The translations under genes were made by a program, and so were the position numbers. Positions 1 through 64,000 of a stretch of 64,000 nucleotides of DNA are shown here, piece after piece. The notes beneath the pieces were generated by a model. That model saw only the letters and a program-made list of their open reading frames with translations, did not search any database and was not told the DNA's origin. The stretch's first letter is position 1, and each line of letters starts with the position of its first letter. Source of the stretch: Brevibacterium sanguinis (GTDB taxonomy: Bacteria > Actinomycetota > Actinomycetes > Actinomycetales > Brevibacteriaceae); NCBI RefSeq assembly GCF_003315415.1, contig NZ_QNSB01000002.1, forward strand, positions 361,615-425,614. The letters run 5' to 3'.

Positions 1-386
1 ACGTGGAACATCGCATTAGAACTAAGGGAGCTATAAGCAGCGAATACACTGATCTACCCGCCCAAGAAGTCAAAGGGCCAACTGAGGCATCTAGTGTAAG
101 TGCGATCGACTATTCACACCCGAGGTACGACTCGACGTCTGATTGCACTGACCGCACTCACCGGGGCAAGTCGGGTGTGGAACAGGCGGACCCGCGAACT
201 GTCCCCAAACCTGTCCATCCACCGACGTAAAGGCGGGGAGCGTGGGACTCCGTGAACGTAGTACCGCCCTCCGGGCACCACAGGCAGCACGGTTTGCGTC
301 GCGATCCGGCAGTTACCGCGTTTGCATAACACCGGGTTCATGCAAACGGACTGGCCATGCAATCGTTGCCGTTAAAGCCAAGACGA

Positions 387-402
387 TGTTTCACGAGAAG
401 CC
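387..402. other. weak parS-like site
   Basis: TGTTTCACGAGAAGCC has three mismatches to the classical parS 16-mer TGTTTCACGTGAAACA. It is listed only because better copies follow in the same gene-free region. Confidence 0.25.
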
Positions 403-536
403 TCCGTAAGGCCGACCCTCGGAGATGTACCGAGCCCGTCTGCGCTTCGCTGCCCACAGCACACGTTGCGAGACCGAACAGTCATCCGTGCGGTGGGGGC
501 GTAGCCAAACAAGGTACAACACAAGGGCCCGACCCG

Positions 537-552
537 TGTTCCACGTGAAACC
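537..552. other. parS: parS site 1
   Basis: TGTTCCACGTGAAACC differs from parS TGTTTCACGTGAAACA at two positions and keeps the central CACGTG. It is a likely ParB nucleation site close to parAB. Confidence 0.75.
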
Positions 553-905
553 CGTGCAAGGAAGACCGTCGGAAACTCATCGAACCCTTCTGTTGCGCTG
601 CGCACAACACCCGTTGAGAGCCAGAACCAGCCAACCAGTCGGATAATTTCTACTGGTTGCCCTGAGATCACAAGGAATCGAGCGGAATCCTACTGCCTGC
701 AAGCCCGGAATGCAGTGCCATGTATAGCGACCGGAACGTGTGCTTGATCCAGTGAAGTTGTGTCATATACTAAGGCATTTGCAGTATCAAGAGGGAGCAG
801 CTGCGGTCTCCCTGCTCGCCCGCAGGTTTGGAGGCACGCGCTGGGCCGGGTGCGTAGTCCAACATGTACATAGCCAGCGCCGACGTATGGACGCGCGGCC
901 GCGTC

Positions 906-921
906 GGTTTCACATGAAACC
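906..921. other. parS: parS site 2 (degenerate)
   Basis: GGTTTCACATGAAACC keeps both half-sites, TTTCAC and TGAAAC, but the centre is CACATG instead of CACGTG. It is spaced similarly to the flanking sites. Confidence 0.55.
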
Positions 922-1192
922 TCGTTCCCAGTGTATCTGCGCCTCCCTCGGAGAGTGGTTGGCACACAGGAACTGCATCAATCTGGTTCTCGTCCCGCGC
1001 ATCCTACTCCAACTCCAACATCTGAACTCGCGTTGGCCGCCGGGCCGACCGCATTCTGGCAGATGCAGCGATTCCTCAGTTGCCATAACCAGAACGGCCA
1101 CACCCTGCGGGAAAACAGATCAGCCTCAACTTGCCCCAGACCAGCAATGCTGATGCGCTCATTCTTTCGTCGGTTGCGATACAGAAGCGCTC

Positions 1193-1208
1193 TGTTCCAC
1201 GTGAAACA
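1193..1208. other. parS: parS site 3
   Basis: TGTTCCACGTGAAACA has one mismatch to the classical parS sequence and is the best match in the window. Confidence 0.85.
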
Positions 1209-1462
1209 CCACTAATGACCCGGCGCCAGGGGAAGCACGGTGGATCAGTCCCTTGCCACCAACAGCAACGCGCGTGGTTGCCCATGGGGGTCGTTCATCG
1301 CCGGGTACTCAGGCACAGACTGTGTCACGAACATGCGGAACGCGCCTAGACCCATGATTAACTCGAGCCTCGTTCGACGGAAAACGGTGGAAACGGACTC
1401 TCGGCGACCGAACACCGAGCACTACAATCTCCCGAACCCCCGCGCCTATTAGGATGGCATTG

Positions 1463-1478
1463 CGTTTCACGTGGAACC
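1463..1478. other. parS: parS site 4
   Basis: CGTTTCACGTGGAACC, read on the other strand GGTTCCACGTGAAACG, keeps the CACGTG core and both arms. Confidence 0.7.
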
Positions 1479-1838
1479 CCTTCCGCGTACACCGACAGTG
1501 TTCCACGATTCGTGCGGGGTTCGGAGACTTGAGCGTGACCACGGTTCCCGATGAACCGCGAAGCGCTGAGCCTAACGACTGTCTGGTAGCGCCCGGTCAA
1601 TCAGTAGTGTCCGTGGTAATCCAGTCTCGTAGTCGCAGCTACTCACCGGACGGGGAACTTCAGCCGCCATGTGTCAGTCCCAAAATGCCCTACGAAACGC
1701 CTCGCCGATCCGAGCAGCCACTATCACCACCGGATTTTCCACCGGAGGGTACGGGATAGTCGGAGATCCACGGTGAACCAACCGACGGTCGACGCTAGTT
1801 GGGGTTCGAAGGAAGGTCCGGGAATGCAGCACATGAGG

Positions 1839-1874
1839 GAGAGCCCCCTCAGCTGCACAGCTGAAGGGGCTCTC
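1839..1874 (-). terminator. parB terminator hairpin
   Basis: Arms at 1839-1855 and 1858-1874 form a 17-bp stem with one mismatch and a 2-nt CA loop, 12 nt beyond the parB stop codon. There is only a weak T-tract on the minus strand. Confidence 0.65.
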
Positions 1875-1886
1875 TTCCGATTTCAA

Positions 1887-3738
1887 TCAGTTGCTGAAGT
1901 CCTTGATGCCAAGGATGTTGAGTATGCGGTCGAGATCCTCCTGATTGGCGAATTCGACGCTCAATTTTCCTTTTCGCTTGCCGACGGTGATGTTCACCTT
2001 GGTATCCAGACGGTCCCCAAGGCGTTCTGCCACTTCGATGAACTCCGGAGCGACCTTCGACGTTGCACGTGAAACATTCACGGAGTCACCACGGTTGAGC
2101 AGAACGACGGCCTCTTCCGACGCCCGCACGGACAACCCCTCGGCGACAATACGTTGAGCGAGAACCTCCATATGCTCGGGATTCTTCAGCCCGAGAATCG
2201 CCCGCGCATGCCCTGCGGAGATGACACCAGCAGCGACACGACGCTGAACCAGAGGCGGAAGACGCAGAAGCCTCAAAGTATTCGAGATCTGCGGACGTGA
2301 ACGACCGATCCTCTCCGAAAGCTCCTCCTGAGTGCAACCGAAGTCCTCGAGGAGTTGGCCATACGCAGCAGCCTCCTCCAGCGGATTGAGTTCCGCACGA
2401 TGGAGGTTCTCCAGGAGGGCATCCCGGAGGAGGTCGGTGTCGTCGACATGGCGAATGATCGCAGGGATCGACTCGAGGCCGGCTTCTTTCGTCGCGCGCA
2501 GACGACGTTCGCCCATGATCAGCTCGTAGCGTGGCGAATCACCCGGCTTCTGCCGCACGACGACAGGCTGCAGGACGCCGATCTCGCGAATGCTGTGCAC
2601 GAGTTCAGCCAACTGGTCTTCGTCGAAGACCGTCCGTGGCTGGCGAGGATTGGGATCGATGAGATCGACAGCGATCTCCCCGTACTCGGTGTCGGCGATC
2701 GACTCGACCCCGTCGTCCGCTTCGTCGTCCGTCTCGTCGTCGGACTCAGAGGAGCGTTCCGCGGCAGCATTCGCATCCGCTGTGCTCGGACTTTCGGCCT
2801 CGGACGATTCCGGCATCTCAGGGCCGGACGAAGAGTCGGACGAAGAGTCGGACGAAGAGTCGGAGGAGAAGTCGCCCGACATGGTAACTTCGCCTGTAGT
2901 ACTACTCTTCGAGGTCCGCTCAGAGTTCGACGACCCTCCCGCCGAGGTATACACGCCCGGATGGGTCTCCCTGACATCGTCCGCATCCGTGGGTGCAGAG
3001 CCTTCTTGCCCAGACGAGAGACCATCGGTCAACGAACCATCGACGGACGACGACGACGACAGTTCAGGGGCGGCATCTGGAGCGGCTTCGGGCACCTCTG
3101 AGGCGTCCACAGTCGACGGTTCCTCTGCCGTCGTCTCAGAGACACCCTCAGGTGTCTCCTCGGCAGCCTTCGTCGTCGCTGACGACGACGCGCCTGCAGA
3201 CTTGTCGTCGGTCCTCGGTGGCGATATCGATTCGGCACCAGTGACTGCATCGGTGGCAGACCTGTCGGTCGTCTTCGAGCGGGAGGTCTTCGCATCGGTC
3301 GACTTCGCAGCAGAAGCCTTCCCACCGGAAGTCCTCGCACTGGTCGACTTCGCGCCGGACGTCTTCACAGCTGACGACTTCCCACCGGTCGACTTCGCGC
3401 TCGTCGATTTCCGAGCCGTCGAGGTGCTGGAGGAGGTCCCCGCGCTTTCGCCGGCCTCCGCCTTCGACCCACCGGCTCGCGCCTTCTTCGCCTGACCGGT
3501 CGTCGGGGGCTCTGCGCCTTCAGCCTTGCCGGCGGCGGCCGTCTTCGCCTTCCTGCGGCGTGATGACTGCATGGAGGCGGCGGGGTCGGTCCGCGTGCGG
3601 GCGGGCTTCGCCTCTTCTCCGTTGCTCTGCCTCTCGTCCGTCTCGCCACCGGAGAAGAACACATCCACGGGACGCTCACTTGCGGCGGCGTCCGGGATGA
3701 GCGCTCCCAGACCCCGTCCCAGTCCGCGCTTCCTGCGT

Positions 3739-3746
<8 letters not shown>
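1887..3746 (-). CDS. parB: chromosome-partitioning protein ParB with very long linker
   Basis: CTP-dependent DNA clamp that loads at parS and, with ParA, segregates the origin. The 619-aa product opens with the family's N-terminal ParA-contact motif ([14 protein letters not shown], residues 5-18). About 330 residues of low-complexity Ser/Ala/Thr/Lys and then Ser/Asp/Glu sequence follow (about 20-350), with no predicted fold. The ParB N-domain begins near 355; its CTP-binding GERRLRA motif is at about 412-418. A helix-turn-helix region spans about 473-495 and a C-terminal dimerisation segment about 565-619. Typical ParB proteins are 300-400 aa, so the linker is the oddity; because both ends are in one frame it is not a fusion artefact. 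The start overlaps the 3' end of parA by 8 nt. A parS-like site lies inside the gene. Confidence 0.95.
2061..2076. other. parS: parS-like site inside parB
   Basis: CGTTGCACGTGAAACA has two mismatches to classical parS and lies within the parB 3' coding region. parS sites within or next to parB are common. Confidence 0.65.
2826..2861 (-). repeat. 12-bp tandem repeat in the parB linker
   Basis: Three perfect copies of ggacgaagagtc encode the repeated Ser-Asp-Ser-Ser stretch of the acidic half of the ParB linker. Such repeats allow the linker to vary in length by slippage. Confidence 0.85.
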
Positions 3747-4635
<889 letters not shown>

Positions 4636-4701
4636 ACGGCGCACTCCATCATCCATTGGGTTCACAAAGCTGTACTCAGCCTAAACCAGATTTGCTTTGA
4701 T

Positions 4702-5364
4702 CTATTTCTTTGCGATTTCCACTACGCGGCTCGGCACTTCGAGGATTCCGCCTCCGTCCACGAGGTGGATCGTCGGCTGACCAAAACGATACCGTTTGAG
4801 CAGCTTCTTCGTCTTCGCCAGCTCGGCCTCGACCGAGGCTCCCTTGAGAGCGAGGATGCGGCCTCCTGGTCCCACGACATCGTGAGTCCATTCGATCAGC
4901 GTCGTCATCGCCTTGACCGCCCGGGCGGTCACCGCGGTGAACATCTCCTCGTCGACGAGCTCCTCCACTCGAGCCCGGACGATGCGGACATTGTCCAGGC
5001 CGAGGTCCTCGACAACCATCGTCAGCCATTCGACACGGCGTTCCATCGGTTCGATGAGCACGACCTGGGCATTCGGCCTGAGCAAGGCGATCGGAATGCC
5101 GGGCAGTCCGGCGCCGCTGCCGACGTCTCCGACGACATCGTCGTCATCGATGAACTCGGCGACAACAGCGCAGTTGAGGATGTGCCTCGTCCACAGCCTG
5201 TCCACTTCACGAGGACCGATCAGGCCCCACTCGATTCCGGTGGTCGCCAGGTGCTCGGCGTAGCGCTCGGCTGTGCCGAATGACTCACCGAAATAGGCCG
5301 AGGTTCCGGTCGGAGGGACCTCGAGGGCGGAGAGATCAGTCATTCGCGGAACGGACGACGACAT
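4702..5364 (-). CDS. rsmG: 16S rRNA m7G527 methyltransferase RsmG (GidB)
   Basis: Methylates N7 of G527 in 16S rRNA using S-adenosylmethionine; loss in actinobacteria gives low-level streptomycin resistance. The SAM-binding signature VGDVGSGAGLPGIPIAL is followed by the acidic strand VVLIEPMERRVEWL, as in the family, and the product of about 220 aa has the usual length. The chosen ATG at 5364 has AAGGAG 9 nt upstream; a GTG at 5382 and an ATG at 5343 are alternatives. The gene overlaps the end of jag. The jag-rsmG-parA-parB order is conserved in actinobacteria. Confidence 0.93.
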   Translation of the reverse strand: MSSSVPRMTDLSALEVPPTGTSAYFGESFGTAERYAEHLATTGIEWGLIGPREVDRLWTRHILNCAVVAEFIDDDDVVGDVGSGAGLPGIPIALLRPNAQVVLIEPMERRVEWLTMVVEDLGLDNVRIVRARVEELVDEEMFTAVTARAVKAMTTLIEWTHDVVGPGGRILALKGASVEAELAKTKKLLKRYRFGQPTIHLVDGGGILEVPSRVVEIAKK

Positions 5365-5857
5365 GCCGTCCGTCTCCTTCACCCTCGGATTCCGAGACCA
5401 GTCCGGCCTGTGCCACCTGATCGTGGATGATCTTGCGCTCGAAGCTGTTCATCGGAGGAAAGACATAGGTCTCACCGGTCTCGCGCACCTGCGCGAGCGC
5501 CTTCTGAGCCTTCGTGATGAGCTCGTCGCGGCGGCTCGAACGGAAGCCGTCGATGTCGAGCATGAGCCAGGAACGCTGTCCTGTGCTCGTCTGCACGGCC
5601 AGCCGGCACAGCTCCTGCAGGGCGCTGAGCGTCTTGCCGTCACGTCCGACCAGCGTGCGGAGATTCGACTCCTCCTGGTCCTCACAGACGATGGACAGCT
5701 GCGCGCGGCCATCGGCGACATCGATGTCGATGTCGCCGTCGATGTCCGCGATGTCCATCAGCTCTTCGAGGTAGTCCGCTGCGATCTCGCCCTCTTCTTC
5801 GAGGAGTTCTGCTCGGCTCGGCTTCGCGGCCCGGTCTTCGACGATCTCTTCAGTCAT
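5336..5857 (-). CDS. jag: Jag/KhpB-like KH-R3H RNA-binding protein
   Basis: Single-stranded-nucleic-acid-binding protein of the KhpB/EloR type, linked in other Gram-positives to cell elongation and RNA regulation. The 173-aa product has an acidic N-terminal part, a KH domain whose GRDGKTLSALQ is the GxxG-type loop (about 71-81) and a C-terminal R3H domain (about 135-173). It follows yidC by 8 nt, as in most Gram-positive origins. The frame stays open upstream through yidC, but ATG 5857 is the first position where the KH/R3H protein begins. Confidence 0.9.
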   Translation of the reverse strand: MTEEIVEDRAAKPSRAELLEEEGEIAADYLEELMDIADIDGDIDIDVADGRAQLSIVCEDQEESNLRTLVGRDGKTLSALQELCRLAVQTSTGQRSWLMLDIDGFRSSRRDELITKAQKALAQVRETGETYVFPPMNSFERKIIHDQVAQAGLVSESEGEGDGRHVVVRSAND

Positions 5858-5865
5858 GTTCTTCC

Positions 5866-6825
5866 TCAGCGCTTCTTGTTCTTCTTGCGATTCTTGCTCA
5901 CGGGCTGAGCGCGCTGCCCCTTGGGCTTGGGCGCCTCGGCGGCGGTCTCGGCAACAGTGCCCGTGGACTCGGGCGTCTTGACGGCCTTGCCCTTGCGCGC
6001 CTTGCGTTCGAGCATCTCCTTCTCGGCCTTGGACCCGGGAGCCGGCATGTTGCGGATGACGATGTGCTGCTGGACCATGGTCCAGGTGTTCGAGACCAGC
6101 CAGTAGAAGAGGACGCCGAGCGGGAAGTAGATGCCGCCGACACCGAAGACGATCGGCATGATGTAGAGCAGCATCTTCTGCGACTGCATCATCGGATTGG
6201 CCATCGCCGCTTCCGACATGTTCTTGGCCATCATCTGCTTCTGCGTGATGAACATCGTCGCCGCCATGATGACGATGAGGACACCGGTGAGGAGCTTGAC
6301 GCCGATGCCGGGGTCCGTGAAGACCGCCGACAGGGAGATCCCGAAGACCGAGGACTGCTCGGCCTGGATCGCCAGCTGCTGAGTGAACCCGCCGATGGCG
6401 CCGATATCCCCGTTGGCCACCTTGGGCATGTTGTGGATGACGCGGAAGAGTGAGAAGAAGATCGGCATCTGGACGAGCAGCGGCAGGCAGGACGCCCAGG
6501 GGCTCGTCTTGTTGTCGCGGAACAGGGCCATCTGCTCCTCGGCCATGGCCTGACGCGAGTACTGGTCCTTCTTGCCCTTGTACTTGGCCTGCAGTCGCTG
6601 GATCTCCGGCTGCAGCAGCTGCATCTTGCGCTGCGCCTTGATCTGGTAGACGAACAGCGGAATGAGCAGAGCACGGATGACGAGAGTCAGGCCCGCGATC
6701 GAGAGCACCCAGGTCCAGCCGTTGTCCGCCGGCAGCCCGATCGCCGTGAAGATCTCGTGAAAGATCGCGAGGATCCAAGCAACCACCCACTGCAGGGGGT
6801 AGAGCAGCTTGTCAATCCAGTCCAT
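5866..6825 (-). CDS. yidC: membrane protein insertase YidC/Oxa1
   Basis: Polytopic insertase that places proteins in the cytoplasmic membrane alone or with SecYEG. The 319-aa protein starts directly with a membrane segment (WVVAWILAIFHEIF), without the large periplasmic domain of Gram-negative homologues. The family core follows: ALLIPLFVYQIKAQRKMQ with the hydrophilic-groove Arg, then PLLVQMPIFFSLFRV. The Lys/Arg-rich C-terminal tail is typical. GAGGAG sits upstream of ATG 6825. Its neighbours yidD, rnpA and rpmH form the usual ribosome/membrane-biogenesis block. Confidence 0.95.
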   Translation of the reverse strand: MDWIDKLLYPLQWVVAWILAIFHEIFTAIGLPADNGWTWVLSIAGLTLVIRALLIPLFVYQIKAQRKMQLLQPEIQRLQAKYKGKKDQYSRQAMAEEQMALFRDNKTSPWASCLPLLVQMPIFFSLFRVIHNMPKVANGDIGAIGGFTQQLAIQAEQSSVFGISLSAVFTDPGIGVKLLTGVLIVIMAATMFITQKQMMAKNMSEAAMANPMMQSQKMLLYIMPIVFGVGGIYFPLGVLFYWLVSNTWTMVQQHIVIRNMPAPGSKAEKEMLERKARKGKAVKTPESTGTVAETAAEAPKPKGQRAQPVSKNRKKNKKR

Positions 6826-6969
6826 TCAGTTCTCCTCGTTACAACGAATCTTCACGATCGTTCATTTTGCCATTGTTGCCAGTCGGTCGCGAGACCGCGC
6901 AGTGGGACCCCATCTCCTCGCGCGCTGCGCAGCATCCCCAGGGATCGGCAGCCTGGACCGGGGTCGGGA

Positions 6970-7317
6970 TCATTCGCCGGACCGGATCCTCTCGGACCGG
7001 GCCTCACGTGCTGAGCCGGGAACATGATCCACCCCACCGCGGGAGAAGGGATTGCATCGCAGGATCCGCCACCCAGTTAACACCATCCCCTTGAGAACTC
7101 CGTGTATCTCGAAGGCCTCGAGACCGTACATCGAGCAGCTCGGATAGTACCTGCACACCTGCCCGTAGAGGGGAGAGATGACCAGCCGGTACGCGCGGAT
7201 CGCCCACACGAACGGAAACCGCGGCCCGATCCTCAGCAGCCACCAGAGAGAGGGACACCACCCGCGCGGACGGGGTGGGACCTCCGAGACATGCCGAAGG
7301 TCATGCTCGGCGTCCAC
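6970..7317 (-). CDS. yidD: membrane protein insertion efficiency factor YidD
   Basis: Small amphipathic protein thought to help YidC-dependent insertion. The core [31 protein letters not shown] and [14 protein letters not shown] matches the family, including the conserved cysteines. I place the start at GTG 7317 (115 aa), where a GGAGGA lies about 12 nt upstream inside rnpA. The exact start is uncertain because the first 35 or so residues are not conserved and no ATG in frame lies between rnpA and the core. It overlaps the end of rnpA by 17 nt. Confidence 0.85.
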
Positions 7318-7666
7318 GATCCGCCAGCTTCCTCCGTGCCTTCGACAGCAGGGTGACGACCTCGGACTCGAGCACGGCATAGTCCGCCTCGGCGGCGTTC
7401 GGCTGCGCTCGGATGACGAACAGGGATCCGGGCTCGAGGTCCGATATCCGCGGACGCATGATCTCTCTCAGGCGTCGCTTCACCCGATTGCGCCTCACGG
7501 CATTGCCAACGGCCTTGGATACGATGAAACCCACGCGGCCGGCGTGGGAATCATTCGTATCTGTCAGGCCGTGGGCCATGAGATGATCCGAGCGCACGCG
7601 GACTCCGGCTCTGAAGACTCGTCTGAAGTCATCGCCGCTCCGGATCCGGTGCGCTGCGGGGATCAT
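7301..7666 (-). CDS. rnpA: ribonuclease P protein component
   Basis: Protein subunit of RNase P, which trims the 5' leader of pre-tRNAs together with the catalytic RNA. The 121-aa protein has the RNR signature [20 protein letters not shown] (about residues 50-69), the basic face that contacts P RNA. ATG 7666 lies 3 nt beyond the rpmH stop codon, so the two genes are cotranscribed, as in nearly all bacteria. Confidence 0.95.
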
Positions 7667-7669
7667 GCC

Positions 7670-7807
7670 TTATGCCGAGACTTCGGAACGTCCCTTACGA
7701 CGACGCGAAGCCAGGATGGCGCGGCCGGCACGGGTGCGCATGCGCAGACGGAAACCGTGCTTCTTGGCACGCTTGCGGTTGTTGGGCTGGAAAGTACGCT
7801 TACTCAC
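7670..7807 (-). CDS. rpmH: 50S ribosomal protein L34
   Basis: A 45-aa basic ribosomal protein of the large subunit. Translating 7807 down to 7670 from a GTG start gives [18 protein letters not shown] and then [20 protein letters not shown], the L34 signature, ending in SEVSA. GGAGAC lies upstream of the GTG. The gene heads the rpmH-rnpA-yidD-yidC transcript and has its own promoter at 7948-7977. Confidence 0.97.
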
Positions 7808-7856
7808 TTCAGGTCTCCGATTTCTAGATCGCCGGTGAACGACAATGCGTTCTCAC

Positions 7857-7886
7857 AAAAAACGGCGGTGCGAGTCTCGACCGCCG
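7857..7886 (-). terminator. attenuator-like hairpin with U-tract in the rpmH leader
   Basis: On the minus strand CGGCGGT (7886-7880 as read on the complement) pairs with ACCGCCG across a 10-nt loop and is followed directly by six T residues (7862-7857). It lies about 50 nt before the rpmH start and about 60 nt after the predicted promoter, so it would end transcription before the operon unless antiterminated. Confidence 0.6.
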
Positions 7887-7947
7887 AGCACTCCTGTGCA
7901 GTAGAGCTTAAAGAGAATCGGATGAAGCCCAGTACACAGGACACTCC

Positions 7948-7977
7948 ATCTTAGCGAAGGCCCGAGTCGACGGTCAA
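7948..7977 (-). promoter_or_regulatory. rpmH promoter
   Basis: On the minus strand TTGACC (7977-7972), an 18-bp spacer and TAAGAT (7953-7948) make a near-consensus housekeeping promoter, giving a leader of about 135 nt before rpmH. Confidence 0.65.
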
Positions 7978-8083
7978 ACGAACCGGACATGGCCTGCATC
8001 ACCGCAGGAGCCGGTCCGCCGAGGCGCTGGACCCGTTCCCGGCTCGGACGAGGGTCACGAATCCACAAGTCACAACGGTGTAG

Positions 8084-8156
8084 TTTTCCACATCCTTATC
8101 CACGAATGTGGAGGATCTCGGCCTCGAGTCGCTCCGGTTCCACAAACTGTGGAAAA
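8084..8156. promoter_or_regulatory. DnaA-box-like cluster upstream of dnaA
   Basis: The gap 7808-8219 holds the rpmH leader on the left and, on the right, DnaA-box-like 9-mers: TTTTCCACA 8084-8092, TTATCCACG 8096-8104 and TGTGGAAAA 8148-8156. They are placed for DnaA autoregulation of dnaA or as part of a bipartite origin. Confidence 0.6.
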
Positions 8157-8219
8157 CTATGTGGATGTCATGCACAGGTGTGGACCGCGCCCGTGACGCA
8201 GTGTGGAACTGGAGGAAGA

Positions 8220-9854
8220 TTGCCGAATTCCAAGAATGAGCTCATCAGCCGTTGGCGGACGGTGGTCTCGACCCTGGAACAGGACGAGAACCTTTCCGCC
8301 CACCAGCGGGGCTTCCTGCTCCTCGCCCTTCCCAAAGCGCTCGTCGACAACTCCCTCGTGGTTCTCGCCGTCCGCGACGAGCACACTCGACGCACGATCG
8401 AAACTCGCCTCCGCGAGCCTCTGACCAGGGAATTCTCCAAGGTGCTGGGCTTCGACGTGACGTTTGGCTTCGTCGTCGAACCCGACCTCGACGTTCCGGT
8501 CCAGTTCGAGGAGCTCATCGGCGAGCCCACTCCCCAGAGCACAGCAGCCCCCGAGTTCTCCGCCCCCGCCTCGGCGAGCGCACCGACCCCCCGGACCGAG
8601 GATCACGTGCTCGACGAGCCTCCGGCCGCTCCGGCTCCCACCCCTGTGGACAACGTGCCCGAGAAGACCGGCTTCCGCCCCCCGGAGGCGGTCACCGGCT
8701 CGGCTGCGACGACGGCGACGTCGTCCCCAGCACCTGTGGACAACTCCCCGGTGAAGCTCGCCGAGGCTCCTGCTGCGGAGACGACGAGCACGGAGATCCC
8801 CGGGGTGGCACAGCTCAACCCGAAGTACACGTTCGACACCTTCGTCATCGGTGCCTCCAACCGCTTCGCGCACGCCGCGGCCTTCGCGGTGGCCGAAGCG
8901 CCGGCCAAGGCGTACAACCCCCTCTTCATCTACGGCGACTCGGGCCTGGGCAAGACCCACCTGCTCCATGCCATCGGCTACTACGCGACGCAGCTGTTCC
9001 CGGAGATCAGGGTGAAGTACGTCTCGAGCGAGGAGTTCGTCAACGACTTCATCAACACGATCGGCTCCTCGCGCACCTCGAACTCCCTCCGGCCGGCGTT
9101 CCAGCGGCGCTACCGCGAAGTCGACATCCTCATGATCGACGACATCCAGTTCCTGCAGGGCAAGGATGCGACCGTCGAGGAGTTCTTCCACACCTTCAAT
9201 GCGCTGCACAACGAGGCCAAACAGGTCGTCATCACCTCCGACCAGCCGCCGAAGATGCTCAAGGGCTTCGAGGAACGACTGCGCTCCCGCTTCGAATGGG
9301 GACTGCTCACCGACGTCCAGCCCCCCGACATGGAGACGAGGTTCGCGATCCTCCGGCGCAAGGCCGCCGGCGAACAGCTCGACGTCCCCGACGACGTCCT
9401 CGAGTACATCGCCTCACGCGTCTCCTCGAACATCCGCGAACTCGAGGGCGCCCTCATCCGGGTCACGGCCTTCGCCAACCTCAACGACCAGCTCGTCGAC
9501 GTCAGCCTGGCCGAGACCGTGCTCAAGGACTTCATCACCCAGGACGAGACCCCGACCATCACCGCGGCCGACATCATGGGCCAGACGGCCGCCTATTTCA
9601 GCCTCACCCTCGACGATCTCTGCGGCACCTCCCGGTCCCGCACCCTGACGACTGCCCGCCAGATCGCGATGTACCTGTGCCGCGAGCTCACCGACCTGTC
9701 CCTGCCGAAGATCGGTCAGGCATTCGGGGGCCGCGACCACACGACCGTCATGCACGCCAACAAGAAGATTCGAACTCAGATGGCCGAACGACGAGCGGTC
9801 TACACCCAGGTCACCGAACTCACAAACCGCATCAAACAACAGCATCGCCTATAG
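8220..9854 (+). CDS. dnaA: chromosomal replication initiator DnaA
   Basis: AAA+ initiator that binds DnaA boxes and opens oriC. The 544-aa product has an N-terminal domain I (about 1-90) and a Pro/Ala/Ser-rich linker (about 100-200). The AAA+ domain carries Walker A GDSGLGKTHLL (near 239) and Walker B DILMIDDIQFL (near 303). Domain IV ends with GGRDHTTVMHANKKI, the DnaA signature for box recognition. I chose TTG 8220, with GGAGGA 4 nt upstream, since no ATG is available before the conserved N-terminus. A GTG about nine codons further upstream is the alternative. Confidence 0.95.
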   Translation: MPNSKNELISRWRTVVSTLEQDENLSAHQRGFLLLALPKALVDNSLVVLAVRDEHTRRTIETRLREPLTREFSKVLGFDVTFGFVVEPDLDVPVQFEELIGEPTPQSTAAPEFSAPASASAPTPRTEDHVLDEPPAAPAPTPVDNVPEKTGFRPPEAVTGSAATTATSSPAPVDNSPVKLAEAPAAETTSTEIPGVAQLNPKYTFDTFVIGASNRFAHAAAFAVAEAPAKAYNPLFIYGDSGLGKTHLLHAIGYYATQLFPEIRVKYVSSEEFVNDFINTIGSSRTSNSLRPAFQRRYREVDILMIDDIQFLQGKDATVEEFFHTFNALHNEAKQVVITSDQPPKMLKGFEERLRSRFEWGLLTDVQPPDMETRFAILRRKAAGEQLDVPDDVLEYIASRVSSNIRELEGALIRVTAFANLNDQLVDVSLAETVLKDFITQDETPTITAADIMGQTAAYFSLTLDDLCGTSRSRTLTTARQIAMYLCRELTDLSLPKIGQAFGGRDHTTVMHANKKIRTQMAERRAVYTQVTELTNRIKQQHRL

Positions 9855-10348
9855 AATCGGCTATGCACATCTGTGGATAACCATGGGGACAAACAGGCCA
9901 CTCTGGGGACGAGGACGTGGACAGAGGGCGAAGGGGACGTGGACGGATGTGAACTACATGCCTGTGCTTACCCAGGCGTTCCCGGGACCCCGCCCCTGGC
10001 TGCACACCTCATCCACACCCACCGAAGGGCTGTCAGCCCAGATCATCCGGGAGTCATCGAGGGTTGTCCACAGAGTCCACAGGTGCTAATACTTCTACTG
10101 AGTGAATTCATCTCTCAAGAGGGTTCCCGCCACCGCCTGCTGCCTGGCGGGCCGATGAGGTCGACACCGGCACGGAGCACCGAGTCCGGAGCCTTCCGGT
10201 TATTCGAACATTCGGTCTCGAGCGATTCTCGGATCCGAGATTCCGTCGCAGGCGGGGCACTGATGTCGGCTACGCTGTGTAGAGTTTTCCGAGCAGCGTG
10301 AAACCGGAGAGCAGTGAGTACATCGGGTGGACAGCCCCAAGGAGTGAA
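9855..10348. other. oriC: probable oriC (dnaA-dnaN intergenic region)
   Basis: No gene is evident in these 494 nt. TGTGGATAA (9872-9880) and TTGTCCACA (10064-10072) are perfect boxes in opposing orientation. TGGGGACAA (9884-9892), TGGGGACGA (9904-9912), two GTGGAC motifs (about 9918 and 9940) and GAGTCCACA (10074-10082) are degenerate ones. A less GC-rich stretch, taatacttctactgagtgaa, follows near 10087 and could be the unwinding element. TCTCGGATCCGAGA (10227-10240) is a perfect palindrome before dnaN. Actinobacterial origins usually lie in this gap. Confidence 0.8.
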
Positions 10349-11488
10349 GTGAACGCCGAAGCATCGACCCTGAAGTTCAAAGTCAACCGTGATGTCCTCG
10401 CTGACGCGGTCACCTGGGCCACCAAGACCCTTCCCAACCGCCCCTCCGCGCCGGTGCTCACCGGCATCCTCATCACCGCCGAGGCGGGTGGCACCGTCCG
10501 TCTGGCCGTCTTCGACTACGAGGTCTCCTCGCGGGTCGAGATCTCGGCGGACGTCGTCTCGGCCGGCACCGTCCTCGTCTCCGGCCGTCTCCTCGCCGAC
10601 ATCTCCAAGGCCCTGCCGAATCAGGAGGTGACACTCGAGCAGATCGGCTCCAAGGTCGACGTCACGTGCGGGTCGTCCCGGTTCTCGCTGATGACCATGC
10701 CCGTCGCCGAGTACCCCTCGCTCCCGCAGATCCCCGACGCCTCGGGCACGGTTTCCGCCGGGGAGTTCCAGAACTCCGTCTCCCAGGTGACGATCGCGAC
10801 ATCGAAGGACGACACCCTCCCGATCCTCACCAGCGTGCGCGTCGAGATCGAGGGTGAGAAGGTCACCCTGCTCGCAACCGATCGCTACCGCCTCGCCGTC
10901 CGCGAATTCACCTGGAACCCGGGCCGACCCGACGTCTCCGCCGTCGCGCTGCTGCGAGGCCGGACGCTGTCCGATGTCTCGAAGTCCCTCGGCGGAGACG
11001 TGACGATCGGGCTGAGCACCGATTCGGGCAAGGACCTCATCTCCTTCACCTCGGCGGGACGGGTGACGACCTCGCTGCTCGTCGAGGGCGAGTACCCGAA
11101 GGTGCGGTCTCTCTTCCCCGACTCCGTGCCGATCCACGCGATCGTCGAGACCGGGGTCCTCCGCGAGGCCGTGCGCCGTGTCTCGCTCGTCGCCGAGCGC
11201 AACACCCCGCTGCGCTTCGAGGTCAGCGACGGTCTGCTCACGCTCCATGCCGGCACCGGTGACGACGCCCAGGCGTCCGAGGCCGTCGAGGCGACCCTCC
11301 AGGGCGAACCGATCACCGTCGGCTTCAACCCCCACTACATCGCCGAGGGATTGGCCGCCGTCGAGAGCCCGTACGTCAACTTCTCCTTCACCCAGCCGAT
11401 GAAGCCCGTGATCATCTCGGGTCAGAAGGACCTCGACTCCCCGGCTGACGAGTCGTACCGCTATCTGCTCATGCCCACCCGCATCTGA
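10349..11488 (+). CDS. dnaN: DNA polymerase III beta sliding clamp
   Basis: Ring-shaped processivity clamp that tethers polymerase III to DNA. The 379-aa product has the length and three-domain repeat of the family and ends with the conserved C-terminal strand YRYLLMPTRI, near the partner-binding pocket. I chose GTG 10349 because AAGGAG precedes it (4-nt spacer) and the protein then begins close to the usual beta-clamp N-terminus (STLKFKVNRDVLADAV). An upstream GTG at 10298 would add 17 atypical residues. It is followed without a gap by recF. Confidence 0.94.
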   Translation: MNAEASTLKFKVNRDVLADAVTWATKTLPNRPSAPVLTGILITAEAGGTVRLAVFDYEVSSRVEISADVVSAGTVLVSGRLLADISKALPNQEVTLEQIGSKVDVTCGSSRFSLMTMPVAEYPSLPQIPDASGTVSAGEFQNSVSQVTIATSKDDTLPILTSVRVEIEGEKVTLLATDRYRLAVREFTWNPGRPDVSAVALLRGRTLSDVSKSLGGDVTIGLSTDSGKDLISFTSAGRVTTSLLVEGEYPKVRSLFPDSVPIHAIVETGVLREAVRRVSLVAERNTPLRFEVSDGLLTLHAGTGDDAQASEAVEATLQGEPITVGFNPHYIAEGLAAVESPYVNFSFTQPMKPVIISGQKDLDSPADESYRYLLMPTRI

Positions 11489-12628
11489 ATGTGGATATCC
11501 CGACTCTCCCTGCGTGACTACCGCTCCTACCGCGAGCTCGATCTCGAGTTCGAGCCGGGAGTGACCACGTTCGTCGCCGACAACGGGACCGGGAAGACCA
11601 ACATCGTCGAGGCGATCGGCTACCTCGCCCACCTGCGCTCCCACCGCGTCGCCTTCGACGCCCCGCTCGTCCACGAGAACGCCCAGGCGGCGACCATCTC
11701 CGCCCTGGTCAATCGCGGCCCGCGCCATGCCGTCGTCGAGGTCTCGATCCAGTCGAAAGGGGCCAATCGGGCGCGGGTCAACCGTTCGGCGGTCAGGCTC
11801 CGGGAGATCCTCGGCCTCGTCTCCTGTGTCGTCTTCGCTCCCGAGGACCTCAGCCTCGTCCGCGGCGAGCCCGCCGAGCGCCGGAACTGGATCGACGCCC
11901 TCGTCGTCGCCCGCAATCCCCGTTACGCCTCGGTGATCACGGACTTCGAACGTGCGCTCAAGCAGCGCAACGCCCTGCTCAAGCGACTGCGCGAGGACCG
12001 CGATCCGGGACTCGAGGCGACCCTCGACATCTGGAACATGGCCTATGCGGACGCTGCCTCGGAGCTGGTGGCCGGTCGACGCAGGCTCCTCGCCGACATC
12101 GTCACGGGACTGCAGGAGAACTTCGCCTACATCGCCGCCGATGCCCGCCTGGAACGGCAGGGCATCCAGGCCCGCTACGAATCCCGGATCGACTACTCGT
12201 CGGCCGAGTCGGCGGCCGAGTGCCGGGAGCTGCTGCTCGCCGCGCTCGAACGCCGCCGCACCACGGAGATCGAGCGCGGGCTGACTCTGCACGGGCCCGG
12301 CCGGGACGATCTGGCCCTGACGATCGGTGAGCATCCGGCCAAGGGCTACGCCTCCCATGGGGAGACCTGGTCGCTGGCGCTCGCGATGCAGCTGGCCGGC
12401 TGGGACCTGCTCAGCGCGGATGCCGGCTCTGTCGCCGAGCAGCCGATCCTCGTCCTCGACGACGTCTTCGCCGAGCTCGACACCGGACGACGGTCACGAC
12501 TGGCCGCCAGGATCACCGAGGCCGAGCAGGTTCTCATCACGGCGGCCGTCGACGCCGATCTGCCCGCTGGCCTCGTCGGCACCAGGATCGATCAGTCCCG
12601 GCTCCTGCGCGAGGCGGAATCGACATGA
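11489..12628 (+). CDS. recF: DNA repair/recombination protein RecF
   Basis: SMC-like ATPase that helps RecA load at gapped DNA and stalled forks. The 379-aa protein starts with the family N-terminus WISRLSLRDYRSY. Its Walker A reads ADNGTGKTN at residues 30-38: the first glycine of the usual GxNGxGKTN is alanine. The signature and Walker B region ILVLDDVFAELD are near 320-331. The start codon abuts the dnaN stop and the gene ends in an ATGA overlap with the DUF721 gene. Confidence 0.94.
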   Translation: MWISRLSLRDYRSYRELDLEFEPGVTTFVADNGTGKTNIVEAIGYLAHLRSHRVAFDAPLVHENAQAATISALVNRGPRHAVVEVSIQSKGANRARVNRSAVRLREILGLVSCVVFAPEDLSLVRGEPAERRNWIDALVVARNPRYASVITDFERALKQRNALLKRLREDRDPGLEATLDIWNMAYADAASELVAGRRRLLADIVTGLQENFAYIAADARLERQGIQARYESRIDYSSAESAAECRELLLAALERRRTTEIERGLTLHGPGRDDLALTIGEHPAKGYASHGETWSLALAMQLAGWDLLSADAGSVAEQPILVLDDVFAELDTGRRSRLAARITEAEQVLITAAVDADLPAGLVGTRIDQSRLLREAEST

Positions 12629-13137
12629 GCGGCATCATCCGCGACGAGGCCACCCCGGTGGCCGCCCTCGAGGCCCTCGACCGGGTCCGTCGCATGGAGG
12701 CGACGGAGTCCCGGTACGTCCCGTCCCGCCGGCGCTCCCGGGTGCGCGGAGAGGTCACCTACACCTCGGCGGGCAAGGACAAGCGCGACCCGGCCACGAT
12801 CTCCTCGGCTCTCGGCAGCCTCATCTCCTCCCGGGGGTGGAGCTCGTCGATCGACATCGGCAAGGTCCTCGGCCGCTGGCCCGACCTCGTTGGCGCCCAG
12901 GTCGCCCAGCACTGCACCCCCGTCGACTTCTCGCCCCCTCTCCTCGTCATCGCCGCGGACTCGACGACCTGGGCGACCCAGCTGCGCGTCCTCAAGCCCT
13001 CGATCCTCGACGCCCTCGAGACGGGCCTGGGATCGCGGACGATCACCGAGATCGAGATCCGCGGCCCCCGCGGGCGCACCTTCAAGAAGGGCCGCCGCAC
13101 CGTGGCCGGGCGAGGACCGCGTGACACGTACGGCTGA
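12625..13137 (+). CDS. DUF721 (DciA-like) protein
   Basis: A 170-aa protein of the DUF721 family. The N-terminal third is charged (RRRSRVRGEVTY). The conserved domain (about 60-145) contains WPDLVGAQVAQHC and LLVIAADSTTWATQL. DUF721 overlaps DciA, the loader of the replicative helicase in bacteria without DnaC/DnaI, and this dnaN-recF-DUF721-gyrB position is standard in actinobacteria. A role in helicase loading is therefore inference from family and context. The ATGA overlap with recF implies translational coupling. Confidence 0.85.
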   Translation: MSGIIRDEATPVAALEALDRVRRMEATESRYVPSRRRSRVRGEVTYTSAGKDKRDPATISSALGSLISSRGWSSSIDIGKVLGRWPDLVGAQVAQHCTPVDFSPPLLVIAADSTTWATQLRVLKPSILDALETGLGSRTITEIEIRGPRGRTFKKGRRTVAGRGPRDTYG

Positions 13138-13226
13138 ACGGCCGGGCACGACCGCAGAGCTCTCGAGCTGCGCGGAGGATGTCGGATCCTCCTCAGGGGT
13201 ATGGGCCTGTCTCGGCGAAAGCGACA

Positions 13227-13246
13227 GAACGCCGTAAACGGCGTTC
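13227..13246 (+). terminator. hairpin after the dnaN-recF-DUF721 unit
   Basis: GAACGCCG-TAAA-CGGCGTTC is a perfect 8-bp stem with a 4-nt loop between the DUF721 gene and gyrB. No U-tract follows, so it may be a weak terminator or an mRNA-stability element in the gyrB leader. Confidence 0.45.
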
Positions 13247-13346
13247 GCATGACCCTCACCTGTCCGGGGGTACTGCCGATGGCTCGAAAATCCGCACAAC
13301 GGCCCTCTGAGGCCGCTTACGGGCATTTCACACTTCGGCACGGTAG

Positions 13347-15383
<2,037 letters not shown>

Positions 15384-15503
15384 TCCCCACCTCGCCGAGG
15401 TGTGGCCGGGACTTCCGGTCACCTCGGCGGAGGCAGCGCAGACCCCACACACTCACCCGCCGAGCTGACCATGCCTCGGTGACAGAGAAGGAAAGAGCCC
15501 ACA

Positions 15504-18053
15504 TTGGCTGACGACAACGAAATCGGGACCGAGATCAATCGGGTCGAACAGGTCGACCTCAACCTCGAGATGCAGAGGTCGTACCTCGACTACGCGATGA
15601 GCGTCATCGTCGGACGCGCCCTGCCCGATGTCCGTGACGGTCTCAAACCGGTCCACCGCCGCGTCCTCTACGCGATGTTCGACGGAGGCTACCGCCCCGA
15701 CCGCAACTTCTCCAAGTGCTCGCGCGTCGTCGGCGACGTCATGGGCCAGTACCACCCGCACGGCGACACCGCGATCTACGACGCCCTGGTCCGCCTCGTG
15801 CAGCCGTGGACGATGCGCTATCCCCTCATCGCCGGCCAGGGCAACTTCGGCTCTCCCGGTGACGACGGCGCCGCGGCCCCCCGGTACACCGAGTGCAAGA
15901 TGGCGCCCCTGGCCCTCGAGATGGTCCGCGACATCGAGGAAGAGACCGTCGACTTCCAGGACAACTACGACGGCCGCAACCAGGAACCCGTCGTCCTGCC
16001 CTCGCGGATCCCGAACCTGCTCGTCAACGGCTCCGCCGGCATCGCCGTGGGCATGGCGACGAACATCCCCCCGCACAACCTCCGTGAGGTCGCCGCCGGG
16101 GCACAATGGCTCCTCGCCCACCCCGAGGCGACGAAGGAGGAGGCGCTCGAGGCCCTGCTCGGCATCGTCAAGGGACCCGACTTCCCGATGGGCGCGACGA
16201 TCCTCGGCCGCAAGGGCATCGAGGACACCTACCGGACCGGCCGCGGATCGATCACCCAGCGGGCCGTCGTCGAGGTCGAGGAGATCCAGGGGCGCACGTG
16301 CCTCGTCGTCACCCAGCTGCCCTACATGGTCAACCCCGACACCCTGGCCGCGAAGATCGCCTCCTACGTCAAGGACGGCAAGGTCGCGGGCATCGCGGAC
16401 CTGCGCGATGAGTCCTCGGGACGCACCGGACAGCGCCTCGTCATCGTCCTCAAACGCGACGCGGTCGCGAAGGTCGTGCTCAACAACCTCTACAAGCACA
16501 CCTCGCTGCAGGAGAACTTCTCCGCGAACATGCTCGCGCTGGTCGACAATGTTCCGCGCACCCTCAGCCTCGACTCGTTCCTCCGTCTGTGGGTCAAGCA
16601 CCAGATCGAGGTCATCGTCAGGCGGACCCAGTTCCGGCTGCGCAAGGCCGAGGAGCGGGCCCACATCCTGCGCGGCTACCTCAAGGCTCTCGACGCCCTC
16701 GACGCGGTCATCGCCCTGATCCGCCGCTCACCGTCGTCCGATGAGGCCCGGACCGGGCTGATGGAGCTGCTCGAGGTCGACGAGCTCCAGGCGAACGCCA
16801 TCCTCGATCTGCAGCTGCGGCGGCTCGCCGCCCTCGAGCGGCTGAAGATCCAGGAGGAGGCCGACAAGATCGAGAAGCAGATCGCCGAGTACAAGCACAT
16901 CCTCGAGACCCCCGCGCGGCAGCGCGAGATCGTGTCCGAGGAGCTCGACGAGGTCGTCGACCGCTACGGGGACGACCGCCGCACGAAGATCCTCGCCGGC
17001 TTCGACGGCGATGTGTCGATGGAGGACCTCATCCCCGAGGAGGAGGTCGTCGTCACGATCACGCGTGGCGGGTACGCCAAGCGCACCCAGACCTCCCTCT
17101 ACCGCGCCCAGCACCGCGGCGGCAAGGGGATCAAGGGCGCCCAACTGCGCGGTGACGACGTCGTCGAGCAGTTCTTCGTCACCTCGACGCACAACTGGGT
17201 GCTGTTCTTCACGAACACCGGACGCGTCTACCGGGCCAAGGCGTACGAGATCCCCGAGGGCTCACGCGATGCCAAGGGTCAGCATGTCGCGAACCTCCTC
17301 GCGCTGCAGCCGGGCGAGACGATCGCCAAGGTGCTCTCGATCCGCGACTACGAGGAGGCGGAGTTCCTCATCCTCGCCACCCGCTCCGGCGTCGTGAAGA
17401 AGACACGGCTGAGCGAGTACGACTCGAACCGCACCGGCGGCGTCATCGCGATCAACCTCCGGGAGTACAACGGTCAGCCCGACGAGCTGGTCTCGGCGCG
17501 CATCGTGGGACCCGAGGACCACCTGCTGCTCATCTCCCGCAAGGGGATGTCGATCCGCTTCGCCGCCGATGACGAGACGATCCGGCCGCTCGGCCGCGTC
17601 ACGTCGGGGGTCACGGGCATGAAGTTCCGAGACGACGACGAGCTGCTGACGATGGACGTCGTGCAGCCCGACAGGTACGTCTTCGTCGTCACCGAGGGCG
17701 GTTACGCCAAGCGCACTCCCGTCGACGAATACCGGCTGCAGGGCCGCGGCGGCCTCGGGATCCGAGTTGCCAAGATCACGGAGGAACGCGGAGACTTGGT
17801 GGGCGGACTCATCGTCGAACAGGGCGAAGAGGTCCTCGTCGTCATGGAACGCGGTAAAGTGGTGCGGTCGAACATCGACGAGGTCCCTGCGAAGGGACGC
17901 AACACGATGGGTGTGGTGTTCGCCAAGCCGGGCAAGAATGACCGTATCATCGCAGTGACCCGTGGACCCGAGACCGCAGTTGAAGACGAAGCCGACGTAG
18001 CCGAGGCTGAGGGCGCAGCGCCTGAGACCGGCAGCGAGGATGTGGAAGAGTGA
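15504..18053 (+). CDS. gyrA: DNA gyrase subunit A
   Basis: Cleavage-religation subunit of gyrase. The TTG start at 15504 is preceded by GAAGGAAAG and yields the expected N-terminus ([18 protein letters not shown]). The catalytic tyrosine lies in [12 protein letters not shown], and the quinolone-resistance region reads [13 protein letters not shown], with Thr at the position equivalent to E. coli Ser83 and Asp retained at 87. The C-terminal beta-pinwheel carries the GyrA-box [10 protein letters not shown]. The acidic C-terminal tail is variable in the family. Its stop codon overlaps the DUF3566 start (GTGA). Confidence 0.97.
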
Positions 18054-18868
18054 GCGACAACAAGAAGCCAGGCTCAGGCAAGATCATCAGAACTTCGAGC
18101 GGCTCGACTCGCTTGACCGCCGGCTCGGCGAAGACCGACGACAGGGCCGGGTCCGGGCCCGCGCAGTCGCCTCGGCCGGCCCAGCAGTCTCCCGCGCCGT
18201 CGGGAAATGCGGCGAAGTCCGGGAACGCCGCGAAGTCGGGCAGCTCCGCCAAGTCGAGCGGACCTCCCACGGTCGTCGCCCCTCCCGCTCCGAAGTCGGC
18301 GCCATCGACCGGGAAGTCCGCCCCCACCGGGTCCGGGCCCTCCGCCCCGAGCGCGGGATCGCAGTCGACGGGATCCGGTTCGCAGTCGACGGGCGGCGCC
18401 ACCACGAAGATGGCAGCGGCGGCGAACACCGTCCGGGCCAGCTCCGGCGGCGTGAAGATGGGCGTCAAGAACATGGTCGAGAGCGGCAAGGGCAAGAAGA
18501 AGAAGGGTCCGCGGACCGTTCGGCTCACCGTGTCGGCGGTCGATCCCTGGTCCGTGATGAAGATGTCGTTCCTCATCTCGGTGGCCATCGGCATCGCGAC
18601 CATCGTCGCATTCGTCGTGCTCTGGGTCGTGCTCCAGGCCACCGGCGTGATGAGCTCGATGGAGGCGACGATGACCGAGTTGGCCGGTGCCGAGTCCGCC
18701 GAGCGGATCGTGGGCATCTTCGGCTTCGGTCGGGTCGTGGCGGCCGGCTTCATCATCTCGGTGATCAACATCGTGCTGCTCACCGCCCTGTCGACCCTGG
18801 CCGCATTCCTCTACAACATCGGCTCCCTCATCGCGGGCGGCTTCCACCTCACGCTCACCGACGACTGA
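18050..18868 (+). CDS. DUF3566 membrane protein
   Basis: A 272-aa protein with a long disordered N-terminus rich in Pro, Ser, Gly, Ala and Lys (about 1-150), then the conserved DUF3566 domain. That domain begins [18 protein letters not shown] and has two membrane segments (about 175-200 and 230-265) joined by a loop. The family sits downstream of gyrA throughout Actinobacteria and its role is not well established. It is translationally coupled to gyrA by a GTGA overlap and is followed by a strong terminator. Confidence 0.88.
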
Positions 18869-18884
18869 ATCGGACGCACTGACG

Positions 18885-18928
18885 ATCCGGCGGCCTGTGA
18901 CCGGAGTCACGGCCGCCGGATTTGTGTT
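18885..18928 (+). terminator. intrinsic terminator after gyrB-gyrA-DUF3566
   Basis: ATCCGGCGGCC pairs with GGCCGCCGGAT, extended by GTGAC/GTCAC around a CGGA loop with one bulged T. It is followed by TTTGTGTT, a convincing Rho-independent terminator. Confidence 0.85.
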
Positions 18929-18951
18929 CGACGAGGCGGGTTGGGTATATT
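18922..18951 (+). promoter_or_regulatory. tRNA-Ile promoter
   Basis: TTGTGT, an 18-bp spacer and TATATT, ending 25 nt before the mature tRNA-Ile. The -35 overlaps the T-tract of the preceding terminator. Confidence 0.5.
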
Positions 18952-18976
18952 TTTACTTCGGGTTCACCCCCGGAAA

Positions 18977-19050
18977 GGGCCTATAGCTCAGGCGGTTAGA
19001 GCGCTTCGCTGATAACGAAGAGGTCCCTGGTTCAAGTCCAGGTAGGCCCA
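18977..19050 (+). tRNA. tRNA-Ile (GAT)
   Basis: 74-nt cloverleaf: acceptor GGGCCTA/TAGGCCC, D-stem region TAGCTCAGGCGGTTAGAGC, anticodon loop CTGATAA with GAT, and T-arm CCTGGTTCAAGTCCAGG. The discriminator is A. The 3' CCA is not encoded. Confidence 0.95.
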
Positions 19051-19069
19051 CATCCTTTCGAGGAGGATC

Positions 19070-19186
19070 ATGAAGAGATGGATTCTCAGCAGTCTCACCC
19101 TGGTGGGACTGGGATTCTTCTTCCGGTGGCGGCACAGGAACCAGAGTGCCCAGGCCGAATGGTCCAAGTACACCGACTCGGTGTAG
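19070..19186 (+). CDS. DLW-39-like microprotein (38 aa)
   Basis: Between tRNA-Ile and tRNA-Ala an ATG with AGGAGG immediately upstream (3-nt spacer) opens a 38-aa frame. It is Met-Lys-Arg followed by one hydrophobic segment (WILSSLTLVGLGFFF), a basic stretch RWRHR, and the tail QAEWSKYTDSV. The position and build match the actinobacterial 'DLW-39' small-protein family found at this tRNA junction. The Trp and the acidic residue before it are kept, but DLW is AEW here. Its function is unknown; it is probably a single-pass or peripheral membrane peptide. Confidence 0.75.
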   Translation: MKRWILSSLTLVGLGFFFRWRHRNQSAQAEWSKYTDSV

Positions 19187-19203
19187 GGTGAACACCCGCT
19201 CTC

Positions 19204-19276
19204 GGGGGTATGGCGCAATTGGTAGCGCATCTGCTTTGCAAGCAGAGGGTTAGGGGTTCGAGTCCCCTTACCTCCA
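19204..19276 (+). tRNA. tRNA-Ala (TGC), copy 1
   Basis: 73-nt cloverleaf with acceptor GGGGGTA/TACCTCC that carries the G3:U70 identity pair of tRNA-Ala, anticodon TGC in CTTTGCAAG and T-arm AGGGGTTCGAGTCCCCT. No CCA is encoded. Confidence 0.95.
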
Positions 19277-19287
19277 CAGAATCGAGG

Positions 19288-19313
19288 AATGCCCCGTCGA
19301 ATGGCGGGGCATT
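19288..19313 (+). terminator. terminator after the tRNA-Ile/tRNA-Ala unit
   Basis: AATGCCCCG pairs with CGGGGCATT across an 8-nt loop, followed by a weak T-run. The convergent NmrA-like gene ends 26 nt further on, so it may act both ways. Confidence 0.7.
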
Positions 19314-19338
19314 TCGCGTTGTCCGGTGCTGACCATGG

Positions 19339-20106
19339 TCAGCCGGCCACGGCTGCGGTGCCCCGCAGATGCTCCTCCCACGAGCGCAGACCCCGGACAG
19401 CGCCGGCCTCTGCCAAGTTGGCTCCCTCGCGATAGGCCCGGCCGATCGTCCCCCACAGCCGCATCGACACGATGGGACGACGCAGCTCTCCCACTCGGTT
19501 GTACGTGGAAACCATTTCCCTGCAGTCGAGGACCTGCGGTCCGACGACGTCGGGTACCCGACCGGCCGGAGTGCCGAGGGCCAGGGCGGTGAGGCGAGCC
19601 GCGACCTCATCGGCGTCGACCGGTTCAAATCGCAGTCCCCGCGGAGCGATGCGCAGCATCGACAGGGACCGGATGATCGGGAGGACGAAGTCGTGGAGCT
19701 GAGCTGCCCTGAGGATCGAGAAGGGCAAACCGGAACCGATGATGATGTCCTCGGCTTTCGCCTTGCGGCGGAAGTACCCGATCGGCATCCGCTCGGCGCC
19801 GGTGACTGAGATGAGAACGATGTGCCGCACCTCGGCGCGGCGGGCCGCCGCGACGAGATTGTCCGCCGCTGCATCGTCTCCCCGGGCACCGCCCGCGAGG
19901 TGGATGAGGGTGTCGACGCCGGCTACCGCCTCGTCGAGGCCGTGGTTCCGCACTGTGTCACCGTAGACGTATTCGGTGCCCGGGGAGCTAGAGTGGGGAC
20001 GACGAGTGAGGATGCGCACCTCACGATCGGCCTCGTGCAGCATCCGCACCACGCGCGTGCCGATGTTCCCCGTGCCACCGGTCACCAGGATCGGGTTGAC
20101 TGTCAT
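19339..20106 (-). CDS. NmrA-like NAD(P)-binding protein; ECF41 partner gene
   Basis: A 255-aa atypical short-chain dehydrogenase/epimerase-like protein. The N-terminal Rossmann motif VTGGTGNIGTRVV (about 8-20) binds the dinucleotide and IVLISVTGAERM is the usual strand beta-5 region. No SDR catalytic Tyr-x3-Lys is clear, as in NmrA/HSCARG types. I chose ATG 20106, which has GAAGGAAGG 6 nt upstream, over ATG 20112. The divergent neighbour is an ECF41-type sigma factor, and epimerase/oxidoreductase genes are classic ECF41 partners. A consensus ECF41 promoter points at this gene. The substrate is unknown. Confidence 0.85.
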   Translation of the reverse strand: MTVNPILVTGGTGNIGTRVVRMLHEADREVRILTRRPHSSSPGTEYVYGDTVRNHGLDEAVAGVDTLIHLAGGARGDDAAADNLVAAARRAEVRHIVLISVTGAERMPIGYFRRKAKAEDIIIGSGLPFSILRAAQLHDFVLPIIRSLSMLRIAPRGLRFEPVDADEVAARLTALALGTPAGRVPDVVGPQVLDCREMVSTYNRVGELRRPIVSMRLWGTIGRAYREGANLAEAGAVRGLRSWEEHLRGTAAVAG

Positions 20107-20155
20107 GATCATCCTTCCTTCGTCACTCGACGGATTGTTCGACCGTCATCACCCT

Positions 20156-20182
20156 GACGACTGAGGACGAGGAGATGTGACA
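20156..20182 (-). promoter_or_regulatory. ECF41-type promoter of the NmrA-like gene
   Basis: On the minus strand TGTCACA (20182-20176), a 16-nt spacer and CGTC (20159-20156) match the ECF41 consensus exactly. The -35 element shares its first base with the start codon of the divergent sigma gene, and its spacer contains that gene's ribosome-binding site. Confidence 0.8.
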
Positions 20183-21042
20183 TGGAATTGTCGGAGAGGT
20201 TCGAGACGCAGCGGTCCCGACTGTACGCGATCGCCGTCCGACTCCTCGGTGGCTCGGCGGACGCCGAGGACGCCGTCCAGGAGACATGGCTGCGACTGAC
20301 CCGCAGCGAGGTCTCGACGATCGAGAACCTCGACGCCTGGCTGACCACCGTGGTCTCCCGGGTCTGCCTCGACCTGCTGCGCTCACCTCGGCGCACCCGC
20401 GAGCATTCCTGGCATGTCGAGTCGTGGACGGACGAACCCGTCGATCCGGCTCCGGATCCCGTCGACGCCGTCATCGAATCCGATCGGATCAGCGTCGCCC
20501 TGCTCATGGTGGTCGAGACTCTCAGTCCCGCGGAGAGGATCGCCTTTGTCCTCCACGACGTGTTCGGCCAGTCCTTCGACACCGTCGCCGACGTTGTGGA
20601 CCGGTCTCCCGAGGCGGCTCGTCAGCTCGCCTCCCGTGCCAGGCGCCGACTCCGGCAGAATGGTGAATCGGCAGGGCGCGACCGCCGCCGCGGAATGAGC
20701 CTCGTCTACGCATGGCGGCATGCGGTCGAGACCGGCGACTTGCGTACTCTCCTCGAGATGCTTGACGAGAACGCGGTCCTCCGGGCCGACTACGGTGAAC
20801 GGATCCAGGTCGTCGCAGGTGCCTCGGACATCGCCGCCCAGGCGGTCCAGATGAGCAGGCTCGCCGCCCAGTCGATCCCGGTTCTCGTCGACGGGATGCC
20901 CGGACTCGCCGCGGTGCACCGCTCACGCGTGGTCTCGGTCATGGCGTTCGTCATCACGGGCGGGACCATCGCCTCGCTCGAGGTCCTTGCCGATCCGGCC
21001 CGTCTCCCCTCCCTCCCCTGGTTCGAGGGGATGAGCTCATGA
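20182..21042 (+). CDS. ECF41/SigJ-type sigma factor with SnoaL-like tail
   Basis: A 286-aa extracytoplasmic-function sigma factor. Sigma region 2 (about 8-75) includes GSADAEDAVQETWLRL; region 4 (about 105-160) includes LSPAERIAFVLHDVFGQSFDTVADVV. The remaining 110 or so residues form a SnoaL/NTF2-like regulatory domain, as in SigJ and ECF41 proteins, which use this tail instead of an anti-sigma factor. It lacks the WLPEP, DGGGR and NPDKL motifs that mark typical ECF41 members, so it is a divergent one. AGGAG lies 7 nt before ATG 20182. A K+ channel gene follows after 31 nt. Confidence 0.88.
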   Translation: MELSERFETQRSRLYAIAVRLLGGSADAEDAVQETWLRLTRSEVSTIENLDAWLTTVVSRVCLDLLRSPRRTREHSWHVESWTDEPVDPAPDPVDAVIESDRISVALLMVVETLSPAERIAFVLHDVFGQSFDTVADVVDRSPEAARQLASRARRRLRQNGESAGRDRRRGMSLVYAWRHAVETGDLRTLLEMLDENAVLRADYGERIQVVAGASDIAAQAVQMSRLAAQSIPVLVDGMPGLAAVHRSRVVSVMAFVITGGTIASLEVLADPARLPSLPWFEGMSS

Positions 21043-21073
21043 CCGTCCGTACCGGCGCACCGAGGTCGGTGTC

Positions 21074-21859
21074 GTGAACTCCGAACGCTGGCAGCAGATC
21101 ATGGAATGGCCGCTCGTCGCGGCCGCTCTCGTCTTCCTCGGCGGCTACAGCTGGCAGGTCATCGGACAGCCGACAGGTCGGACCGGTGAGATCGCCTTCG
21201 CACTCGTCATCGTCCCCTGGTTCGTCTTCGTCGTCGACTATGTCATCAGTCTCGTCCTCGCTCCGGACCGTTGGGTCTGGTTCCGCCGCCATCTCTTCGA
21301 CCTCGCCGTCATCGCCCTGCCGCTGCTGCGCCCCCTGCGGGTGCTGCGCGCCATCACGGTTCTCCACATCCTCAACCGCACTGTCGGCACCGCTGTCCGC
21401 GGTCGGATCCTCATCTACACCGCTTCGGCCTCGGCACTCCTCGTCTACGCGGCGGCGCTGGCCGTTCTCGACGCCGAGCGCGGGACCGAGTCGGCGATCA
21501 ACACCTTCCCCGACGCCATCTGGTGGGCGTTCGTCACCGTGACGACCGTCGGCTACGGGGACATGGCCCCGGTGAGCGGGGTCGGGCGGATGCTCGCCGT
21601 GTGCCTGATGCTCGGAGGGATCGCGCTCCTCGGCGTCGTCACCGGCACGCTCGCCTCCTGGATCGTCGAGAAGGTGTCGGAGAACGCTGATGAGAACCAA
21701 TCCGCGACCGTCGCCCACATCCATGCCCTCGAGGAGACGATCGCCGCTCTCACCCTCCGCATCGAGGCCCTGGGCGGATCCGCTGCAGCGGAGGAGCAGC
21801 CCACGGAACCACAGCCGCGCCCCGATCGGACGGCTGAGACTCCGCGAACGACTATGTAA
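21074..21859 (+). CDS. potassium channel, two-TM-pore type with voltage-sensor-like segments
   Basis: A 261-aa ion-channel protein. Several membrane segments precede a pore loop whose selectivity filter is TVGYGD (near 153-158) in the context WWAFVTVTTVGYGDMAPV. The segment RPLRVLRAITVLHILNR, with Arg every third or fourth residue, resembles an S4 voltage sensor. A charged coiled-coil-like tail (DENQSATVAHIHALEETIAAL) follows. The start is GTG 21074. Kv-like architecture is seen; gating and ion flux are inferred. It is probably cotranscribed with the upstream sigma gene. Confidence 0.88.
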   Translation: MNSERWQQIMEWPLVAAALVFLGGYSWQVIGQPTGRTGEIAFALVIVPWFVFVVDYVISLVLAPDRWVWFRRHLFDLAVIALPLLRPLRVLRAITVLHILNRTVGTAVRGRILIYTASASALLVYAAALAVLDAERGTESAINTFPDAIWWAFVTVTTVGYGDMAPVSGVGRMLAVCLMLGGIALLGVVTGTLASWIVEKVSENADENQSATVAHIHALEETIAALTLRIEALGGSAAAEEQPTEPQPRPDRTAETPRTTM

Positions 21860-21988
21860 AGTTTCGGTGAACGAACTGACCATTTCCTGATTTCGGTGCT
21901 ACGTTGAAAGAGAACCTGCGGGATGACGGCGACGCCCGGGTCACTGTGCCTGCGTCTCCGCCGTCTGCTTCCTCTGGAAGGACACGAC

Positions 21989-22723
21989 ATGGCCACCGAC
22001 GCACATCCAGCTGACATCGAATCCCTGCTGCCGAGCACCGGAGCCCGCTGGGGCGCCGAGGCGCTGGGCACTTTCCTCCTCGTCCTGGGCGGCGTGGGCA
22101 CCGCGGTCCTCGCCGGCGAGCACGTCGGATTCCTCGGGGTCGCCCTGGCCTTCGGACTCACCGTGGTCGTCGGAGCCTATTCGTTCGGCCCCGTCTCCGG
22201 AGGCCACTTCAATCCCGCCGTCACCGTCGGCCTCGCCACGGCCGGGCGGTTCGCCTGGAAGGACGTGCCCGGTTACGTCATCGCGCAGGTCGTCGGCGGG
22301 CTCGTCGCAAGCAGCCTGCTGTTCCTCATCGCACTGGGACGCGACGGAGCCGACCTGAAGAACTTCGCGTCGAACGGCTACGGTGACGCGTCACCCGATG
22401 GATACGGGCTCCTGTCGGTCGCCCTCGTCGAGATCATCCTCACGGCCGTGTTCGTCATCGTCATCCTCGGTGCCACGGCACCCCGGTCGACTCCTGCCGC
22501 CGCTGGGCTGACGATCGGGCTGAGCCTGACGCTCATCCACCTCATCTCGATTCCCGTGTCGAACACCTCGGTGAATCCGGCGAGGTCGATCGCCTCGGCG
22601 ATCTACGGCGGCGGTGAGTCGCTCATGCAGCTGTGGGCGTTCCTCGTGTTCCCGATCATCGGAGCGCTCCTCGGCGGGCTGGTCTTCAAGCCTCTCCTCG
22701 ACGGGGTGCGCAAGACCGTCTGA
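21989..22723 (+). CDS. aqpZ: aquaporin (AqpZ-like)
   Basis: A 244-aa six-TM water channel. Both NPA loops are present: GGHFNPAVTVGLA and NTSVNPARSIASA. The second is identical in pattern to E. coli AqpZ and places the selectivity-filter Arg right after NPA. A hydrophobic N-terminus EALGTFLLVLGGVG and the long loop with Gly/Asp fit the family. I chose ATG 21989 because GGAAGGA lies 6 nt upstream; the frame also runs 22 codons further upstream without a ribosome-binding site. It stands alone, between a channel gene and a tRNA gene. Confidence 0.9.
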   Translation: MATDAHPADIESLLPSTGARWGAEALGTFLLVLGGVGTAVLAGEHVGFLGVALAFGLTVVVGAYSFGPVSGGHFNPAVTVGLATAGRFAWKDVPGYVIAQVVGGLVASSLLFLIALGRDGADLKNFASNGYGDASPDGYGLLSVALVEIILTAVFVIVILGATAPRSTPAAAGLTIGLSLTLIHLISIPVSNTSVNPARSIASAIYGGGESLMQLWAFLVFPIIGALLGGLVFKPLLDGVRKTV

Positions 22724-22776
22724 GCCCGCGGACCATCGGCGGGTGACCGTGCCCGACCTCCTGCAGGGACGATCCT

Positions 22777-22806
22777 TTGCGCCGCGGCCGACGGTGCGAG
22801 TAGAAT
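22777..22806 (+). promoter_or_regulatory. tRNA-Ala copy 2 promoter
   Basis: TTGCGC (22777-22782), an 18-bp spacer and TAGAAT (22801-22806) lie 34 nt before the second tRNA-Ala. Confidence 0.55.
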
Positions 22807-22840
22807 CGGCTGGACGTCCGCGACGGAATTCGCGGAACTC

Positions 22841-22913
22841 GGGGGTATGGCGCAATTGGTAGCGCACCTGCTTTGCAAGCAGGGGGTTAGGGGTTCGAGT
22901 CCCCTTACCTCCA
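22841..22913 (+). tRNA. tRNA-Ala (TGC), copy 2
   Basis: 73-nt tRNA-Ala like the copy at 19204, with the G3:U70 pair and TGC anticodon. It differs by one base pair in the anticodon stem (ACCTGC/GCAGGG instead of ATCTGC/GCAGAG), so it is a diverged duplicate. Confidence 0.95.
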
Positions 22914-22946
22914 CTCGAGCAGCATTGAGACAGCACTCGCGGCACA

Positions 22947-22973
22947 GGCCCCGGACCGGATCGGTCCGGGGCC
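22947..22973 (+). terminator. terminator after tRNA-Ala copy 2
   Basis: GGCCCCGGACCG pairs perfectly with CGGTCCGGGGCC across a GAT loop, 33 nt after the tRNA. The T-run is short (TTCGTCG). Confidence 0.75.
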
Positions 22974-23055
22974 TTCGTCGTCGAAGTGAGCCAACTCCCT
23001 CGATCGTGCACCTAGGCTGGGTGCTGAGAGCACTCGACCACGGAGGTATCGACGC

Positions 23056-24006
23056 ATGCGCACCGTTCCCCTCGGCCCCACCGGCACCGCGGTGCCCAAC
23101 GTCATCGCCGGCATGATGCGGATCGCCGCGCTCACCGATGGGGAGATCCGAACCCTGTACTCCGCCGCCCGCGAGTCCGGCATCGACTTCTTCGACCATG
23201 CCGACCTCTACGGCTTCAATCATCCCGGTGGCGGTCCGCATCTGTGCGAGCAGCGTTTCGCCGAGGCGCTGCGCCTGAGCCCGACGGAGCGAGAGCAGAT
23301 CATCCTGCAGACCAAGACCGGCATCGTGGCCGAGCCGTGGAGCTACGACCAGTCCTACGAGCACATCGTCGCCGCGGCCGAGCGGTCCCTGCGGGCCCTG
23401 CGGACCGACTACCTCGATGTCCTGCTCCTCCACCGTCCGGATGCGCTGGTCGAACCCGAGGAGGTCGCTCGTGCCTTCGACCACCTCGAATCGGCCGGGA
23501 AGGTTCGTGCCTTCGGAGTCTCCAACCACACCCCGCGGCAGATCGATCTGCTGAGGACGGTGGTGAGGCAGCCGATCGTCGTCAACCAGGTCCAACTGTC
23601 AGTGACGCATTCGACGCTCGTCGCACAGGGACTGTCCTCGAACATGTCCGGCCACGACGATTCGATCACCCGCGACGGCGGCGGGGTCATCGATCATGCC
23701 CGGACCACCTCCATCACCCTCCAAGCATGGTCGCCGTTCCAGTCGGGCTTCGAGGACGGCGTCTTCCTCGGCTCACCGAACTGGCCGGAGCTCAATGGCG
23801 AACTCGATCGTCTCGCCGACAAGTACGGCGTCACCCCGACCGGGATCGCCACCGCGTGGATCACCCGCCACCCCGCAGGCATCCAGGTCGTCCTGGGCAC
23901 GACCAACCCCTCCCGGGTGGGCGAGGCCGCCAGCGGGTCCGACATCCGCCTGACCCGCGGCGAGTGGTACGGCCTCTTCCGTGCTGCGGGCCACCAGGTT
24001 CCCTGA
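23056..24006 (+). CDS. aldo/keto reductase
   Basis: A 316-aa TIM-barrel NADPH-dependent oxidoreductase. The catalytic tetrad is visible: Asp and Tyr in FFDHADLYGFNHPGG, Lys in IILQTKTGIV and His in DVLLLHRPDALV. The C-terminal cofactor region reads IQVVLGTTNPSRVGEA. The tetrad spacing and the FDHADLYG motif resemble the YdhF subfamily. GGAGGT precedes ATG 23056. It stands alone between a tRNA terminator and a lipoprotein dehydrogenase gene. The physiological substrate is unknown. Confidence 0.9.
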   Translation: MRTVPLGPTGTAVPNVIAGMMRIAALTDGEIRTLYSAARESGIDFFDHADLYGFNHPGGGPHLCEQRFAEALRLSPTEREQIILQTKTGIVAEPWSYDQSYEHIVAAAERSLRALRTDYLDVLLLHRPDALVEPEEVARAFDHLESAGKVRAFGVSNHTPRQIDLLRTVVRQPIVVNQVQLSVTHSTLVAQGLSSNMSGHDDSITRDGGGVIDHARTTSITLQAWSPFQSGFEDGVFLGSPNWPELNGELDRLADKYGVTPTGIATAWITRHPAGIQVVLGTTNPSRVGEAASGSDIRLTRGEWYGLFRAAGHQVP

Positions 24007-24127
24007 GCAGGGTGCGGACGGACTCACCGGGCGACGGGTGTCCGCAGAATCCTGAGAGGCACCGTAAGGCCCTCCCCAGACCATGAGCTGACCCCTATCC
24101 TGGTCGTGGACGACCGGAAGGACCGCC

Positions 24128-25246
24128 ATGACTCCTCGCAGGCTCATCGTCACCCTCGCAGTCAGCGCGACCGTGCTCGCGGCCGCGGCATGCTCGACGA
24201 GCACTGAGCCCGCCGGCACCGGGTCGAACCGCGATGCCGGCACCGAGGCGGAAACGGAAGCAGGAACGGACCAGGCGGCACCGAGCGCCGACCAGGCCGG
24301 CGGAGACGTCGGAGTCATCGCCGAGGGCCTCGACGCCCCCTGGTCGATCGCCTTCCACGGCCAGACCCCGCTGGTCAGTGAACGCGACAGCGCCCGCATC
24401 CTCGAACTCGATCCCGACGGCAACGCACGGGAACTCGGCAGCATCGACGGTGCCGAACCGAACGGTGAAGGCGGGCTGCTGGGGATCGCCGTCCATGAGG
24501 ACCACCTCTACGCCTACTTCACCGCCGGCGACGAGAACAGGATCGAACGATATCCCCTGACCGGCGAACCGGGAGCACTGGGTCTCGGGGATCCTCAGAC
24601 GATCCTCGACGGGATCCCCGCCGCCGGCTTCCACAACGGAGGTCGTATCGCATTCGGCCCCGATGGCCTGCTCTACGCGACGACAGGCGACGCCGGGAGG
24701 CGTTCGGATGCGCAGGATCTCGACTCCCACGCGGGGAAGATCCTCCGGCTCACTCCCGAGGGCGCGGTGCCCGAGGACAACCCGTTCGAGGGCTCCCCGG
24801 TGTACAGCCTCGGACACCGCAACCCGCAGGGCATCGCCTGGGACGCCGAGGGCACCATGTACTCGAGCGAATTCGGTCAGGACACGTGGGACGAGCTCAA
24901 CGTCATCGACGCCGGCGACAACTACGGGTGGCCCGAGGTCGAGGGCATCGCGAACGACGACGACTTCGTCGACCCCGTGCAGCAGTGGGAACCGACCGAG
25001 GCCAGTCCCAGCGGGATGGCGATCACCGAGGAGACGATCCACATCGCCAACCTCCGGGGTGAGCGGCTGCGCGATGTCCCCCTCGACGCGCTCGATGAGT
25101 CCGACGAGCGCCTCGGCGAGGACTTCGGTCGGCTCCGCGACGTCACCGTCGCCCCCGACGGATCACTGTGGGTGCTGACCAACAACACCGACGGTCGCGG
25201 CGACCCCGGGCCGGACGACGATCGGATCCTGCGCATCGACCCCTGA
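24128..25246 (+). CDS. PQQ-dependent aldose/sorbosone dehydrogenase-like lipoprotein
   Basis: A 372-aa exported protein. A Sec signal ends in the lipobox LAAAAC (Cys near 23), followed by a Ser/Thr/Glu linker, so the mature form is tethered to the outer face of the membrane. The six-bladed beta-propeller of the glucose/sorbosone dehydrogenase family (GSDH) begins LDAPWSIAFHG and shows GLLGIAVHEDHLYAYFT, GGRIAFGPDGLLYATTGDAG, LGHRNPQGIAWD and SEFGQDTWDELNVI. PQQ dependence is typical of this family, but whether this bacterium makes PQQ cannot be judged here. Confidence 0.88.
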   Translation: MTPRRLIVTLAVSATVLAAAACSTSTEPAGTGSNRDAGTEAETEAGTDQAAPSADQAGGDVGVIAEGLDAPWSIAFHGQTPLVSERDSARILELDPDGNARELGSIDGAEPNGEGGLLGIAVHEDHLYAYFTAGDENRIERYPLTGEPGALGLGDPQTILDGIPAAGFHNGGRIAFGPDGLLYATTGDAGRRSDAQDLDSHAGKILRLTPEGAVPEDNPFEGSPVYSLGHRNPQGIAWDAEGTMYSSEFGQDTWDELNVIDAGDNYGWPEVEGIANDDDFVDPVQQWEPTEASPSGMAITEETIHIANLRGERLRDVPLDALDESDERLGEDFGRLRDVTVAPDGSLWVLTNNTDGRGDPGPDDDRILRIDP

Positions 25247-25427
25247 GCCGACGGCGCACCTCGGCGCGCAGTGAACCCCGGCCGCGGGACCCTGTCGCGA
25301 TTCCGGATCCTGTGAGCCGTATCCACACGGTCCTTCTCGCGGTAACTTTGAAGTACCCGCAGACGGAACGGGGGGTGCTGACGGCGGACGACGCGGTCGA
25401 TGGGTCCCGGCGACGAGGAGGACGTTC

Positions 25428-27089
25428 GTGCATGAGATCGTCCTGACCATCGTCGCCGCCGCGATCTGCGGAGTGGTCGCCCACGAACTCCGGGTCCCCG
25501 CACTCGTGGGGTTCCTCGGAGCCGGCTTCCTCCTCGGCGCCGTCGACATCGCCCCGTTCCCGGGACTGGAGGACCTGGCGAACCTCGGCGTCACCCTGCT
25601 CCTGTTCACCATCGGACTGAAGTTCGACCTCCGCTCGCTCATCCACCCGGAGGCGTACGGAACCGCCGTCCTCCACATGCTCGCCAGCATCGTCGCCGGC
25701 GGCGCGACCGTCGCGCTCGCGGTCACCATCGGCATCGCCGACCTCGACGGGGACTGGCGGACGCTGGCGCTGCTCGGATTCGCCCTGTCGTTCTCCTCGA
25801 CGGTGCTCTGCGTCAAGGTCCTCGAGGAACGGTCGGACGACGGCTCCTACTACGGGCAGACCGCGATCGCGATCCTCGTCATCCAGGACCTCGCCGCGGT
25901 GGCGTTCTTCACACTGACCGGCGACGAGCCGCCCGATCCGTGGGCCTTCGCCCTCATCCTCATCATCCCGGCGACCTGGGTGGTGCGGCGGATCCTCGAC
26001 CGGATCGGCCACGACGAACTGCTCGTGCTCTTCGGCGTGGTCATCGCCCTGGGCCCCGGATACTACGCCTTCGACAGCGTCGGCATCCACGGGGACCTCG
26101 GCGCCCTCGTCATGGGCGCGCTGCTCGCCTCCCACCCTCGGGCCCTCGAACTGTCGAAGGTCCTGTTCAGCGTCAAGGAGCTCTTCCTCGTCGGCTTCTT
26201 CCTCGTCATCGGAATCCACTCGACGCCGACCTGGGAGGACCTCGAACTGGCGGGGCTGCTGTGCCTCATCCTGCTTCCGCTGACGTTCCTCGGCTTCATC
26301 CTCCTCGGCCGGCTGTTCGGCCTGCGCAACCGCACGAGCATCAGGAGCAGCCTCGCGCTGACCAACTTCTCCGAGTTCTCGATCATCGTCGTGGTCGTCG
26401 GGGTCGCCGCGGGCCTCTTCGACGACCACTGGATCTCACCGATCTCGCTCGCCGTCGCGCTGAGCATGATCGTCTCCTCCCTGGCCAATGCGCACAGCCT
26501 CGCGATCGCGGCGTTCTTCGAGCGGCTGATGCCCGACGAGAGCACCGCGAAGCTGCGTCCCCAGGACCGGCCGATCGACACGACCGACGCCGACGTCGTG
26601 GTCCTCGGCATGGGACGAGTGGGACGCTCGGCCTACTCCCGGCTCGTCGACCGCAAGGGCCTCAAGGTGCTCGGCATCGACAACGACCACGCGGTGGTGG
26701 GCCGACTCCAGGACGAGGGCTTCAACGTCCTCGAGGGGGATGCGACCGATCACGAGTTCTGGCAGCGTCTCGTCGCCGGAGGATTCGTCCGCACCGTCGT
26801 CCTCGCCATGGCCATTCACGACTCCAACGCGTTCGCCCTCGACCAGCTGCGCGCAGCCGGGTTCGAGGGGCACATCGCCGCCGTCGTCCAACGACCCGAC
26901 CAGGTCGAGCACCTGGAAGCAGAAGGGGTGCAGGCGATCGTCAACATCTACGCGGGTGCGGGATCCGCGGTCGCCGACGCCGCGATCGCCCTGCTCGACG
27001 GCGACGGCCTGCTCGACGGCGACGGGCCCGGGATCGGCGACCGCGACGCCGATGAGGATCCGCCCGAGCAATCGGTGCCGGAACCCTGA
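25428..27089 (+). CDS. KefB/CPA2-type cation:proton antiporter with RCK domain
   Basis: A 553-aa membrane protein. About 11-12 membrane helices (1-380) have the Na+/H+-exchanger fold, including LLLFTIGLKFDLRSL and the half-helix region LGFALSFSSTVLCVKVL. A cytosolic TrkA-N/RCK domain (about 385-510) shows VVLGMGRVGRSAYSRLVDR, a Rossmann GxGxxG, and DATDHEFW. This fits glutathione-independent K+ efflux or Na+/H+ exchange gated by a nucleotide. The start is GTG 25428 with GAGGAG upstream. The C-terminal tail is Asp/Gly-rich and repetitive (LLDGDG repeats). Confidence 0.9.
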   Translation: MHEIVLTIVAAAICGVVAHELRVPALVGFLGAGFLLGAVDIAPFPGLEDLANLGVTLLLFTIGLKFDLRSLIHPEAYGTAVLHMLASIVAGGATVALAVTIGIADLDGDWRTLALLGFALSFSSTVLCVKVLEERSDDGSYYGQTAIAILVIQDLAAVAFFTLTGDEPPDPWAFALILIIPATWVVRRILDRIGHDELLVLFGVVIALGPGYYAFDSVGIHGDLGALVMGALLASHPRALELSKVLFSVKELFLVGFFLVIGIHSTPTWEDLELAGLLCLILLPLTFLGFILLGRLFGLRNRTSIRSSLALTNFSEFSIIVVVVGVAAGLFDDHWISPISLAVALSMIVSSLANAHSLAIAAFFERLMPDESTAKLRPQDRPIDTTDADVVVLGMGRVGRSAYSRLVDRKGLKVLGIDNDHAVVGRLQDEGFNVLEGDATDHEFWQRLVAGGFVRTVVLAMAIHDSNAFALDQLRAAGFEGHIAAVVQRPDQVEHLEAEGVQAIVNIYAGAGSAVADAAIALLDGDGLLDGDGPGIGDRDADEDPPEQSVPEP

Positions 27090-27121
27090 GATCTCGCAAA
27101 CCCACTTGCCGCTTGGCGGGT

Positions 27122-27150
27122 GTTTTCGCTGAGTCAACGCGCGGGGGTTA
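27122..27150 (+). promoter_or_regulatory. candidate SigB/SigF-like promoter
   Basis: GTTTTC, a 17-nt spacer and GGGTTA resemble the general-stress sigma pattern (GTTT ... GGGTAT) of actinobacteria upstream of a stress-type PRC-barrel gene. The match is partial. Confidence 0.3.
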
Positions 27151-27242
27151 CGGCGTGAAGCGACCTGTGGTTACGGTGGGGCCACGCAACCGTCGGTTGC
27201 GACTCCAGCAGCACCAACGGAACAACTGCAGAGGAGAACACC

Positions 27243-28019
27243 ATGATTTCCACGGAGAACATCGCCCAGGTCCTCAACAACAACGGCAAGGTGCTCGGCC
27301 CCGACGGCGACAAGATCGGATCCGTCGGCCAGATCTACGTCGACGACCGGACCGGCAACCCGAGCTGGGTGACCGCGAACACCGGTCTCCTCGGCACCAA
27401 GGAATCATTCGCTCCTCTCGAGGGTGCGAGGATCGACGGCGACGACATCCGGATCGCCTTCGACAAGGACACCGTCAAGGATGCGCCCAGCATCGAACCC
27501 GAGGGCCACCTCAGCGAGCAGGAGCAGGACGAGCTCTACCGCTACTACAACCTCGCCGGCGGCACCCGCGCGGGAGTCCAGGGCCAGGACGCGACCGACC
27601 GCGACGCCGTCGGCCGGGACACCTCGGGTCCGACCACCGACGATGCGATGACCCGGTCCGAGGAGGAGCTCCACGTCGGCACCGAATCGCGCGAGACCGG
27701 GCGGGCGCGACTGCGCAAGTACGTGGTCACGGAGAACGAGACCCGCACCGTGCCCGTGCAGCGCGAGGAGGTCCGGATCGAGCGTGAGCCGATCACCGAC
27801 GCCAACCGCGACGAGGCCCTCGACGGCCCCGCGATCAGCGAGGAGGAGCACGAGGTCACCCTCCACGAGGAGCGACCGGTCGTGGAGAAGGAGACCGTCC
27901 CCGTCGAACGCGTCCGTCTCGACAAGGAGCGCGTCACCGACGAGGAGACGGTCAGCGAGGACGTCCGCAAGGAGCGGATCGAAGCCGATGGGGATGTCGA
28001 CCCCCGCGACCGGCGCTGA
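27243..28019 (+). CDS. PRC-barrel and DUF2382 stress protein
   Basis: A 258-aa two-domain protein. The N-terminal PRC-barrel (about 10-80) reads GKVLGPDGDKIGSVGQIYVDD and NPSWVTANTGLLGTKESF. The C-terminal DUF2382 (about 140-250) has the highly charged YVVTENETRTVPVQREEVRIEREP and the repeated VTLHEERPVVEKETVPVERVRL. This architecture is common among general-stress proteins of actinobacteria and deinococci. GGAGAA precedes ATG 27243. The downstream gene is another membrane protein, and a short stress/envelope gene run follows. Confidence 0.85.
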   Translation: MISTENIAQVLNNNGKVLGPDGDKIGSVGQIYVDDRTGNPSWVTANTGLLGTKESFAPLEGARIDGDDIRIAFDKDTVKDAPSIEPEGHLSEQEQDELYRYYNLAGGTRAGVQGQDATDRDAVGRDTSGPTTDDAMTRSEEELHVGTESRETGRARLRKYVVTENETRTVPVQREEVRIEREPITDANRDEALDGPAISEEEHEVTLHEERPVVEKETVPVERVRLDKERVTDEETVSEDVRKERIEADGDVDPRDRR

Positions 28020-28059
28020 ACGGCATCGACCAGCGAGACCGGCAGTGAGGTGAGGACTG

Positions 28060-28791
28060 ATGAGCACGAACGCAGGCCCGACCGACCCTGATGAGGGTCG
28101 ACGCCATCTGGGCAAGCACGATGCCGACCGCGACCGCCTCGGCGACCACGGCATCGACCGGGACCCCCATCCGGACTCCGGTGCCGACCCGGTCGACGAG
28201 CGGGACCGCGACCGCCTCGGCGAGCGCCGCGCGATCAACGACCCGCGCGACCACCTCGTCGAGAGGGAGCGTGAGGCGTTCGGCGGCGTGAAGATCGGAT
28301 CGGCCTTCTTCGGCTGGCTCACGGCCGTCGGCACCACGGTCCTCCTCACCGCGCTCGCCGGTGCGGTGAGCGCCCTGGTCGGCGGCGCGACGAACTCCAA
28401 CGTGGCCGAACAGGCCCTGCAGGATCCGCAGTCGGCCGGGATCATCGGTGGGATCGTTCTCGCCGTGATCCTCTTCATCGCCTACTACTGCGGCGGGTAC
28501 GTCGCGGGACGGATGGCCCGGTTCAACGGGGTCAGGCAGGGCGTCGCCGTCTGGGTGTGGGCGGTCGTCATCGCCATCGTCGTCGCCGTCATCGGGGTGA
28601 TCACGGGATCGCAGCTCGGTGTCATGTCGAGCTTCCCCCAGATCCCCGACCTCGGTAACCTGACCACACCGGGAATCATCGCCGCGCTCGTCGCCTTGGT
28701 CGTGACCCTGGTTGCGGCGATCCTCGGCGGGCTGGCGGGAATGCGATTCCACCGCCGCGTCGATCGGGCCAGTCTCATCGACACCCCCTGA
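28060..28791 (+). CDS. multi-TM protein with Asp/Arg-rich N-terminus
   Basis: A 243-aa protein not clearly assigned. Residues 1-75 are very hydrophilic with repeated Asp/Arg (DRDRLGDHGIDRDPHP, ERDRDRLGERRAI). They are followed by four membrane segments (about 85-105, 130-150, 160-180 and 205-230) with Gly-rich motifs such as IGGIVLAVILFIAYYCGGYVAGRMAR. The fold resembles YrzE/DUF-type membrane proteins of Gram-positives. GAGGTGAGGA precedes the start. It follows the PRC-barrel gene by 40 nt and is likely in the same transcript. Confidence 0.75.
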   Translation: MSTNAGPTDPDEGRRHLGKHDADRDRLGDHGIDRDPHPDSGADPVDERDRDRLGERRAINDPRDHLVEREREAFGGVKIGSAFFGWLTAVGTTVLLTALAGAVSALVGGATNSNVAEQALQDPQSAGIIGGIVLAVILFIAYYCGGYVAGRMARFNGVRQGVAVWVWAVVIAIVVAVIGVITGSQLGVMSSFPQIPDLGNLTTPGIIAALVALVVTLVAAILGGLAGMRFHRRVDRASLIDTP

Positions 28792-28897
28792 CCGAGAGAT
28801 CAGCGAGAACAGAATACGCAGCAGTCGGCCTCCGGCGGCGCCAGGAGCGGTGGACACCGCTTCGGCCGTCGGAGGCGCGGCGTGAAAGGACGGAACT

Positions 28898-29449
28898 ATG
28901 GCAGCCACCGTGATCCTCGTCAACGGACTCCCCGCCTCGGGGAAGTCGACCCTCGCATCCGAACTCGCCGACGAGGCCGATGTTCCGTTCCTCTCCGTCG
29001 ACGAGGTGCTCGAGCGCCTCGTCGACTCCGTCAACTATCGCTTCCCCAGGGACCCGGCCCATGAGCTGGCGAACAGGGTGGCCTGGGAGCTCGCCGGCCT
29101 CGTCGAGGACACGGTGGTCGTCGAGTCCTTCTGGGCGCTCGAGCGCGACCTCGACTGCGTCCGCGAGGGCCTGCGCACCGCGGGGGCGACGACGGTCGTC
29201 GAGGTGTGGTGCGACGCCCCGCTGGACGAGGCGATCGAACGCTATGAGAACCGCGACCGGCACGGCATCCACGAGGACGATCCGAACGACGTCGACCTGT
29301 GGCGCAGCAGCGCGCCGCTCGAACTCGGCCCGGTCGTCCGGGTCGACACGAGCAGCGAGTCCGAGAAGGCCTCGGCCCAGGAGATCCTCGCCGCCGTGCG
29401 CGAGGCCCTGGCCCAGGACGAGGACCACGGTTCCCGCAACCCCTCTTGA
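28898..29449 (+). CDS. P-loop kinase/zeta-like ATPase
   Basis: A 183-aa AAA-type P-loop protein. Walker A is NGLPASGKSTLASELA (near 9-24) and a lid-like stretch AIERYENRDRHGIHEDDPND follows. The DSFWALERDLDC-like region and CDAPLDEAIERY recall adenylyl-sulfate/chloramphenicol phosphotransferase-like or gluconate-kinase-like proteins. I cannot name the substrate. AAAGGA lies upstream of ATG 28898. It may be a nucleoside or sugar kinase; the family assignment is at superfamily level only. Confidence 0.75.
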   Translation: MAATVILVNGLPASGKSTLASELADEADVPFLSVDEVLERLVDSVNYRFPRDPAHELANRVAWELAGLVEDTVVVESFWALERDLDCVREGLRTAGATTVVEVWCDAPLDEAIERYENRDRHGIHEDDPNDVDLWRSSAPLELGPVVRVDTSSESEKASAQEILAAVREALAQDEDHGSRNPS

Positions 29450-29511
29450 TCGCCTGGGCGATCGCCGTTAAGTTCAAGGCACCATTGGGAAACCCGAGAG
29501 AAGGAGGCAAC

Positions 29512-29823
29512 ATGAAGGGCAAACTTCTGCTGGCAGCAGGGATCGGGATCGGATACGTCCTGGGAGCGCGCGCCGGACGTCAGAGCTATGAGTCGCTCAA
29601 GCAGCGGGCTCAGGAGCTGTGGAACGATCCGAAGGTCCAGGACCGGGTTTCCGACATCCAGGAGACCGTCAAGGAGAAGGCGCCGGTCGTCCAGGAGCAG
29701 GCCGAGCAGGCGCTGAAGACCGCCGGCGACGAGGTGAAGAAGGCCGGCGGCGAGGTGAAGTCGAAGATCTCCGGCGGCGACGACAAGCCCGGGCAGGAAC
29801 CGGCGAAGGATCTCCATGGCTGA
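29512..29823 (+). CDS. YtxH-like membrane-anchored helical protein
   Basis: A 103-aa protein. A short N-terminal membrane segment (LLLAAGIGIGYVLGARAGR) is followed by a long charged helix (KVQDRVSDIQETVKEKA, QEQAEQALKTAGDEVK) rich in Lys and Glu, typical of YtxH and general-stress proteins. AAGGAGG lies 4 nt before ATG 29512. The stop codon overlaps the next ORF by 8 nt. A similar larger protein occurs at 48387. Confidence 0.8.
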   Translation: MKGKLLLAAGIGIGYVLGARAGRQSYESLKQRAQELWNDPKVQDRVSDIQETVKEKAPVVQEQAEQALKTAGDEVKKAGGEVKSKISGGDDKPGQEPAKDLHG

Positions 29824-29989
29824 GATCACCGACACCGAGCGCTTCGGCGCCGACGAGGGAGCGATCAGGGCCGAACTCGGCGTCATCGCCACCGAGTGGG
29901 AACAGCAGGGACGGGTCGAGCCGGTCGTCGACCCCGATACCGGAGAGCTCCACCCCGACGCCGAGCAGGAGCTGCTCAACCGCCTCTGA
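29816..29989 (+). CDS. 57-aa acidic small protein
   Basis: Starts with ATG overlapping the end of the YtxH-like gene by 8 nt, which implies translational coupling. The product begins MAEITDTERFGADEGA and ends DAEQELLNRL; it is acidic and Glu-rich with no membrane segment. No family was recognised. The start codon sits in the 3' end of the upstream gene, and the codon bias fits the neighbouring genes. Confidence 0.6.
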   Translation: MAEITDTERFGADEGAIRAELGVIATEWEQQGRVEPVVDPDTGELHPDAEQELLNRL

Positions 29990-30098
29990 GACCTCCGATC
30001 GAGGGGGCGCGCCGGCGACCGCCTCGGCGTGCCTCCTGCTCCCGGCTGCCGAACCATGGCTTGATTGAGGTTGATGGTGTGCGATCGAGGGAGACCGT

Positions 30099-31541
30099 GT
30101 GTCCGTGGGCGACAGGCTGGCCGGGGCCCGCCGCAGGCTGAGGAAGCTCTCTGCCAGGCTGGCCCAGTTCCGCGTCCGCGAGGGCGACACGGGACCCTCA
30201 TCGAGCGCTGGGTCCGCACGGGTGTCCGTCATCGTGCCCGTCTTCAACGCCATGCCGTACCTGCGCGAGCTCCTCGACTCCCTGGCCGACCAGGACCTCG
30301 ACCCCGCGCTCTTCGAGGTCATCGCCGTCGACGACGGGTCGACCGACGGAGGCGGGCGCCTCCTCGACGACGTCGCCTCCCGCCACCCGAACTGGCGGGT
30401 CATCCACGAGAAGAACAGCGGCTGGCCCGGCCATCCCCGCAATGTCGGCATCGACGCGGCCACCGGCGACTACCTCTTCTTCTGCGACGCCGACGACCGG
30501 ATGGGACCCGAATCCCTGCGCCGGATGGTGGCGTTCGCCGACGAGCACGACGTCGATGTCGTCGCTCCCCGGCTGGTCGCCCTCGGGGGCCGGCGGATCC
30601 AGTCCTCCCTCTTCACCGCCACCGTCGTCGACGTCGACGCGCGCACGGTGCTGGCGACCCTGTCCCCGCAGAAGCTCATCCGCCGTTCGCTCATCGAGGC
30701 CCACGGCATCCGGTTCCCGGAGGGGAAGATCCGCCTCGAGGACGGCATGATGCTCACCCGGTGCTACCTGAGATCGCGGCGCATCGCGATCCTCGCCGAC
30801 TACGACCACTACTTCCTCCGCCAGCGCGACGACGGCCGCAACATCAGCTCCGAACGGGTCCACCCGGAGTCCTACACGGAGTCGGTGACCGAACTGGCCC
30901 GCATCATCTTGGAGCTCGAACCCGATCCCCGGACCGCCGAGCTCATGGTGCTCGACCTCTTCCGCCGCAAGGCGCTGCGCTTCTACGCCCCCGAGAGGCT
31001 TCCCGCGATGTCAGCGCTGACACGGCGCCGCTGGGTGCACGCCCATGTGCGCTTCATGGAGCGCTTCGTCCCCGAACGTCTGGACTCGCACCTCGAGTTC
31101 CCCTACCGGCAGCGCGCACAGCTCATCCGCTCCCGGGACATCTCCGGACTCGAGTCCCTGGCGTCGACGCAGAGACTCCTCGAGCAGAACCCGCGGGCAT
31201 CGCGGGTCACGCTCGACGCGGAGGCCGTGAGCTTCGACGTCGACCTGGACCCGGCCGACGAGGTCGACATCGCCCGCATCGTCGCCCGGGTCCGGGACGG
31301 GGACGCCGAGGCGGCCGGTGGGATCGAGCGCAGGGGGACTTCGCGTCATGCCGTGTTCGCCCGGGCGGACCTCGCGGAGCTCGGCCCGGTCCTCGTCGAC
31401 GTCGTCGTCGAACTGCGGGCAGGCGACATCGTCGGCACGCCGAGGCGGGTGCGCGCCCCCGCGGAGGGACTGCCCCTGGCCTCGGGGTCCTGCCGTATCT
31501 ACTCCACGGTCAAGGGGAACCTCAGCGTGGATCTGCGGTGA
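30099..31541 (+). CDS. GT2 glycosyltransferase (CDP-glycerol/teichoic-acid-like)
   Basis: A 480-aa family-2 glycosyltransferase. Residues 40-250 give VSVIVPVFNAMPYLRELLDSL, FEVIAVDDGSTDGG (the DDG/DxD region) and YLFFCDADDRMGPESL, the GT-A nucleotide-binding DxD motif. The central ED motif is RLEDGMMLTR. The C-terminal 200 residues are a linker and beta-rich domain of the type seen in wall-teichoic-acid or capsule transferases. The start is GTG 30099 with GAGGGAGA upstream. It is convergent with the monooxygenase below. The acceptor is unknown. Confidence 0.85.
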   Translation: MSVGDRLAGARRRLRKLSARLAQFRVREGDTGPSSSAGSARVSVIVPVFNAMPYLRELLDSLADQDLDPALFEVIAVDDGSTDGGGRLLDDVASRHPNWRVIHEKNSGWPGHPRNVGIDAATGDYLFFCDADDRMGPESLRRMVAFADEHDVDVVAPRLVALGGRRIQSSLFTATVVDVDARTVLATLSPQKLIRRSLIEAHGIRFPEGKIRLEDGMMLTRCYLRSRRIAILADYDHYFLRQRDDGRNISSERVHPESYTESVTELARIILELEPDPRTAELMVLDLFRRKALRFYAPERLPAMSALTRRRWVHAHVRFMERFVPERLDSHLEFPYRQRAQLIRSRDISGLESLASTQRLLEQNPRASRVTLDAEAVSFDVDLDPADEVDIARIVARVRDGDAEAAGGIERRGTSRHAVFARADLAELGPVLVDVVVELRAGDIVGTPRRVRAPAEGLPLASGSCRIYSTVKGNLSVDLR

Positions 31542-31545
31542 GGGT

Positions 31546-31638
31546 TCAGAGGCCCTCGAGCTCCACGACCAGGGTGCTTGCCGCCATCTCTGAGCGGATC
31601 GACTCGCCGATCAGAAGGCGACGGAGGCCCGGGCTCAT
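31546..31638 (-). CDS. 30-aa ORF coupled to the flavin monooxygenase
   Basis: ATG 31638-31636 overlaps the stop codon of the upstream monooxygenase (ATGA) and opens a 30-aa frame, SPGLRRLLIGESIRSEM and AASTLVVELEGL, ending 4 nt short of the convergent glycosyltransferase stop. It could be a degenerated remnant of a longer gene rather than a functional peptide. I recognise no family. Confidence 0.4.
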   Translation of the reverse strand: MSPGLRRLLIGESIRSEMAASTLVVELEGL

Positions 31639-33122
31639 CAGATGGTCGGGAGCTGAGAGCGGACCTCCGCCAGTTTCGAGGACCGGGTGGCGATGTGACC
31701 GTCGGGTCGGACGAGAACATACTCCGGCGCATCGCCGACGCCGTACCTTTGTCGGAGATTCAGGCTGGTGTCTGCGCTGAGAGGAATGCGGACCGTGTGC
31801 AGGCCCGATTCTCTCTCGACCGTCTCCCGAGTCACCAGCGTCTCGAATTCCAGCAGGGTCCAATGATCGGGAGCGAAGTGCTCGTGCAGAGTGCCGCCCT
31901 TGAACGGACCGTCAGGAGCCCGGTCCCCTGGTCGGGGAGCCTGTCCTCGGTCTCCCCCCGGAGTGACGGCCCGGTACGTGGTGAGCAGCTGAGAGTTCTG
32001 CAGACTCGCGCGACGGGCGGCACGAGGATTTCCTCCGGCGAGCCTCAGCAGCAGATCGCGGGCTGATCGAGCTATCGGGTTGCGCAGGGCGTACATCCGC
32101 CGGCGTGCTTCGACATCTCGGATGGTCGCCTGTGCGACCGCTCGGCGTTCGCGTTCGTACTCATCGAGCAGGGACTCAGGTTCGCCTCGGACAACCGCGG
32201 CCAGACGCCACGACAGGTTCACCGCATCCTGGATTCCCAGGTTCATTCCCTGCCCGCCGAAAGGTGGGAAGACATGACCGGCGTCCCCGGCGATGACGAC
32301 GCGGTCGGATCGATAGGAATCAGCCAGACCCAGCCTGGTCTGGAAGACGGATGTCCATGAGAGCGATTCGACCTCGGCGGTCCCCGGTCCGCGTGAGGAG
32401 AGCAGTGAGACCAGTTTCTCCCTCGTCAGCTCAGGCAGTCGACGACGACTGGCCCTGTCGGTCATGTCGACGAAGACCCGCCAGGAATGATCGTCTCCGG
32501 GCAGACGCATGAACATGAGCGGGCCGTTCCTTCCCAACCACATCGCGCTGTCGCCGATGTCGACGTCGAGGTCGATCGTCGCATCGGCCAAGTAGTAGGT
32601 CTCGCCCGTCACCTGATGCGGAAAGCCGATTCCCACGGATTCCCGCACGCGGCTCCGGGCCCCGTCAGCTCCGATCAGCCAGTCGGCGGCGATCGTCGAA
32701 CCATCGGCCATGGTGGCGACCACCTGGGCATCGTCGGCCGACACCGAGGTCAGTTCGATATCGCGTTCGACCGGGACTCCCCACTCCAGAAGCCGAGCCG
32801 CGAGGATCTCTTCGAGGCCGGACTGCGGAACCACGTAGGTGTAGGGGTAGCGACTGTCGGGCGGGATCCATGCCATGGTCACCAGAGGCCGGTCACCGCG
32901 CATGATCGTTGCGTTGGAGAGACGGTAGGAGACCCGTTCCACTCTCTCGGCGATGCCGAGTCCCGAGAGGACCTCCATGGATCGGGCCTGGAGCCCGAGC
33001 GCACGCGAACTGGGCCTCGGGGCTGCGCGTCTGTCGACGATTCGGCAATCGATCCCGTTCGCTGTCAGGACCAGTGCTGACACGAGATCTGTGGGCCCGG
33101 CTCCGCAGATGAGAACTGTCAT
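31638..33122 (-). CDS. FAD-dependent aromatic monooxygenase (PHBH family)
   Basis: A 494-aa flavoprotein of the FAD_binding_3 group with a C-terminal thioredoxin-like domain (about 380-494). The N-terminal motif reads VLICGAGPTDLVSALVL: the third glycine of the usual GAGPTGL is Asp, which is unusual. The middle motif DGARSRVR (near 150) and GDAGHVFPPFGGQGMNLGIQD (near 287) are canonical, so the fold is intact. ATG 33122 lies inside a palindromic operator, and a leaderless TACCAT box precedes it. It is head-to-head with another flavoprotein gene. The substrate is unknown; tetracycline or phenol hydroxylases are relatives. Confidence 0.86.
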   Translation of the reverse strand: MTVLICGAGPTDLVSALVLTANGIDCRIVDRRAAPRPSSRALGLQARSMEVLSGLGIAERVERVSYRLSNATIMRGDRPLVTMAWIPPDSRYPYTYVVPQSGLEEILAARLLEWGVPVERDIELTSVSADDAQVVATMADGSTIAADWLIGADGARSRVRESVGIGFPHQVTGETYYLADATIDLDVDIGDSAMWLGRNGPLMFMRLPGDDHSWRVFVDMTDRASRRRLPELTREKLVSLLSSRGPGTAEVESLSWTSVFQTRLGLADSYRSDRVVIAGDAGHVFPPFGGQGMNLGIQDAVNLSWRLAAVVRGEPESLLDEYERERRAVAQATIRDVEARRRMYALRNPIARSARDLLLRLAGGNPRAARRASLQNSQLLTTYRAVTPGGDRGQAPRPGDRAPDGPFKGGTLHEHFAPDHWTLLEFETLVTRETVERESGLHTVRIPLSADTSLNLRQRYGVGDAPEYVLVRPDGHIATRSSKLAEVRSQLPTI

Positions 33123-33138
33123 GTACCAAATGGTACAT
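33121..33138. promoter_or_regulatory. palindromic operator over the monooxygenase start
   Basis: ATGTACCA-AA-TGGTACAT: two 8-bp arms around 2 nt. It covers the start codon and the -10-like TACCAT of the minus-strand gene, the usual placement for a TetR/MarR repressor. The TetR gene at 34345 is a candidate. Confidence 0.6.
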
Positions 33139-33214
33139 AGCCGATCCCAGCCCAACAAGGGTCTGTGACGGCCGTGGCCCTGACTCAGGAGTTGAATCAA
33201 GCGCTACACACGGG

Positions 33215-33263
33215 TCAGCATCCCTGAGAGGCCGTCCTCGACAGCGCGCACTCTCAGGGCTGA
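33215..33263. repeat. inverted repeat between the divergent flavoprotein genes
   Basis: TCAGC(AT)CCCTGAGAG on the left and CTCTCAGGGCTGA on the right form imperfect arms around a 20-nt middle, in the divergent promoter space. It could be an operator pair or a hairpin. Confidence 0.4.
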
Positions 33264-33279
33264 CGGACGACAAGAGTTA

Positions 33280-33285
33280 TACAAT
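33280..33285 (+). promoter_or_regulatory. -10 box TACAAT of the leaderless 33292 gene
   Basis: TACAAT ends exactly 6 nt before ATG 33292, so the +1 position would be the A of the start codon. No Shine-Dalgarno sequence is present. Confidence 0.5.
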
Positions 33286-33291
33286 TCGGTC

Positions 33292-34320
33292 ATGGCTGCC
33301 GTGGAGATCGTCGGCGGCGGAATCGCGGGACTGACTCTGGCACGCGCCCTCCGACGACCGGACTGGACTGTGACGGTGCGCGAACGCACTGCGCCCGAAA
33401 CGAGGCGCGAGGTCGATACCGCCTTCGGCATGTGGCGCCCGGCGATGCATGCGCTGGACGCGATCGGCCTCGGCGAGACCGTGCGTCAGCAGGGGATCAG
33501 GGTCACGGGTGCCACCGTTCGCGCTGCTGACGATCGTGCCCTGCTGCGAAGCGGCCCCCAGGACATCGTGATGATCGGCCGCGCCAGCCTGCACCGGATC
33601 CTCCGCGAGTCCCTTCCCGAGTCGGTCATCTGGCGCACGGAGGAGATCGCCGATTCCCATGCTTTGGACGCCGAGGTGGTCGTCGGTGCCGATGGGGCGC
33701 GCAGTGCCGTGCGTCGAGATCATTGGGGTGAGCGCAGTGCCGCGCGCGTCCATGGGGCCACCGTGCTGCGAGGGGTGATCGAGCACGACCTGTCCGGCGG
33801 GGAGGTCACCGAGTACTGGGGCTCGGGCACGCTGTTCGGGATCACGCCGGTGCCGGGAGGGCGGACGAATTGGTTCACCGCGTTCCCCGGCCGGCGGTTC
33901 GCGGACGCCGAGGAGGGTCTCTCGCACATCAGGACTGTCGCTCGAGGTTTCCCCTCCCGAGTGTCCGACGTCCTCGCCGAGGCGACCGCCGAGCAGACGG
34001 TCGTCAGCGGAATCCATGTCTCGCGAGGACTGCGGTCATTCGTCCGTGGTCGTGCTGTGCTCATCGGCGATGCGGCCCACGCCATGACCCCCAACCTCGG
34101 GCGAGGGGCGTGTGAGGCGATCCGTGACGCGGTCGCCCTCGGCACTCTGCTGGGTCGATATGAGCCGAGTGAAGCGCTCGCCCGCTATTCCCGCAGGAGG
34201 CTGATCGCCCCACAGCTGATCCGCGCTGCTTCGAGCGTGGTCGCGCGTGTCGCTCTGGCCGAGGGCCGGGCGGCAGAGGCTCGCAACCGGCTCGCCGGGA
34301 TGCTGCCCCATCGCCCGTGA
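33292..34320 (+). CDS. FAD-dependent monooxygenase
   Basis: A 342-aa flavoprotein with the canonical N-terminal VEIVGGGIAGLTLARAL, the DG motif VVGADGARSAVR and the GD motif AVLIGDAAHAMTPNLGRGACEAIRD. It is shorter than the neighbour at 31638 and lacks the C-terminal domain, so it resembles the salicylate/zeaxanthin-epoxidase-like group. The preferred ATG 33292 has a -10 box 6 nt upstream and no ribosome-binding site, so the mRNA is probably leaderless. It is convergent with the TetR gene 24 nt beyond its stop. Confidence 0.86.
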   Translation: MAAVEIVGGGIAGLTLARALRRPDWTVTVRERTAPETRREVDTAFGMWRPAMHALDAIGLGETVRQQGIRVTGATVRAADDRALLRSGPQDIVMIGRASLHRILRESLPESVIWRTEEIADSHALDAEVVVGADGARSAVRRDHWGERSAARVHGATVLRGVIEHDLSGGEVTEYWGSGTLFGITPVPGGRTNWFTAFPGRRFADAEEGLSHIRTVARGFPSRVSDVLAEATAEQTVVSGIHVSRGLRSFVRGRAVLIGDAAHAMTPNLGRGACEAIRDAVALGTLLGRYEPSEALARYSRRRLIAPQLIRAASSVVARVALAEGRAAEARNRLAGMLPHRP

Positions 34321-34344
34321 AGGTGATCTCTGGTGCTGTCCTCC

Positions 34345-34899
34345 TCAGTTCGCGGACGGGGGGAACGTGGAGTCGAGGAGGCTGCGGACGGTGGCGTTCG
34401 CCGCATGGACGTCTCCGGTGAGCCTGAGTTCCCAGAGTGCGCCCCGCGCAGTCGAAACCCACAACCGGGCCAGGACCTCCGCGCGTTCGTCCGGCACTCC
34501 GGCCAGCCTCAGCCGACGCGACAAGCGGTCGATGTAGAGGGCCGCGCCTTCTTGGAACGACGTTCTCCACGGAGCGCCCTGCATCGCGGCGGCCGAGAGC
34601 TCGAACACCAGTGGCATGACCGAGCTGTCCCTGACCAGGGCCTGCCAGAACTGCCAGGCTCCTTCAACGGGATCGTCGAGGTGAGCTTCGGCAAACTGCT
34701 CGAGGATCTCCTGCTGGGCGTGCCAGATGTGATCGACGATCGCTGTCAGCAGACCTTCTCGGGACCCGAAGTGGTAGATGAGCATCCGGTGGCTGGTGCC
34801 GATGTTCGCCGCCAGTGTGCGCAGACTGACATCGCGAACTCCGTGCTCGATGAGATAATCGAGCACCTTCCCCAGCAGAGCGTCACGTGCGGTCGTCAC
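34345..34899 (-). CDS. TetR-family regulator
   Basis: A 184-aa regulator. The N-terminal HTH (about 20-50) reads DVSLRTLAANIGTSHRMLIYHFGSREGLL, typical of TetR, and the C-terminal helices form a ligand pocket. It starts at GTG 34899, just 11 nt after a TAG that is the duplicated stop codon of a DUF488 gene (repeat copy A), and TAGAAT spans that stop as a likely -10 box. It is the candidate repressor of the adjacent flavoprotein genes, but that is inference from context. Confidence 0.85.
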   Translation of the reverse strand: MTTARDALLGKVLDYLIEHGVRDVSLRTLAANIGTSHRMLIYHFGSREGLLTAIVDHIWHAQQEILEQFAEAHLDDPVEGAWQFWQALVRDSSVMPLVFELSAAAMQGAPWRTSFQEGAALYIDRLSRRLRLAGVPDERAEVLARLWVSTARGALWELRLTGDVHAANATVRSLLDSTFPPSAN

Positions 34900-34948
34900 A
34901 GGTGTCGATTCTATTGCGTCGCCTCCGCAGGGTCGGCGACCGGCGTCG
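34867..34948 (+). repeat. 82-bp direct repeat, copy A
   Basis: 77 of 82 bases match copy B (36639-36720), with no gaps. The copy contains the first codons of the TetR gene at 34345, its TAGAAT box and the last 10 or so codons of a DUF488 gene, without the rest of that gene. With copy B it brackets the ECF41/CMD module. Confidence 0.9.
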
Positions 34949-35079
34949 AATCTGAGCTGACCTGATCGGACGGAGACTTGGCCTCGGTTGCACGAGAGGT
35001 GGGACGACTATTCAGTCCCGCTCCAGTGCCGCTGAGAGAAACTCCGTCTGATCTCGCAGCACCTGCTGACGTTCACGGC

Positions 35080-35973
35080 TCAGTGCGCCCGGAGGGCACG
35101 CAGCTTGTCGGGGTTCCGGATCATCTGGATGCGTGTGACGACGTCGCCCTCGACCTCGAGCCAGACGACGGAGTCGATGCCCCGGTCATGCCGGGCGATG
35201 AAGGCGGGAGCGCCATTGACCTCGGTGAGTTCCCAGTTCAGGGCGACAGTCTCGGGTTTGCTCAGCACGCCGGCGATGAACCGGAGCACCTTGGCGGCGC
35301 CGGTGATGGGATTGAGTGCGGCCTTCGCCCGACCGCCGGCGTCCGTCGTCAGCACGACAGCGGGAGCAAGCACCGGCAGGACCTCCTCCAGAGGGACGGA
35401 TCCTTCAGCCGCTGCCAGGAACAGACGCGTCACGTCCCGGTGCGCATCCGGGCCGGCGGACCGCCTCGGCGCTCGGACGCGGATGGCCTTCCGTGCTCGG
35501 CTGACGAGCTGTCGCGTCGAGGTCTCGGACCGTCCGAGAGCCTCGGCGACCTCGGCATACGGCAATCCGAAGGCCTCCCGGAGCACGAACGCCGCCCGCT
35601 CGAGGTCGGTGAGCGATTCGAGCACGACGAGAAGGGCGAGCGACACCTCCTCAGCCACCTCGGCGAGGTGCCCGGGTTCGGAATCCGTTCCCGTCGCAAC
35701 AGGCTCCGGCAGCCATGGGCCGGGGTACTCCTCCCGGCGCCGGGACTGGGAGCGGGCGATGTTCAAAGCGACGCGGGTGACCGCCTTGAGGAGGTAGGAC
35801 CTGGGGTCGCGGATGTCCTGGAGGTCGACATCAGTCCAGCGCAGCCAGGTCTCCTGTACCGCGTCCTCGCTGTCCTGGACGGTGCCCAGGACGCGATAGG
35901 CCGCACCCAGCAAGGTGCCGCGGTGCTCCTCGAACACGTCCGCATGATGGTCTTCTCCGGTCACCGGCAGCAC
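35080..35973 (-). CDS. canonical ECF41 sigma factor with SnoaL-like C-domain
   Basis: A 297-aa ECF sigma. Region 2 has GTVQDSEDAVQETWLRW, region 4 ERAAFVLREAFGLPYAEVAEALGRS, and the linker has the ECF41 motif WLPEP near 93. The C-terminal NTF2-like domain shows DAGGR (consensus DGGGR) and ends NPDKLRAL, both ECF41 hallmarks. It starts at GTG 35973, 1 nt past the stop of the decarboxylase-like gene, so the two form an operon. The promoter upstream of that operon (36606-36632) matches the ECF41 pattern, which implies autoregulation. Confidence 0.92.
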   Translation of the reverse strand: MLPVTGEDHHADVFEEHRGTLLGAAYRVLGTVQDSEDAVQETWLRWTDVDLQDIRDPRSYLLKAVTRVALNIARSQSRRREEYPGPWLPEPVATGTDSEPGHLAEVAEEVSLALLVVLESLTDLERAAFVLREAFGLPYAEVAEALGRSETSTRQLVSRARKAIRVRAPRRSAGPDAHRDVTRLFLAAAEGSVPLEEVLPVLAPAVVLTTDAGGRAKAALNPITGAAKVLRFIAGVLSKPETVALNWELTEVNGAPAFIARHDRGIDSVVWLEVEGDVVTRIQMIRNPDKLRALRAH

Positions 35974-35974
35974 C

Positions 35975-36571
35975 TCAGCTCACTTCGCGAATGGGTACCT
36001 CACATTCTGCCTTGAATCCCTGGCTGGTCAGCCCCAGGCCGGCATTCGTGCGGGAGCGGAGATTCTCCAGGGAGACCAGGCTGGCAAGCTCGACGACCTG
36101 GGCGTCGGTCAGATCTTCGCGGAGGCATGCGACCATGTCGTCGGTGACCGTCGGCGGGGTCGCGGTCGCGGCGGCCGCGTACTCCATCACGGTGCGTTCG
36201 AGATTCGTGTAGGCCCTGCTGGTCCGCCACTGCGGGACATCGCGGAGCTTCGCGGGATCGATTCCCCTGTGGTGGTTCTCCCAGTAGCCGAAGTCCATGC
36301 ACCACGAGCACCCGATCTCCTGGGCGACGGTCATCACCGCCAGGGCCTGGAGACCCTGCGGGAGCTTCTTCCATCGCATCGCCGCCAGCTCGAATCCCAG
36401 GTAGGAGAATAGGACCGGGCGATGGTGGAAGGCGGCGCGGAAAGGATCGAGAACCTTGCCGTACATCTTCTCCGACACCCAGCCGAGTGCGGATTCGACG
36501 AGGCCCGACTTGTCCAGAGGGATGCGTGCGCTCGAGCGGTCGGAGTTGTTGGGGGAGCCGATGGTGTTCAT
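35975..36571 (-). CDS. carboxymuconolactone decarboxylase/AhpD-like protein; ECF41 partner
   Basis: A 198-aa protein of the CMD/AhpD superfamily. The redox motif GCSWCMDFG (near 86-94), a CxxC, and the following HHRGID are as in AhpD-like and YnjA-type proteins. This is one of the three classical gene types next to ECF41 sigma factors. It lies upstream of the sigma gene in the same operon, behind an ECF41 promoter. AAGGA precedes ATG 36571. A peroxidatic or quinone-related activity is only inferred. Confidence 0.88.
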   Translation of the reverse strand: MNTIGSPNNSDRSSARIPLDKSGLVESALGWVSEKMYGKVLDPFRAAFHHRPVLFSYLGFELAAMRWKKLPQGLQALAVMTVAQEIGCSWCMDFGYWENHHRGIDPAKLRDVPQWRTSRAYTNLERTVMEYAAAATATPPTVTDDMVACLREDLTDAQVVELASLVSLENLRSRTNAGLGLTSQGFKAECEVPIREVS

Positions 36572-36605
36572 CGTTGGTGTCCTTTCATTGAGAGGTCACC
36601 ATGGA

Positions 36606-36632
36606 GACACCGCTCGGCGAGTTTCTGTGACA
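36606..36632 (-). promoter_or_regulatory. ECF41-type promoter of the CMD-ECF41 operon
   Basis: On the minus strand TGTCACA (36632-36626), exactly 16 nt and TGTC (36609-36606) fit the ECF41 motif with one change in the -10 (CGTC to TGTC). It lies 35 nt upstream of the start of the decarboxylase-like gene. Confidence 0.75.
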
Positions 36633-36638
36633 TGTGAG

Positions 36639-36720
36639 CTTCCCCGGCAGAGCGTCACGTGCGGTCGTCTCAGCTGCCGATTCTATTGCGTCGCCTCCGC
36701 AGGGTCGGCGACCGGCGCCG
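36639..36720 (+). repeat. 82-bp direct repeat, copy B
   Basis: Copy B contains the intact 3' end of the DUF488 gene at 36683, its stop codon TAG and TAGAAT box, and a remnant of a TetR 5' end. In the remnant the GTG start is GAG and the frame is lost. It differs from copy A at five of 82 positions. Confidence 0.9.
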
Positions 36721-37240
36721 GATAGGTCACCGTTCCGTCGTCGCCGATGACCGCGCCCTCGCTCAGCTCCGCCGGCTTGACCTGGCCTCGGCCGAGGATG
36801 TGGGCGACCTCGTGGCCGCGGGCGAGCAGGTGGTCGGCGATGAGCCGGCGGTGGCACCGCCACCACACGGCCTCGGAGCACATCACCACAGTCGTCGCCG
36901 ACGCACCCCAGTCACGGAGCTCGTCGAGGCTCGACCGGAACTCGTCGGTCAGGGCGTGATCGGCGTAGTTGTGGAAGCTGCGGTTCCTCCACCACGCATT
37001 CACCTCGAAGGGGATCTCCTTGCTGACGTTTCGCCGCCCGGTCAGCCCGGGCAGACGGCGCAGCGCGACGTCCGCCTCGGCGAGGGACTTCTCGAGGGCG
37101 TCCTCGTCGAAATGGGGGTACTTCGTCGACCCGGGAAGCCGTCGGACGTCGACGACGAGGTCGATGTCGCTCTCGCCGAGGAGCTCGATGAACTCCTCGA
37201 TCGAGCGGTTGGAGTGGCCGATGGTGAAGAAGTGAGTCAT
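36683..37240 (-). CDS. DUF488 domain protein
   Basis: A 185-aa protein of the DUF488 family. Conserved segments are FFTIGHSNRSIEEFIELL, VVDVRRLPGSTKYPHF and, at the C-terminus, CSEAVWWRCHRRLIADHLLARGHEVAHI, the Cys/Cys-His region. The family is of unknown function; some members lie beside DNA-repair genes. The start overlaps the stop of the isocitrate-lyase-like gene (ATGA). Its final codons are duplicated in repeat copy A. Confidence 0.85.
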   Translation of the reverse strand: MTHFFTIGHSNRSIEEFIELLGESDIDLVVDVRRLPGSTKYPHFDEDALEKSLAEADVALRRLPGLTGRRNVSKEIPFEVNAWWRNRSFHNYADHALTDEFRSSLDELRDWGASATTVVMCSEAVWWRCHRRLIADHLLARGHEVAHILGRGQVKPAELSEGAVIGDDGTVTYPAPVADPAEATQ

Positions 37241-38049
37241 CGCCGGCCGATTCGCGTGTTCTCGGTGACCGTGTCGCGGATCTCGGAATAGGAGTATGTC
37301 GACCGGGGAGTCGAGGACGGATCGGCGAATCCACGGGCCGTGTCGACTGCGGCGGTCAGTGCGGTGCGGTAGAGCAGAGAGCCGGTGCTGATCCGCGCGA
37401 CGCCGACGTCCGCCAGCTCCGCCCGGGTCATCCTCGGGGTGGCGAGGACATTGACGGGCAGCGAAGTGTGCTCGGTGATCCTCGCGATCGTCTCATGGTC
37501 GAGGTCTCCGGGGACGAAGATCCCGTCGGCCCCGGCCTCGGCGTAGCGATCGACGCGGTCGAGCGCCTCGGCGAGGTCGTCCAAGCCGGTCCAGAAGACG
37601 TCGGTGCGCGCATTGACGAACAGATCCGGATGGCGGTCCTTGACGGCATTGATCTTCGCCGCATGAGTGCCCGCGTCCGTGACCGAGCCGTGGGACGAGT
37701 CCTCGATGTTGATGCCTCTGACCGCTGAGGCGGAGTCCAGGAGTTCGTCGACCGCGTCCACGACGGCCGCCGGGTCCTGGCTGTATCCGTTCTCCATGTC
37801 GCAGGTCAGCATCGGCGCGTCCGCGAAGGTGCTGAGAGTGCTGAGGAGATCGAGGTTCCTCTGCCTGGTCAGGGCATGTTCGTCGGGGACTCCGGCGGAG
37901 GCGGCGACCCCGAGACTCGTCGTTCCGATGGCGGGGAAGCCCGCCGCCGCTAGTGTGAGGGCGGAGGCGACGTCCCAGGCATTCGGCAGCACGAAGGGGT
38001 CACCGGGGACGTGCAGGGCGAAGAAGTCGGAACTCGATTCTCTCCTCAT
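37237..38049 (-). CDS. isocitrate lyase/PEP mutase-family protein
   Basis: A 270-aa TIM-barrel protein. Family motifs are ALTLAAAGFPAIGTTSLGVA, MLTCDMENGYSQDPAAV (the ED(K/M)xxG-like metal site) and INIEDSSHG. The cysteine of the KKCGH loop of true isocitrate lyases is not evident, so a 2,3-methylcitrate-lyase, oxaloacetate-decarboxylase or PEP-mutase-like activity is open. It starts at ATG 38049, preceded by a leaderless -10 box TAGACT. Its start of translation is coupled to DUF488 downstream. Confidence 0.86.
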   Translation of the reverse strand: MRRESSSDFFALHVPGDPFVLPNAWDVASALTLAAAGFPAIGTTSLGVAASAGVPDEHALTRQRNLDLLSTLSTFADAPMLTCDMENGYSQDPAAVVDAVDELLDSASAVRGINIEDSSHGSVTDAGTHAAKINAVKDRHPDLFVNARTDVFWTGLDDLAEALDRVDRYAEAGADGIFVPGDLDHETIARITEHTSLPVNVLATPRMTRAELADVGVARISTGSLLYRTALTAAVDTARGFADPSSTPRSTYSYSEIRDTVTENTRIGRR

Positions 38050-38055
38050 CCGGCC

Positions 38056-38061
38056 AGTCTA
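38056..38061 (-). promoter_or_regulatory. -10 box TAGACT of the leaderless 38049 gene
   Basis: On the minus strand TAGACT (38061-38056) is followed by 6 nt and ATG 38049, so transcription would start at the initiation codon. No Shine-Dalgarno sequence is seen. Confidence 0.5.
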
Positions 38062-38138
38062 GGGCCGCCCGTGCTCCGCCGGAACGCCGACCCCGGACCA
38101 CCGGCTGTCGGCCGGCGGCCGGGGCCCGGCACCCCGGT

Positions 38139-38468
38139 TCAGCCTTCCCGGATGGTCATCCGGGAGATGTGATCGCCGACCACGTCGAAGGTGAACGAGG
38201 ATCGGCCATTGGCCCAGGTGGAGGACCAGTCGCCGATGACGGTGACCTGATCTCCCGCGGTGGTGACCTCCTCTGGGGTCAGCGTTCCGGTGGCGCCGAT
38301 GAACTCCTTGTCGCTCCATGCCTTGATGGCTTCGCGGCCGGTGAACTCCCGGCCCCAGTCGTCGACGGTTCCGCCCGAGGTGAACGCCTCGAGGAAGCCC
38401 TCCTCGTCGTGGGCGTTGACGAGGCCGATGAAACGGGCCACGGTATCAGGGATCTGCGGTTCGGTCAT
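38139..38468 (-). CDS. SnoaL-like/NTF2-fold protein
   Basis: A 109-aa protein of the SnoaL/NTF2 fold: FIGLVNAHDEEGFLEAFTSGGTVDDWGREFTGREAIKAW is the family's start, and the rest is beta strands. No catalytic dyad is clear. I chose ATG 38468, with AGGAGC nearby. It follows the SDR gene on the same strand by 50 nt. Ester/aldol-type polyketide cyclase or isomerase function is typical of the fold but cannot be assigned here. Confidence 0.8.
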   Translation of the reverse strand: MTEPQIPDTVARFIGLVNAHDEEGFLEAFTSGGTVDDWGREFTGREAIKAWSDKEFIGATGTLTPEEVTTAGDQVTVIGDWSSTWANGRSSFTFDVVGDHISRMTIREG

Positions 38469-38518
38469 GGGTGCTCCTGGTCGTCGGTGGTGAATGGTGA
38501 TTGCCTGACCGCGAGGGT

Positions 38519-39274
38519 TCAGCGTGTCGTGTATCCGCCGTTGGCGAGGATGGTCTGACCGGTGATCCACCAGCCCTCGGTGGCGAGGAACCGGACGATC
38601 GGTGCGATGTCCTCGATCTGGGTGAGCTGGTTGCCCATGGCCTGGGACTTGTGGAACTCCACCCGCTCCGGCGTCTCCTGGCCGTAGAAGAACGGGGTGT
38701 CCATGGGACCGGGGGCGATGGCCGTGACGGAGATGCCGCGTTCGCCGAATTCCTTCGCCGCCGCCCGGGTGAAGTGCTCGACGGGGCTCTTGCCGCCCGC
38801 GTAGGTCGAATAGCCTTCGGTGAACGCGGCGAGGAGCGAGGTGACGATGGTGATGATCGTGCCGCCGTCGCCGAGGCGCCTGCCGGCCTCCTTGATGAAG
38901 AAGTAGGCCGCCTTGGAGTTGATGTCGAACATCGAATCGTATTCGTCCTCCGTGGTCTCCGCGATCGGCTTGCGCAGGACCTTCCCGACCGTATTCACCG
39001 CGACGTCGATGGTGCCCAGGGCGGACGCGGCCTCCGCGAACAGCGACTCGACCGCGGCGGGCCGGGTGAGGTCCCCGGTGAGGAGGACCCCCTTGGCACC
39101 GTGCGACTCGACCGCTGCGAGGGTCGCCTCGGCCTCGGCGCGTGAGGATTCGGAGTTGTAGTGGATGGCGACGTCGGCGCCGGCCTCGGCCGCCTGTCGG
39201 GCGATGAGACCGCCGAGGTTCTTGCCTCCGCCGGCGATGAGGACGTGCTTTCCCCGAAGGGTGTGCTCGGTCAT
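38519..39274 (-). CDS. short-chain dehydrogenase/reductase
   Basis: A 251-aa classical SDR. The cofactor motif HVLIAGGGKNLGGLIARQ (GGGxNxG) differs slightly from TGxxxGxG. The catalytic tetrad region reads TIVTSLLAAFTEGYSTYAGGKSPVEHFTR, giving Ser, Tyr and Lys. The C-terminus, WWITGQTILANGGYTTR, is standard. The frame continues upstream through the intergenic region, but ATG 39274 is the first supported start. It belongs to a TetR-controlled divergent unit with the downstream SnoaL-like gene. Confidence 0.88.
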   Translation of the reverse strand: MTEHTLRGKHVLIAGGGKNLGGLIARQAAEAGADVAIHYNSESSRAEAEATLAAVESHGAKGVLLTGDLTRPAAVESLFAEAASALGTIDVAVNTVGKVLRKPIAETTEDEYDSMFDINSKAAYFFIKEAGRRLGDGGTIITIVTSLLAAFTEGYSTYAGGKSPVEHFTRAAAKEFGERGISVTAIAPGPMDTPFFYGQETPERVEFHKSQAMGNQLTQIEDIAPIVRFLATEGWWITGQTILANGGYTTR

Positions 39275-39295
39275 GAGAACTCCTGTCGTATCGGT

Positions 39296-39313
39296 GATAT
39301 GGGGTTCCATATC
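39296..39313. promoter_or_regulatory. palindromic operator between SDR and TetR
   Basis: GATATGG-GGTT-CCATATC: 7-bp arms with a 4-nt centre in the 63-nt divergent gap. The likely ligand is the TetR protein encoded alongside. Confidence 0.6.
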
Positions 39314-39325
39314 AACACTACACGA

Positions 39326-39331
39326 TAATAT
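39326..39331 (+). promoter_or_regulatory. -10 box TAATAT of the leaderless TetR gene
   Basis: TAATAT ends 6 nt before ATG 39338 and no Shine-Dalgarno sequence lies between, so a leaderless mRNA is predicted. Confidence 0.5.
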
Positions 39332-39337
39332 AGCGGT

Positions 39338-40039
39338 ATGACAGAGTTCCCGACTGCCGATACACGCACGCGCCTGCTCAATGCGGCCGCGGACCTCATC
39401 GCCGCGGAGCCCGGTGAGGACTTCTCCCTGCGTGCGGTGTGCGATGCGGCCGGTGTCAAGATGCCGACCCTCTACCACTTCTTCGGCAGCAAGCAAGGAC
39501 TCATCGACGCCGTCATCGAACGTGGCTTCGACATGTATCTGGGGGAGAAGACCGCAGCCGAATCGAGTGGTGATCCGATCCAGGATCTGCGGATGGGATG
39601 GGACGCCCATGTTGCCTTCGGGCTCGCCAACCCCGGCTTCTACACCCTGATGTACGGCAAAGTCGTACCGGGTTACTCGCCCGAGGCGCAGTCGCGACCG
39701 AGTGAGATCCTGCGGGGACTGACCGAACGGGCGAGTCAGCAGGGGCGTCTGGTGGTGTCGCCCGAGCAGGCCGCGGCGCACATCCTGGTGACGAACATCG
39801 GTGTGACACTGCGTCAGATCGTCCTCGGTGCCGAGGATCGCGAACTGTCGGTGGCCGTGCGTGAAGGCGTTCTGACCGCGATCACCGGAGCCTCGCAGTC
39901 CGAAGGCGAGGGATCGACGCCGTGGCATTCGATCGTCGAACACGCCGCCGCACACCCTGAAGTCCTGGGCGCCACGGAGACTCAGCTGCTCATCCAATGG
40001 ATCTCTCGGCTCCGCGACGGCCGAGCAGGGCAGCGGTGA
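39338..40039 (+). CDS. TetR-family regulator (second)
   Basis: A 233-aa regulator. The HTH segment DFSLRAVCDAAGVKMPTLYHFFGSKQGLIDAVIE (about 28-61) is canonical for TetR. The rest forms a TetR_C-like domain. It is divergent from the SDR/SnoaL genes and followed by the ADH gene 106 nt later; an operator palindrome lies in the divergent gap. It most probably represses its neighbours. The ATG is predicted leaderless. Confidence 0.88.
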   Translation: MTEFPTADTRTRLLNAAADLIAAEPGEDFSLRAVCDAAGVKMPTLYHFFGSKQGLIDAVIERGFDMYLGEKTAAESSGDPIQDLRMGWDAHVAFGLANPGFYTLMYGKVVPGYSPEAQSRPSEILRGLTERASQQGRLVVSPEQAAAHILVTNIGVTLRQIVLGAEDRELSVAVREGVLTAITGASQSEGEGSTPWHSIVEHAAAHPEVLGATETQLLIQWISRLRDGRAGQR

Positions 40040-40145
40040 GCACCGCGCGTGGTTGACCCACCTCGGCGACACCACGAGGATGGACACCGAGGTTGCCGTC
40101 GGCGCTCTCGTCGACGGTCGCACTCGACATCGTCAAGGAGGAGCC

Positions 40146-41186
40146 ATGCGCGCAGTCACGTACGTCAGCAACAACACGGTCGAGGTCCAGGACAAGCCCA
40201 TCCCCGAGATCGGCTCCGACGAGGTGCTGCTCAAGGTCGGCGGCGCCGGCCTCTGCCACTCCGACGTCTCGATCATCACCATGGGCGATGACAGTCCGCT
40301 CATCGGCAGCACCCTCGGCCATGAGGTCTCCGGCATCGTCGAGTCCTTCGGCGAGGATGTCCACGGCTGGGAGCCCGGCGACGCCGCGATCGTCTCCCTC
40401 ATCCTCTCCTGCGGGGAGTGCCGGGCCTGCCTGTCCGGACGTGACAACGAGTGCCACGTCGCCTACCCCCGCGACGCGCTCGCCCCCCTCTCCCCGGGAA
40501 TCGGCTCGCCGGGCGGCATGGCGGAGTACATCGCCGTGAAGTCCCGCCACCTCGACCCCCTCGGTGACCTGGACCCCGTCACCAGCGCGCCGCTGGCCGA
40601 CGCCGGGCTCACGCCGATGCACAACATCAACTCCGTGCGCGATCGGCTCACGGCCGACGCCACCGTCGTGCTCATCGGCCTCGGCGGGCTCGGCCACCTG
40701 GCGCTGCAGATCCTGCGGGCGACGACGGGCTCACGGATCATCGCCCTCGACACCGACCAGGGCAAGCTCGACTACGCCTCCTCCCACGGTGCGGACATCG
40801 TGCTGCCCTCCGACGCCGAGGCGGCGGAGGCGATCCTCGACCTGACCTCGGGTCGCGGAGCCGATGTCGTCCTCGACGTCGTCGGGGTCCAGCCGACCGT
40901 GGACCTGTCGACCTCCGTCGTCGCCGGAGGCGGCGCGATCCGGTTCATCGGCCTCGGCGGAGGATCGTTCCCCTATGCCGCCCAGAGCACCGAGATCGTG
41001 CCGTGGGGCGTCGACATCCAGCGCGCCTACGGCGGCACCCGCTCCGACATGCGCGAGGTCATCGCCCTGGCCAGGGACGGCAAGATCGGCGTCGAGGTGA
41101 AGAAGTACCCGCTCGACAACGCCGTCCAGGCCTTCGAGGACCTCGAGGCCGGGAAGATCCCCGCCCGAGCCGTCCTCGTGCCCTGA
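40146..41186 (+). CDS. zinc-dependent alcohol dehydrogenase
   Basis: A 346-aa MDR-family enzyme. The catalytic zinc residues appear as AGLCHSDV and GHEVSGIVESFG. The structural-zinc loop has CGECRACLSGRDNEC with all four cysteines. The NAD-binding motif is VLIGLGGLGHLALQ. It starts at ATG 40146 with AAGGAGG upstream. It converts a primary or secondary alcohol or the corresponding aldehyde; the natural substrate is unknown. It follows the TetR gene and may belong to its regulon. Confidence 0.9.
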   Translation: MRAVTYVSNNTVEVQDKPIPEIGSDEVLLKVGGAGLCHSDVSIITMGDDSPLIGSTLGHEVSGIVESFGEDVHGWEPGDAAIVSLILSCGECRACLSGRDNECHVAYPRDALAPLSPGIGSPGGMAEYIAVKSRHLDPLGDLDPVTSAPLADAGLTPMHNINSVRDRLTADATVVLIGLGGLGHLALQILRATTGSRIIALDTDQGKLDYASSHGADIVLPSDAEAAEAILDLTSGRGADVVLDVVGVQPTVDLSTSVVAGGGAIRFIGLGGGSFPYAAQSTEIVPWGVDIQRAYGGTRSDMREVIALARDGKIGVEVKKYPLDNAVQAFEDLEAGKIPARAVLVP

Positions 41187-41205
41187 CCCGGAGGTCTCAG
41201 GGTGA

Positions 41206-41247
41206 CCGGCCGCCCGCCATTCCTGGCCGGCCGCCCGCCATGCCTGA
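41206..41247 (+). repeat. 21-bp tandem duplication in the ADH/DinB gap
   Basis: Two adjacent 21-bp copies (41206-41226 and 41227-41247) differ at two positions. They lie between two convergent genes and look like recent slippage. Confidence 0.8.
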
Positions 41248-41269
41248 CCGGCGACCGGTGACCCCGCAC

Positions 41270-41791
41270 TCAGCCGTCGACGTCGCCGAGGTGGTGGCGG
41301 ACTTCGTGGAGCCCGTAGAGGGTCAGTCCGGTGAGGGTGAAGACCCGTCCGTCCGCGCGCCGGCCCGTCCGGGCCCACTGCTCCCCGTCGATGCGTGAGA
41401 GCACATCGGCGTAGTCCGCGGCCGCGTCACCCAGGTCGGTGCGAACCACGGCGGGGTCCTGACTCCGATAATCGGAGTCGACGGCCACGGGGTCGCCGTC
41501 GAACTTCGGCAGCTCCGGGTGCTCCTCGGTGAGGATGAGGCGGGTGCGGTCGCGGAACAGGGTGAGGATGTCGCGCATGTGGGCCGCGTACTCGAGGTCT
41601 GACCAGCGTCCGGGCCGCGATCGCTCGCGCACGTCAGACCGGCCGAGCACCCGTGCCCAGCGTGGCACCGACTCCCGGACGGTCGCCGCGACGCCTGTCG
41701 GGTCCTCCCTCCCGGTGAAGCCGCATTCGGCACAGCCCTCGTCGAGGACCTCGGCCCAGTCCTTGGTATCGGGGGCGATCTCGTTCGTCAT
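41270..41791 (-). CDS. DinB/DUF664-family protein
   Basis: A 173-aa four-helix protein of the DinB superfamily. Helix patterns include RWSDLEYAAHMRDILTLF and, at the end, GLTLYGLHEVRHHLGDVDG, giving the three His that bind a divalent metal. The start is ATG 41791 behind AGGAGG. In actinobacteria such proteins can be mycothiol-dependent transferases, but nothing here proves that. It has 21 nt to the next gene on the same strand. Confidence 0.8.
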   Translation of the reverse strand: MTNEIAPDTKDWAEVLDEGCAECGFTGREDPTGVAATVRESVPRWARVLGRSDVRERSRPGRWSDLEYAAHMRDILTLFRDRTRLILTEEHPELPKFDGDPVAVDSDYRSQDPAVVRTDLGDAAADYADVLSRIDGEQWARTGRRADGRVFTLTGLTLYGLHEVRHHLGDVDG

Positions 41792-41812
41792 GCTCTCTCC
41801 TCCTCTCCTCGG

Positions 41813-42175
41813 TCATCGTGACGCGCGGAGCAGCTCGGCGATGACCGTCGCCTCGCTGATGTCGTCGCGCTTCGCGGCCGTCAACAGGGTCAGCGGGCCG
41901 TCCTCGGCGTACTCACGGAGCCGCGCCAGCGCCTCGGCGCGCTCGGATTCCTCCAGCTCCGCCCGGTAGCGGCGGGAGAACTCCTCGAACCGCTCCGGGT
42001 CGTGGCCGTACCACTTCCTCAGGTCCGTCGACGGCGCCACGTCCTTGCACCACTCGGTGATCTCGGCCCGGTCCTTGCTCATCCCGCGCGGCCAGAGGCG
42101 GTCGACGAGGACCCGGGCACCGTCCTCGGGCTCGGGATCGTCGTAGACGCGGCGGACTCGGATAGCGGACATCAC
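41813..42175 (-). CDS. YeaO-like DUF488 protein
   Basis: A 120-aa member of the YeaO branch of DUF488. The signature VRRVYDDPEPEDGARVLVDRLWPRGMSKDRAEITEWCKDVAPS and later LTLLTAAKRDDISEATVIAELL are nearly diagnostic. The function is unknown. It starts at ATG 42175 (a second ATG follows). It is the second DUF488-type protein in the window but only distantly related to that at 36683. Confidence 0.87.
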   Translation of the reverse strand: MMSAIRVRRVYDDPEPEDGARVLVDRLWPRGMSKDRAEITEWCKDVAPSTDLRKWYGHDPERFEEFSRRYRAELEESERAEALARLREYAEDGPLTLLTAAKRDDISEATVIAELLRASR

Positions 42176-42282
42176 CTGCTCCGATCGTTGCTGCTGACAG
42201 GGCCCTCCTGGTGCCAGTGTAGGACGTCAGCGGCCACATCGTGAGGCCCCGGAGGCGCTCGCCGCACGCCCGGGATCCCGCG

Positions 42283-42288
42283 TATCGT
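42283..42288 (+). promoter_or_regulatory. -10 box TATCGT of the leaderless 42295 gene
   Basis: TATCGT ends 6 nt before ATG 42295, with no ribosome-binding site, so a leaderless transcript is likely. Confidence 0.45.
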
Positions 42289-42294
42289 TCGACC

Positions 42295-43038
42295 ATGGGA
42301 TTGACACAGCTGCTTCCTGACCCCCGACCCGATGTCGGCCTCGAGGAGGCATTCGCCTTCGCCGAGGACACGGTGCGGGCGGTGTTCATCGCCTCCGTCG
42401 ACGGTGCGGCCACCCTGTCGGGACGGGCCGGTGGGCTCGCGAACGCCTGGGACCGCTCGGTCTTCGCCCTCCACCGGGCCCTGGCCGATGTCATCCTCGT
42501 GGGAGCGGGAACCGCGCGCACGGAGGGCTACGGTCCCGCCGAGGACGACCCGGCCTGGAGGAGCATTCGGACCGGACGCGGCGCGACCGCCCCGATCGCC
42601 CTCGTCTCCCACGGGCTGGGCCTCGACTTCGACTCCCCGCTCTTCGCCGAGGCGCCCGGATCGGCCCGGACGATCGTCATCACCCCCGCGTCCGCCCCGG
42701 ACCACGCCCTGGAGAGGGCCTCCGCGGTCGCCGAGGTGATCGTCGCCGGTGAGACGACCGTCGACCTCCCAGCGGCGATCCGGGCGCTGCGCGAGCGCGG
42801 GCTGCGCCGCATCGTGTGCGAAGGCGGGCCGAGGCTGTTCACCGACCTGCTGCGCGCCGGCGAGGTCGACGAGGTGTGCCTGACCCGCAGCCCCTCACTG
42901 GTCGCCGGCTACGAGACGGGGATCCTCCACGGCGCCGAGTTCCCCGAGCCTCTCGACCTCGACCTCGTCAGGGCGTTCGCCACGGACGACAGCTTCCTCT
43001 ACCTCCTCTACCGCCGCGCCCGGACCCGGGGAGCCTGA
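42295..43038 (+). CDS. RibD C-terminal-like reductase (pyrimidine reductase family)
   Basis: A 247-aa DHFR-fold protein of the RibD-C family. It has VFIASVDGAATLSGRAGGLANAW at the active-site edge and LADVILVGAGTARTEGYG. The nucleotide-binding part is IVCEGGPRLFTDLLRAGEVDEVCLT. The pathway in riboflavin synthesis needs the deaminase and other rib genes, and none lies nearby, so a stand-alone role is possible. The start, ATG 42295, carries a leaderless -10 box. The 3' end runs into a tandem repeat. Confidence 0.83.
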   Translation: MGLTQLLPDPRPDVGLEEAFAFAEDTVRAVFIASVDGAATLSGRAGGLANAWDRSVFALHRALADVILVGAGTARTEGYGPAEDDPAWRSIRTGRGATAPIALVSHGLGLDFDSPLFAEAPGSARTIVITPASAPDHALERASAVAEVIVAGETTVDLPAAIRALRERGLRRIVCEGGPRLFTDLLRAGEVDEVCLTRSPSLVAGYETGILHGAEFPEPLDLDLVRAFATDDSFLYLLYRRARTRGA

Positions 43039-43070
43039 GACCCGCGGAGCCTGAGCCCGGGGAGCCTGAG
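43024..43070 (+). repeat. three 15-16-bp tandem repeats across a stop codon
   Basis: Copies begin at 43024, 43040 and 43056, each with the core GGAGCCTGAG. The first holds the last codons and stop codon of the RibD-like gene, so the tract may have slipped and altered the C-terminus. Confidence 0.75.
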
Positions 43071-43136
43071 CCCTGCCACGCCCCGACCCGCGGGCCACGA
43101 GTCCTGCCGAGCCCGCGGGGCCGGTCCCGCCGGCGC

Positions 43137-46100
43137 TCAGTCCCCGCCCGGACGGCGCGTGATCCGCACCCGCGGGGACGGGAGGTCGGGAGGCGAGGCC
43201 GCCGGCTGCTCCTCGAGCCGGGCGAGCACCTCGGCGATGGCCCGGTCGAGCTGCGGATCGTCGGCGGCGAAGAGCTGGGACGGGTCGTGCTCGACTTCGA
43301 TGTCGGGGTCGACGCCGTGATTCTCGACGTCCCAGCCCTTGCCCTCGAACCAGAAGGCGTACCGGGGCTGGGTGATCGACGTGCCGTCGACGAGGTCGTA
43401 GCGCCCGTCGATGCCGACGACGCCGCCCCAGGTGCGGACCCCGATGACCGGTCCGATGCCCTTGGCCTGGACGCGGGCGTTGATGATGTCGCCGTCGGAG
43501 CCCGAGAACTCGTTGGCGACGAAGGCGACGGGTCCGCGCCGGGCGTCCTCGGGGTCGGCGATCATCGCGTCGTAGCCGCGGGCCGCGTTCCAGGCGACCA
43601 CCCGGTCGGAGAACCGCTCGGCGACGAGGGCACTCGTGTGCCCGCCGCGGTTGTAGCGGACGTCGACGACGACGCCCTCGCATTCCATCGCCTGCCGCAG
43701 GTCGCGGTGCAGCTGGGCCCAGCCGTAGGCCATCATGTCGGGGACGTGGACGTAGCCGATGACACCGCCGGTCTTCTCCGCGACATAGTCGCGGCGGGAC
43801 CGCACCCAGTCCTGATAGCGCAGCCTCTCCTCGGAGGCGAGCGGGATGATCGCCACCGACCGGTCCTTCCTGCCCCGGCGCAGGGTGAGCTCGACGATCG
43901 TGTCGGCCGCGCCCGTGAGGTGGGCGGCGGGACCGCGCACCTCGTCGACGCTCTGCCCGTTGACGGCGACGATGAGGTCGCCCTCCCGGGCACCGACGCC
44001 GGCCTGCCGCAGCGGCGAGCGGGCTTCCGGTTCGCTCGACTCGCCGGGGAGGATGCGGGCGATCCTCCACCCCTGCTCGTCCCTCTCGAGGTCGGCGCCG
44101 AGGAACCCGAGTCGCTGCGACTGATCGCCCGGCGGCTCGGGTGGAGTGACATAGGCGTGGGAGGTGTTGAGCTCGCCGACGGTCTCCCAGAGGATGTCGA
44201 CGAGGTCGTCGTGGGTGAGCGCCTTCGCCGCGATCCGGCGCCAGCGCAGGGTCACCCGCTCCCAGTCGACGCCGTTCATGTCCGCCCGCCAGTAGTGGTC
44301 GCGCATGATCCGGGAGTTCTCGTCGAACATCTGCAGCCATTCGGCGCGCGGGTCGAGCTCGAAGCGCAGCCGCGACAGGTCCACCGACACCACGTCGTCG
44401 TCATCGTCGGACTCGACCTTGCGGGTCGCCGGCCGCACGGTGAGGTCCCCGTCGTCGAGGACGACGATGTGCTTGCCGTCGCCGGAGACCCAGCAGCGCT
44501 CGGCCTTCTCGACGATCGTCTCGAGCCGGCGCTTGGCGAAGTCAAAGTGCTCGATCGATTCGGTCGGCTTGCCGTCCTTGACCCCGGCGGCCTTCGTGCC
44601 GAGCTCGCCCTCGTCGCCCGATCGGATCCACAGCACACCGCCGTCGACGGCGGTGAGGTCGCGGTAGCTGCCGGAGACGACGGGGAACGGGACGATCCGC
44701 TCCTCCGCCGCCTCGAGGTCCACCTCGGCGGTGGTCACGGGCTTGGGCTTGTCCGCCTTCGGATCCTCCTCGGGTTCGCTGATCGCCCATCCGCTCGCAC
44801 TCGGGCCGAAGGGGGCGGCCTCGGTGGCGCTGAGCGGCAGCAGCCAGGGACGGGTCGTGCCGTGGAACGACAGGTCGAAGGCATGCTGGTTGTAGGAGGG
44901 GTCGAACGTGCGGTCGGAGAGGAAGGCGATGTACTTCCCGTCGGAGGTGAATGCGGGGGAGAAGTCGTTGTACTTCCCGGTCGTCAGGGCACGACCCGGG
45001 TGATCGGACTTCGTGTCGACGATGACGAGCTGTCCGAGCAGCTCCTCGCCCCGGGTCGGCTGGGACCACACGAGGTACCGGCCGTCGGGGGAGAACCGCG
45101 GCGACCGCGCCTCCCCGAACCCCGAATGCCCGACGACGCGGACGCGGCCGTGGGCGACGTCGACGAGGCGGATGTTCCCGTCGTGGGAGATCGTGGCGAG
45201 CAGCCTGCCGGTCGGGTCCGCGACCATGTGGAGGACACGGCCGAGCGCCCCGGCCCCGATCCGCCGCGGCGCCTCGGCGCCGGTGACGGAGCGGACCTCG
45301 ATCGCATCCTCCTCCTCGACGTCGGTGACGAACGCGGCCCTTCCCGTCTGCCCGAGGACGACGGGTTCGCGGGTGCGGATCGCGGAGTCGGCGCACAGTG
45401 CGCGGGCGGGTCCCTCCCGGTGGGTGAGCCAGAACGTCTTCCCCCGCCACTCGAGCACCGAGGCGTCGCCACCGTGGTCGGGGGTGAGGTCGCCGGGCCC
45501 GGAGCTCGCATCGAGGGCGAGCGGCTGCACCTGGGTCCCCGGCAGCGTCACCTCGACGGTCCGCACCTCGGCGTCGAGGCTCTCGAGGAGGCGGATCTCG
45601 CCGCGACTGTGCCAGATGATCCGGGTGCCGTCGGTCGTCGCATCCCTGACATAGCCCTCGGCCTCGGACTGGTGGGTGAGCTGCCGGGGAGCGGTGGTCC
45701 CCGTGTCCGCACGGGTGGCCAGCCCGTCCCAGATCCACAGATTGGCCTGCTCGTCGGCGTGATCGGGGAAGGTCGCGGCGCGGTCGGAGGCGAAGACGAG
45801 GGAATCGCCCACCCACATCGGATCGGTCAGCGGCGCCGTCTCCTCGCGCAGGAGCCGCTGCCAGCCGGCGCCCCGACCGTCCGGCTCTCCGGCGCGATCG
45901 AGCCACAGCCGGGGTGCGGTGCCTCCGCGGTAGCGCTTCCAGTGGGCGGGAGGCCGGGAGAACGGGGTCGACAGGGCCGTGACCCCACTGTGGTGGCGCG
46001 CGAGTCCCGACGCCCGACCCCAGTTCAGCCGGGTCACGGTGCCGTCGATGCCCACGGATCTCACGACGAGGCTGCGGACCTCGAACTCCGCAGCGTTCGA

Positions 46101-46421
46101 GGCGACGAGGACGTGCTCCGCATCGGCCCAGCCGAGCATCGTCATCGCCGTCCCGCCGAGCCAGGTCAGCCTGCGCAGCGACCCGCCGGCCACGTCGGCG
46201 AGCATGAGCTCGGGATGGCCGCTGCGGGTGGACACGAACGCGATGCGGGAGCCGTCGGGGGAGAACCGGGGGCTGCGGACCGGAGCGTGGTCCGAGGTCA
46301 GTCGCCAGGCCCGACCCCCGTCGGCGCCTGCCAGCCACACATCGTCGTCGGCGACGAACGTGATGAGGTCGGCGTGGATGTGGGGGCAGCGGAGGTACGG
46401 GATGGAAGTCACGTGGCCCAC
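43137..46421 (-). CDS. tricorn-type serine protease
   Basis: A 1094-aa cytosolic protease. Two beta-propeller repeat regions (about 1-330 and 350-680) carry repeated FSPDGSRIAF, FSPDGRYLVW and SDGKYIAF units. A C1 segment with catalytic Ser-His (ELNTSHAYV) and a PDZ domain (GDLIVAVNGQSVDEVRGP) follow. The C2 protease domain carries the nucleophile in FSGSDGDIINARV and the Glu in GWDVENHGVDPDIEVE. All residues of the Thermoplasma tricorn active site are matched by position. It degrades peptides released by the proteasome in archaea; here the role is open. I chose GTG 46421, with GGAGG 8 nt upstream. It is divergent from argS. Confidence 0.93.
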   Translation of the reverse strand: MGHVTSIPYLRCPHIHADLITFVADDDVWLAGADGGRAWRLTSDHAPVRSPRFSPDGSRIAFVSTRSGHPELMLADVAGGSLRRLTWLGGTAMTMLGWADAEHVLVASNAAEFEVRSLVVRSVGIDGTVTRLNWGRASGLARHHSGVTALSTPFSRPPAHWKRYRGGTAPRLWLDRAGEPDGRGAGWQRLLREETAPLTDPMWVGDSLVFASDRAATFPDHADEQANLWIWDGLATRADTGTTAPRQLTHQSEAEGYVRDATTDGTRIIWHSRGEIRLLESLDAEVRTVEVTLPGTQVQPLALDASSGPGDLTPDHGGDASVLEWRGKTFWLTHREGPARALCADSAIRTREPVVLGQTGRAAFVTDVEEEDAIEVRSVTGAEAPRRIGAGALGRVLHMVADPTGRLLATISHDGNIRLVDVAHGRVRVVGHSGFGEARSPRFSPDGRYLVWSQPTRGEELLGQLVIVDTKSDHPGRALTTGKYNDFSPAFTSDGKYIAFLSDRTFDPSYNQHAFDLSFHGTTRPWLLPLSATEAAPFGPSASGWAISEPEEDPKADKPKPVTTAEVDLEAAEERIVPFPVVSGSYRDLTAVDGGVLWIRSGDEGELGTKAAGVKDGKPTESIEHFDFAKRRLETIVEKAERCWVSGDGKHIVVLDDGDLTVRPATRKVESDDDDDVVSVDLSRLRFELDPRAEWLQMFDENSRIMRDHYWRADMNGVDWERVTLRWRRIAAKALTHDDLVDILWETVGELNTSHAYVTPPEPPGDQSQRLGFLGADLERDEQGWRIARILPGESSEPEARSPLRQAGVGAREGDLIVAVNGQSVDEVRGPAAHLTGAADTIVELTLRRGRKDRSVAIIPLASEERLRYQDWVRSRRDYVAEKTGGVIGYVHVPDMMAYGWAQLHRDLRQAMECEGVVVDVRYNRGGHTSALVAERFSDRVVAWNAARGYDAMIADPEDARRGPVAFVANEFSGSDGDIINARVQAKGIGPVIGVRTWGGVVGIDGRYDLVDGTSITQPRYAFWFEGKGWDVENHGVDPDIEVEHDPSQLFAADDPQLDRAIAEVLARLEEQPAASPPDLPSPRVRITRRPGGD

Positions 46422-46508
46422 ATTACATTCCTCCGCCTCGGGCAAGGCCGGTCCGCGGACCGGCGGCGAGGGCCTGCACCGGATTGCCCGCCCCCTGGCC
46501 GTGACCAA

Positions 46509-46514
46509 TAGAAT
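46509..46514 (+). promoter_or_regulatory. -10 box TAGAAT of leaderless argS
   Basis: TAGAAT with TTGCCC 19 nt upstream (46484-46489) ends 6 nt before the argS ATG, and no Shine-Dalgarno sequence is visible. Transcription should begin at the start codon. Confidence 0.6.
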
Positions 46515-46520
46515 GGCATC

Positions 46521-48314
<1,794 letters not shown>

Positions 48315-48321
48315 CACCGGC

Positions 48322-48368
48322 GAGAAGGCCGATGGGCCGGGGCCCCGCCCCGGCCCATCGGCCTTCTC
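48322..48368. terminator. bidirectional terminator between argS and the 48387 gene
   Basis: A perfect 22-bp stem (48322-48343 with 48347-48368) around a 3-nt CCC loop, between convergent genes, 8 nt past the argS stop. There is no U-tract, but the perfect GC-rich arms make it a strong pause site for either strand. Confidence 0.75.
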
Positions 48369-48386
48369 AGTGCTCGACCATCGGGC

Positions 48387-49061
48387 TCAGTGCTTGGGGT
48401 CGGAGTCGTCCTTGCCGGCGGGAACGGTCGTCTGCGTCACCTGCGGAGTGGTGCCCTGGCGCGAGGCCGGGGTCGAGCCGACCGGACGGGCATCGGCGGG
48501 ACGGTTGTTGGGCAGAGGGGTCGACCACGGATCCTCGACCGGCTGGGCCTTCTTCCACATGTAGTAGCCGATGCCGGCGGCGGAGCCGATGACCAAGGTC
48601 CAGACGAGAGCCTTGCGGCCGCCCGAGCTCTTCTGCTTCGTCTGCTTGGCGATGCGCTTGCTCGCATCCTCCAGAGCCCTGCGCGCCTTCTTCATCGCCT
48701 TCTTGTCGCCGGTCAGACGCACGGCGAGATCGTCGATGAGCTGCGGGGTCTCCATCGCGGCCAGCGACGCGGCGGCACCCGAGGCGACCTTGCCGGCCTT
48801 CTCGGTGGCCTCCGGACGGTAGGCCTCGATCCTGTCGGCCAGGGCGTGAACCTGCTGGTTGGCCTTGTCGGTCAGCGCCTCGACCTGGGGACGGGCCTTC
48901 TCCGTGAGCACTTCGACCTGATGATTGGCCTTGTCGGCCGCCTCGCGCAGCTTGGGGGCGGCGTAGTCGCCGGCGTCGGAGAGAACCTTGAGCGAGGACT
49001 TCTTCGCGGAATCGAGCTTCGACGCGAGCGGACCCCGACGTGACTTCTGAGACATGAACAT
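48387..49061 (-). CDS. YtxH-like protein with coiled helical repeats
   Basis: A 224-aa protein. A Lys/Glu/Ala-rich helical region (about 20-150) with heptad-like ADKANHQVEVL and KARPQVEAL repeats precedes one membrane segment (VWTLVIGSAAGIGYYMW, about 153-170), then a Pro/Thr-rich tail. It resembles YtxH/PspC-linked and DUF-type stress proteins. GGAGG lies 7 nt before ATG 49061, which favours that start over the ATG two codons later. The function is unknown. Confidence 0.78.
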   Translation of the reverse strand: MFMSQKSRRGPLASKLDSAKKSSLKVLSDAGDYAAPKLREAADKANHQVEVLTEKARPQVEALTDKANQQVHALADRIEAYRPEATEKAGKVASGAAASLAAMETPQLIDDLAVRLTGDKKAMKKARRALEDASKRIAKQTKQKSSGGRKALVWTLVIGSAAGIGYYMWKKAQPVEDPWSTPLPNNRPADARPVGSTPASRQGTTPQVTQTTVPAGKDDSDPKH

Positions 49062-49228
49062 TGAAAATCCTCCGTGCCGAGTTCAATTGACCAGTCTTCA
49101 GTCTACGACGAGATCAAGGAGCCTGTGGATCACGTTCGTCGGGAAATTGCCTGCGCAATCCCTGGCAGAGTCGCCCGGACCGGGTGGACGGATCCTCATC
49201 GGCCGGGTGCCCGTGGAAGAATGGTCGT

Positions 49229-49765
49229 ATGACTACACCTTCAACGCACACAGCGGTCCTGCACACCAACCACGGCGACATCACGATCAACCTCTTCGGA
49301 CACCACGCTCCGAAGACCGTCGCGAACTTCGTCGAACTGGCCAAGGGTGAGCGCGAGTTCACCGACCCGGCCACCGGTGAGAAGAGCCAGCGTCCCTACT
49401 TCGACGGACTCGGGTTCCACCGCATCATCCCGGACTTCATGATCCAGGGCGGCTGCCCGCTGGGCACCGGCACCGGCGGACCCGGCTACACCTTCGACGA
49501 CGAGATCCATCCCGAGCTCCAGTTCGATCGCAAGTACCTCCTCGCCATGGCCAACGCCGGCAAGCAGATGGGCCGCGGGACCAACGGCTCGCAGTTCTTC
49601 ATCACCACCGCCGAGACCCCGTGGCTCAACGGCAAGCACACGATCTTCGGCGAGGTCGCCGACGAGGCCTCGAAGAAGGTCGTCGACGAGATCGAGGCCG
49701 TTCCCACCGGAGCGATGGACAAGCCGCGCGAAGCCGTCGTCATGGAGTCGGTGGAGATCTCCTGA
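49229..49765 (+). CDS. cyclophilin-type peptidyl-prolyl cis-trans isomerase
   Basis: A 178-aa cyclophilin that catalyses proline isomerisation in the cytosol. The active-site and binding residues are in FHRIIPDFMIQGGCPLGTGTGGPGY (Arg, Phe, Gln) and GSQFFITTAETPWLNGKHTIFGEV (Phe, Trp, His). There is no signal peptide, so it is a cytoplasmic PpiB-like enzyme. ATG 49229 lacks a strong ribosome-binding site; AAGAAT (near TANNNT) lies 6 nt upstream. It is followed by the rhomboid gene after 30 nt. Confidence 0.94.
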   Translation: MTTPSTHTAVLHTNHGDITINLFGHHAPKTVANFVELAKGEREFTDPATGEKSQRPYFDGLGFHRIIPDFMIQGGCPLGTGTGGPGYTFDDEIHPELQFDRKYLLAMANAGKQMGRGTNGSQFFITTAETPWLNGKHTIFGEVADEASKKVVDEIEAVPTGAMDKPREAVVMESVEIS

Positions 49766-49783
49766 TCGTCAGGCATCGATGAG

Positions 49784-49789
49784 TACGAT
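49784..49789 (+). promoter_or_regulatory. -10 box TACGAT of the leaderless rhomboid gene
   Basis: TACGAT ends 6 nt before ATG 49796, so transcription should start at the initiation codon. There is no Shine-Dalgarno sequence. Confidence 0.5.
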
Positions 49790-49795
49790 GGTGTG

Positions 49796-50485
49796 ATGGA
49801 CACACCGGAAGAGGGCTCGGCACAGGAGACTGGCCGGGCCCCTTCTGCGTTCCGACCCCTCGTCACCTGGTCGATCCTCGGGCTGACCGTGCTCATGTTC
49901 CTCGTCCAGCTGGTGCCGGGACTCGGGCTCATCCATCGGCTCGGATTCGTCCCGGCGCTCGCGCTCGAGCAGCCGTGGCGGATGCTCACGGTCGCCCTCG
50001 TCCACGATCAGCCGTCCCCGGTCCACCTGCTGGCGAACATGATCGGACTGTTCTTCTTCGGCAGCTTCGTCGAGCGCGCGCTCGGGCATGCCCGGTTCCT
50101 CGTCGTCTACGTCCTCGGCGCCATCGGCGGATCGACGATGGTGCTGCTCCTCGCCGATCCCCTGAGCAGGGACTGGGTGACGCTGAACATCGGCGCCTCG
50201 GGAGCGGTCTTCGCGATCGTCGGGGTGCTGCTCGTGCCGACGCGGGCTCTCGACCGCAACATCGGCGGGGCCGTGCTGTTCGTCGCCCTCAACTTCGGCT
50301 ACGGGTTCCTCGTCGCGGGCGTCTCCTGGCAGGCCCACCTCGGCGGCCTGCTCACCGGATTCGTGCTCGGCTGCGCGGCGCTCCTCGTGCCCCGGAAGGC
50401 CTCGGGCATCACCTTCGCCCTCGCCGCGATCGGCGGGCTGGCGGCGATGGGGACGGGCGATGTGCTGCGCGTCCTCAGCGCCTGA
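49796..50485 (+). CDS. rhomboid-family intramembrane serine protease
   Basis: A 229-aa six-TM protease. The catalytic Ser is in NIGASGAVFAIVG (GxSG) and the His in WQAHLGGLLTGF; HLLANMIGLFFFG is the TM2 His-x-x-x-Asn pattern. It cleaves TM segments of membrane proteins. ATG 49796 is preceded by the leaderless -10 box and is preferred over the GTG at 49793. The ppiB-like gene lies upstream, and a DnaA-box cluster follows the stop. Confidence 0.9.
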   Translation: MDTPEEGSAQETGRAPSAFRPLVTWSILGLTVLMFLVQLVPGLGLIHRLGFVPALALEQPWRMLTVALVHDQPSPVHLLANMIGLFFFGSFVERALGHARFLVVYVLGAIGGSTMVLLLADPLSRDWVTLNIGASGAVFAIVGVLLVPTRALDRNIGGAVLFVALNFGYGFLVAGVSWQAHLGGLLTGFVLGCAALLVPRKASGITFALAAIGGLAAMGTGDVLRVLSA

Positions 50486-50490
50486 CACCG

Positions 50491-50598
50491 TTCTCCACAG
50501 GCTCCATCCACAAGGTGGATAACTGACACCGGTGTGTTTCCCCAGGTCGCAGGCGTGCTAGCGGTTGTCCACAGGGGAACTGTGCAGTCTGGGGACAG
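50491..50598. other. DnaA-box-like cluster near crgA
   Basis: In the rhomboid-crgA gap lie TTCTCCACA (50491-50499), TTGTGGATG on the minus strand (50505-50513), GGTGGATAA (50514-50522), TTGTCCACA (50565-50573, perfect actinobacterial box) and TGGGGACAG (50590-50598). Three or more near-consensus boxes in 110 bp at 40 kb from oriC is unusual. Confidence 0.55.
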
Positions 50599-51288
50599 CT
50601 ACCTCCACCGTGTGGACATGATCAGCCCGGCGACGAAGAACGTGAAGCCGATGAGGATGTTCCAGTTGCCCCAGGCCTCGACGGGGAACGCGCCCTGGGT
50701 GATGTAGAAGGCGACGAGCCAGATCAGGCCGATGAGGAGGAGGCCGATGAGGACGGGCAGGAACCAGCTGGGGTTGGGCTTGATGGTCTGCTGGCCGGTC
50801 TGCGAGGTGTAGGACGCGGTCTTGCGCCCCTGGGAGCGCTTGGCCGGGTTCCCCGAACGCGAGGTGCGCTTCGTGGCGGTGGCCTTCTTCGCATCCCTCT
50901 TCGCGTCCACGGTCTTCTTCGAATCCGTGGTCTTCTTCGCGGTCGCCTTCCCAGTGGTCTCCTTCGCCTCCGTGGCGGACTCGTCGGCGGTCGACGACTC
51001 CGCGGCGGCGTCCTTCTTCGTCCCGGTCGCCTCCGTGGCGGACTCGTCGACCGCGTCCTCGGCATCGACTGCACTCGCCCCGGCCGCTTCGTCGGCGGAG
51101 GACGTCTCGGTCGTGGTCTCCTCGACGTCGGCCGTCGTCGACTCGTCCACGTCGGCGGTCGACGTCTCCGAGTCGACCGCCTCGGCGTCGGTGCCGAGGG
51201 TGGCGTCGTTCTCGACCGAGGTGCTCGGCTGCGCGGTGCTGCGAGAAGTGCGCGCAGGGCGCTGGGTCCGACCTTTGGACTTGGCCAC
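50599..51288 (-). CDS. crgA: CrgA-like cell-division protein with long disordered N-terminus
   Basis: A 229-aa relative of CrgA, the septum-linked inhibitor/regulator that contacts FtsZ and penicillin-binding proteins in actinomycetes. The CrgA core is the C-terminal 75 residues: NPSWFLPVLIGLLLIGLIWLVAFYITQG, then WGNWNILIGFTFFVAGLIMSTRWR, two membrane segments. The first 150 residues are a low-complexity Ala/Thr/Glu/Lys region. The usual length is about 80-100 aa. I chose GTG 51288 with GAAGGAG upstream; an ATG at 51345 is less supported. It is divergent from the sortase. Confidence 0.85.
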   Translation of the reverse strand: MAKSKGRTQRPARTSRSTAQPSTSVENDATLGTDAEAVDSETSTADVDESTTADVEETTTETSSADEAAGASAVDAEDAVDESATEATGTKKDAAAESSTADESATEAKETTGKATAKKTTDSKKTVDAKRDAKKATATKRTSRSGNPAKRSQGRKTASYTSQTGQQTIKPNPSWFLPVLIGLLLIGLIWLVAFYITQGAFPVEAWGNWNILIGFTFFVAGLIMSTRWR

Positions 51289-51418
51289 GGGTACTCCTTC
51301 TATGGCCGACCGCTGAAGAGGTGACCGGTTGTTCGGGTGGGACAATCGCCACCAGTCTACTCGCCGAGCCTCGGTCGTCGAAAAACCCGAGAGGGCGGAT
51401 CAGCGGTGCGAAGCCACT

Positions 51419-51424
51419 TAGGAT
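51419..51424 (+). promoter_or_regulatory. possible -10 box of the sortase operon
   Basis: TAGGAT lies 70 nt upstream of GTG 51496. It fits TANNNT, but no good -35 is visible. Confidence 0.35.
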
Positions 51425-51495
51425 AAAGTGCAGTGGTGTGTCCCCGCCCACGCGCGGGCGCCCCGATTCGAAGCAGCAGACACGGTGGAGCAGTG

Positions 51496-52662
51496 GTGAA
51501 TAGTCCCTACCCGGGTGACGAGTTCGGCGCAGAGGCGTCGTCGCGACCCACCATTCGTCCTGCGCAGCGGCGGGAGCCGACTCCTGTCCAGCCCTCGCCC
51601 TACGACCAGCCCCTGCCCAGCCGCCGGGAGCTGCGCCGCCGCGAGGCGGCCCAGGCCGCCGGAGGTTCCCCGGCCGCGCCCTCGTCCCCCGACGCACCGC
51701 CGCTGCGCCAGGGTTCCGGCCATTCGGCACCGACCGCTCCGCAGGCCGCCGTCCCACAGGCCGCGGCCCAGCACTCCGCGACGGCTCCCGTCCCGGGTGC
51801 GGGCGCGACCTCCTTCGACACGGCCGTGCACGGCTCGGCAGCCGGACCCGAGACCGCAGCGGGAGGGGCAGGCGATGGCGCGGGAGGCGGTTCGCGCCGC
51901 GACCGCCGTCGGCCTCCGGAGCGGGAGCCGCTGGGACCGATCCGCGGCACCATACGCACCTTCGGCGAACTGTGCATCACGGCCGGCCTCATCCTCATCC
52001 TCTTCGTCGTCTGGCAGCTGTGGTGGACGGACATCGAGGCCAACCGCGGCAACGAGGTCCTCGCCGACGAACTCACCGAGGACTGGTCGAACCAGGACCC
52101 CAACAAGCTGCCGGAGGACCCGGACGAACCGGTGGTCGCCGAACCCGTGGCGAAGAACGAGGCCTTCGGGATCTTCTACATCCCGCGCTTCGGCGACGAC
52201 TACTACCGGACCGTGGCCGAGGGCGTCGACATGGAGCCGGTGCTCAACCGGATGGGCGTCGGCCGCTATCCCAACTCGGCGATGCCCGGGGAGATCGGCA
52301 ACTTCTCGATCGCCGGCCACCGCGTCACCTACGGCAAGCCGCTCAACAAGATCGCGAACCTGCGCCCGGGCGACGAGATCATCGTCCAGACGAAGGACGG
52401 GTTCTACACCTACACGTTCCGCAACTTCGACATCATCCTCCCCGACGCCGTCGAGGTGCTCGCCCCCGTCCCGGACATGCCCGAGGCCAAGGGCAAGGAC
52501 CGGATCCTCACGATGACCGCCTGCAACCCGATGTTCTCGGCCCGGGAGCGCTATGTCGCCTACGCCGAGCTCACCGACTGGACCCCGGCCGGCGGCGAGG
52601 CGCCCGAGAGCATCAGGGATTCGCAGGCCTATCAGAACGTCAGCAAGAACGGCGGTGCATGA
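51496..52662 (+). CDS. class E sortase
   Basis: A 388-aa membrane transpeptidase that ties surface proteins to peptidoglycan. A Pro/Ala/Arg-rich cytoplasmic tail of about 140 residues precedes one membrane segment (LCITAGLILILFVVWQLWW). The catalytic domain shows His in NFSIAGHRVTYGKPLNK, Cys in ILTMTACNPMFSARER and Arg right after. The TACNP motif marks class E, which often recognises LAXTG signals. GTG 51496 has GGAG 5 nt upstream. It is coupled to the next small membrane protein by an ATGA overlap. Confidence 0.9.
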   Translation: MNSPYPGDEFGAEASSRPTIRPAQRREPTPVQPSPYDQPLPSRRELRRREAAQAAGGSPAAPSSPDAPPLRQGSGHSAPTAPQAAVPQAAAQHSATAPVPGAGATSFDTAVHGSAAGPETAAGGAGDGAGGGSRRDRRRPPEREPLGPIRGTIRTFGELCITAGLILILFVVWQLWWTDIEANRGNEVLADELTEDWSNQDPNKLPEDPDEPVVAEPVAKNEAFGIFYIPRFGDDYYRTVAEGVDMEPVLNRMGVGRYPNSAMPGEIGNFSIAGHRVTYGKPLNKIANLRPGDEIIVQTKDGFYTYTFRNFDIILPDAVEVLAPVPDMPEAKGKDRILTMTACNPMFSARERYVAYAELTDWTPAGGEAPESIRDSQAYQNVSKNGGA

Positions 52663-52832
52663 GCATGTACGAATTCATCTGGCGCATCCTCCCCGGCAAC
52701 TGGTTCGTCAAGATCCTCATCAGCCTGATCCTCATCGCCGCCGTGGTCTTCGTGCTCATGCAGTACATCTTCCCGGTCGTCGCGCCCTACATGCCCTTCA
52801 ACAACGCAACCGTGACCGATGGTGGCCAATGA
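52659..52832 (+). CDS. 57-aa membrane microprotein
   Basis: ATG 52659 overlaps the sortase stop and its own stop overlaps the ATG of pabA (both ATGA). The product is MSMYEFIWRILPGNWFVK followed by one membrane segment (ILISLILIAAVVFVLMQYIF) and a short tail. No family was recognised with confidence, but the tight coupling on both sides suggests a genuine operon component. Confidence 0.78.
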   Translation: MSMYEFIWRILPGNWFVKILISLILIAAVVFVLMQYIFPVVAPYMPFNNATVTDGGQ

Positions 52833-53503
52833 CCAAGATCCTCGTCATCGACAACTACGACAGCTTCGTCTACACCCTCGTCGCCTACGTCCGTGAGCTC
52901 GGCGCGCAGGTCGACGTCATCCGCAATGACGACCTGTCCGCCGAGGCGGCGCTCGAAAGGGCGCGCGAGTACGACGGCGTGCTGCTGTCGCCGGGCCCCG
53001 GCACCCCGTCCGAATCGGGTCTGTGCCCGGTCCTCATCGAATGGGCCGAGGGCTCGGGCATGCCGGTGTTCGGCGTCTGCCTGGGCCACCAGGCCCTCGG
53101 CGAGGTCTTCGGCGCCACCGTCACCCATTCGCCGGTCCTCATGCACGGCAAGACCTCGGTGATCACGCACGACGGGGAGGGCATCTTCGCCGGCTGTCCC
53201 AGCCCGCTGACCGTGACCCGCTACCATTCCCTGGCGATCGTCGACGAGACCCTCGACCTGGAGAAGTTCACCGTCACCGCCCGCACCGAGGATGGCGTGG
53301 TCATGGCGATCGAGCACCGATCCGCGCCCCTCTACGGGGTCCAGTTCCATCCGGAGTCCGTGCTCACCGAATGCGGGTACATGATGCTCGGCAACTGGCT
53401 CGAGGTCTGCGGGATCTCCGGTGCCGCGGAGCAGGCGGCGTCGATGTCCCCGCTGGCCACGGCGATCTCGACGACCACGGCGTCGTCCGGGCACGGCGAC
53501 TGA
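52829..53503 (+). CDS. pabA: anthranilate/aminodeoxychorismate synthase glutaminase subunit
   Basis: A 224-aa class I glutamine amidotransferase that feeds ammonia to the chorismate-converting subunit (for p-aminobenzoate and/or tryptophan). The triad Cys is in VFGVCLGHQALGEV and His-Glu in GVQFHPESVLT; LLSPGPGTP is the glycine-rich oxyanion part. In this origin-proximal sortase-PabA-PknB context the gene is usually annotated PabA. There is no pabB in the window. A Ser/Thr/Ala-rich tail follows the domain. Confidence 0.88.
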   Translation: MTKILVIDNYDSFVYTLVAYVRELGAQVDVIRNDDLSAEAALERAREYDGVLLSPGPGTPSESGLCPVLIEWAEGSGMPVFGVCLGHQALGEVFGATVTHSPVLMHGKTSVITHDGEGIFAGCPSPLTVTRYHSLAIVDETLDLEKFTVTARTEDGVVMAIEHRSAPLYGVQFHPESVLTECGYMMLGNWLEVCGISGAAEQAASMSPLATAISTTTASSGHGD

Positions 53504-53589
53504 GCGCGAAGACCCCGTGTCCGCCCTGCGGTGAGCGGCGGCCGGTGAAGGGCCGGCGCACCGGTCGCTGCCCGGCCGTCGGCGACCGT

Positions 53590-53595
53590 TAGGCT
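53590..53595 (+). promoter_or_regulatory. -10 box TAGGCT of the leaderless antiporter gene
   Basis: TAGGCT ends 6 nt before ATG 53602, consistent with leaderless transcription. Confidence 0.5.
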
Positions 53596-53601
53596 CGTCC
53601 C

Positions 53602-54816
53602 ATGGATCACGCACTCGTGGAGAACCTCACCTCCGTGTGGTGGATCGTGCTCGTCGCGGCCATCGCGCCGGTCCTCGCCCTCGTCACCCGGCGGTACGTC
53701 CCCGATGTCGTGTGGCTGCTCGTGTTCGGGGTGGTCATCGGGCCCCACGGCTTCGCCCTCGCCGAGCAGACCGAGGCCGTCGGGTTCCTGCGCGAGCTCG
53801 GCATGGGGTTCCTCTTCCTGCTGGCCGGTTTCGAGGTCAGCACCTCGGACATGCGCGCGAAGCAGGGCAGGCAGGCGGCGCTGACCTGGGTGATCTGCGC
53901 GGTGCTCGGCGTCATCGCGGCCCTGTTCATCGTCGCCGGCGACTGGCAGGTCGCGGTGGTGTTCGGCATCGCCTCGACATCGACGGCGCTCGGCACGCTG
54001 CTGCCCATCCTCAAGGACTCGGGTGCGACGACGACGCCGTTGGGCAAGGCCGTGATGGTGCACGGCGCCTACGGCGAACTGCTCCCGATCGTCGCGATGT
54101 CACTGCTGCTCTCGACACGCGGGACCTGGCTCTCCGCCGGTCTGCTTGTCGCCTTCGCGATCATCGCGGTGGCCTCCGTCGTCATCCCGGGACGCGTCTT
54201 CCGCCGGGTTCCGCTGCTCACCCGGGCTCTCGGCGGGGCGGCGAACTCGACGATGCAGACGACGATGCGCATGACCGTGGTCCTGCTCGTCACCCTCATG
54301 CTCGTCACGGCGGTCTTCGAGCTCGACGTCGCCCTCGGCGCGTTCGCCGCCGGAATCCTCGCCAACGCCGCGATCAAGGCGATCGACGCGGACCATGCGC
54401 ACGAGGTGATGCACAAGGTCGAGATCGTCGGCTTCAGCCTCCTGATCCCGGTCTTCTTCGTCACGAGCGGCATGAGCATCGACATCGCCGAGGTGGTCGC
54501 GAAGTGGCCGATGCTGCTCGGAGTCGTCGGCATGATCGCCGTGGTGCGGGGACTGCCGATCGTCCTCCGGGAGGCCTGGACCCCGACGCATTCCGGGCTG
54601 ACGAGCACCCGGGAGCGCATCGCGCTCGGCTTCTACGGAGCGACGGGACTGCCGATCATCGTCGCCGTCACCCAGGTCGCGGTGTCCAGCGAGATCATCA
54701 CGAGTACGACCGCCTCGGTGATGGTGACCGCGGGTGCCATCACCGTTCTCGTCTTCCCGATCGCCGCCAGGCTGGCCACTCCGTCTCCGGCGAAGCCTTC
54801 CGCGCGCTCCGACTGA
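53602..54816 (+). CDS. CPA2-type cation:proton antiporter
   Basis: A 404-aa membrane protein with about 11-12 helices and no nucleotide-binding tail, unlike the antiporter at 25428. Motifs are FLFLLAGFEVSTSDMR (the GxExxxxD-like segment), FGIASTSTALGTLLPIL and VFELDVALGAFAAGILAN. It likely moves Na+ or K+ against protons. ATG 53602 is predicted leaderless. It lies between pabA and the kinase operon, so it interrupts the usual conserved block. Confidence 0.87.
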   Translation: MDHALVENLTSVWWIVLVAAIAPVLALVTRRYVPDVVWLLVFGVVIGPHGFALAEQTEAVGFLRELGMGFLFLLAGFEVSTSDMRAKQGRQAALTWVICAVLGVIAALFIVAGDWQVAVVFGIASTSTALGTLLPILKDSGATTTPLGKAVMVHGAYGELLPIVAMSLLLSTRGTWLSAGLLVAFAIIAVASVVIPGRVFRRVPLLTRALGGAANSTMQTTMRMTVVLLVTLMLVTAVFELDVALGAFAAGILANAAIKAIDADHAHEVMHKVEIVGFSLLIPVFFVTSGMSIDIAEVVAKWPMLLGVVGMIAVVRGLPIVLREAWTPTHSGLTSTRERIALGFYGATGLPIIVAVTQVAVSSEIITSTTASVMVTAGAITVLVFPIAARLATPSPAKPSARSD

Positions 54817-54875
54817 CTCGTTAGGCTGGGGCCACGATGCACCACACGGGTGGTGCCGACCCGAGAGGACCAGTC

Positions 54876-55388
54876 ATGGAAGAGCAGAGCTACTTCCCGC
54901 CCCAGCCATTCACCGAGCTCACCGTCTTCGAGGCCGCCTCGGTGCCGACCGCCGTCGTCGAGGCGAGGAACCATCCGATCGACGAGCTGCCCAGCCTCTT
55001 CGACCGCACCTTCGCCGGCCTCTTCCCGGCCCTCGAGGAGGCTTCCGTCGACATGATCGGCCCCGCGCTCGCGCTCTACACGCGGCAGCCGAGCGATTCG
55101 GTCGACATCCAGGTCGGGGTGCCGGTCTCGGCCGGTCTCCCGCGCTCCCTCGACCTGGGCGGGGGCCTGACCGCGGTTCCATCCGAACTCCCCGCGGGCT
55201 CGGTCGCGGCGATCTCCCACATCGGCGGCTTCGACGGTCTCTCCGCCGCATGGGGCGGGTTCATGGATGAGATCCGCTCCGCCGGCCTCCACCCGGGGCT
55301 GCCGTTCTTCGAGGTCTACGTCACCGAGCCCGGGCCCGACGTCGACCCGGCGACCCTGCGCACGGACCTCTTCATCGTGCTCGGCTGA
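54876..55388 (+). CDS. GyrI-like/AraC effector-binding domain protein
   Basis: A 170-aa protein of the GyrI/SHS2 fold. It opens PPQPFTELTVFEAASVPTAVVEARNHPIDELPSLFDRTF and ends with a typical strand-turn-strand FFEVYVTEPGPDVDPATLRTDLFIVLG. Relatives bind drugs or inhibit gyrase, and stand-alone versions are common in actinobacteria. AGAGGA lies upstream of ATG 54876, and TAGGCT at 54822-54827 could be its -10. It is convergent with pknB. Confidence 0.8.
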   Translation: MEEQSYFPPQPFTELTVFEAASVPTAVVEARNHPIDELPSLFDRTFAGLFPALEEASVDMIGPALALYTRQPSDSVDIQVGVPVSAGLPRSLDLGGGLTAVPSELPAGSVAAISHIGGFDGLSAAWGGFMDEIRSAGLHPGLPFFEVYVTEPGPDVDPATLRTDLFIVLG

Positions 55389-55395
55389 GATGGAC

Positions 55396-55428
55396 GATGC
55401 CCTGCCGGTTCTCGCCCGGCAGGGCATC
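55396..55428. terminator. bidirectional hairpin between the 54876 gene and pknB
   Basis: GATGCCCTGCCGG pairs with CCGGCAGGGCATC (13 bp) around a 7-nt loop, 7 nt past the upstream stop codon and 60 nt before the pknB stop. Confidence 0.7.
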
Positions 55429-55488
55429 GCTTGGCCGCTCGGCGGCAGGGCGGGCGCAGGAGCGAGCGTCGGCCACGACGAGTGCGGC

Positions 55489-57339
55489 TCAGTTGTCCTC
55501 GAGCCAGTCCCGCAGACCCCCTGAGCCGCCTCCGGCGGGATCCTCGTCGTCGCTGGGTCCGGGTGAGGTCGGGGCGGTGGGGATGCCGCCGGGCAGCGAC
55601 GGCATCGTCGGAGACGGCTCCGGCGGCTTCTTGGCCACCCGGACGGTGATCTCCGCTCCCTGCTGGACCTCGCTGCCGCCTGTCGCCGACTGCTCGAACA
55701 CCGTGCCCTCGTCATGGTCGGCGGTCTCGACCTCCTCGACCTTGCAGCCGAGCTGGTAGTCGTCGCCCTTCAGGACCTGGCAGGCCTCGTCCTCGGTCTT
55801 GCCGAGGACGTCGGGGACCTCGACGAGGCCGGAGGAGACGACGAGGTCGACATTGGAGTCGACGTCGACCTTGGTCCCGGTGCCGGGACGGGTCTCGATG
55901 ACGACGCCCTTCTCCACATCCGGTGAGTTCTGCGAGATATGGGTGCCGGCGCGCAGCTTCGCGTCGGTGAGGATCGTCCGGGCGTCCTCCTCCTTCTCGC
56001 CCGAGACGTCGGGGACCTCCACGCTCGAGGGACCGGTGGAGACGAAGAGGGTGACGAGCGTGCCCTCCGGCGCGGTCTGCCCGGCGGCGGGGTCGGTGCG
56101 GATCGCGTCGCCCTCGTCGACCTCCTCGCTGAACTCCTCCTCACGGTCGACGGTGAGCCCCGATTCGATGAGGGCCGCCTCGGCGTCGTCGGCGCTCATC
56201 CCCGCGACATCGGTGATGGGAACCTGGACGATGTCCGGCGGCTTGTTGATCTCGTACACCCACAGGGCGACGGCGGCCAGTGCGAGCAGCACGAAGATGC
56301 TGCCGATCCACACCCAGGCCCGCGATCGCTTCTGCGGAGTCTTCTCCTCCGTGTCGAGGATCGTCGCGACCGCACCCGTCTCGGGGGCCGCCTCGGCGTC
56401 GGAGGCGTACGGCGCCGCTCCGCCGACCATCGTCGGGGCCATCGGGAACGCCTGGGTACGGTCGGCGTCGTCGTCGAAGCTCAGCGGTCTGCCGTCGCGG
56501 GCGGCCAGCACGTCCTCCCGGAACGTGAAGGCGTCCTGATAGCGCTCGTCGCGGTCCTTGAGCAGGGCGTGGAGCAGGAGCCTGTCGACCTCCGGCGGGA
56601 CGTTGGGATTGTAGAAGCTCGGCGGCTTCGGGACCTCGCCGACGTGCTGGTAGGCGACCGCGAGCTGGGAGTCGCCGACGAAGGGCGGTCGGCCGACGAG
56701 GAGCTCGTAGAGCAGGCACGCCGTCGAGTAGAGGTCGGAACGGGCGTCGACGACCTCGCCGCGGGCCTGCTCGGGCGAGAGGTACTGGGCGGTGCCGACG
56801 ACCGACTGGGTCTGGGTCAGCCCGCTGTTGTCCTTGAGCGCCCGGGCGATCCCGAAGTCCATCACCTTGATGTCGCCCTCGGGGGTGAGCATGACGTTGG
56901 CGGGCTTGATGTCGCGATGGACGATCCCATTGCGGTGGCTGTACTCGAGCGGGGCGAGCACGCCGGCGATGACGTTGAGCGCCTCGTCGATCGTCAGGGT
57001 GCCGTGGTCGTTGAGGACCTCGCGCAGGGTCTGGCCCTCGACGTACTCCATGACGATGAAGGGCACGGACACCGAGGAGCCGCCGGTCTCGGCGAACTCC
57101 TCCTCTCCCGAGTCGTAGACGGCGACGATGCCGGGGTGGTTGAGCCCGGCCGCGGACTGGGCCTCCCGCTTGAGCCGGGTGTGGAAGGACGGATCGCGGG
57201 CGAGGTCGGATCGCAGCAGCTTGATCGCGATGCGCCGGCCCAGCCGGGTGTCGACGCCCTCGTGCACTTCCGCCATGCCCCCACGGCCGAGGAGCGCACG
57301 AACTTCGTACCGCCCCGACAGCACCTTGGGTTCAGTCAT
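55489..57339 (-). CDS. pknB: Ser/Thr protein kinase PknB with three PASTA domains
   Basis: A 616-aa membrane kinase that senses peptidoglycan fragments and regulates growth. The kinase domain (about 10-280) has LLGRGGMAEVHEG, the catalytic Lys40, HRDIKPANVM (141-150) and DFG at 161-163. One membrane segment spans about 341-361. Three extracellular PASTA repeats are at about 371-436, 440-504 and 505-570, ending in a Pro/Gly tail. GGAGG lies upstream of ATG 57339. M. tuberculosis PknB has four PASTA units, so this is one short. It is the last gene of the operon. Confidence 0.94.
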   Translation of the reverse strand: MTEPKVLSGRYEVRALLGRGGMAEVHEGVDTRLGRRIAIKLLRSDLARDPSFHTRLKREAQSAAGLNHPGIVAVYDSGEEEFAETGGSSVSVPFIVMEYVEGQTLREVLNDHGTLTIDEALNVIAGVLAPLEYSHRNGIVHRDIKPANVMLTPEGDIKVMDFGIARALKDNSGLTQTQSVVGTAQYLSPEQARGEVVDARSDLYSTACLLYELLVGRPPFVGDSQLAVAYQHVGEVPKPPSFYNPNVPPEVDRLLLHALLKDRDERYQDAFTFREDVLAARDGRPLSFDDDADRTQAFPMAPTMVGGAAPYASDAEAAPETGAVATILDTEEKTPQKRSRAWVWIGSIFVLLALAAVALWVYEINKPPDIVQVPITDVAGMSADDAEAALIESGLTVDREEEFSEEVDEGDAIRTDPAAGQTAPEGTLVTLFVSTGPSSVEVPDVSGEKEEDARTILTDAKLRAGTHISQNSPDVEKGVVIETRPGTGTKVDVDSNVDLVVSSGLVEVPDVLGKTEDEACQVLKGDDYQLGCKVEEVETADHDEGTVFEQSATGGSEVQQGAEITVRVAKKPPEPSPTMPSLPGGIPTAPTSPGPSDDEDPAGGGSGGLRDWLEDN

Positions 57340-57424
57340 TCTCGTCCTCCGCTGTGGTCCGCCCGCTCCGGGCGGAAGCTGCTGCGCAATTGTCTGGTGT
57401 TCCGATCGCTCATCCGTGGCACCG

Positions 57425-59215
57425 TTAGTTGTTCTCGGTGCTTCCGGCGCCCTGGCCGCCGTTGGCCGCGGCGTCCTGCGAGTTCGCATTCGCCGAGGCG
57501 CCCTGGTCCGCCTCGCCGCCCGCCGAGGCGGTGGAATCGGAACCTGTGGTCGAGTCCGTCTCCGCACCCGATTCCGAACCGGTGTCCGTGGCCGTGTCCG
57601 ACTCGTCCTCGGCGGCGCCCTGGGAACCGGTGTCCGAGCCAGAGTTCGACCCGGAGTTCGAGTTCGACCCCGATCCGGAGTTCGACCCAGATCCGGACCC
57701 GGAGTTCGAGCCCGAGTTCGATCCGGAGTCCGACCCCGATCCCGAGCTCGAACTCGAGGTGCCGGGCTCCTGCGTCGGCTCCGGTTCCGGCTCGGGGGCG
57801 GGTCCGGACGAGATCTCGAGGACGACGGTATCGCCTTCGGCGAAGGTGTAGCCGTTGTCGCCCTCTCGGACGTCGACGACGGTGCCCGCGGCCTCCTGGG
57901 ATTCGACGCTGCGGGTGTCGGCCTGCAGGCCCTGCTGCTCGAGGTTGTCGACCGCCGAGGACTCCGAGAGTCCGATGTAGTCGTTCGGGTCGATCTCGAT
58001 CGTCTCCGCGGTCGCCGAGGTCGACTGCGAGGTGCTCGGTGCGGGCGCGGGTTCGTCGCCCCCGCCGCCGAGGAAGTACCAGAGCAGGGCGCCGAGGCCG
58101 ATGAGGGCGAGCAGGGCGAGGATCCAGATGAGCGCGCGGCCCTTCTTCGACTGCTTCTCGTCGACCTCGTCGTCGCGCCTGGCGTCGACGTCGCCGTCGG
58201 CCTCGTCAGCAGAGAGCGGTCCCCGCTGCGCCCCCGCCTCGTCGGCAGTGTGGGCACGGGTCACGTCGTTGGCCGCGGTGACCGGCATGACCTGCGTCGA
58301 TGCCGCGGTTGCCGGTGCGCCGAACGCCTGGGTGAGCGCCTCGGAGGCGGCATTGCCCAGACGCATCTGCGGGAGGATCGCCTCGGCGCCGGCGACGTCC
58401 CCGGCGGCCAGGGCGTCCGCGGCCCGGGCCACGGCGGTGGCGTCGGAGGGCCGGCGGTCGGGCTTCTTCTCCAGGAGGCAGTCGACGAGGCGGCGCAGCG
58501 GTTCGGAGACCGTGTCCGGCAGCGGCGGGTGCTGCTGGTTGACCTGTGCGATCGCGATCGCGACCTGCGAATCGCCCGTGAAGGGGCGCTGGCCCGCCAG
58601 CGCCTCGTAGGCGATGATGCCGAGCGCGTAGAGGTCGGAGCCCGGCCCCGAGCCCTTGCCCGTGGCCTGCTCGGGGGCGAGGTACTGGGCGGTGCCCATG
58701 ACCTGGCCGGTCTTCGTCAGCGGCGCCTGATCGGCGACGCGGGCGATGCCGAAGTCGGTGATCTTCACCCGGAAGTCCGGGGTCATGAGGATGTTGCCCG
58801 GTTTGATGTCGCGATGGATGACGCCGACCCGGTGGGCGGCACCGAGGGCCTGAGCTGCCTGCGAGACGATGCTCAGGGTGTCCTTCTCCGACAGGGGCGC
58901 GCTGCGTTCGATGATCGTCGACAGCGGCTCCCCCGGGACGTACTCCATGACGAGGTAGGGCGAGCCGCCCTCGTCGCCGTAGTCGTAGACGCCGGCGATG
59001 CCGGGATCGGAGACGCGACCCATGTTCTGGGCCTCGGCCTGGAACCGGGCGAGGAACGAGGGATCGGAGAGGTACTCGTCCTTGAGGATCTTCGCGGCGA
59101 CCTCCCGGCCGAGCACCGAGTCGGTGCCCTTCCACACCTCACCCATGCCTCCCACGGCGATGCGGGAGGTCAGGGTGTAGCGATTGCCCAGCTGGGTGCC
59201 TTCGACCGGTCTCAT
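57425..59215 (-). CDS. pknA: Ser/Thr protein kinase PknA with Ser/Gly-rich tail
   Basis: A 596-aa membrane kinase. The kinase domain (about 13-270) has IAVGGMGEVWKG, Lys42, HRDIKPGNIL (134-143) and DFG at 154-156. A membrane segment lies near 361-382. The outer part has one PASTA-like unit (about 405-472), then about 110 residues rich in Ser, Gly, Asn and Asp with SGSNSGSG repeats, which is atypical for PknA. The start codon overlaps the pbpA stop (ATGA). The kinase acts on cell-division and peptidoglycan proteins in relatives. Confidence 0.93.
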   Translation of the reverse strand: MRPVEGTQLGNRYTLTSRIAVGGMGEVWKGTDSVLGREVAAKILKDEYLSDPSFLARFQAEAQNMGRVSDPGIAGVYDYGDEGGSPYLVMEYVPGEPLSTIIERSAPLSEKDTLSIVSQAAQALGAAHRVGVIHRDIKPGNILMTPDFRVKITDFGIARVADQAPLTKTGQVMGTAQYLAPEQATGKGSGPGSDLYALGIIAYEALAGQRPFTGDSQVAIAIAQVNQQHPPLPDTVSEPLRRLVDCLLEKKPDRRPSDATAVARAADALAAGDVAGAEAILPQMRLGNAASEALTQAFGAPATAASTQVMPVTAANDVTRAHTADEAGAQRGPLSADEADGDVDARRDDEVDEKQSKKGRALIWILALLALIGLGALLWYFLGGGGDEPAPAPSTSQSTSATAETIEIDPNDYIGLSESSAVDNLEQQGLQADTRSVESQEAAGTVVDVREGDNGYTFAEGDTVVLEISSGPAPEPEPEPTQEPGTSSSSSGSGSDSGSNSGSNSGSGSGSNSGSGSNSNSGSNSGSDTGSQGAAEDESDTATDTGSESGAETDSTTGSDSTASAGGEADQGASANANSQDAAANGGQGAGSTENN

Positions 59216-60681
59216 TCTTCGACCACCGCTTCCATCATGTCCTTGGCGATCGGTCCGGCGACCGTCGCCCCATAAGCTTCGCTGCCGGCGTTCCCGCCGT
59301 TCTCCACGACCACGGCCACCGCGATCTGCGGATCGTCGGCCGGGGCGAACGAGATGAACCAGGCGTGCGGGGCCGCGCCCTGCGCGTGCTGGGCGGTGCC
59401 GGTCTTCGCGGCGACCTTGACGCCGGGAATGCTCGCCACCGAGCCGGTGCCGTTGTCGACGACGCCCTCCATCATCGAGGTCAGTTCCTCGGCGGTGTCA
59501 CCGGAGACCGGGCGCGACATCTCCTGCGGCCGGTTCTCGGTGATCGTCTCGAGGGTGTCGGAGTTGAGCACCCGGTTGACGAGCTGCGGCTTCATCATCG
59601 TGCCCCCGTTGGCGATGCCGGCGGTCATCATCGCCATCTGCAGCGGAGTGGCCCTGACCTCGAACTGGCCGAGGGAGGACTGCGCCAGCTGGGGCGGGTT
59701 GAGGTCGCTGGGGAAGGTGGACGGCTCGACGGAGAGCGGGATCTCGATCTCCTGACCGAAGCCGAACTTCTCGGCCTGGTCGCGGATCGCGTCCTCGCCG
59801 AGGTCCATGCCGAGGGAGGCGAACGAGGTGTTGCACGATTCGGCCAGCGAGTCCGCGAGCGACGGGCGGCCCCCGTTGCGGCAGGCCCCCGGGTGGGAGT
59901 TGCTGATCGTCGCGGTGGTCTGCGGCAGGTCGAGCGTGCCGGGGCCGTTGAGCGTCGACGTCGGCGTGTAGTCCCCGGATTCGAGGGCGGCCGCGGCGAC
60001 GAGCACCTTGAACGTCGACCCGGGCGGGTAGAGGTTGCCGCCGATGGCGCGGTTGTAGGCCGGCTTGTCCTCGGCGGTGTTGAGGCGGTCGAACGCCGCC
60101 CGGGCCTCCTCGGAGTCGTGGCTGGCCAGGGCGTTGGGGTCCCAGCCCGGCGTCGAGGCCATGGCGAGGATCTTGCCGGTCTTCGGATCGAGAGCGACGG
60201 CGGCGCCGTTCTGATCGCCGAGTCCGTCCCACGCGGCCTTCTGCACCTGCGGGTCGATGCTCAGCTCGACGGCGGCGCCTCGCGGCTGCTCACCCGTGAA
60301 GATGCTGCCGACCTTGTCGTAGAAGAGGGCGTCGGAGTCCCCGGAGAGGTACTCGTTGGCCGCGCGCTCCATCCCCGAGGCGCCGGAGACGATCGAGTAG
60401 TACCCGGTCAGCGAGGCATAGGCCCGCGGGTTGAGGTCCCCGGAGCCGTACTTGCGCTGGTACTCGTAGCGGTCGTCGACGGGTTCGGAGTAGGCGATGG
60501 GGGTGCCGTCGACGAGGATCGGCCCGCGGTCGCGGGAGAGCTGATCGAGGATCTGACGGTTGTTGAGCGGGTTCGAGTTGAGGGAGTCCGCGGTGACGAA
60601 CTGCACCCAGCTCGTCGACCCGAAGAGGAGCGCGAACATGGCGAATCCGACGACCGCGATGTGCGTCAGGGACTTCTTCAT
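59212..60681 (-). CDS. pbpA: penicillin-binding protein PbpA (class B transpeptidase)
   Basis: A 489-aa class B penicillin-binding protein that cross-links peptidoglycan outside the membrane. An N-terminal membrane anchor (VVGFAMFALLFG) and a dimerisation domain lead to the transpeptidase. It contains SxxK Ser222-Lys225 in PPGSTFKV, SxN Ser282-Asn284 in AESCNTSF and KTG 426-428 in AAKTGTAQ. Order and distance fit PbpA. It overlaps both rodA upstream and pknA downstream by 4 nt, so all are co-translated. It is a target of the neighbouring kinases in relatives. Confidence 0.95.
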   Translation of the reverse strand: MKKSLTHIAVVGFAMFALLFGSTSWVQFVTADSLNSNPLNNRQILDQLSRDRGPILVDGTPIAYSEPVDDRYEYQRKYGSGDLNPRAYASLTGYYSIVSGASGMERAANEYLSGDSDALFYDKVGSIFTGEQPRGAAVELSIDPQVQKAAWDGLGDQNGAAVALDPKTGKILAMASTPGWDPNALASHDSEEARAAFDRLNTAEDKPAYNRAIGGNLYPPGSTFKVLVAAAALESGDYTPTSTLNGPGTLDLPQTTATISNSHPGACRNGGRPSLADSLAESCNTSFASLGMDLGEDAIRDQAEKFGFGQEIEIPLSVEPSTFPSDLNPPQLAQSSLGQFEVRATPLQMAMMTAGIANGGTMMKPQLVNRVLNSDTLETITENRPQEMSRPVSGDTAEELTSMMEGVVDNGTGSVASIPGVKVAAKTGTAQHAQGAAPHAWFISFAPADDPQIAVAVVVENGGNAGSEAYGATVAGPIAKDMMEAVVEE

Positions 60682-62150
60682 CGTTCACCTCCGGTCGGTC
60701 CCACGTTCGTGGTGGGGGCGTCGTCCGCGTTCGTCGTCTTCTCCCGTGCCGAGGCGTCGGTCCGGTCCGGATCCTCCGTGACCGAGAGGACGCCGGTGTG
60801 GAAGTCCTCGAGCGGACGTCTCGCATTGTCGGAGATGCGCAGGAGGAGGGCGATGATCACCCAGTTCGCGACCAGCGACGAACCGCCCTGCGCGAGGAAC
60901 GGCGTCGTCAGACCGGTCAGCGGGATGAGGCGGGTGACGCCGCCGACGACGACGAAGACCTGCAGGGCGATCGTGAAGCTCAGCCCCGTCGCGAGCAGGG
61001 TCCCGAATCCGTCGCGCAGCTGCTGGGCGGTCTTGATGCCGCGCTGGAAGATGAAGAGGTAGGCGAGGAGGATGACGAACAGTCCCGCCATCCCCAGCTC
61101 CTCGCCGAGGCTCGCGTAGATGAAGTCGGATTCGGCGTAGGGGACCATGTTCGGCCGTCCTTCGCCCAGGCCGGTGCCGGAGAGGCCGCCGTTGGCCATG
61201 CCGAACAGGCCCTGGACGAGCTGGTAGGACCCGCCGGGGGTCTTGTTGTACTCCTCGGGGCTGAGCGCATTGAGCCAGCCCGAGACGCGCTGCTCGACGT
61301 GCGAGAAGAGGAAGGTCGCGGCGACGGCGCCGACGGCGAAGAACCCCAGGCCGAGGATGATCCACGACTTGCGGCTCGTCGCGACGTAGAGCATCGCGAC
61401 GAACAGTCCGAAGAAGAGCAGAGAGGTGCCGAGGTCGCGCTCGAGGACGAGGATGCAGACGCTGGCCACCCAGGCGATGACGATGGGACCGAAGTCGCGC
61501 AATCGCGGGAAGCGGATGCCGAGGATCTTCGGGCCGGCGAGGACGAGCTGATCGCGGTAGCTGACGAGGTAGCCGGCGAAGAACACGGCGAGGAGGATCT
61601 TCGCGAGCTCGCCGGGCTGGAAGGAGAACCCTCCGACCCCGATCCAGATCCGCGCGCCGTTGATGGTCCTGCCCAGTCCGGGGATGAGGGGGAGCAGGAG
61701 GAAGACGAGGGCGGCGAGGCCGGAGAGGAAGGTGTAGCGGCGCAGCCAGCGGTGGTCCTTGACCCAGATGATGACGGCAACGGCCAGGCCCACGCCCAGG
61801 GTCATCCAGATGAGCTGCGTGAATGCGGTGGCGTCGACGCCGGTGCGGTCCTTCGCGTAGTCGATCCGGTAGATCATCGCCAGGCCCAGGCCGTTGAGGA
61901 GCACGGCGATGGGCACGAGGACGGGATCGGCGTACTTCGCCTTCCACCACACGACGACATGGAGGATGAGGCCGAGTGCGGCCAGCCACCCGGCGTAGCC
62001 GTAGACATTGGCCGGGATGGTGCCCTCGGTGCCGAGGCCGACGAGGGCGTAGGCACTCGCGGCCACCGCGATCGCGAGGATGAGGAGGCCGAGCTCGGCG
62101 AGCCGATAGGGCCGCGGCCGTGCGACCTGGTCGGGGGAGGCGGACATCAC
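60678..62150 (-). CDS. rodA: SEDS glycan polymerase RodA/FtsW
   Basis: A 490-aa polytopic membrane protein with about 10-12 membrane helices, a lipid II polymerase of the SEDS family. Marks are VGGFSFQPGELAKILLAVFFAGYL (with the catalytic-region Pro-Gly-Glu), CILVLERDLGTSLLFFGLFVAMLY and LAQGGSSLVANWVIIALLLRISD. It pairs with class B PBPs; its partner here is the overlapping pbpA. In this context the gene is RodA rather than FtsW, though the families cannot be separated with certainty by sequence alone. Confidence 0.93.
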   Translation of the reverse strand: MMSASPDQVARPRPYRLAELGLLILAIAVAASAYALVGLGTEGTIPANVYGYAGWLAALGLILHVVVWWKAKYADPVLVPIAVLLNGLGLAMIYRIDYAKDRTGVDATAFTQLIWMTLGVGLAVAVIIWVKDHRWLRRYTFLSGLAALVFLLLPLIPGLGRTINGARIWIGVGGFSFQPGELAKILLAVFFAGYLVSYRDQLVLAGPKILGIRFPRLRDFGPIVIAWVASVCILVLERDLGTSLLFFGLFVAMLYVATSRKSWIILGLGFFAVGAVAATFLFSHVEQRVSGWLNALSPEEYNKTPGGSYQLVQGLFGMANGGLSGTGLGEGRPNMVPYAESDFIYASLGEELGMAGLFVILLAYLFIFQRGIKTAQQLRDGFGTLLATGLSFTIALQVFVVVGGVTRLIPLTGLTTPFLAQGGSSLVANWVIIALLLRISDNARRPLEDFHTGVLSVTEDPDRTDASAREKTTNADDAPTTNVGPTGGER

Positions 62151-63649
62151 TGGGACTCCCGGGTGATCGAATCACTGGGGACGCCGGTGGGAGCGGTCGG
62201 CGGGGACGGCGCCGGGTCGCTCGGGTTCGTGCCGTCCGAGGCGTTGCCGGTCACTCCGCCGGCCTGCCGGGACTCGTTGCGCAGGTTGTCGATGATCCGG
62301 TCGGCCTCATCGCGGGAGTCGGCCTGGATGGAGCCGCGCAGGCGGTCCTGCGAGAAGCTGTTGAGGGTGCCGACCTCGATGTCTGTGGTGTCCTCGAGGC
62401 GGTTGAGCTCGATCGGGCCCAGGGTCGTGTCGAGGCCGCGGTAGAGGGTGACCTTGCCGTCGACGCTCGTGAGGAAGTAGTGGTTGCTGATGTAGTTGTA
62501 GGCGAAGAAGCCGGCGACGGCGAGGGCGATGATGACGATCGCGGTGATGATCCAGCCGAGGAACGACCGTTTGTCCACCTCGTCGTCGTCGGCGGCGAGG
62601 TCATCTCCCTCGGCGGTCTCGGAATCGGCGGACGCGGCCCGGGACTCCCCGGTCTCGATCTCCCGGGTCTTCGTCTCGATCTCCCGGGTCTTCGCGTCGC
62701 GGCGGGAGGGCAGGACCGCCTCGGCGGTGGGTTCGGGCTCGTCGGAGTCCGCGACCATCTGCAGGGGTACGGTGTCGGTGGGGACGTCGCCGTCGCCGAA
62801 CTGGTTGAGGGCCTCGGTGGAGGCGTCGCCGCCGGGGTCGGTGCCGATCCGGGCGTACTGGGGGTTGATCTCGACGGATCCGACGGCGACGCCGGTGGGC
62901 GTCTCGACGCTGCCCTCGAGGACGTCGCCGATGACGACCGTGACGTTGTCGGCGCCGCCGCCGGCCAGGGCGAGGTCGATGAGCTGCCGGCAGCATTCGT
63001 CGGGGTCGGAGACCTCGGTGAGGACGCGTTCGATGTCGGCCATCTCGGCGAAGCCGGTGAGCCCGTCGGAGCAGAGCATCCAGCGGTCGCCGACCTGCGC
63101 CTCACGCAGGGACAGGTCGAGGTCGGGGGAAGCCCCGACATCGCCGAGGACCTTCATGACGACGGAGCGCTGGGGGTGGGTCTCGGCCTCGTCGGCGGTG
63201 ATGCGGCCCTCGTCGACGAGCATCTGGACGAAGGTGTGGTCGTGGGTGACGATCTGCAGCTCGCCGTCGCGGAGCACGTAGCCGCGGGAGTCGCCGATGT
63301 GGGCGAGGGCGAAGCGGTTGCCGGGGGCGCGGAGCAGGGCCGTGACCGTGGTGCCCATGCCGGCGAGCTCCGGCTGTTCGACGACGCCGCGGCAGATGCG
63401 GTCGTTGGCGTCGAGGATCGAGGTGCGCAGGAGCTCCAGGGCGTCGTCGCCGCTGGGCTCGCGATCGAGTTCGGCCAGCCGGGCCACGGTGATCGCCGAG
63501 GCGACGTCGCCGCCGGCGTGACCGCCCATTCCGTCTGCGATGAGCAAGAAGTTGGGACCCGCGTAGCCGGAATCCTGGTTGTTCTTACGCACCAGCCCGG
63601 TGTGCGACCGGGCTGCTGAGCGGAGCGAAATGGTGCCAGCGGTGGTCAC
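62147..63649 (-). CDS. pstP: PP2C-type Ser/Thr phosphatase PstP
   Basis: A 500-aa membrane phosphatase that reverses PknA/PknB phosphorylation. The PP2C domain (about 8-240) has LIADGMGGHAGGD, HIGDSRGYVL, WMLCSDGLTGF and GGADNVTVVIGDV, giving the metal-binding Asp residues. A long acidic and Pro/Thr-rich linker with the repeated TREIET segment precedes a membrane helix (near 360-385) and a short extracellular domain. It starts at GTG 63649, overlapping the fhaB stop (GTGA). Confidence 0.94.
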   Translation of the reverse strand: MTTAGTISLRSAARSHTGLVRKNNQDSGYAGPNFLLIADGMGGHAGGDVASAITVARLAELDREPSGDDALELLRTSILDANDRICRGVVEQPELAGMGTTVTALLRAPGNRFALAHIGDSRGYVLRDGELQIVTHDHTFVQMLVDEGRITADEAETHPQRSVVMKVLGDVGASPDLDLSLREAQVGDRWMLCSDGLTGFAEMADIERVLTEVSDPDECCRQLIDLALAGGGADNVTVVIGDVLEGSVETPTGVAVGSVEINPQYARIGTDPGGDASTEALNQFGDGDVPTDTVPLQMVADSDEPEPTAEAVLPSRRDAKTREIETKTREIETGESRAASADSETAEGDDLAADDDEVDKRSFLGWIITAIVIIALAVAGFFAYNYISNHYFLTSVDGKVTLYRGLDTTLGPIELNRLEDTTDIEVGTLNSFSQDRLRGSIQADSRDEADRIIDNLRNESRQAGGVTGNASDGTNPSDPAPSPPTAPTGVPSDSITRESQ

Positions 63650-64000
63650 GATTGGGTCTCCAGCGTCGTATGGCCGATGGTGATCTGCGTGCCGATGCTC
63701 AGAGAGACCGGGGAAGAGATGCGGGAGCCGTCGACGAAGGTGCCGTTCGTCGACCCCAGGTCCTCGAGGACCCAGGCGCCGTTCTGGGCGACGATGCGCG
63801 CATGATGGCTGGAGGCGAAGTCGTCGCTGATGACGATCGTGTTGTCGGGGGCACGGCCGAAGGTCACCGGTGCCCCGGACAGGATGAGCGAGGTGCCGGC
63901 CAGGGGGCCGGCCGTGACCCGGATGGAGCCGGGGTGCGCTCGGGACCGGTCGGGCGTGGGACTGCCGGGAGGCGGGCTCGGGGGTGCGTCTGGGGGCGAC
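63646..64000 (-). CDS. fhaB: FHA-domain protein FhaB, truncated by the window edge
   Basis: Forkhead-associated protein that reads phosphothreonines made by PknA/PknB. The visible C-terminal part is an FHA domain: GSIRVTAGPLAGTSL, VTFGRAPDNTIVISDDFASSHHARI and STNGTFVDGSRI. The open frame continues past 64000 through a Pro-rich linker, so its N-terminus lies outside. The position next to pstP makes FhaB/FipA the likely identity. The stop overlaps the start of pstP. Confidence 0.9.
   Translation of the reverse strand, partial: SPPDAPPSPPPGSPTPDRSRAHPGSIRVTAGPLAGTSLILSGAPVTFGRAPDNTIVISDDFASSHHARIVAQNGAWVLEDLGSTNGTFVDGSRISSPVSLSIGTQITIGHTTLETQS

Follow-up and report, generated by a model that had tools for sequence, protein, structure and literature searches.

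The window analysed here, a stretch of 64,000 nucleotides from Brevibacterium sanguinis, contains a two-gene operon that encodes an ECF41-group sigma factor and a carboxymuconolactone-decarboxylase (CMD) family protein. On the minus strand, the genes follow the order PEP mutase, DUF488, CMD, ECF41, and TetR. Read from left to right with the gene fragments included, the locus consists of TetR, a DUF488 3′ relict, a MerR/hydrolase 3′ relict, ECF41-CMD, a TetR 5′ relict, and DUF488. The features listed below are compared with those of two sister species, whose genomes are designated G050 and G051; the latter is a draft of approximately 250 contigs and is 87% complete.

33138..33276, no strand assigned: gap of 139 bp between two FAD monooxygenases (FAD2 and FAD1), where G051 has a 6.8-kb block
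34345..34899, minus strand: TetR-family regulator, an intact open frame with 82% identity to its G051 counterpart
34867..34948, no strand assigned: left repeat copy, in which the TetR 5′ end is in use and the DUF488 3′ end is a relict
34911..34948, minus strand: DUF488 3′ end relict, stop codon retained
34948..34965, plus strand: MerR regulator 3′ end relict, reading ESELT-stop (ESELN-stop in G051), within a 75% match to L075:3084-3221 of G051
35012..35077, minus strand: alpha/beta hydrolase 3′ end relict, reading QQVLRDQTEFLSAALERD-stop; the whole G051 gene ends at L075:3162
35080..35973, minus strand: ECF41-group (SigJ-type) sigma factor
35975..36571, minus strand: CMD family protein, upstream of ECF41
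36606..36632, minus strand: predicted ECF41-type promoter, TGTCACA (-35), 15-nt spacer, and GTGTC (-10), conserved before CMD in G050 and G051
36639..36671, minus strand: TetR 5′ end relict
36639..36720, no strand assigned: right repeat copy, in which the DUF488 3′ end is in use and the TetR 5′ end is a relict whose start GTG reads GAG
36683..37240, minus strand: DUF488 gene, an intact open frame

Realignment bore out the repeat that an earlier, sequence-only reading had placed around the operon: 34867-34948 and 36639-36720 agree at 77 of 82 positions without gaps, and a repeat finder traced the similarity further, over 85 nt at 93% identity. The longest exact run within the pair is 40 nt, and 100 first-order Markov resamplings of the same 10 kb yielded none longer than 17 nt. 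The copies are separated by 1,690 nt, and each consists, as that reading had also described, of a DUF488 3′ end fused to a TetR 5′ end, with a spacing of 11 bp between them. In the left copy TetR starts at 34899, and in the right copy the DUF488 stop lies at 36683. A search with 161 bp spanning the left copy returned no third copy from the organism's own genome (G000, 3.77 Mb in 23 contigs). Other exact direct repeats of at least 24 nt in the 64 kb are limited to a tRNA-Ala pair and a 12-nt tandem repeat; the tRNA-Ala(TGC) genes concerned (19204-19277 and 22841-22914) are near-identical and lie 3.6 kb apart.

The content of the insert differs from what had been claimed for it. Rather than the operon and its promoter only, which occupy 35080-36632, the interval also holds about 120 nt of MerR/hydrolase relict (34948-35077). 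A compact insert flanked by direct repeats would be expected from transposition of a mobile element with target-site duplication, but 82 nt is too long for such a short duplication, the usual ones being far shorter. Moreover, no transposase was found among the 18 window proteins scanned, which represent part of the window's genes, and target duplication leaves the MerR/hydrolase relict unexplained. The probability of transposition is close to negligible.

The ECF41-CMD operon and its predicted promoter

The sigma factor belongs to the ECF41 group, as indicated by a WLPEP motif at residue 87 in the linker between sigma2 and sigma4. It has the C-terminal extension of about 100 residues that the group shows beyond region 4, which ends here near residue 165 of 297, and the extension gives no SnoaL hit in Pfam. 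It also contains NPDKL and DAGGR, which we take to be ECF41 motifs. Among NCBIfam models, SigJ scores 293.1 bits (cut-off 271) and SigX4 scores 288.3 bits (cut-off 323.25). Two further ECF41-like sigma factors are encoded in the same genome: one in the window at 20182-21042 (plus strand), beside an ion-channel gene and with 35% identity to the operon protein, and another at G000:C1:509983-510828, with 37% identity. The operon proteins are ordinary; what stands out is their genomic place and its history.

The COE gene (CMD) lies beside ECF41 and is preceded by the predicted promoter TGTCACA-N15-GTGTC. When the three promoters were aligned and a pattern was fitted to them, the entire own genome (G000) gave a single match, before CMD. 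G050 gave two matches and G051 one; the reversed control gave 0, 0, and 1 in G000, G050, and G051. The second G050 match lies away from CMD, at G050:C13:14228-14255. The fitted -10 element is GTGTC, and the ECF41 -10 element has been given as TGTT or CGTC (PMC3426412), so these counts miss targets of either form. The same paper reports that no ECF41 target other than the COE gene is detectable in Bacillus licheniformis and Rhodobacter sphaeroides. Taken together, the single promoter match and the restriction of ECF41 to its COE gene elsewhere lead us to predict that the CMD-ECF41 unit is self-contained and tolerant of moving. As the sigma factor and its own promoter travel together, the unit could change place without losing its regulation.

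A scan of the minus strand between 34300 and 36800 found no terminator-like site, from which it is predicted that TetR is now read from the ECF41 operon. A sigma-70 promoter scan of 34300-36800 returned none on either strand, and the fold of the ECF41-TetR spacer is not unusual (z -1.59); in a G+C-rich actinomycete, such scans carry little weight.

The undivided junction and the operon places in sister species

The sequence-only reading had predicted a relative in which DUF488 and TetR are contiguous and ECF41/CMD is lacking from between them, and G051 has this arrangement. Its order at L075 is FAD1, TetR, 11 bp, DUF488, and PEP mutase. The junction occurs once, ECF41 and CMD are both missing from that place, and FAD1 and PEP mutase flank the TetR-DUF488 pair as they do in the window. 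The G051 junction (L075:9694-9775) is identical to the two window copies at 67 of 82 and 66 of 82 positions. These observations support the earlier interpretation that the DUF488-TetR junction was once undivided and was probably split later by the operon.

The closest DUF488 proteins among the 56 other genomes of the genus are those of G050 (82%) and G051 (79%). A survey of DUF488 gave 41 match rows in 40 genomes, from which 30 loci, the own one included, were taken with approximately 1.5 kb on each side; 29 of these come from other genomes (39 of the 56 had a match). TetR stands beside DUF488 at one of the 29, in G051. Neither ECF41 nor CMD was found at any of the 29 within the approximately 1.5 kb read on each side, and thus no locus in that span combined DUF488, ECF41/CMD, and TetR while lacking the second repeat copy, an arrangement that had been named in advance as contrary evidence. 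Among the 30 loci, the own one is alone in having ECF41/CMD; its TetR lies beyond the short locus taken and adjoins it in the window. TetR is present at 82% identity or more in 2 of the 57 genomes, the next best being 32%, and a search with the protein returned relatives at 82% and then 65%. In G050, the DUF488 match is followed 31 bp later by a homologue of window 31537 (L076:8231-8263), and because DUF488 joins this homologue almost directly, the FAD2-FAD1-TetR block is absent at that place.

The relative age of the copies can be judged with G051 as an outside reference. At 13 positions the two window copies share a letter that G051 does not have, and at 5 positions the copies themselves differ. 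Three of the five changes fall in the right copy, two in its TetR relict (one being GTG to GAG at the start codon) and one in the gap; two fall in the left copy, one in the gap and one in the DUF488 relict. The left-copy difference at 34946 may be part of the joined MerR sequence and no mutation. None of the five lies in a coding half still in use, a weak signal given that all five would avoid those halves by chance in about 6% of cases (93 of 164 sites). The excess of shared over between-copy differences indicates that the copies most likely arose after the split from G051.

The sequence-only reading had proposed dating the copies against synonymous divergence. The five changes, set against the 93 sites that are either relict or non-coding, amount to 0.05, whereas the differences between G000 and G051 at fourfold sites of four resident genes reach 0.31-0.44, split over two lineages. 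This comparison, which involves small numbers, would place the duplication roughly within the last third or less of the branch leading to this lineage.

Alternatively, the two-copy arrangement could be ancestral, and G051 could have lost the operon here through recombination between the repeats. Direct repeats would permit such an exact loop-out, and the G051 junction is about equally near both copies (67 and 66 of 82). Nevertheless, the 77 of 82 positions at which the copies agree, together with the 13 differences that they share against G051, would need gene conversion, which may indeed explain the shared differences, and the operon is present elsewhere in G051. We therefore regard an ancestral two-copy state as very improbable.

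ECF41 at 79% identity or more is restricted to 3 of the 57 genomes (G000, G050, and G051), the next best being 44%; at E 0.001, 54 of the 57 have matches to more distant sigma factors, ECF41-like or not. The operon orthologues lie at G050:C23 and G051:C40. In G050, the operon is located between an enolase-superfamily gene (gene1) and a RibD_C gene (X1); in the own genome (G000:C6), gene1 and X1 are 14 bp apart with no operon between them. Another 9 of the 57 genomes searched gave strong gene1 matches, and X1 was beside gene1 in none of the 9 within the stretch taken. In G051, the operon is on the opposite side of the RibD_C/AraC pair, next to a TetR gene and an FAD oxidase gene. The segment concerned, L078:4751-10344, carries CMD-ECF41 beside TetR and a large FAD-oxidase/4Fe-4S protein, and the G000 counterparts of its flanks are approximately 180 bp apart without that segment. 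The sequence shared by the operon in all three species ends at the ECF41 stop codon on one side and at the promoter -35 element on the other. With orthologues at two other places and the G050-type place empty in this genome, the operon has most likely changed place among the sister species.

Three species with the operon at three sites, and an ECF41 of at least 79% identity in only 3 of 57 genomes, could also reflect separate gains by horizontal transfer. The three ECF41 proteins, on the other hand, form one clade with support of 100/99. The tree drew on 54 of the 120 proteins listed, namely the first 47 plus 7 picked by hand, and near-identical database entries (293/294 and 290/294) stood in for G050 and G051. 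No other protein exceeds 67% identity among the best 120 of 3,382 hits, many of the named ones being from Brachybacterium. A scan of named genomes (at least 24 loci), from which the own genome may have been missing, gave Brachybacterium squillarum, at 60%, as the closest outside Brevibacterium among the matches listed. Synonymous divergence of ECF41 and CMD (0.44-0.65) either resembles that of other genes (0.52-0.87) or falls somewhat below it, in comparisons that leave out the two pairs with G050 PEP mutase. Separate horizontal gains are, for these reasons, improbable. Exchange between close relatives is possible, because the synonymous divergence of the operon from G050 (0.435 and 0.556) is below that of gene1, X1, and DUF488 (0.736-0.874).

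The MerR/hydrolase piece and the proposed history

The sequence that follows the left repeat copy bears on how the operon reached its present place. Window positions 34933-35071 match L075:3084-3221 at 75% (105/140, E 2e-19), a G051 stretch that spans the tail-to-tail boundary between MerR and alpha/beta hydrolase genes. In G051, the pair is approximately 6 kb from the junction, on the TetR side and in the same orientation as the window relict, and forms part of the 6.8-kb block between FAD2 and FAD1. This block (L075:1196-8016) comprises an SDR fragment, an NmrA-like gene, MerR, the hydrolase, an FAD monooxygenase, a membrane protein, and two TetRs, named by eye except for MerR, the hydrolase, and the FAD enzyme. 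Flanks and relict aside, three short matches (44-99 bp) to the block and no fuller copy of it were found in the own genome, with 40 of 263 candidates scored. The hydrolase has a full-length counterpart in G051 alone among the 57 genus genomes, 12 others giving weak and mostly partial matches; in the own genome, the best match to the protein is a partial one of 29%.

On balance, the operon probably arrived here when the neighbouring segment was duplicated in tandem and opposite sets of genes then disappeared from its two copies. Beforehand, the operon would have stood on the TetR side, next to the hydrolase gene; we infer this place, since the operon was found beside MerR/hydrolase in none of the 57 genomes. 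The duplicated segment would have had one limit at the MerR 3′ end and the other just inside DUF488, with the hydrolase, the operon, FAD1, and TetR between these limits. Its head-to-tail duplication would have joined the DUF488 3′ end to the MerR 3′ end. From the first copy, the MerR-to-operon block would have been lost and FAD1-TetR kept; from the second, the hydrolase body, FAD1, and most of TetR would have been lost and the operon kept. The 82-nt repeat would be what remains of the duplicated end. With its own predicted ECF41 promoter, the operon would function at either place, and TetR likely shifted from the DUF488 transcription unit to a position downstream of ECF41.

The arrangement of the second unit is consistent with such a history: its beginning is sequence from the upstream side, not inverted, which directly adjoins the end of the first unit, the DUF488 3′ relict being followed by the MerR/hydrolase ends as in L075:3084-3221. 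Tandem duplication is favoured because the side, order, and orientation of the MerR/hydrolase piece fit it, and random capture would not give them. Of the two scenarios offered by the sequence-only reading, tandem duplication with gene loss is thus retained, while entry of the sigma module with duplication of the junction loses ground to the MerR/hydrolase relict. What counts against the duplication is that the FAD2-FAD1 gap (33138-33276) has no recognisable remnant of the lost block, the search there giving nothing better than E 0.14. In addition, the duplication needs an earlier move of the operon or a separate insertion beside the hydrolase.

A single insertion would derive the repeat, the relict piece, and the operon from one event. 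Repair, through template switching or fragment capture at a staggered double-strand break, would have brought the MerR/hydrolase piece together with the operon into the junction, by copying or by ligation, re-entry 82 nt behind the exit point having duplicated the junction. The Ku end-joining protein is encoded in all three genomes searched for it, and the breakpoints, judged by eye, share only a few letters. A single insertion nevertheless does not predict that the relict originates approximately 6 kb away, on the TetR side and in the same orientation, and it needs separate losses for the operon at its old site and for the 6.8-kb block. We consider it less likely than tandem duplication with subsequent loss, of which it is the main rival. 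Combining these lines, we tentatively propose that the locus is a bacterial fossil of duplication and reciprocal loss, with four gene relict ends (DUF488, MerR, hydrolase, and TetR) in the predicted order, and that the self-promoting CMD-ECF41 may be an itinerant regulatory unit that moved repeatedly among three sister Brevibacterium species.

Comparison with known systems

Gene-order change in bacteria is mostly inferred once its traces have gone. The present locus suggests that the ends of dead genes, short as they are, can persist in a legible form and in an order that can be worked out, and it provides a searchable signature: a repeated gene junction in which one end of each gene is dead per copy, with a third operon in between. 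It may also help to explain the varied neighbours of ECF41-COE operons. In the open-licence literature, no account of such a locus was found. The operon itself resembles the ECF41 systems with COE genes described by Wecke et al. (2012, PMC3426412) in its COE-ECF order, TGTCACA -35 element, WLPEP linker motif, and long C-terminal extension.

In mitochondrial duplication-random loss, relict pieces are found at the predicted places. Tandem duplication and random loss is a usual explanation for the gene orders of animal mitochondria (PMC5745709, PMC4223735), and the elements described there are the same as here: a duplicated segment, loss of opposite copies, and a new gene order. The present case differs in that it concerns a bacterial chromosome, its relicts are protein-gene ends of 18-66 nt, and the state before duplication is partly reconstructed.

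For bacteria, the SNAP hypothesis (Brandis and Hughes 2020, PMC7055797) explains gene order by duplication followed by reciprocal gene inactivation, the same two steps as those proposed here. That paper reports early steps in isolates, states that there is no direct empirical evidence for duplication and reciprocal loss behind the rearrangements of modern species, and suggests a search for pseudogenes with matching active copies. The SNAP duplications are described as spanning tens of kilobases or more and as being kept by selection, whereas the unit proposed here would be approximately 8 kb, judged from G051. Elsewhere, duplication with asymmetrical loss is mentioned as one possible mechanism for changes in a ribosomal operon cluster, the precise mechanisms being left undetermined in that account (PMC8046335), and another paper holds that its own gene clusters oppose SNAP for want of duplicated genes (PMC10531765). 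Against this background, the Brevibacterium locus is a known kind of rearrangement that is unusually well preserved here.
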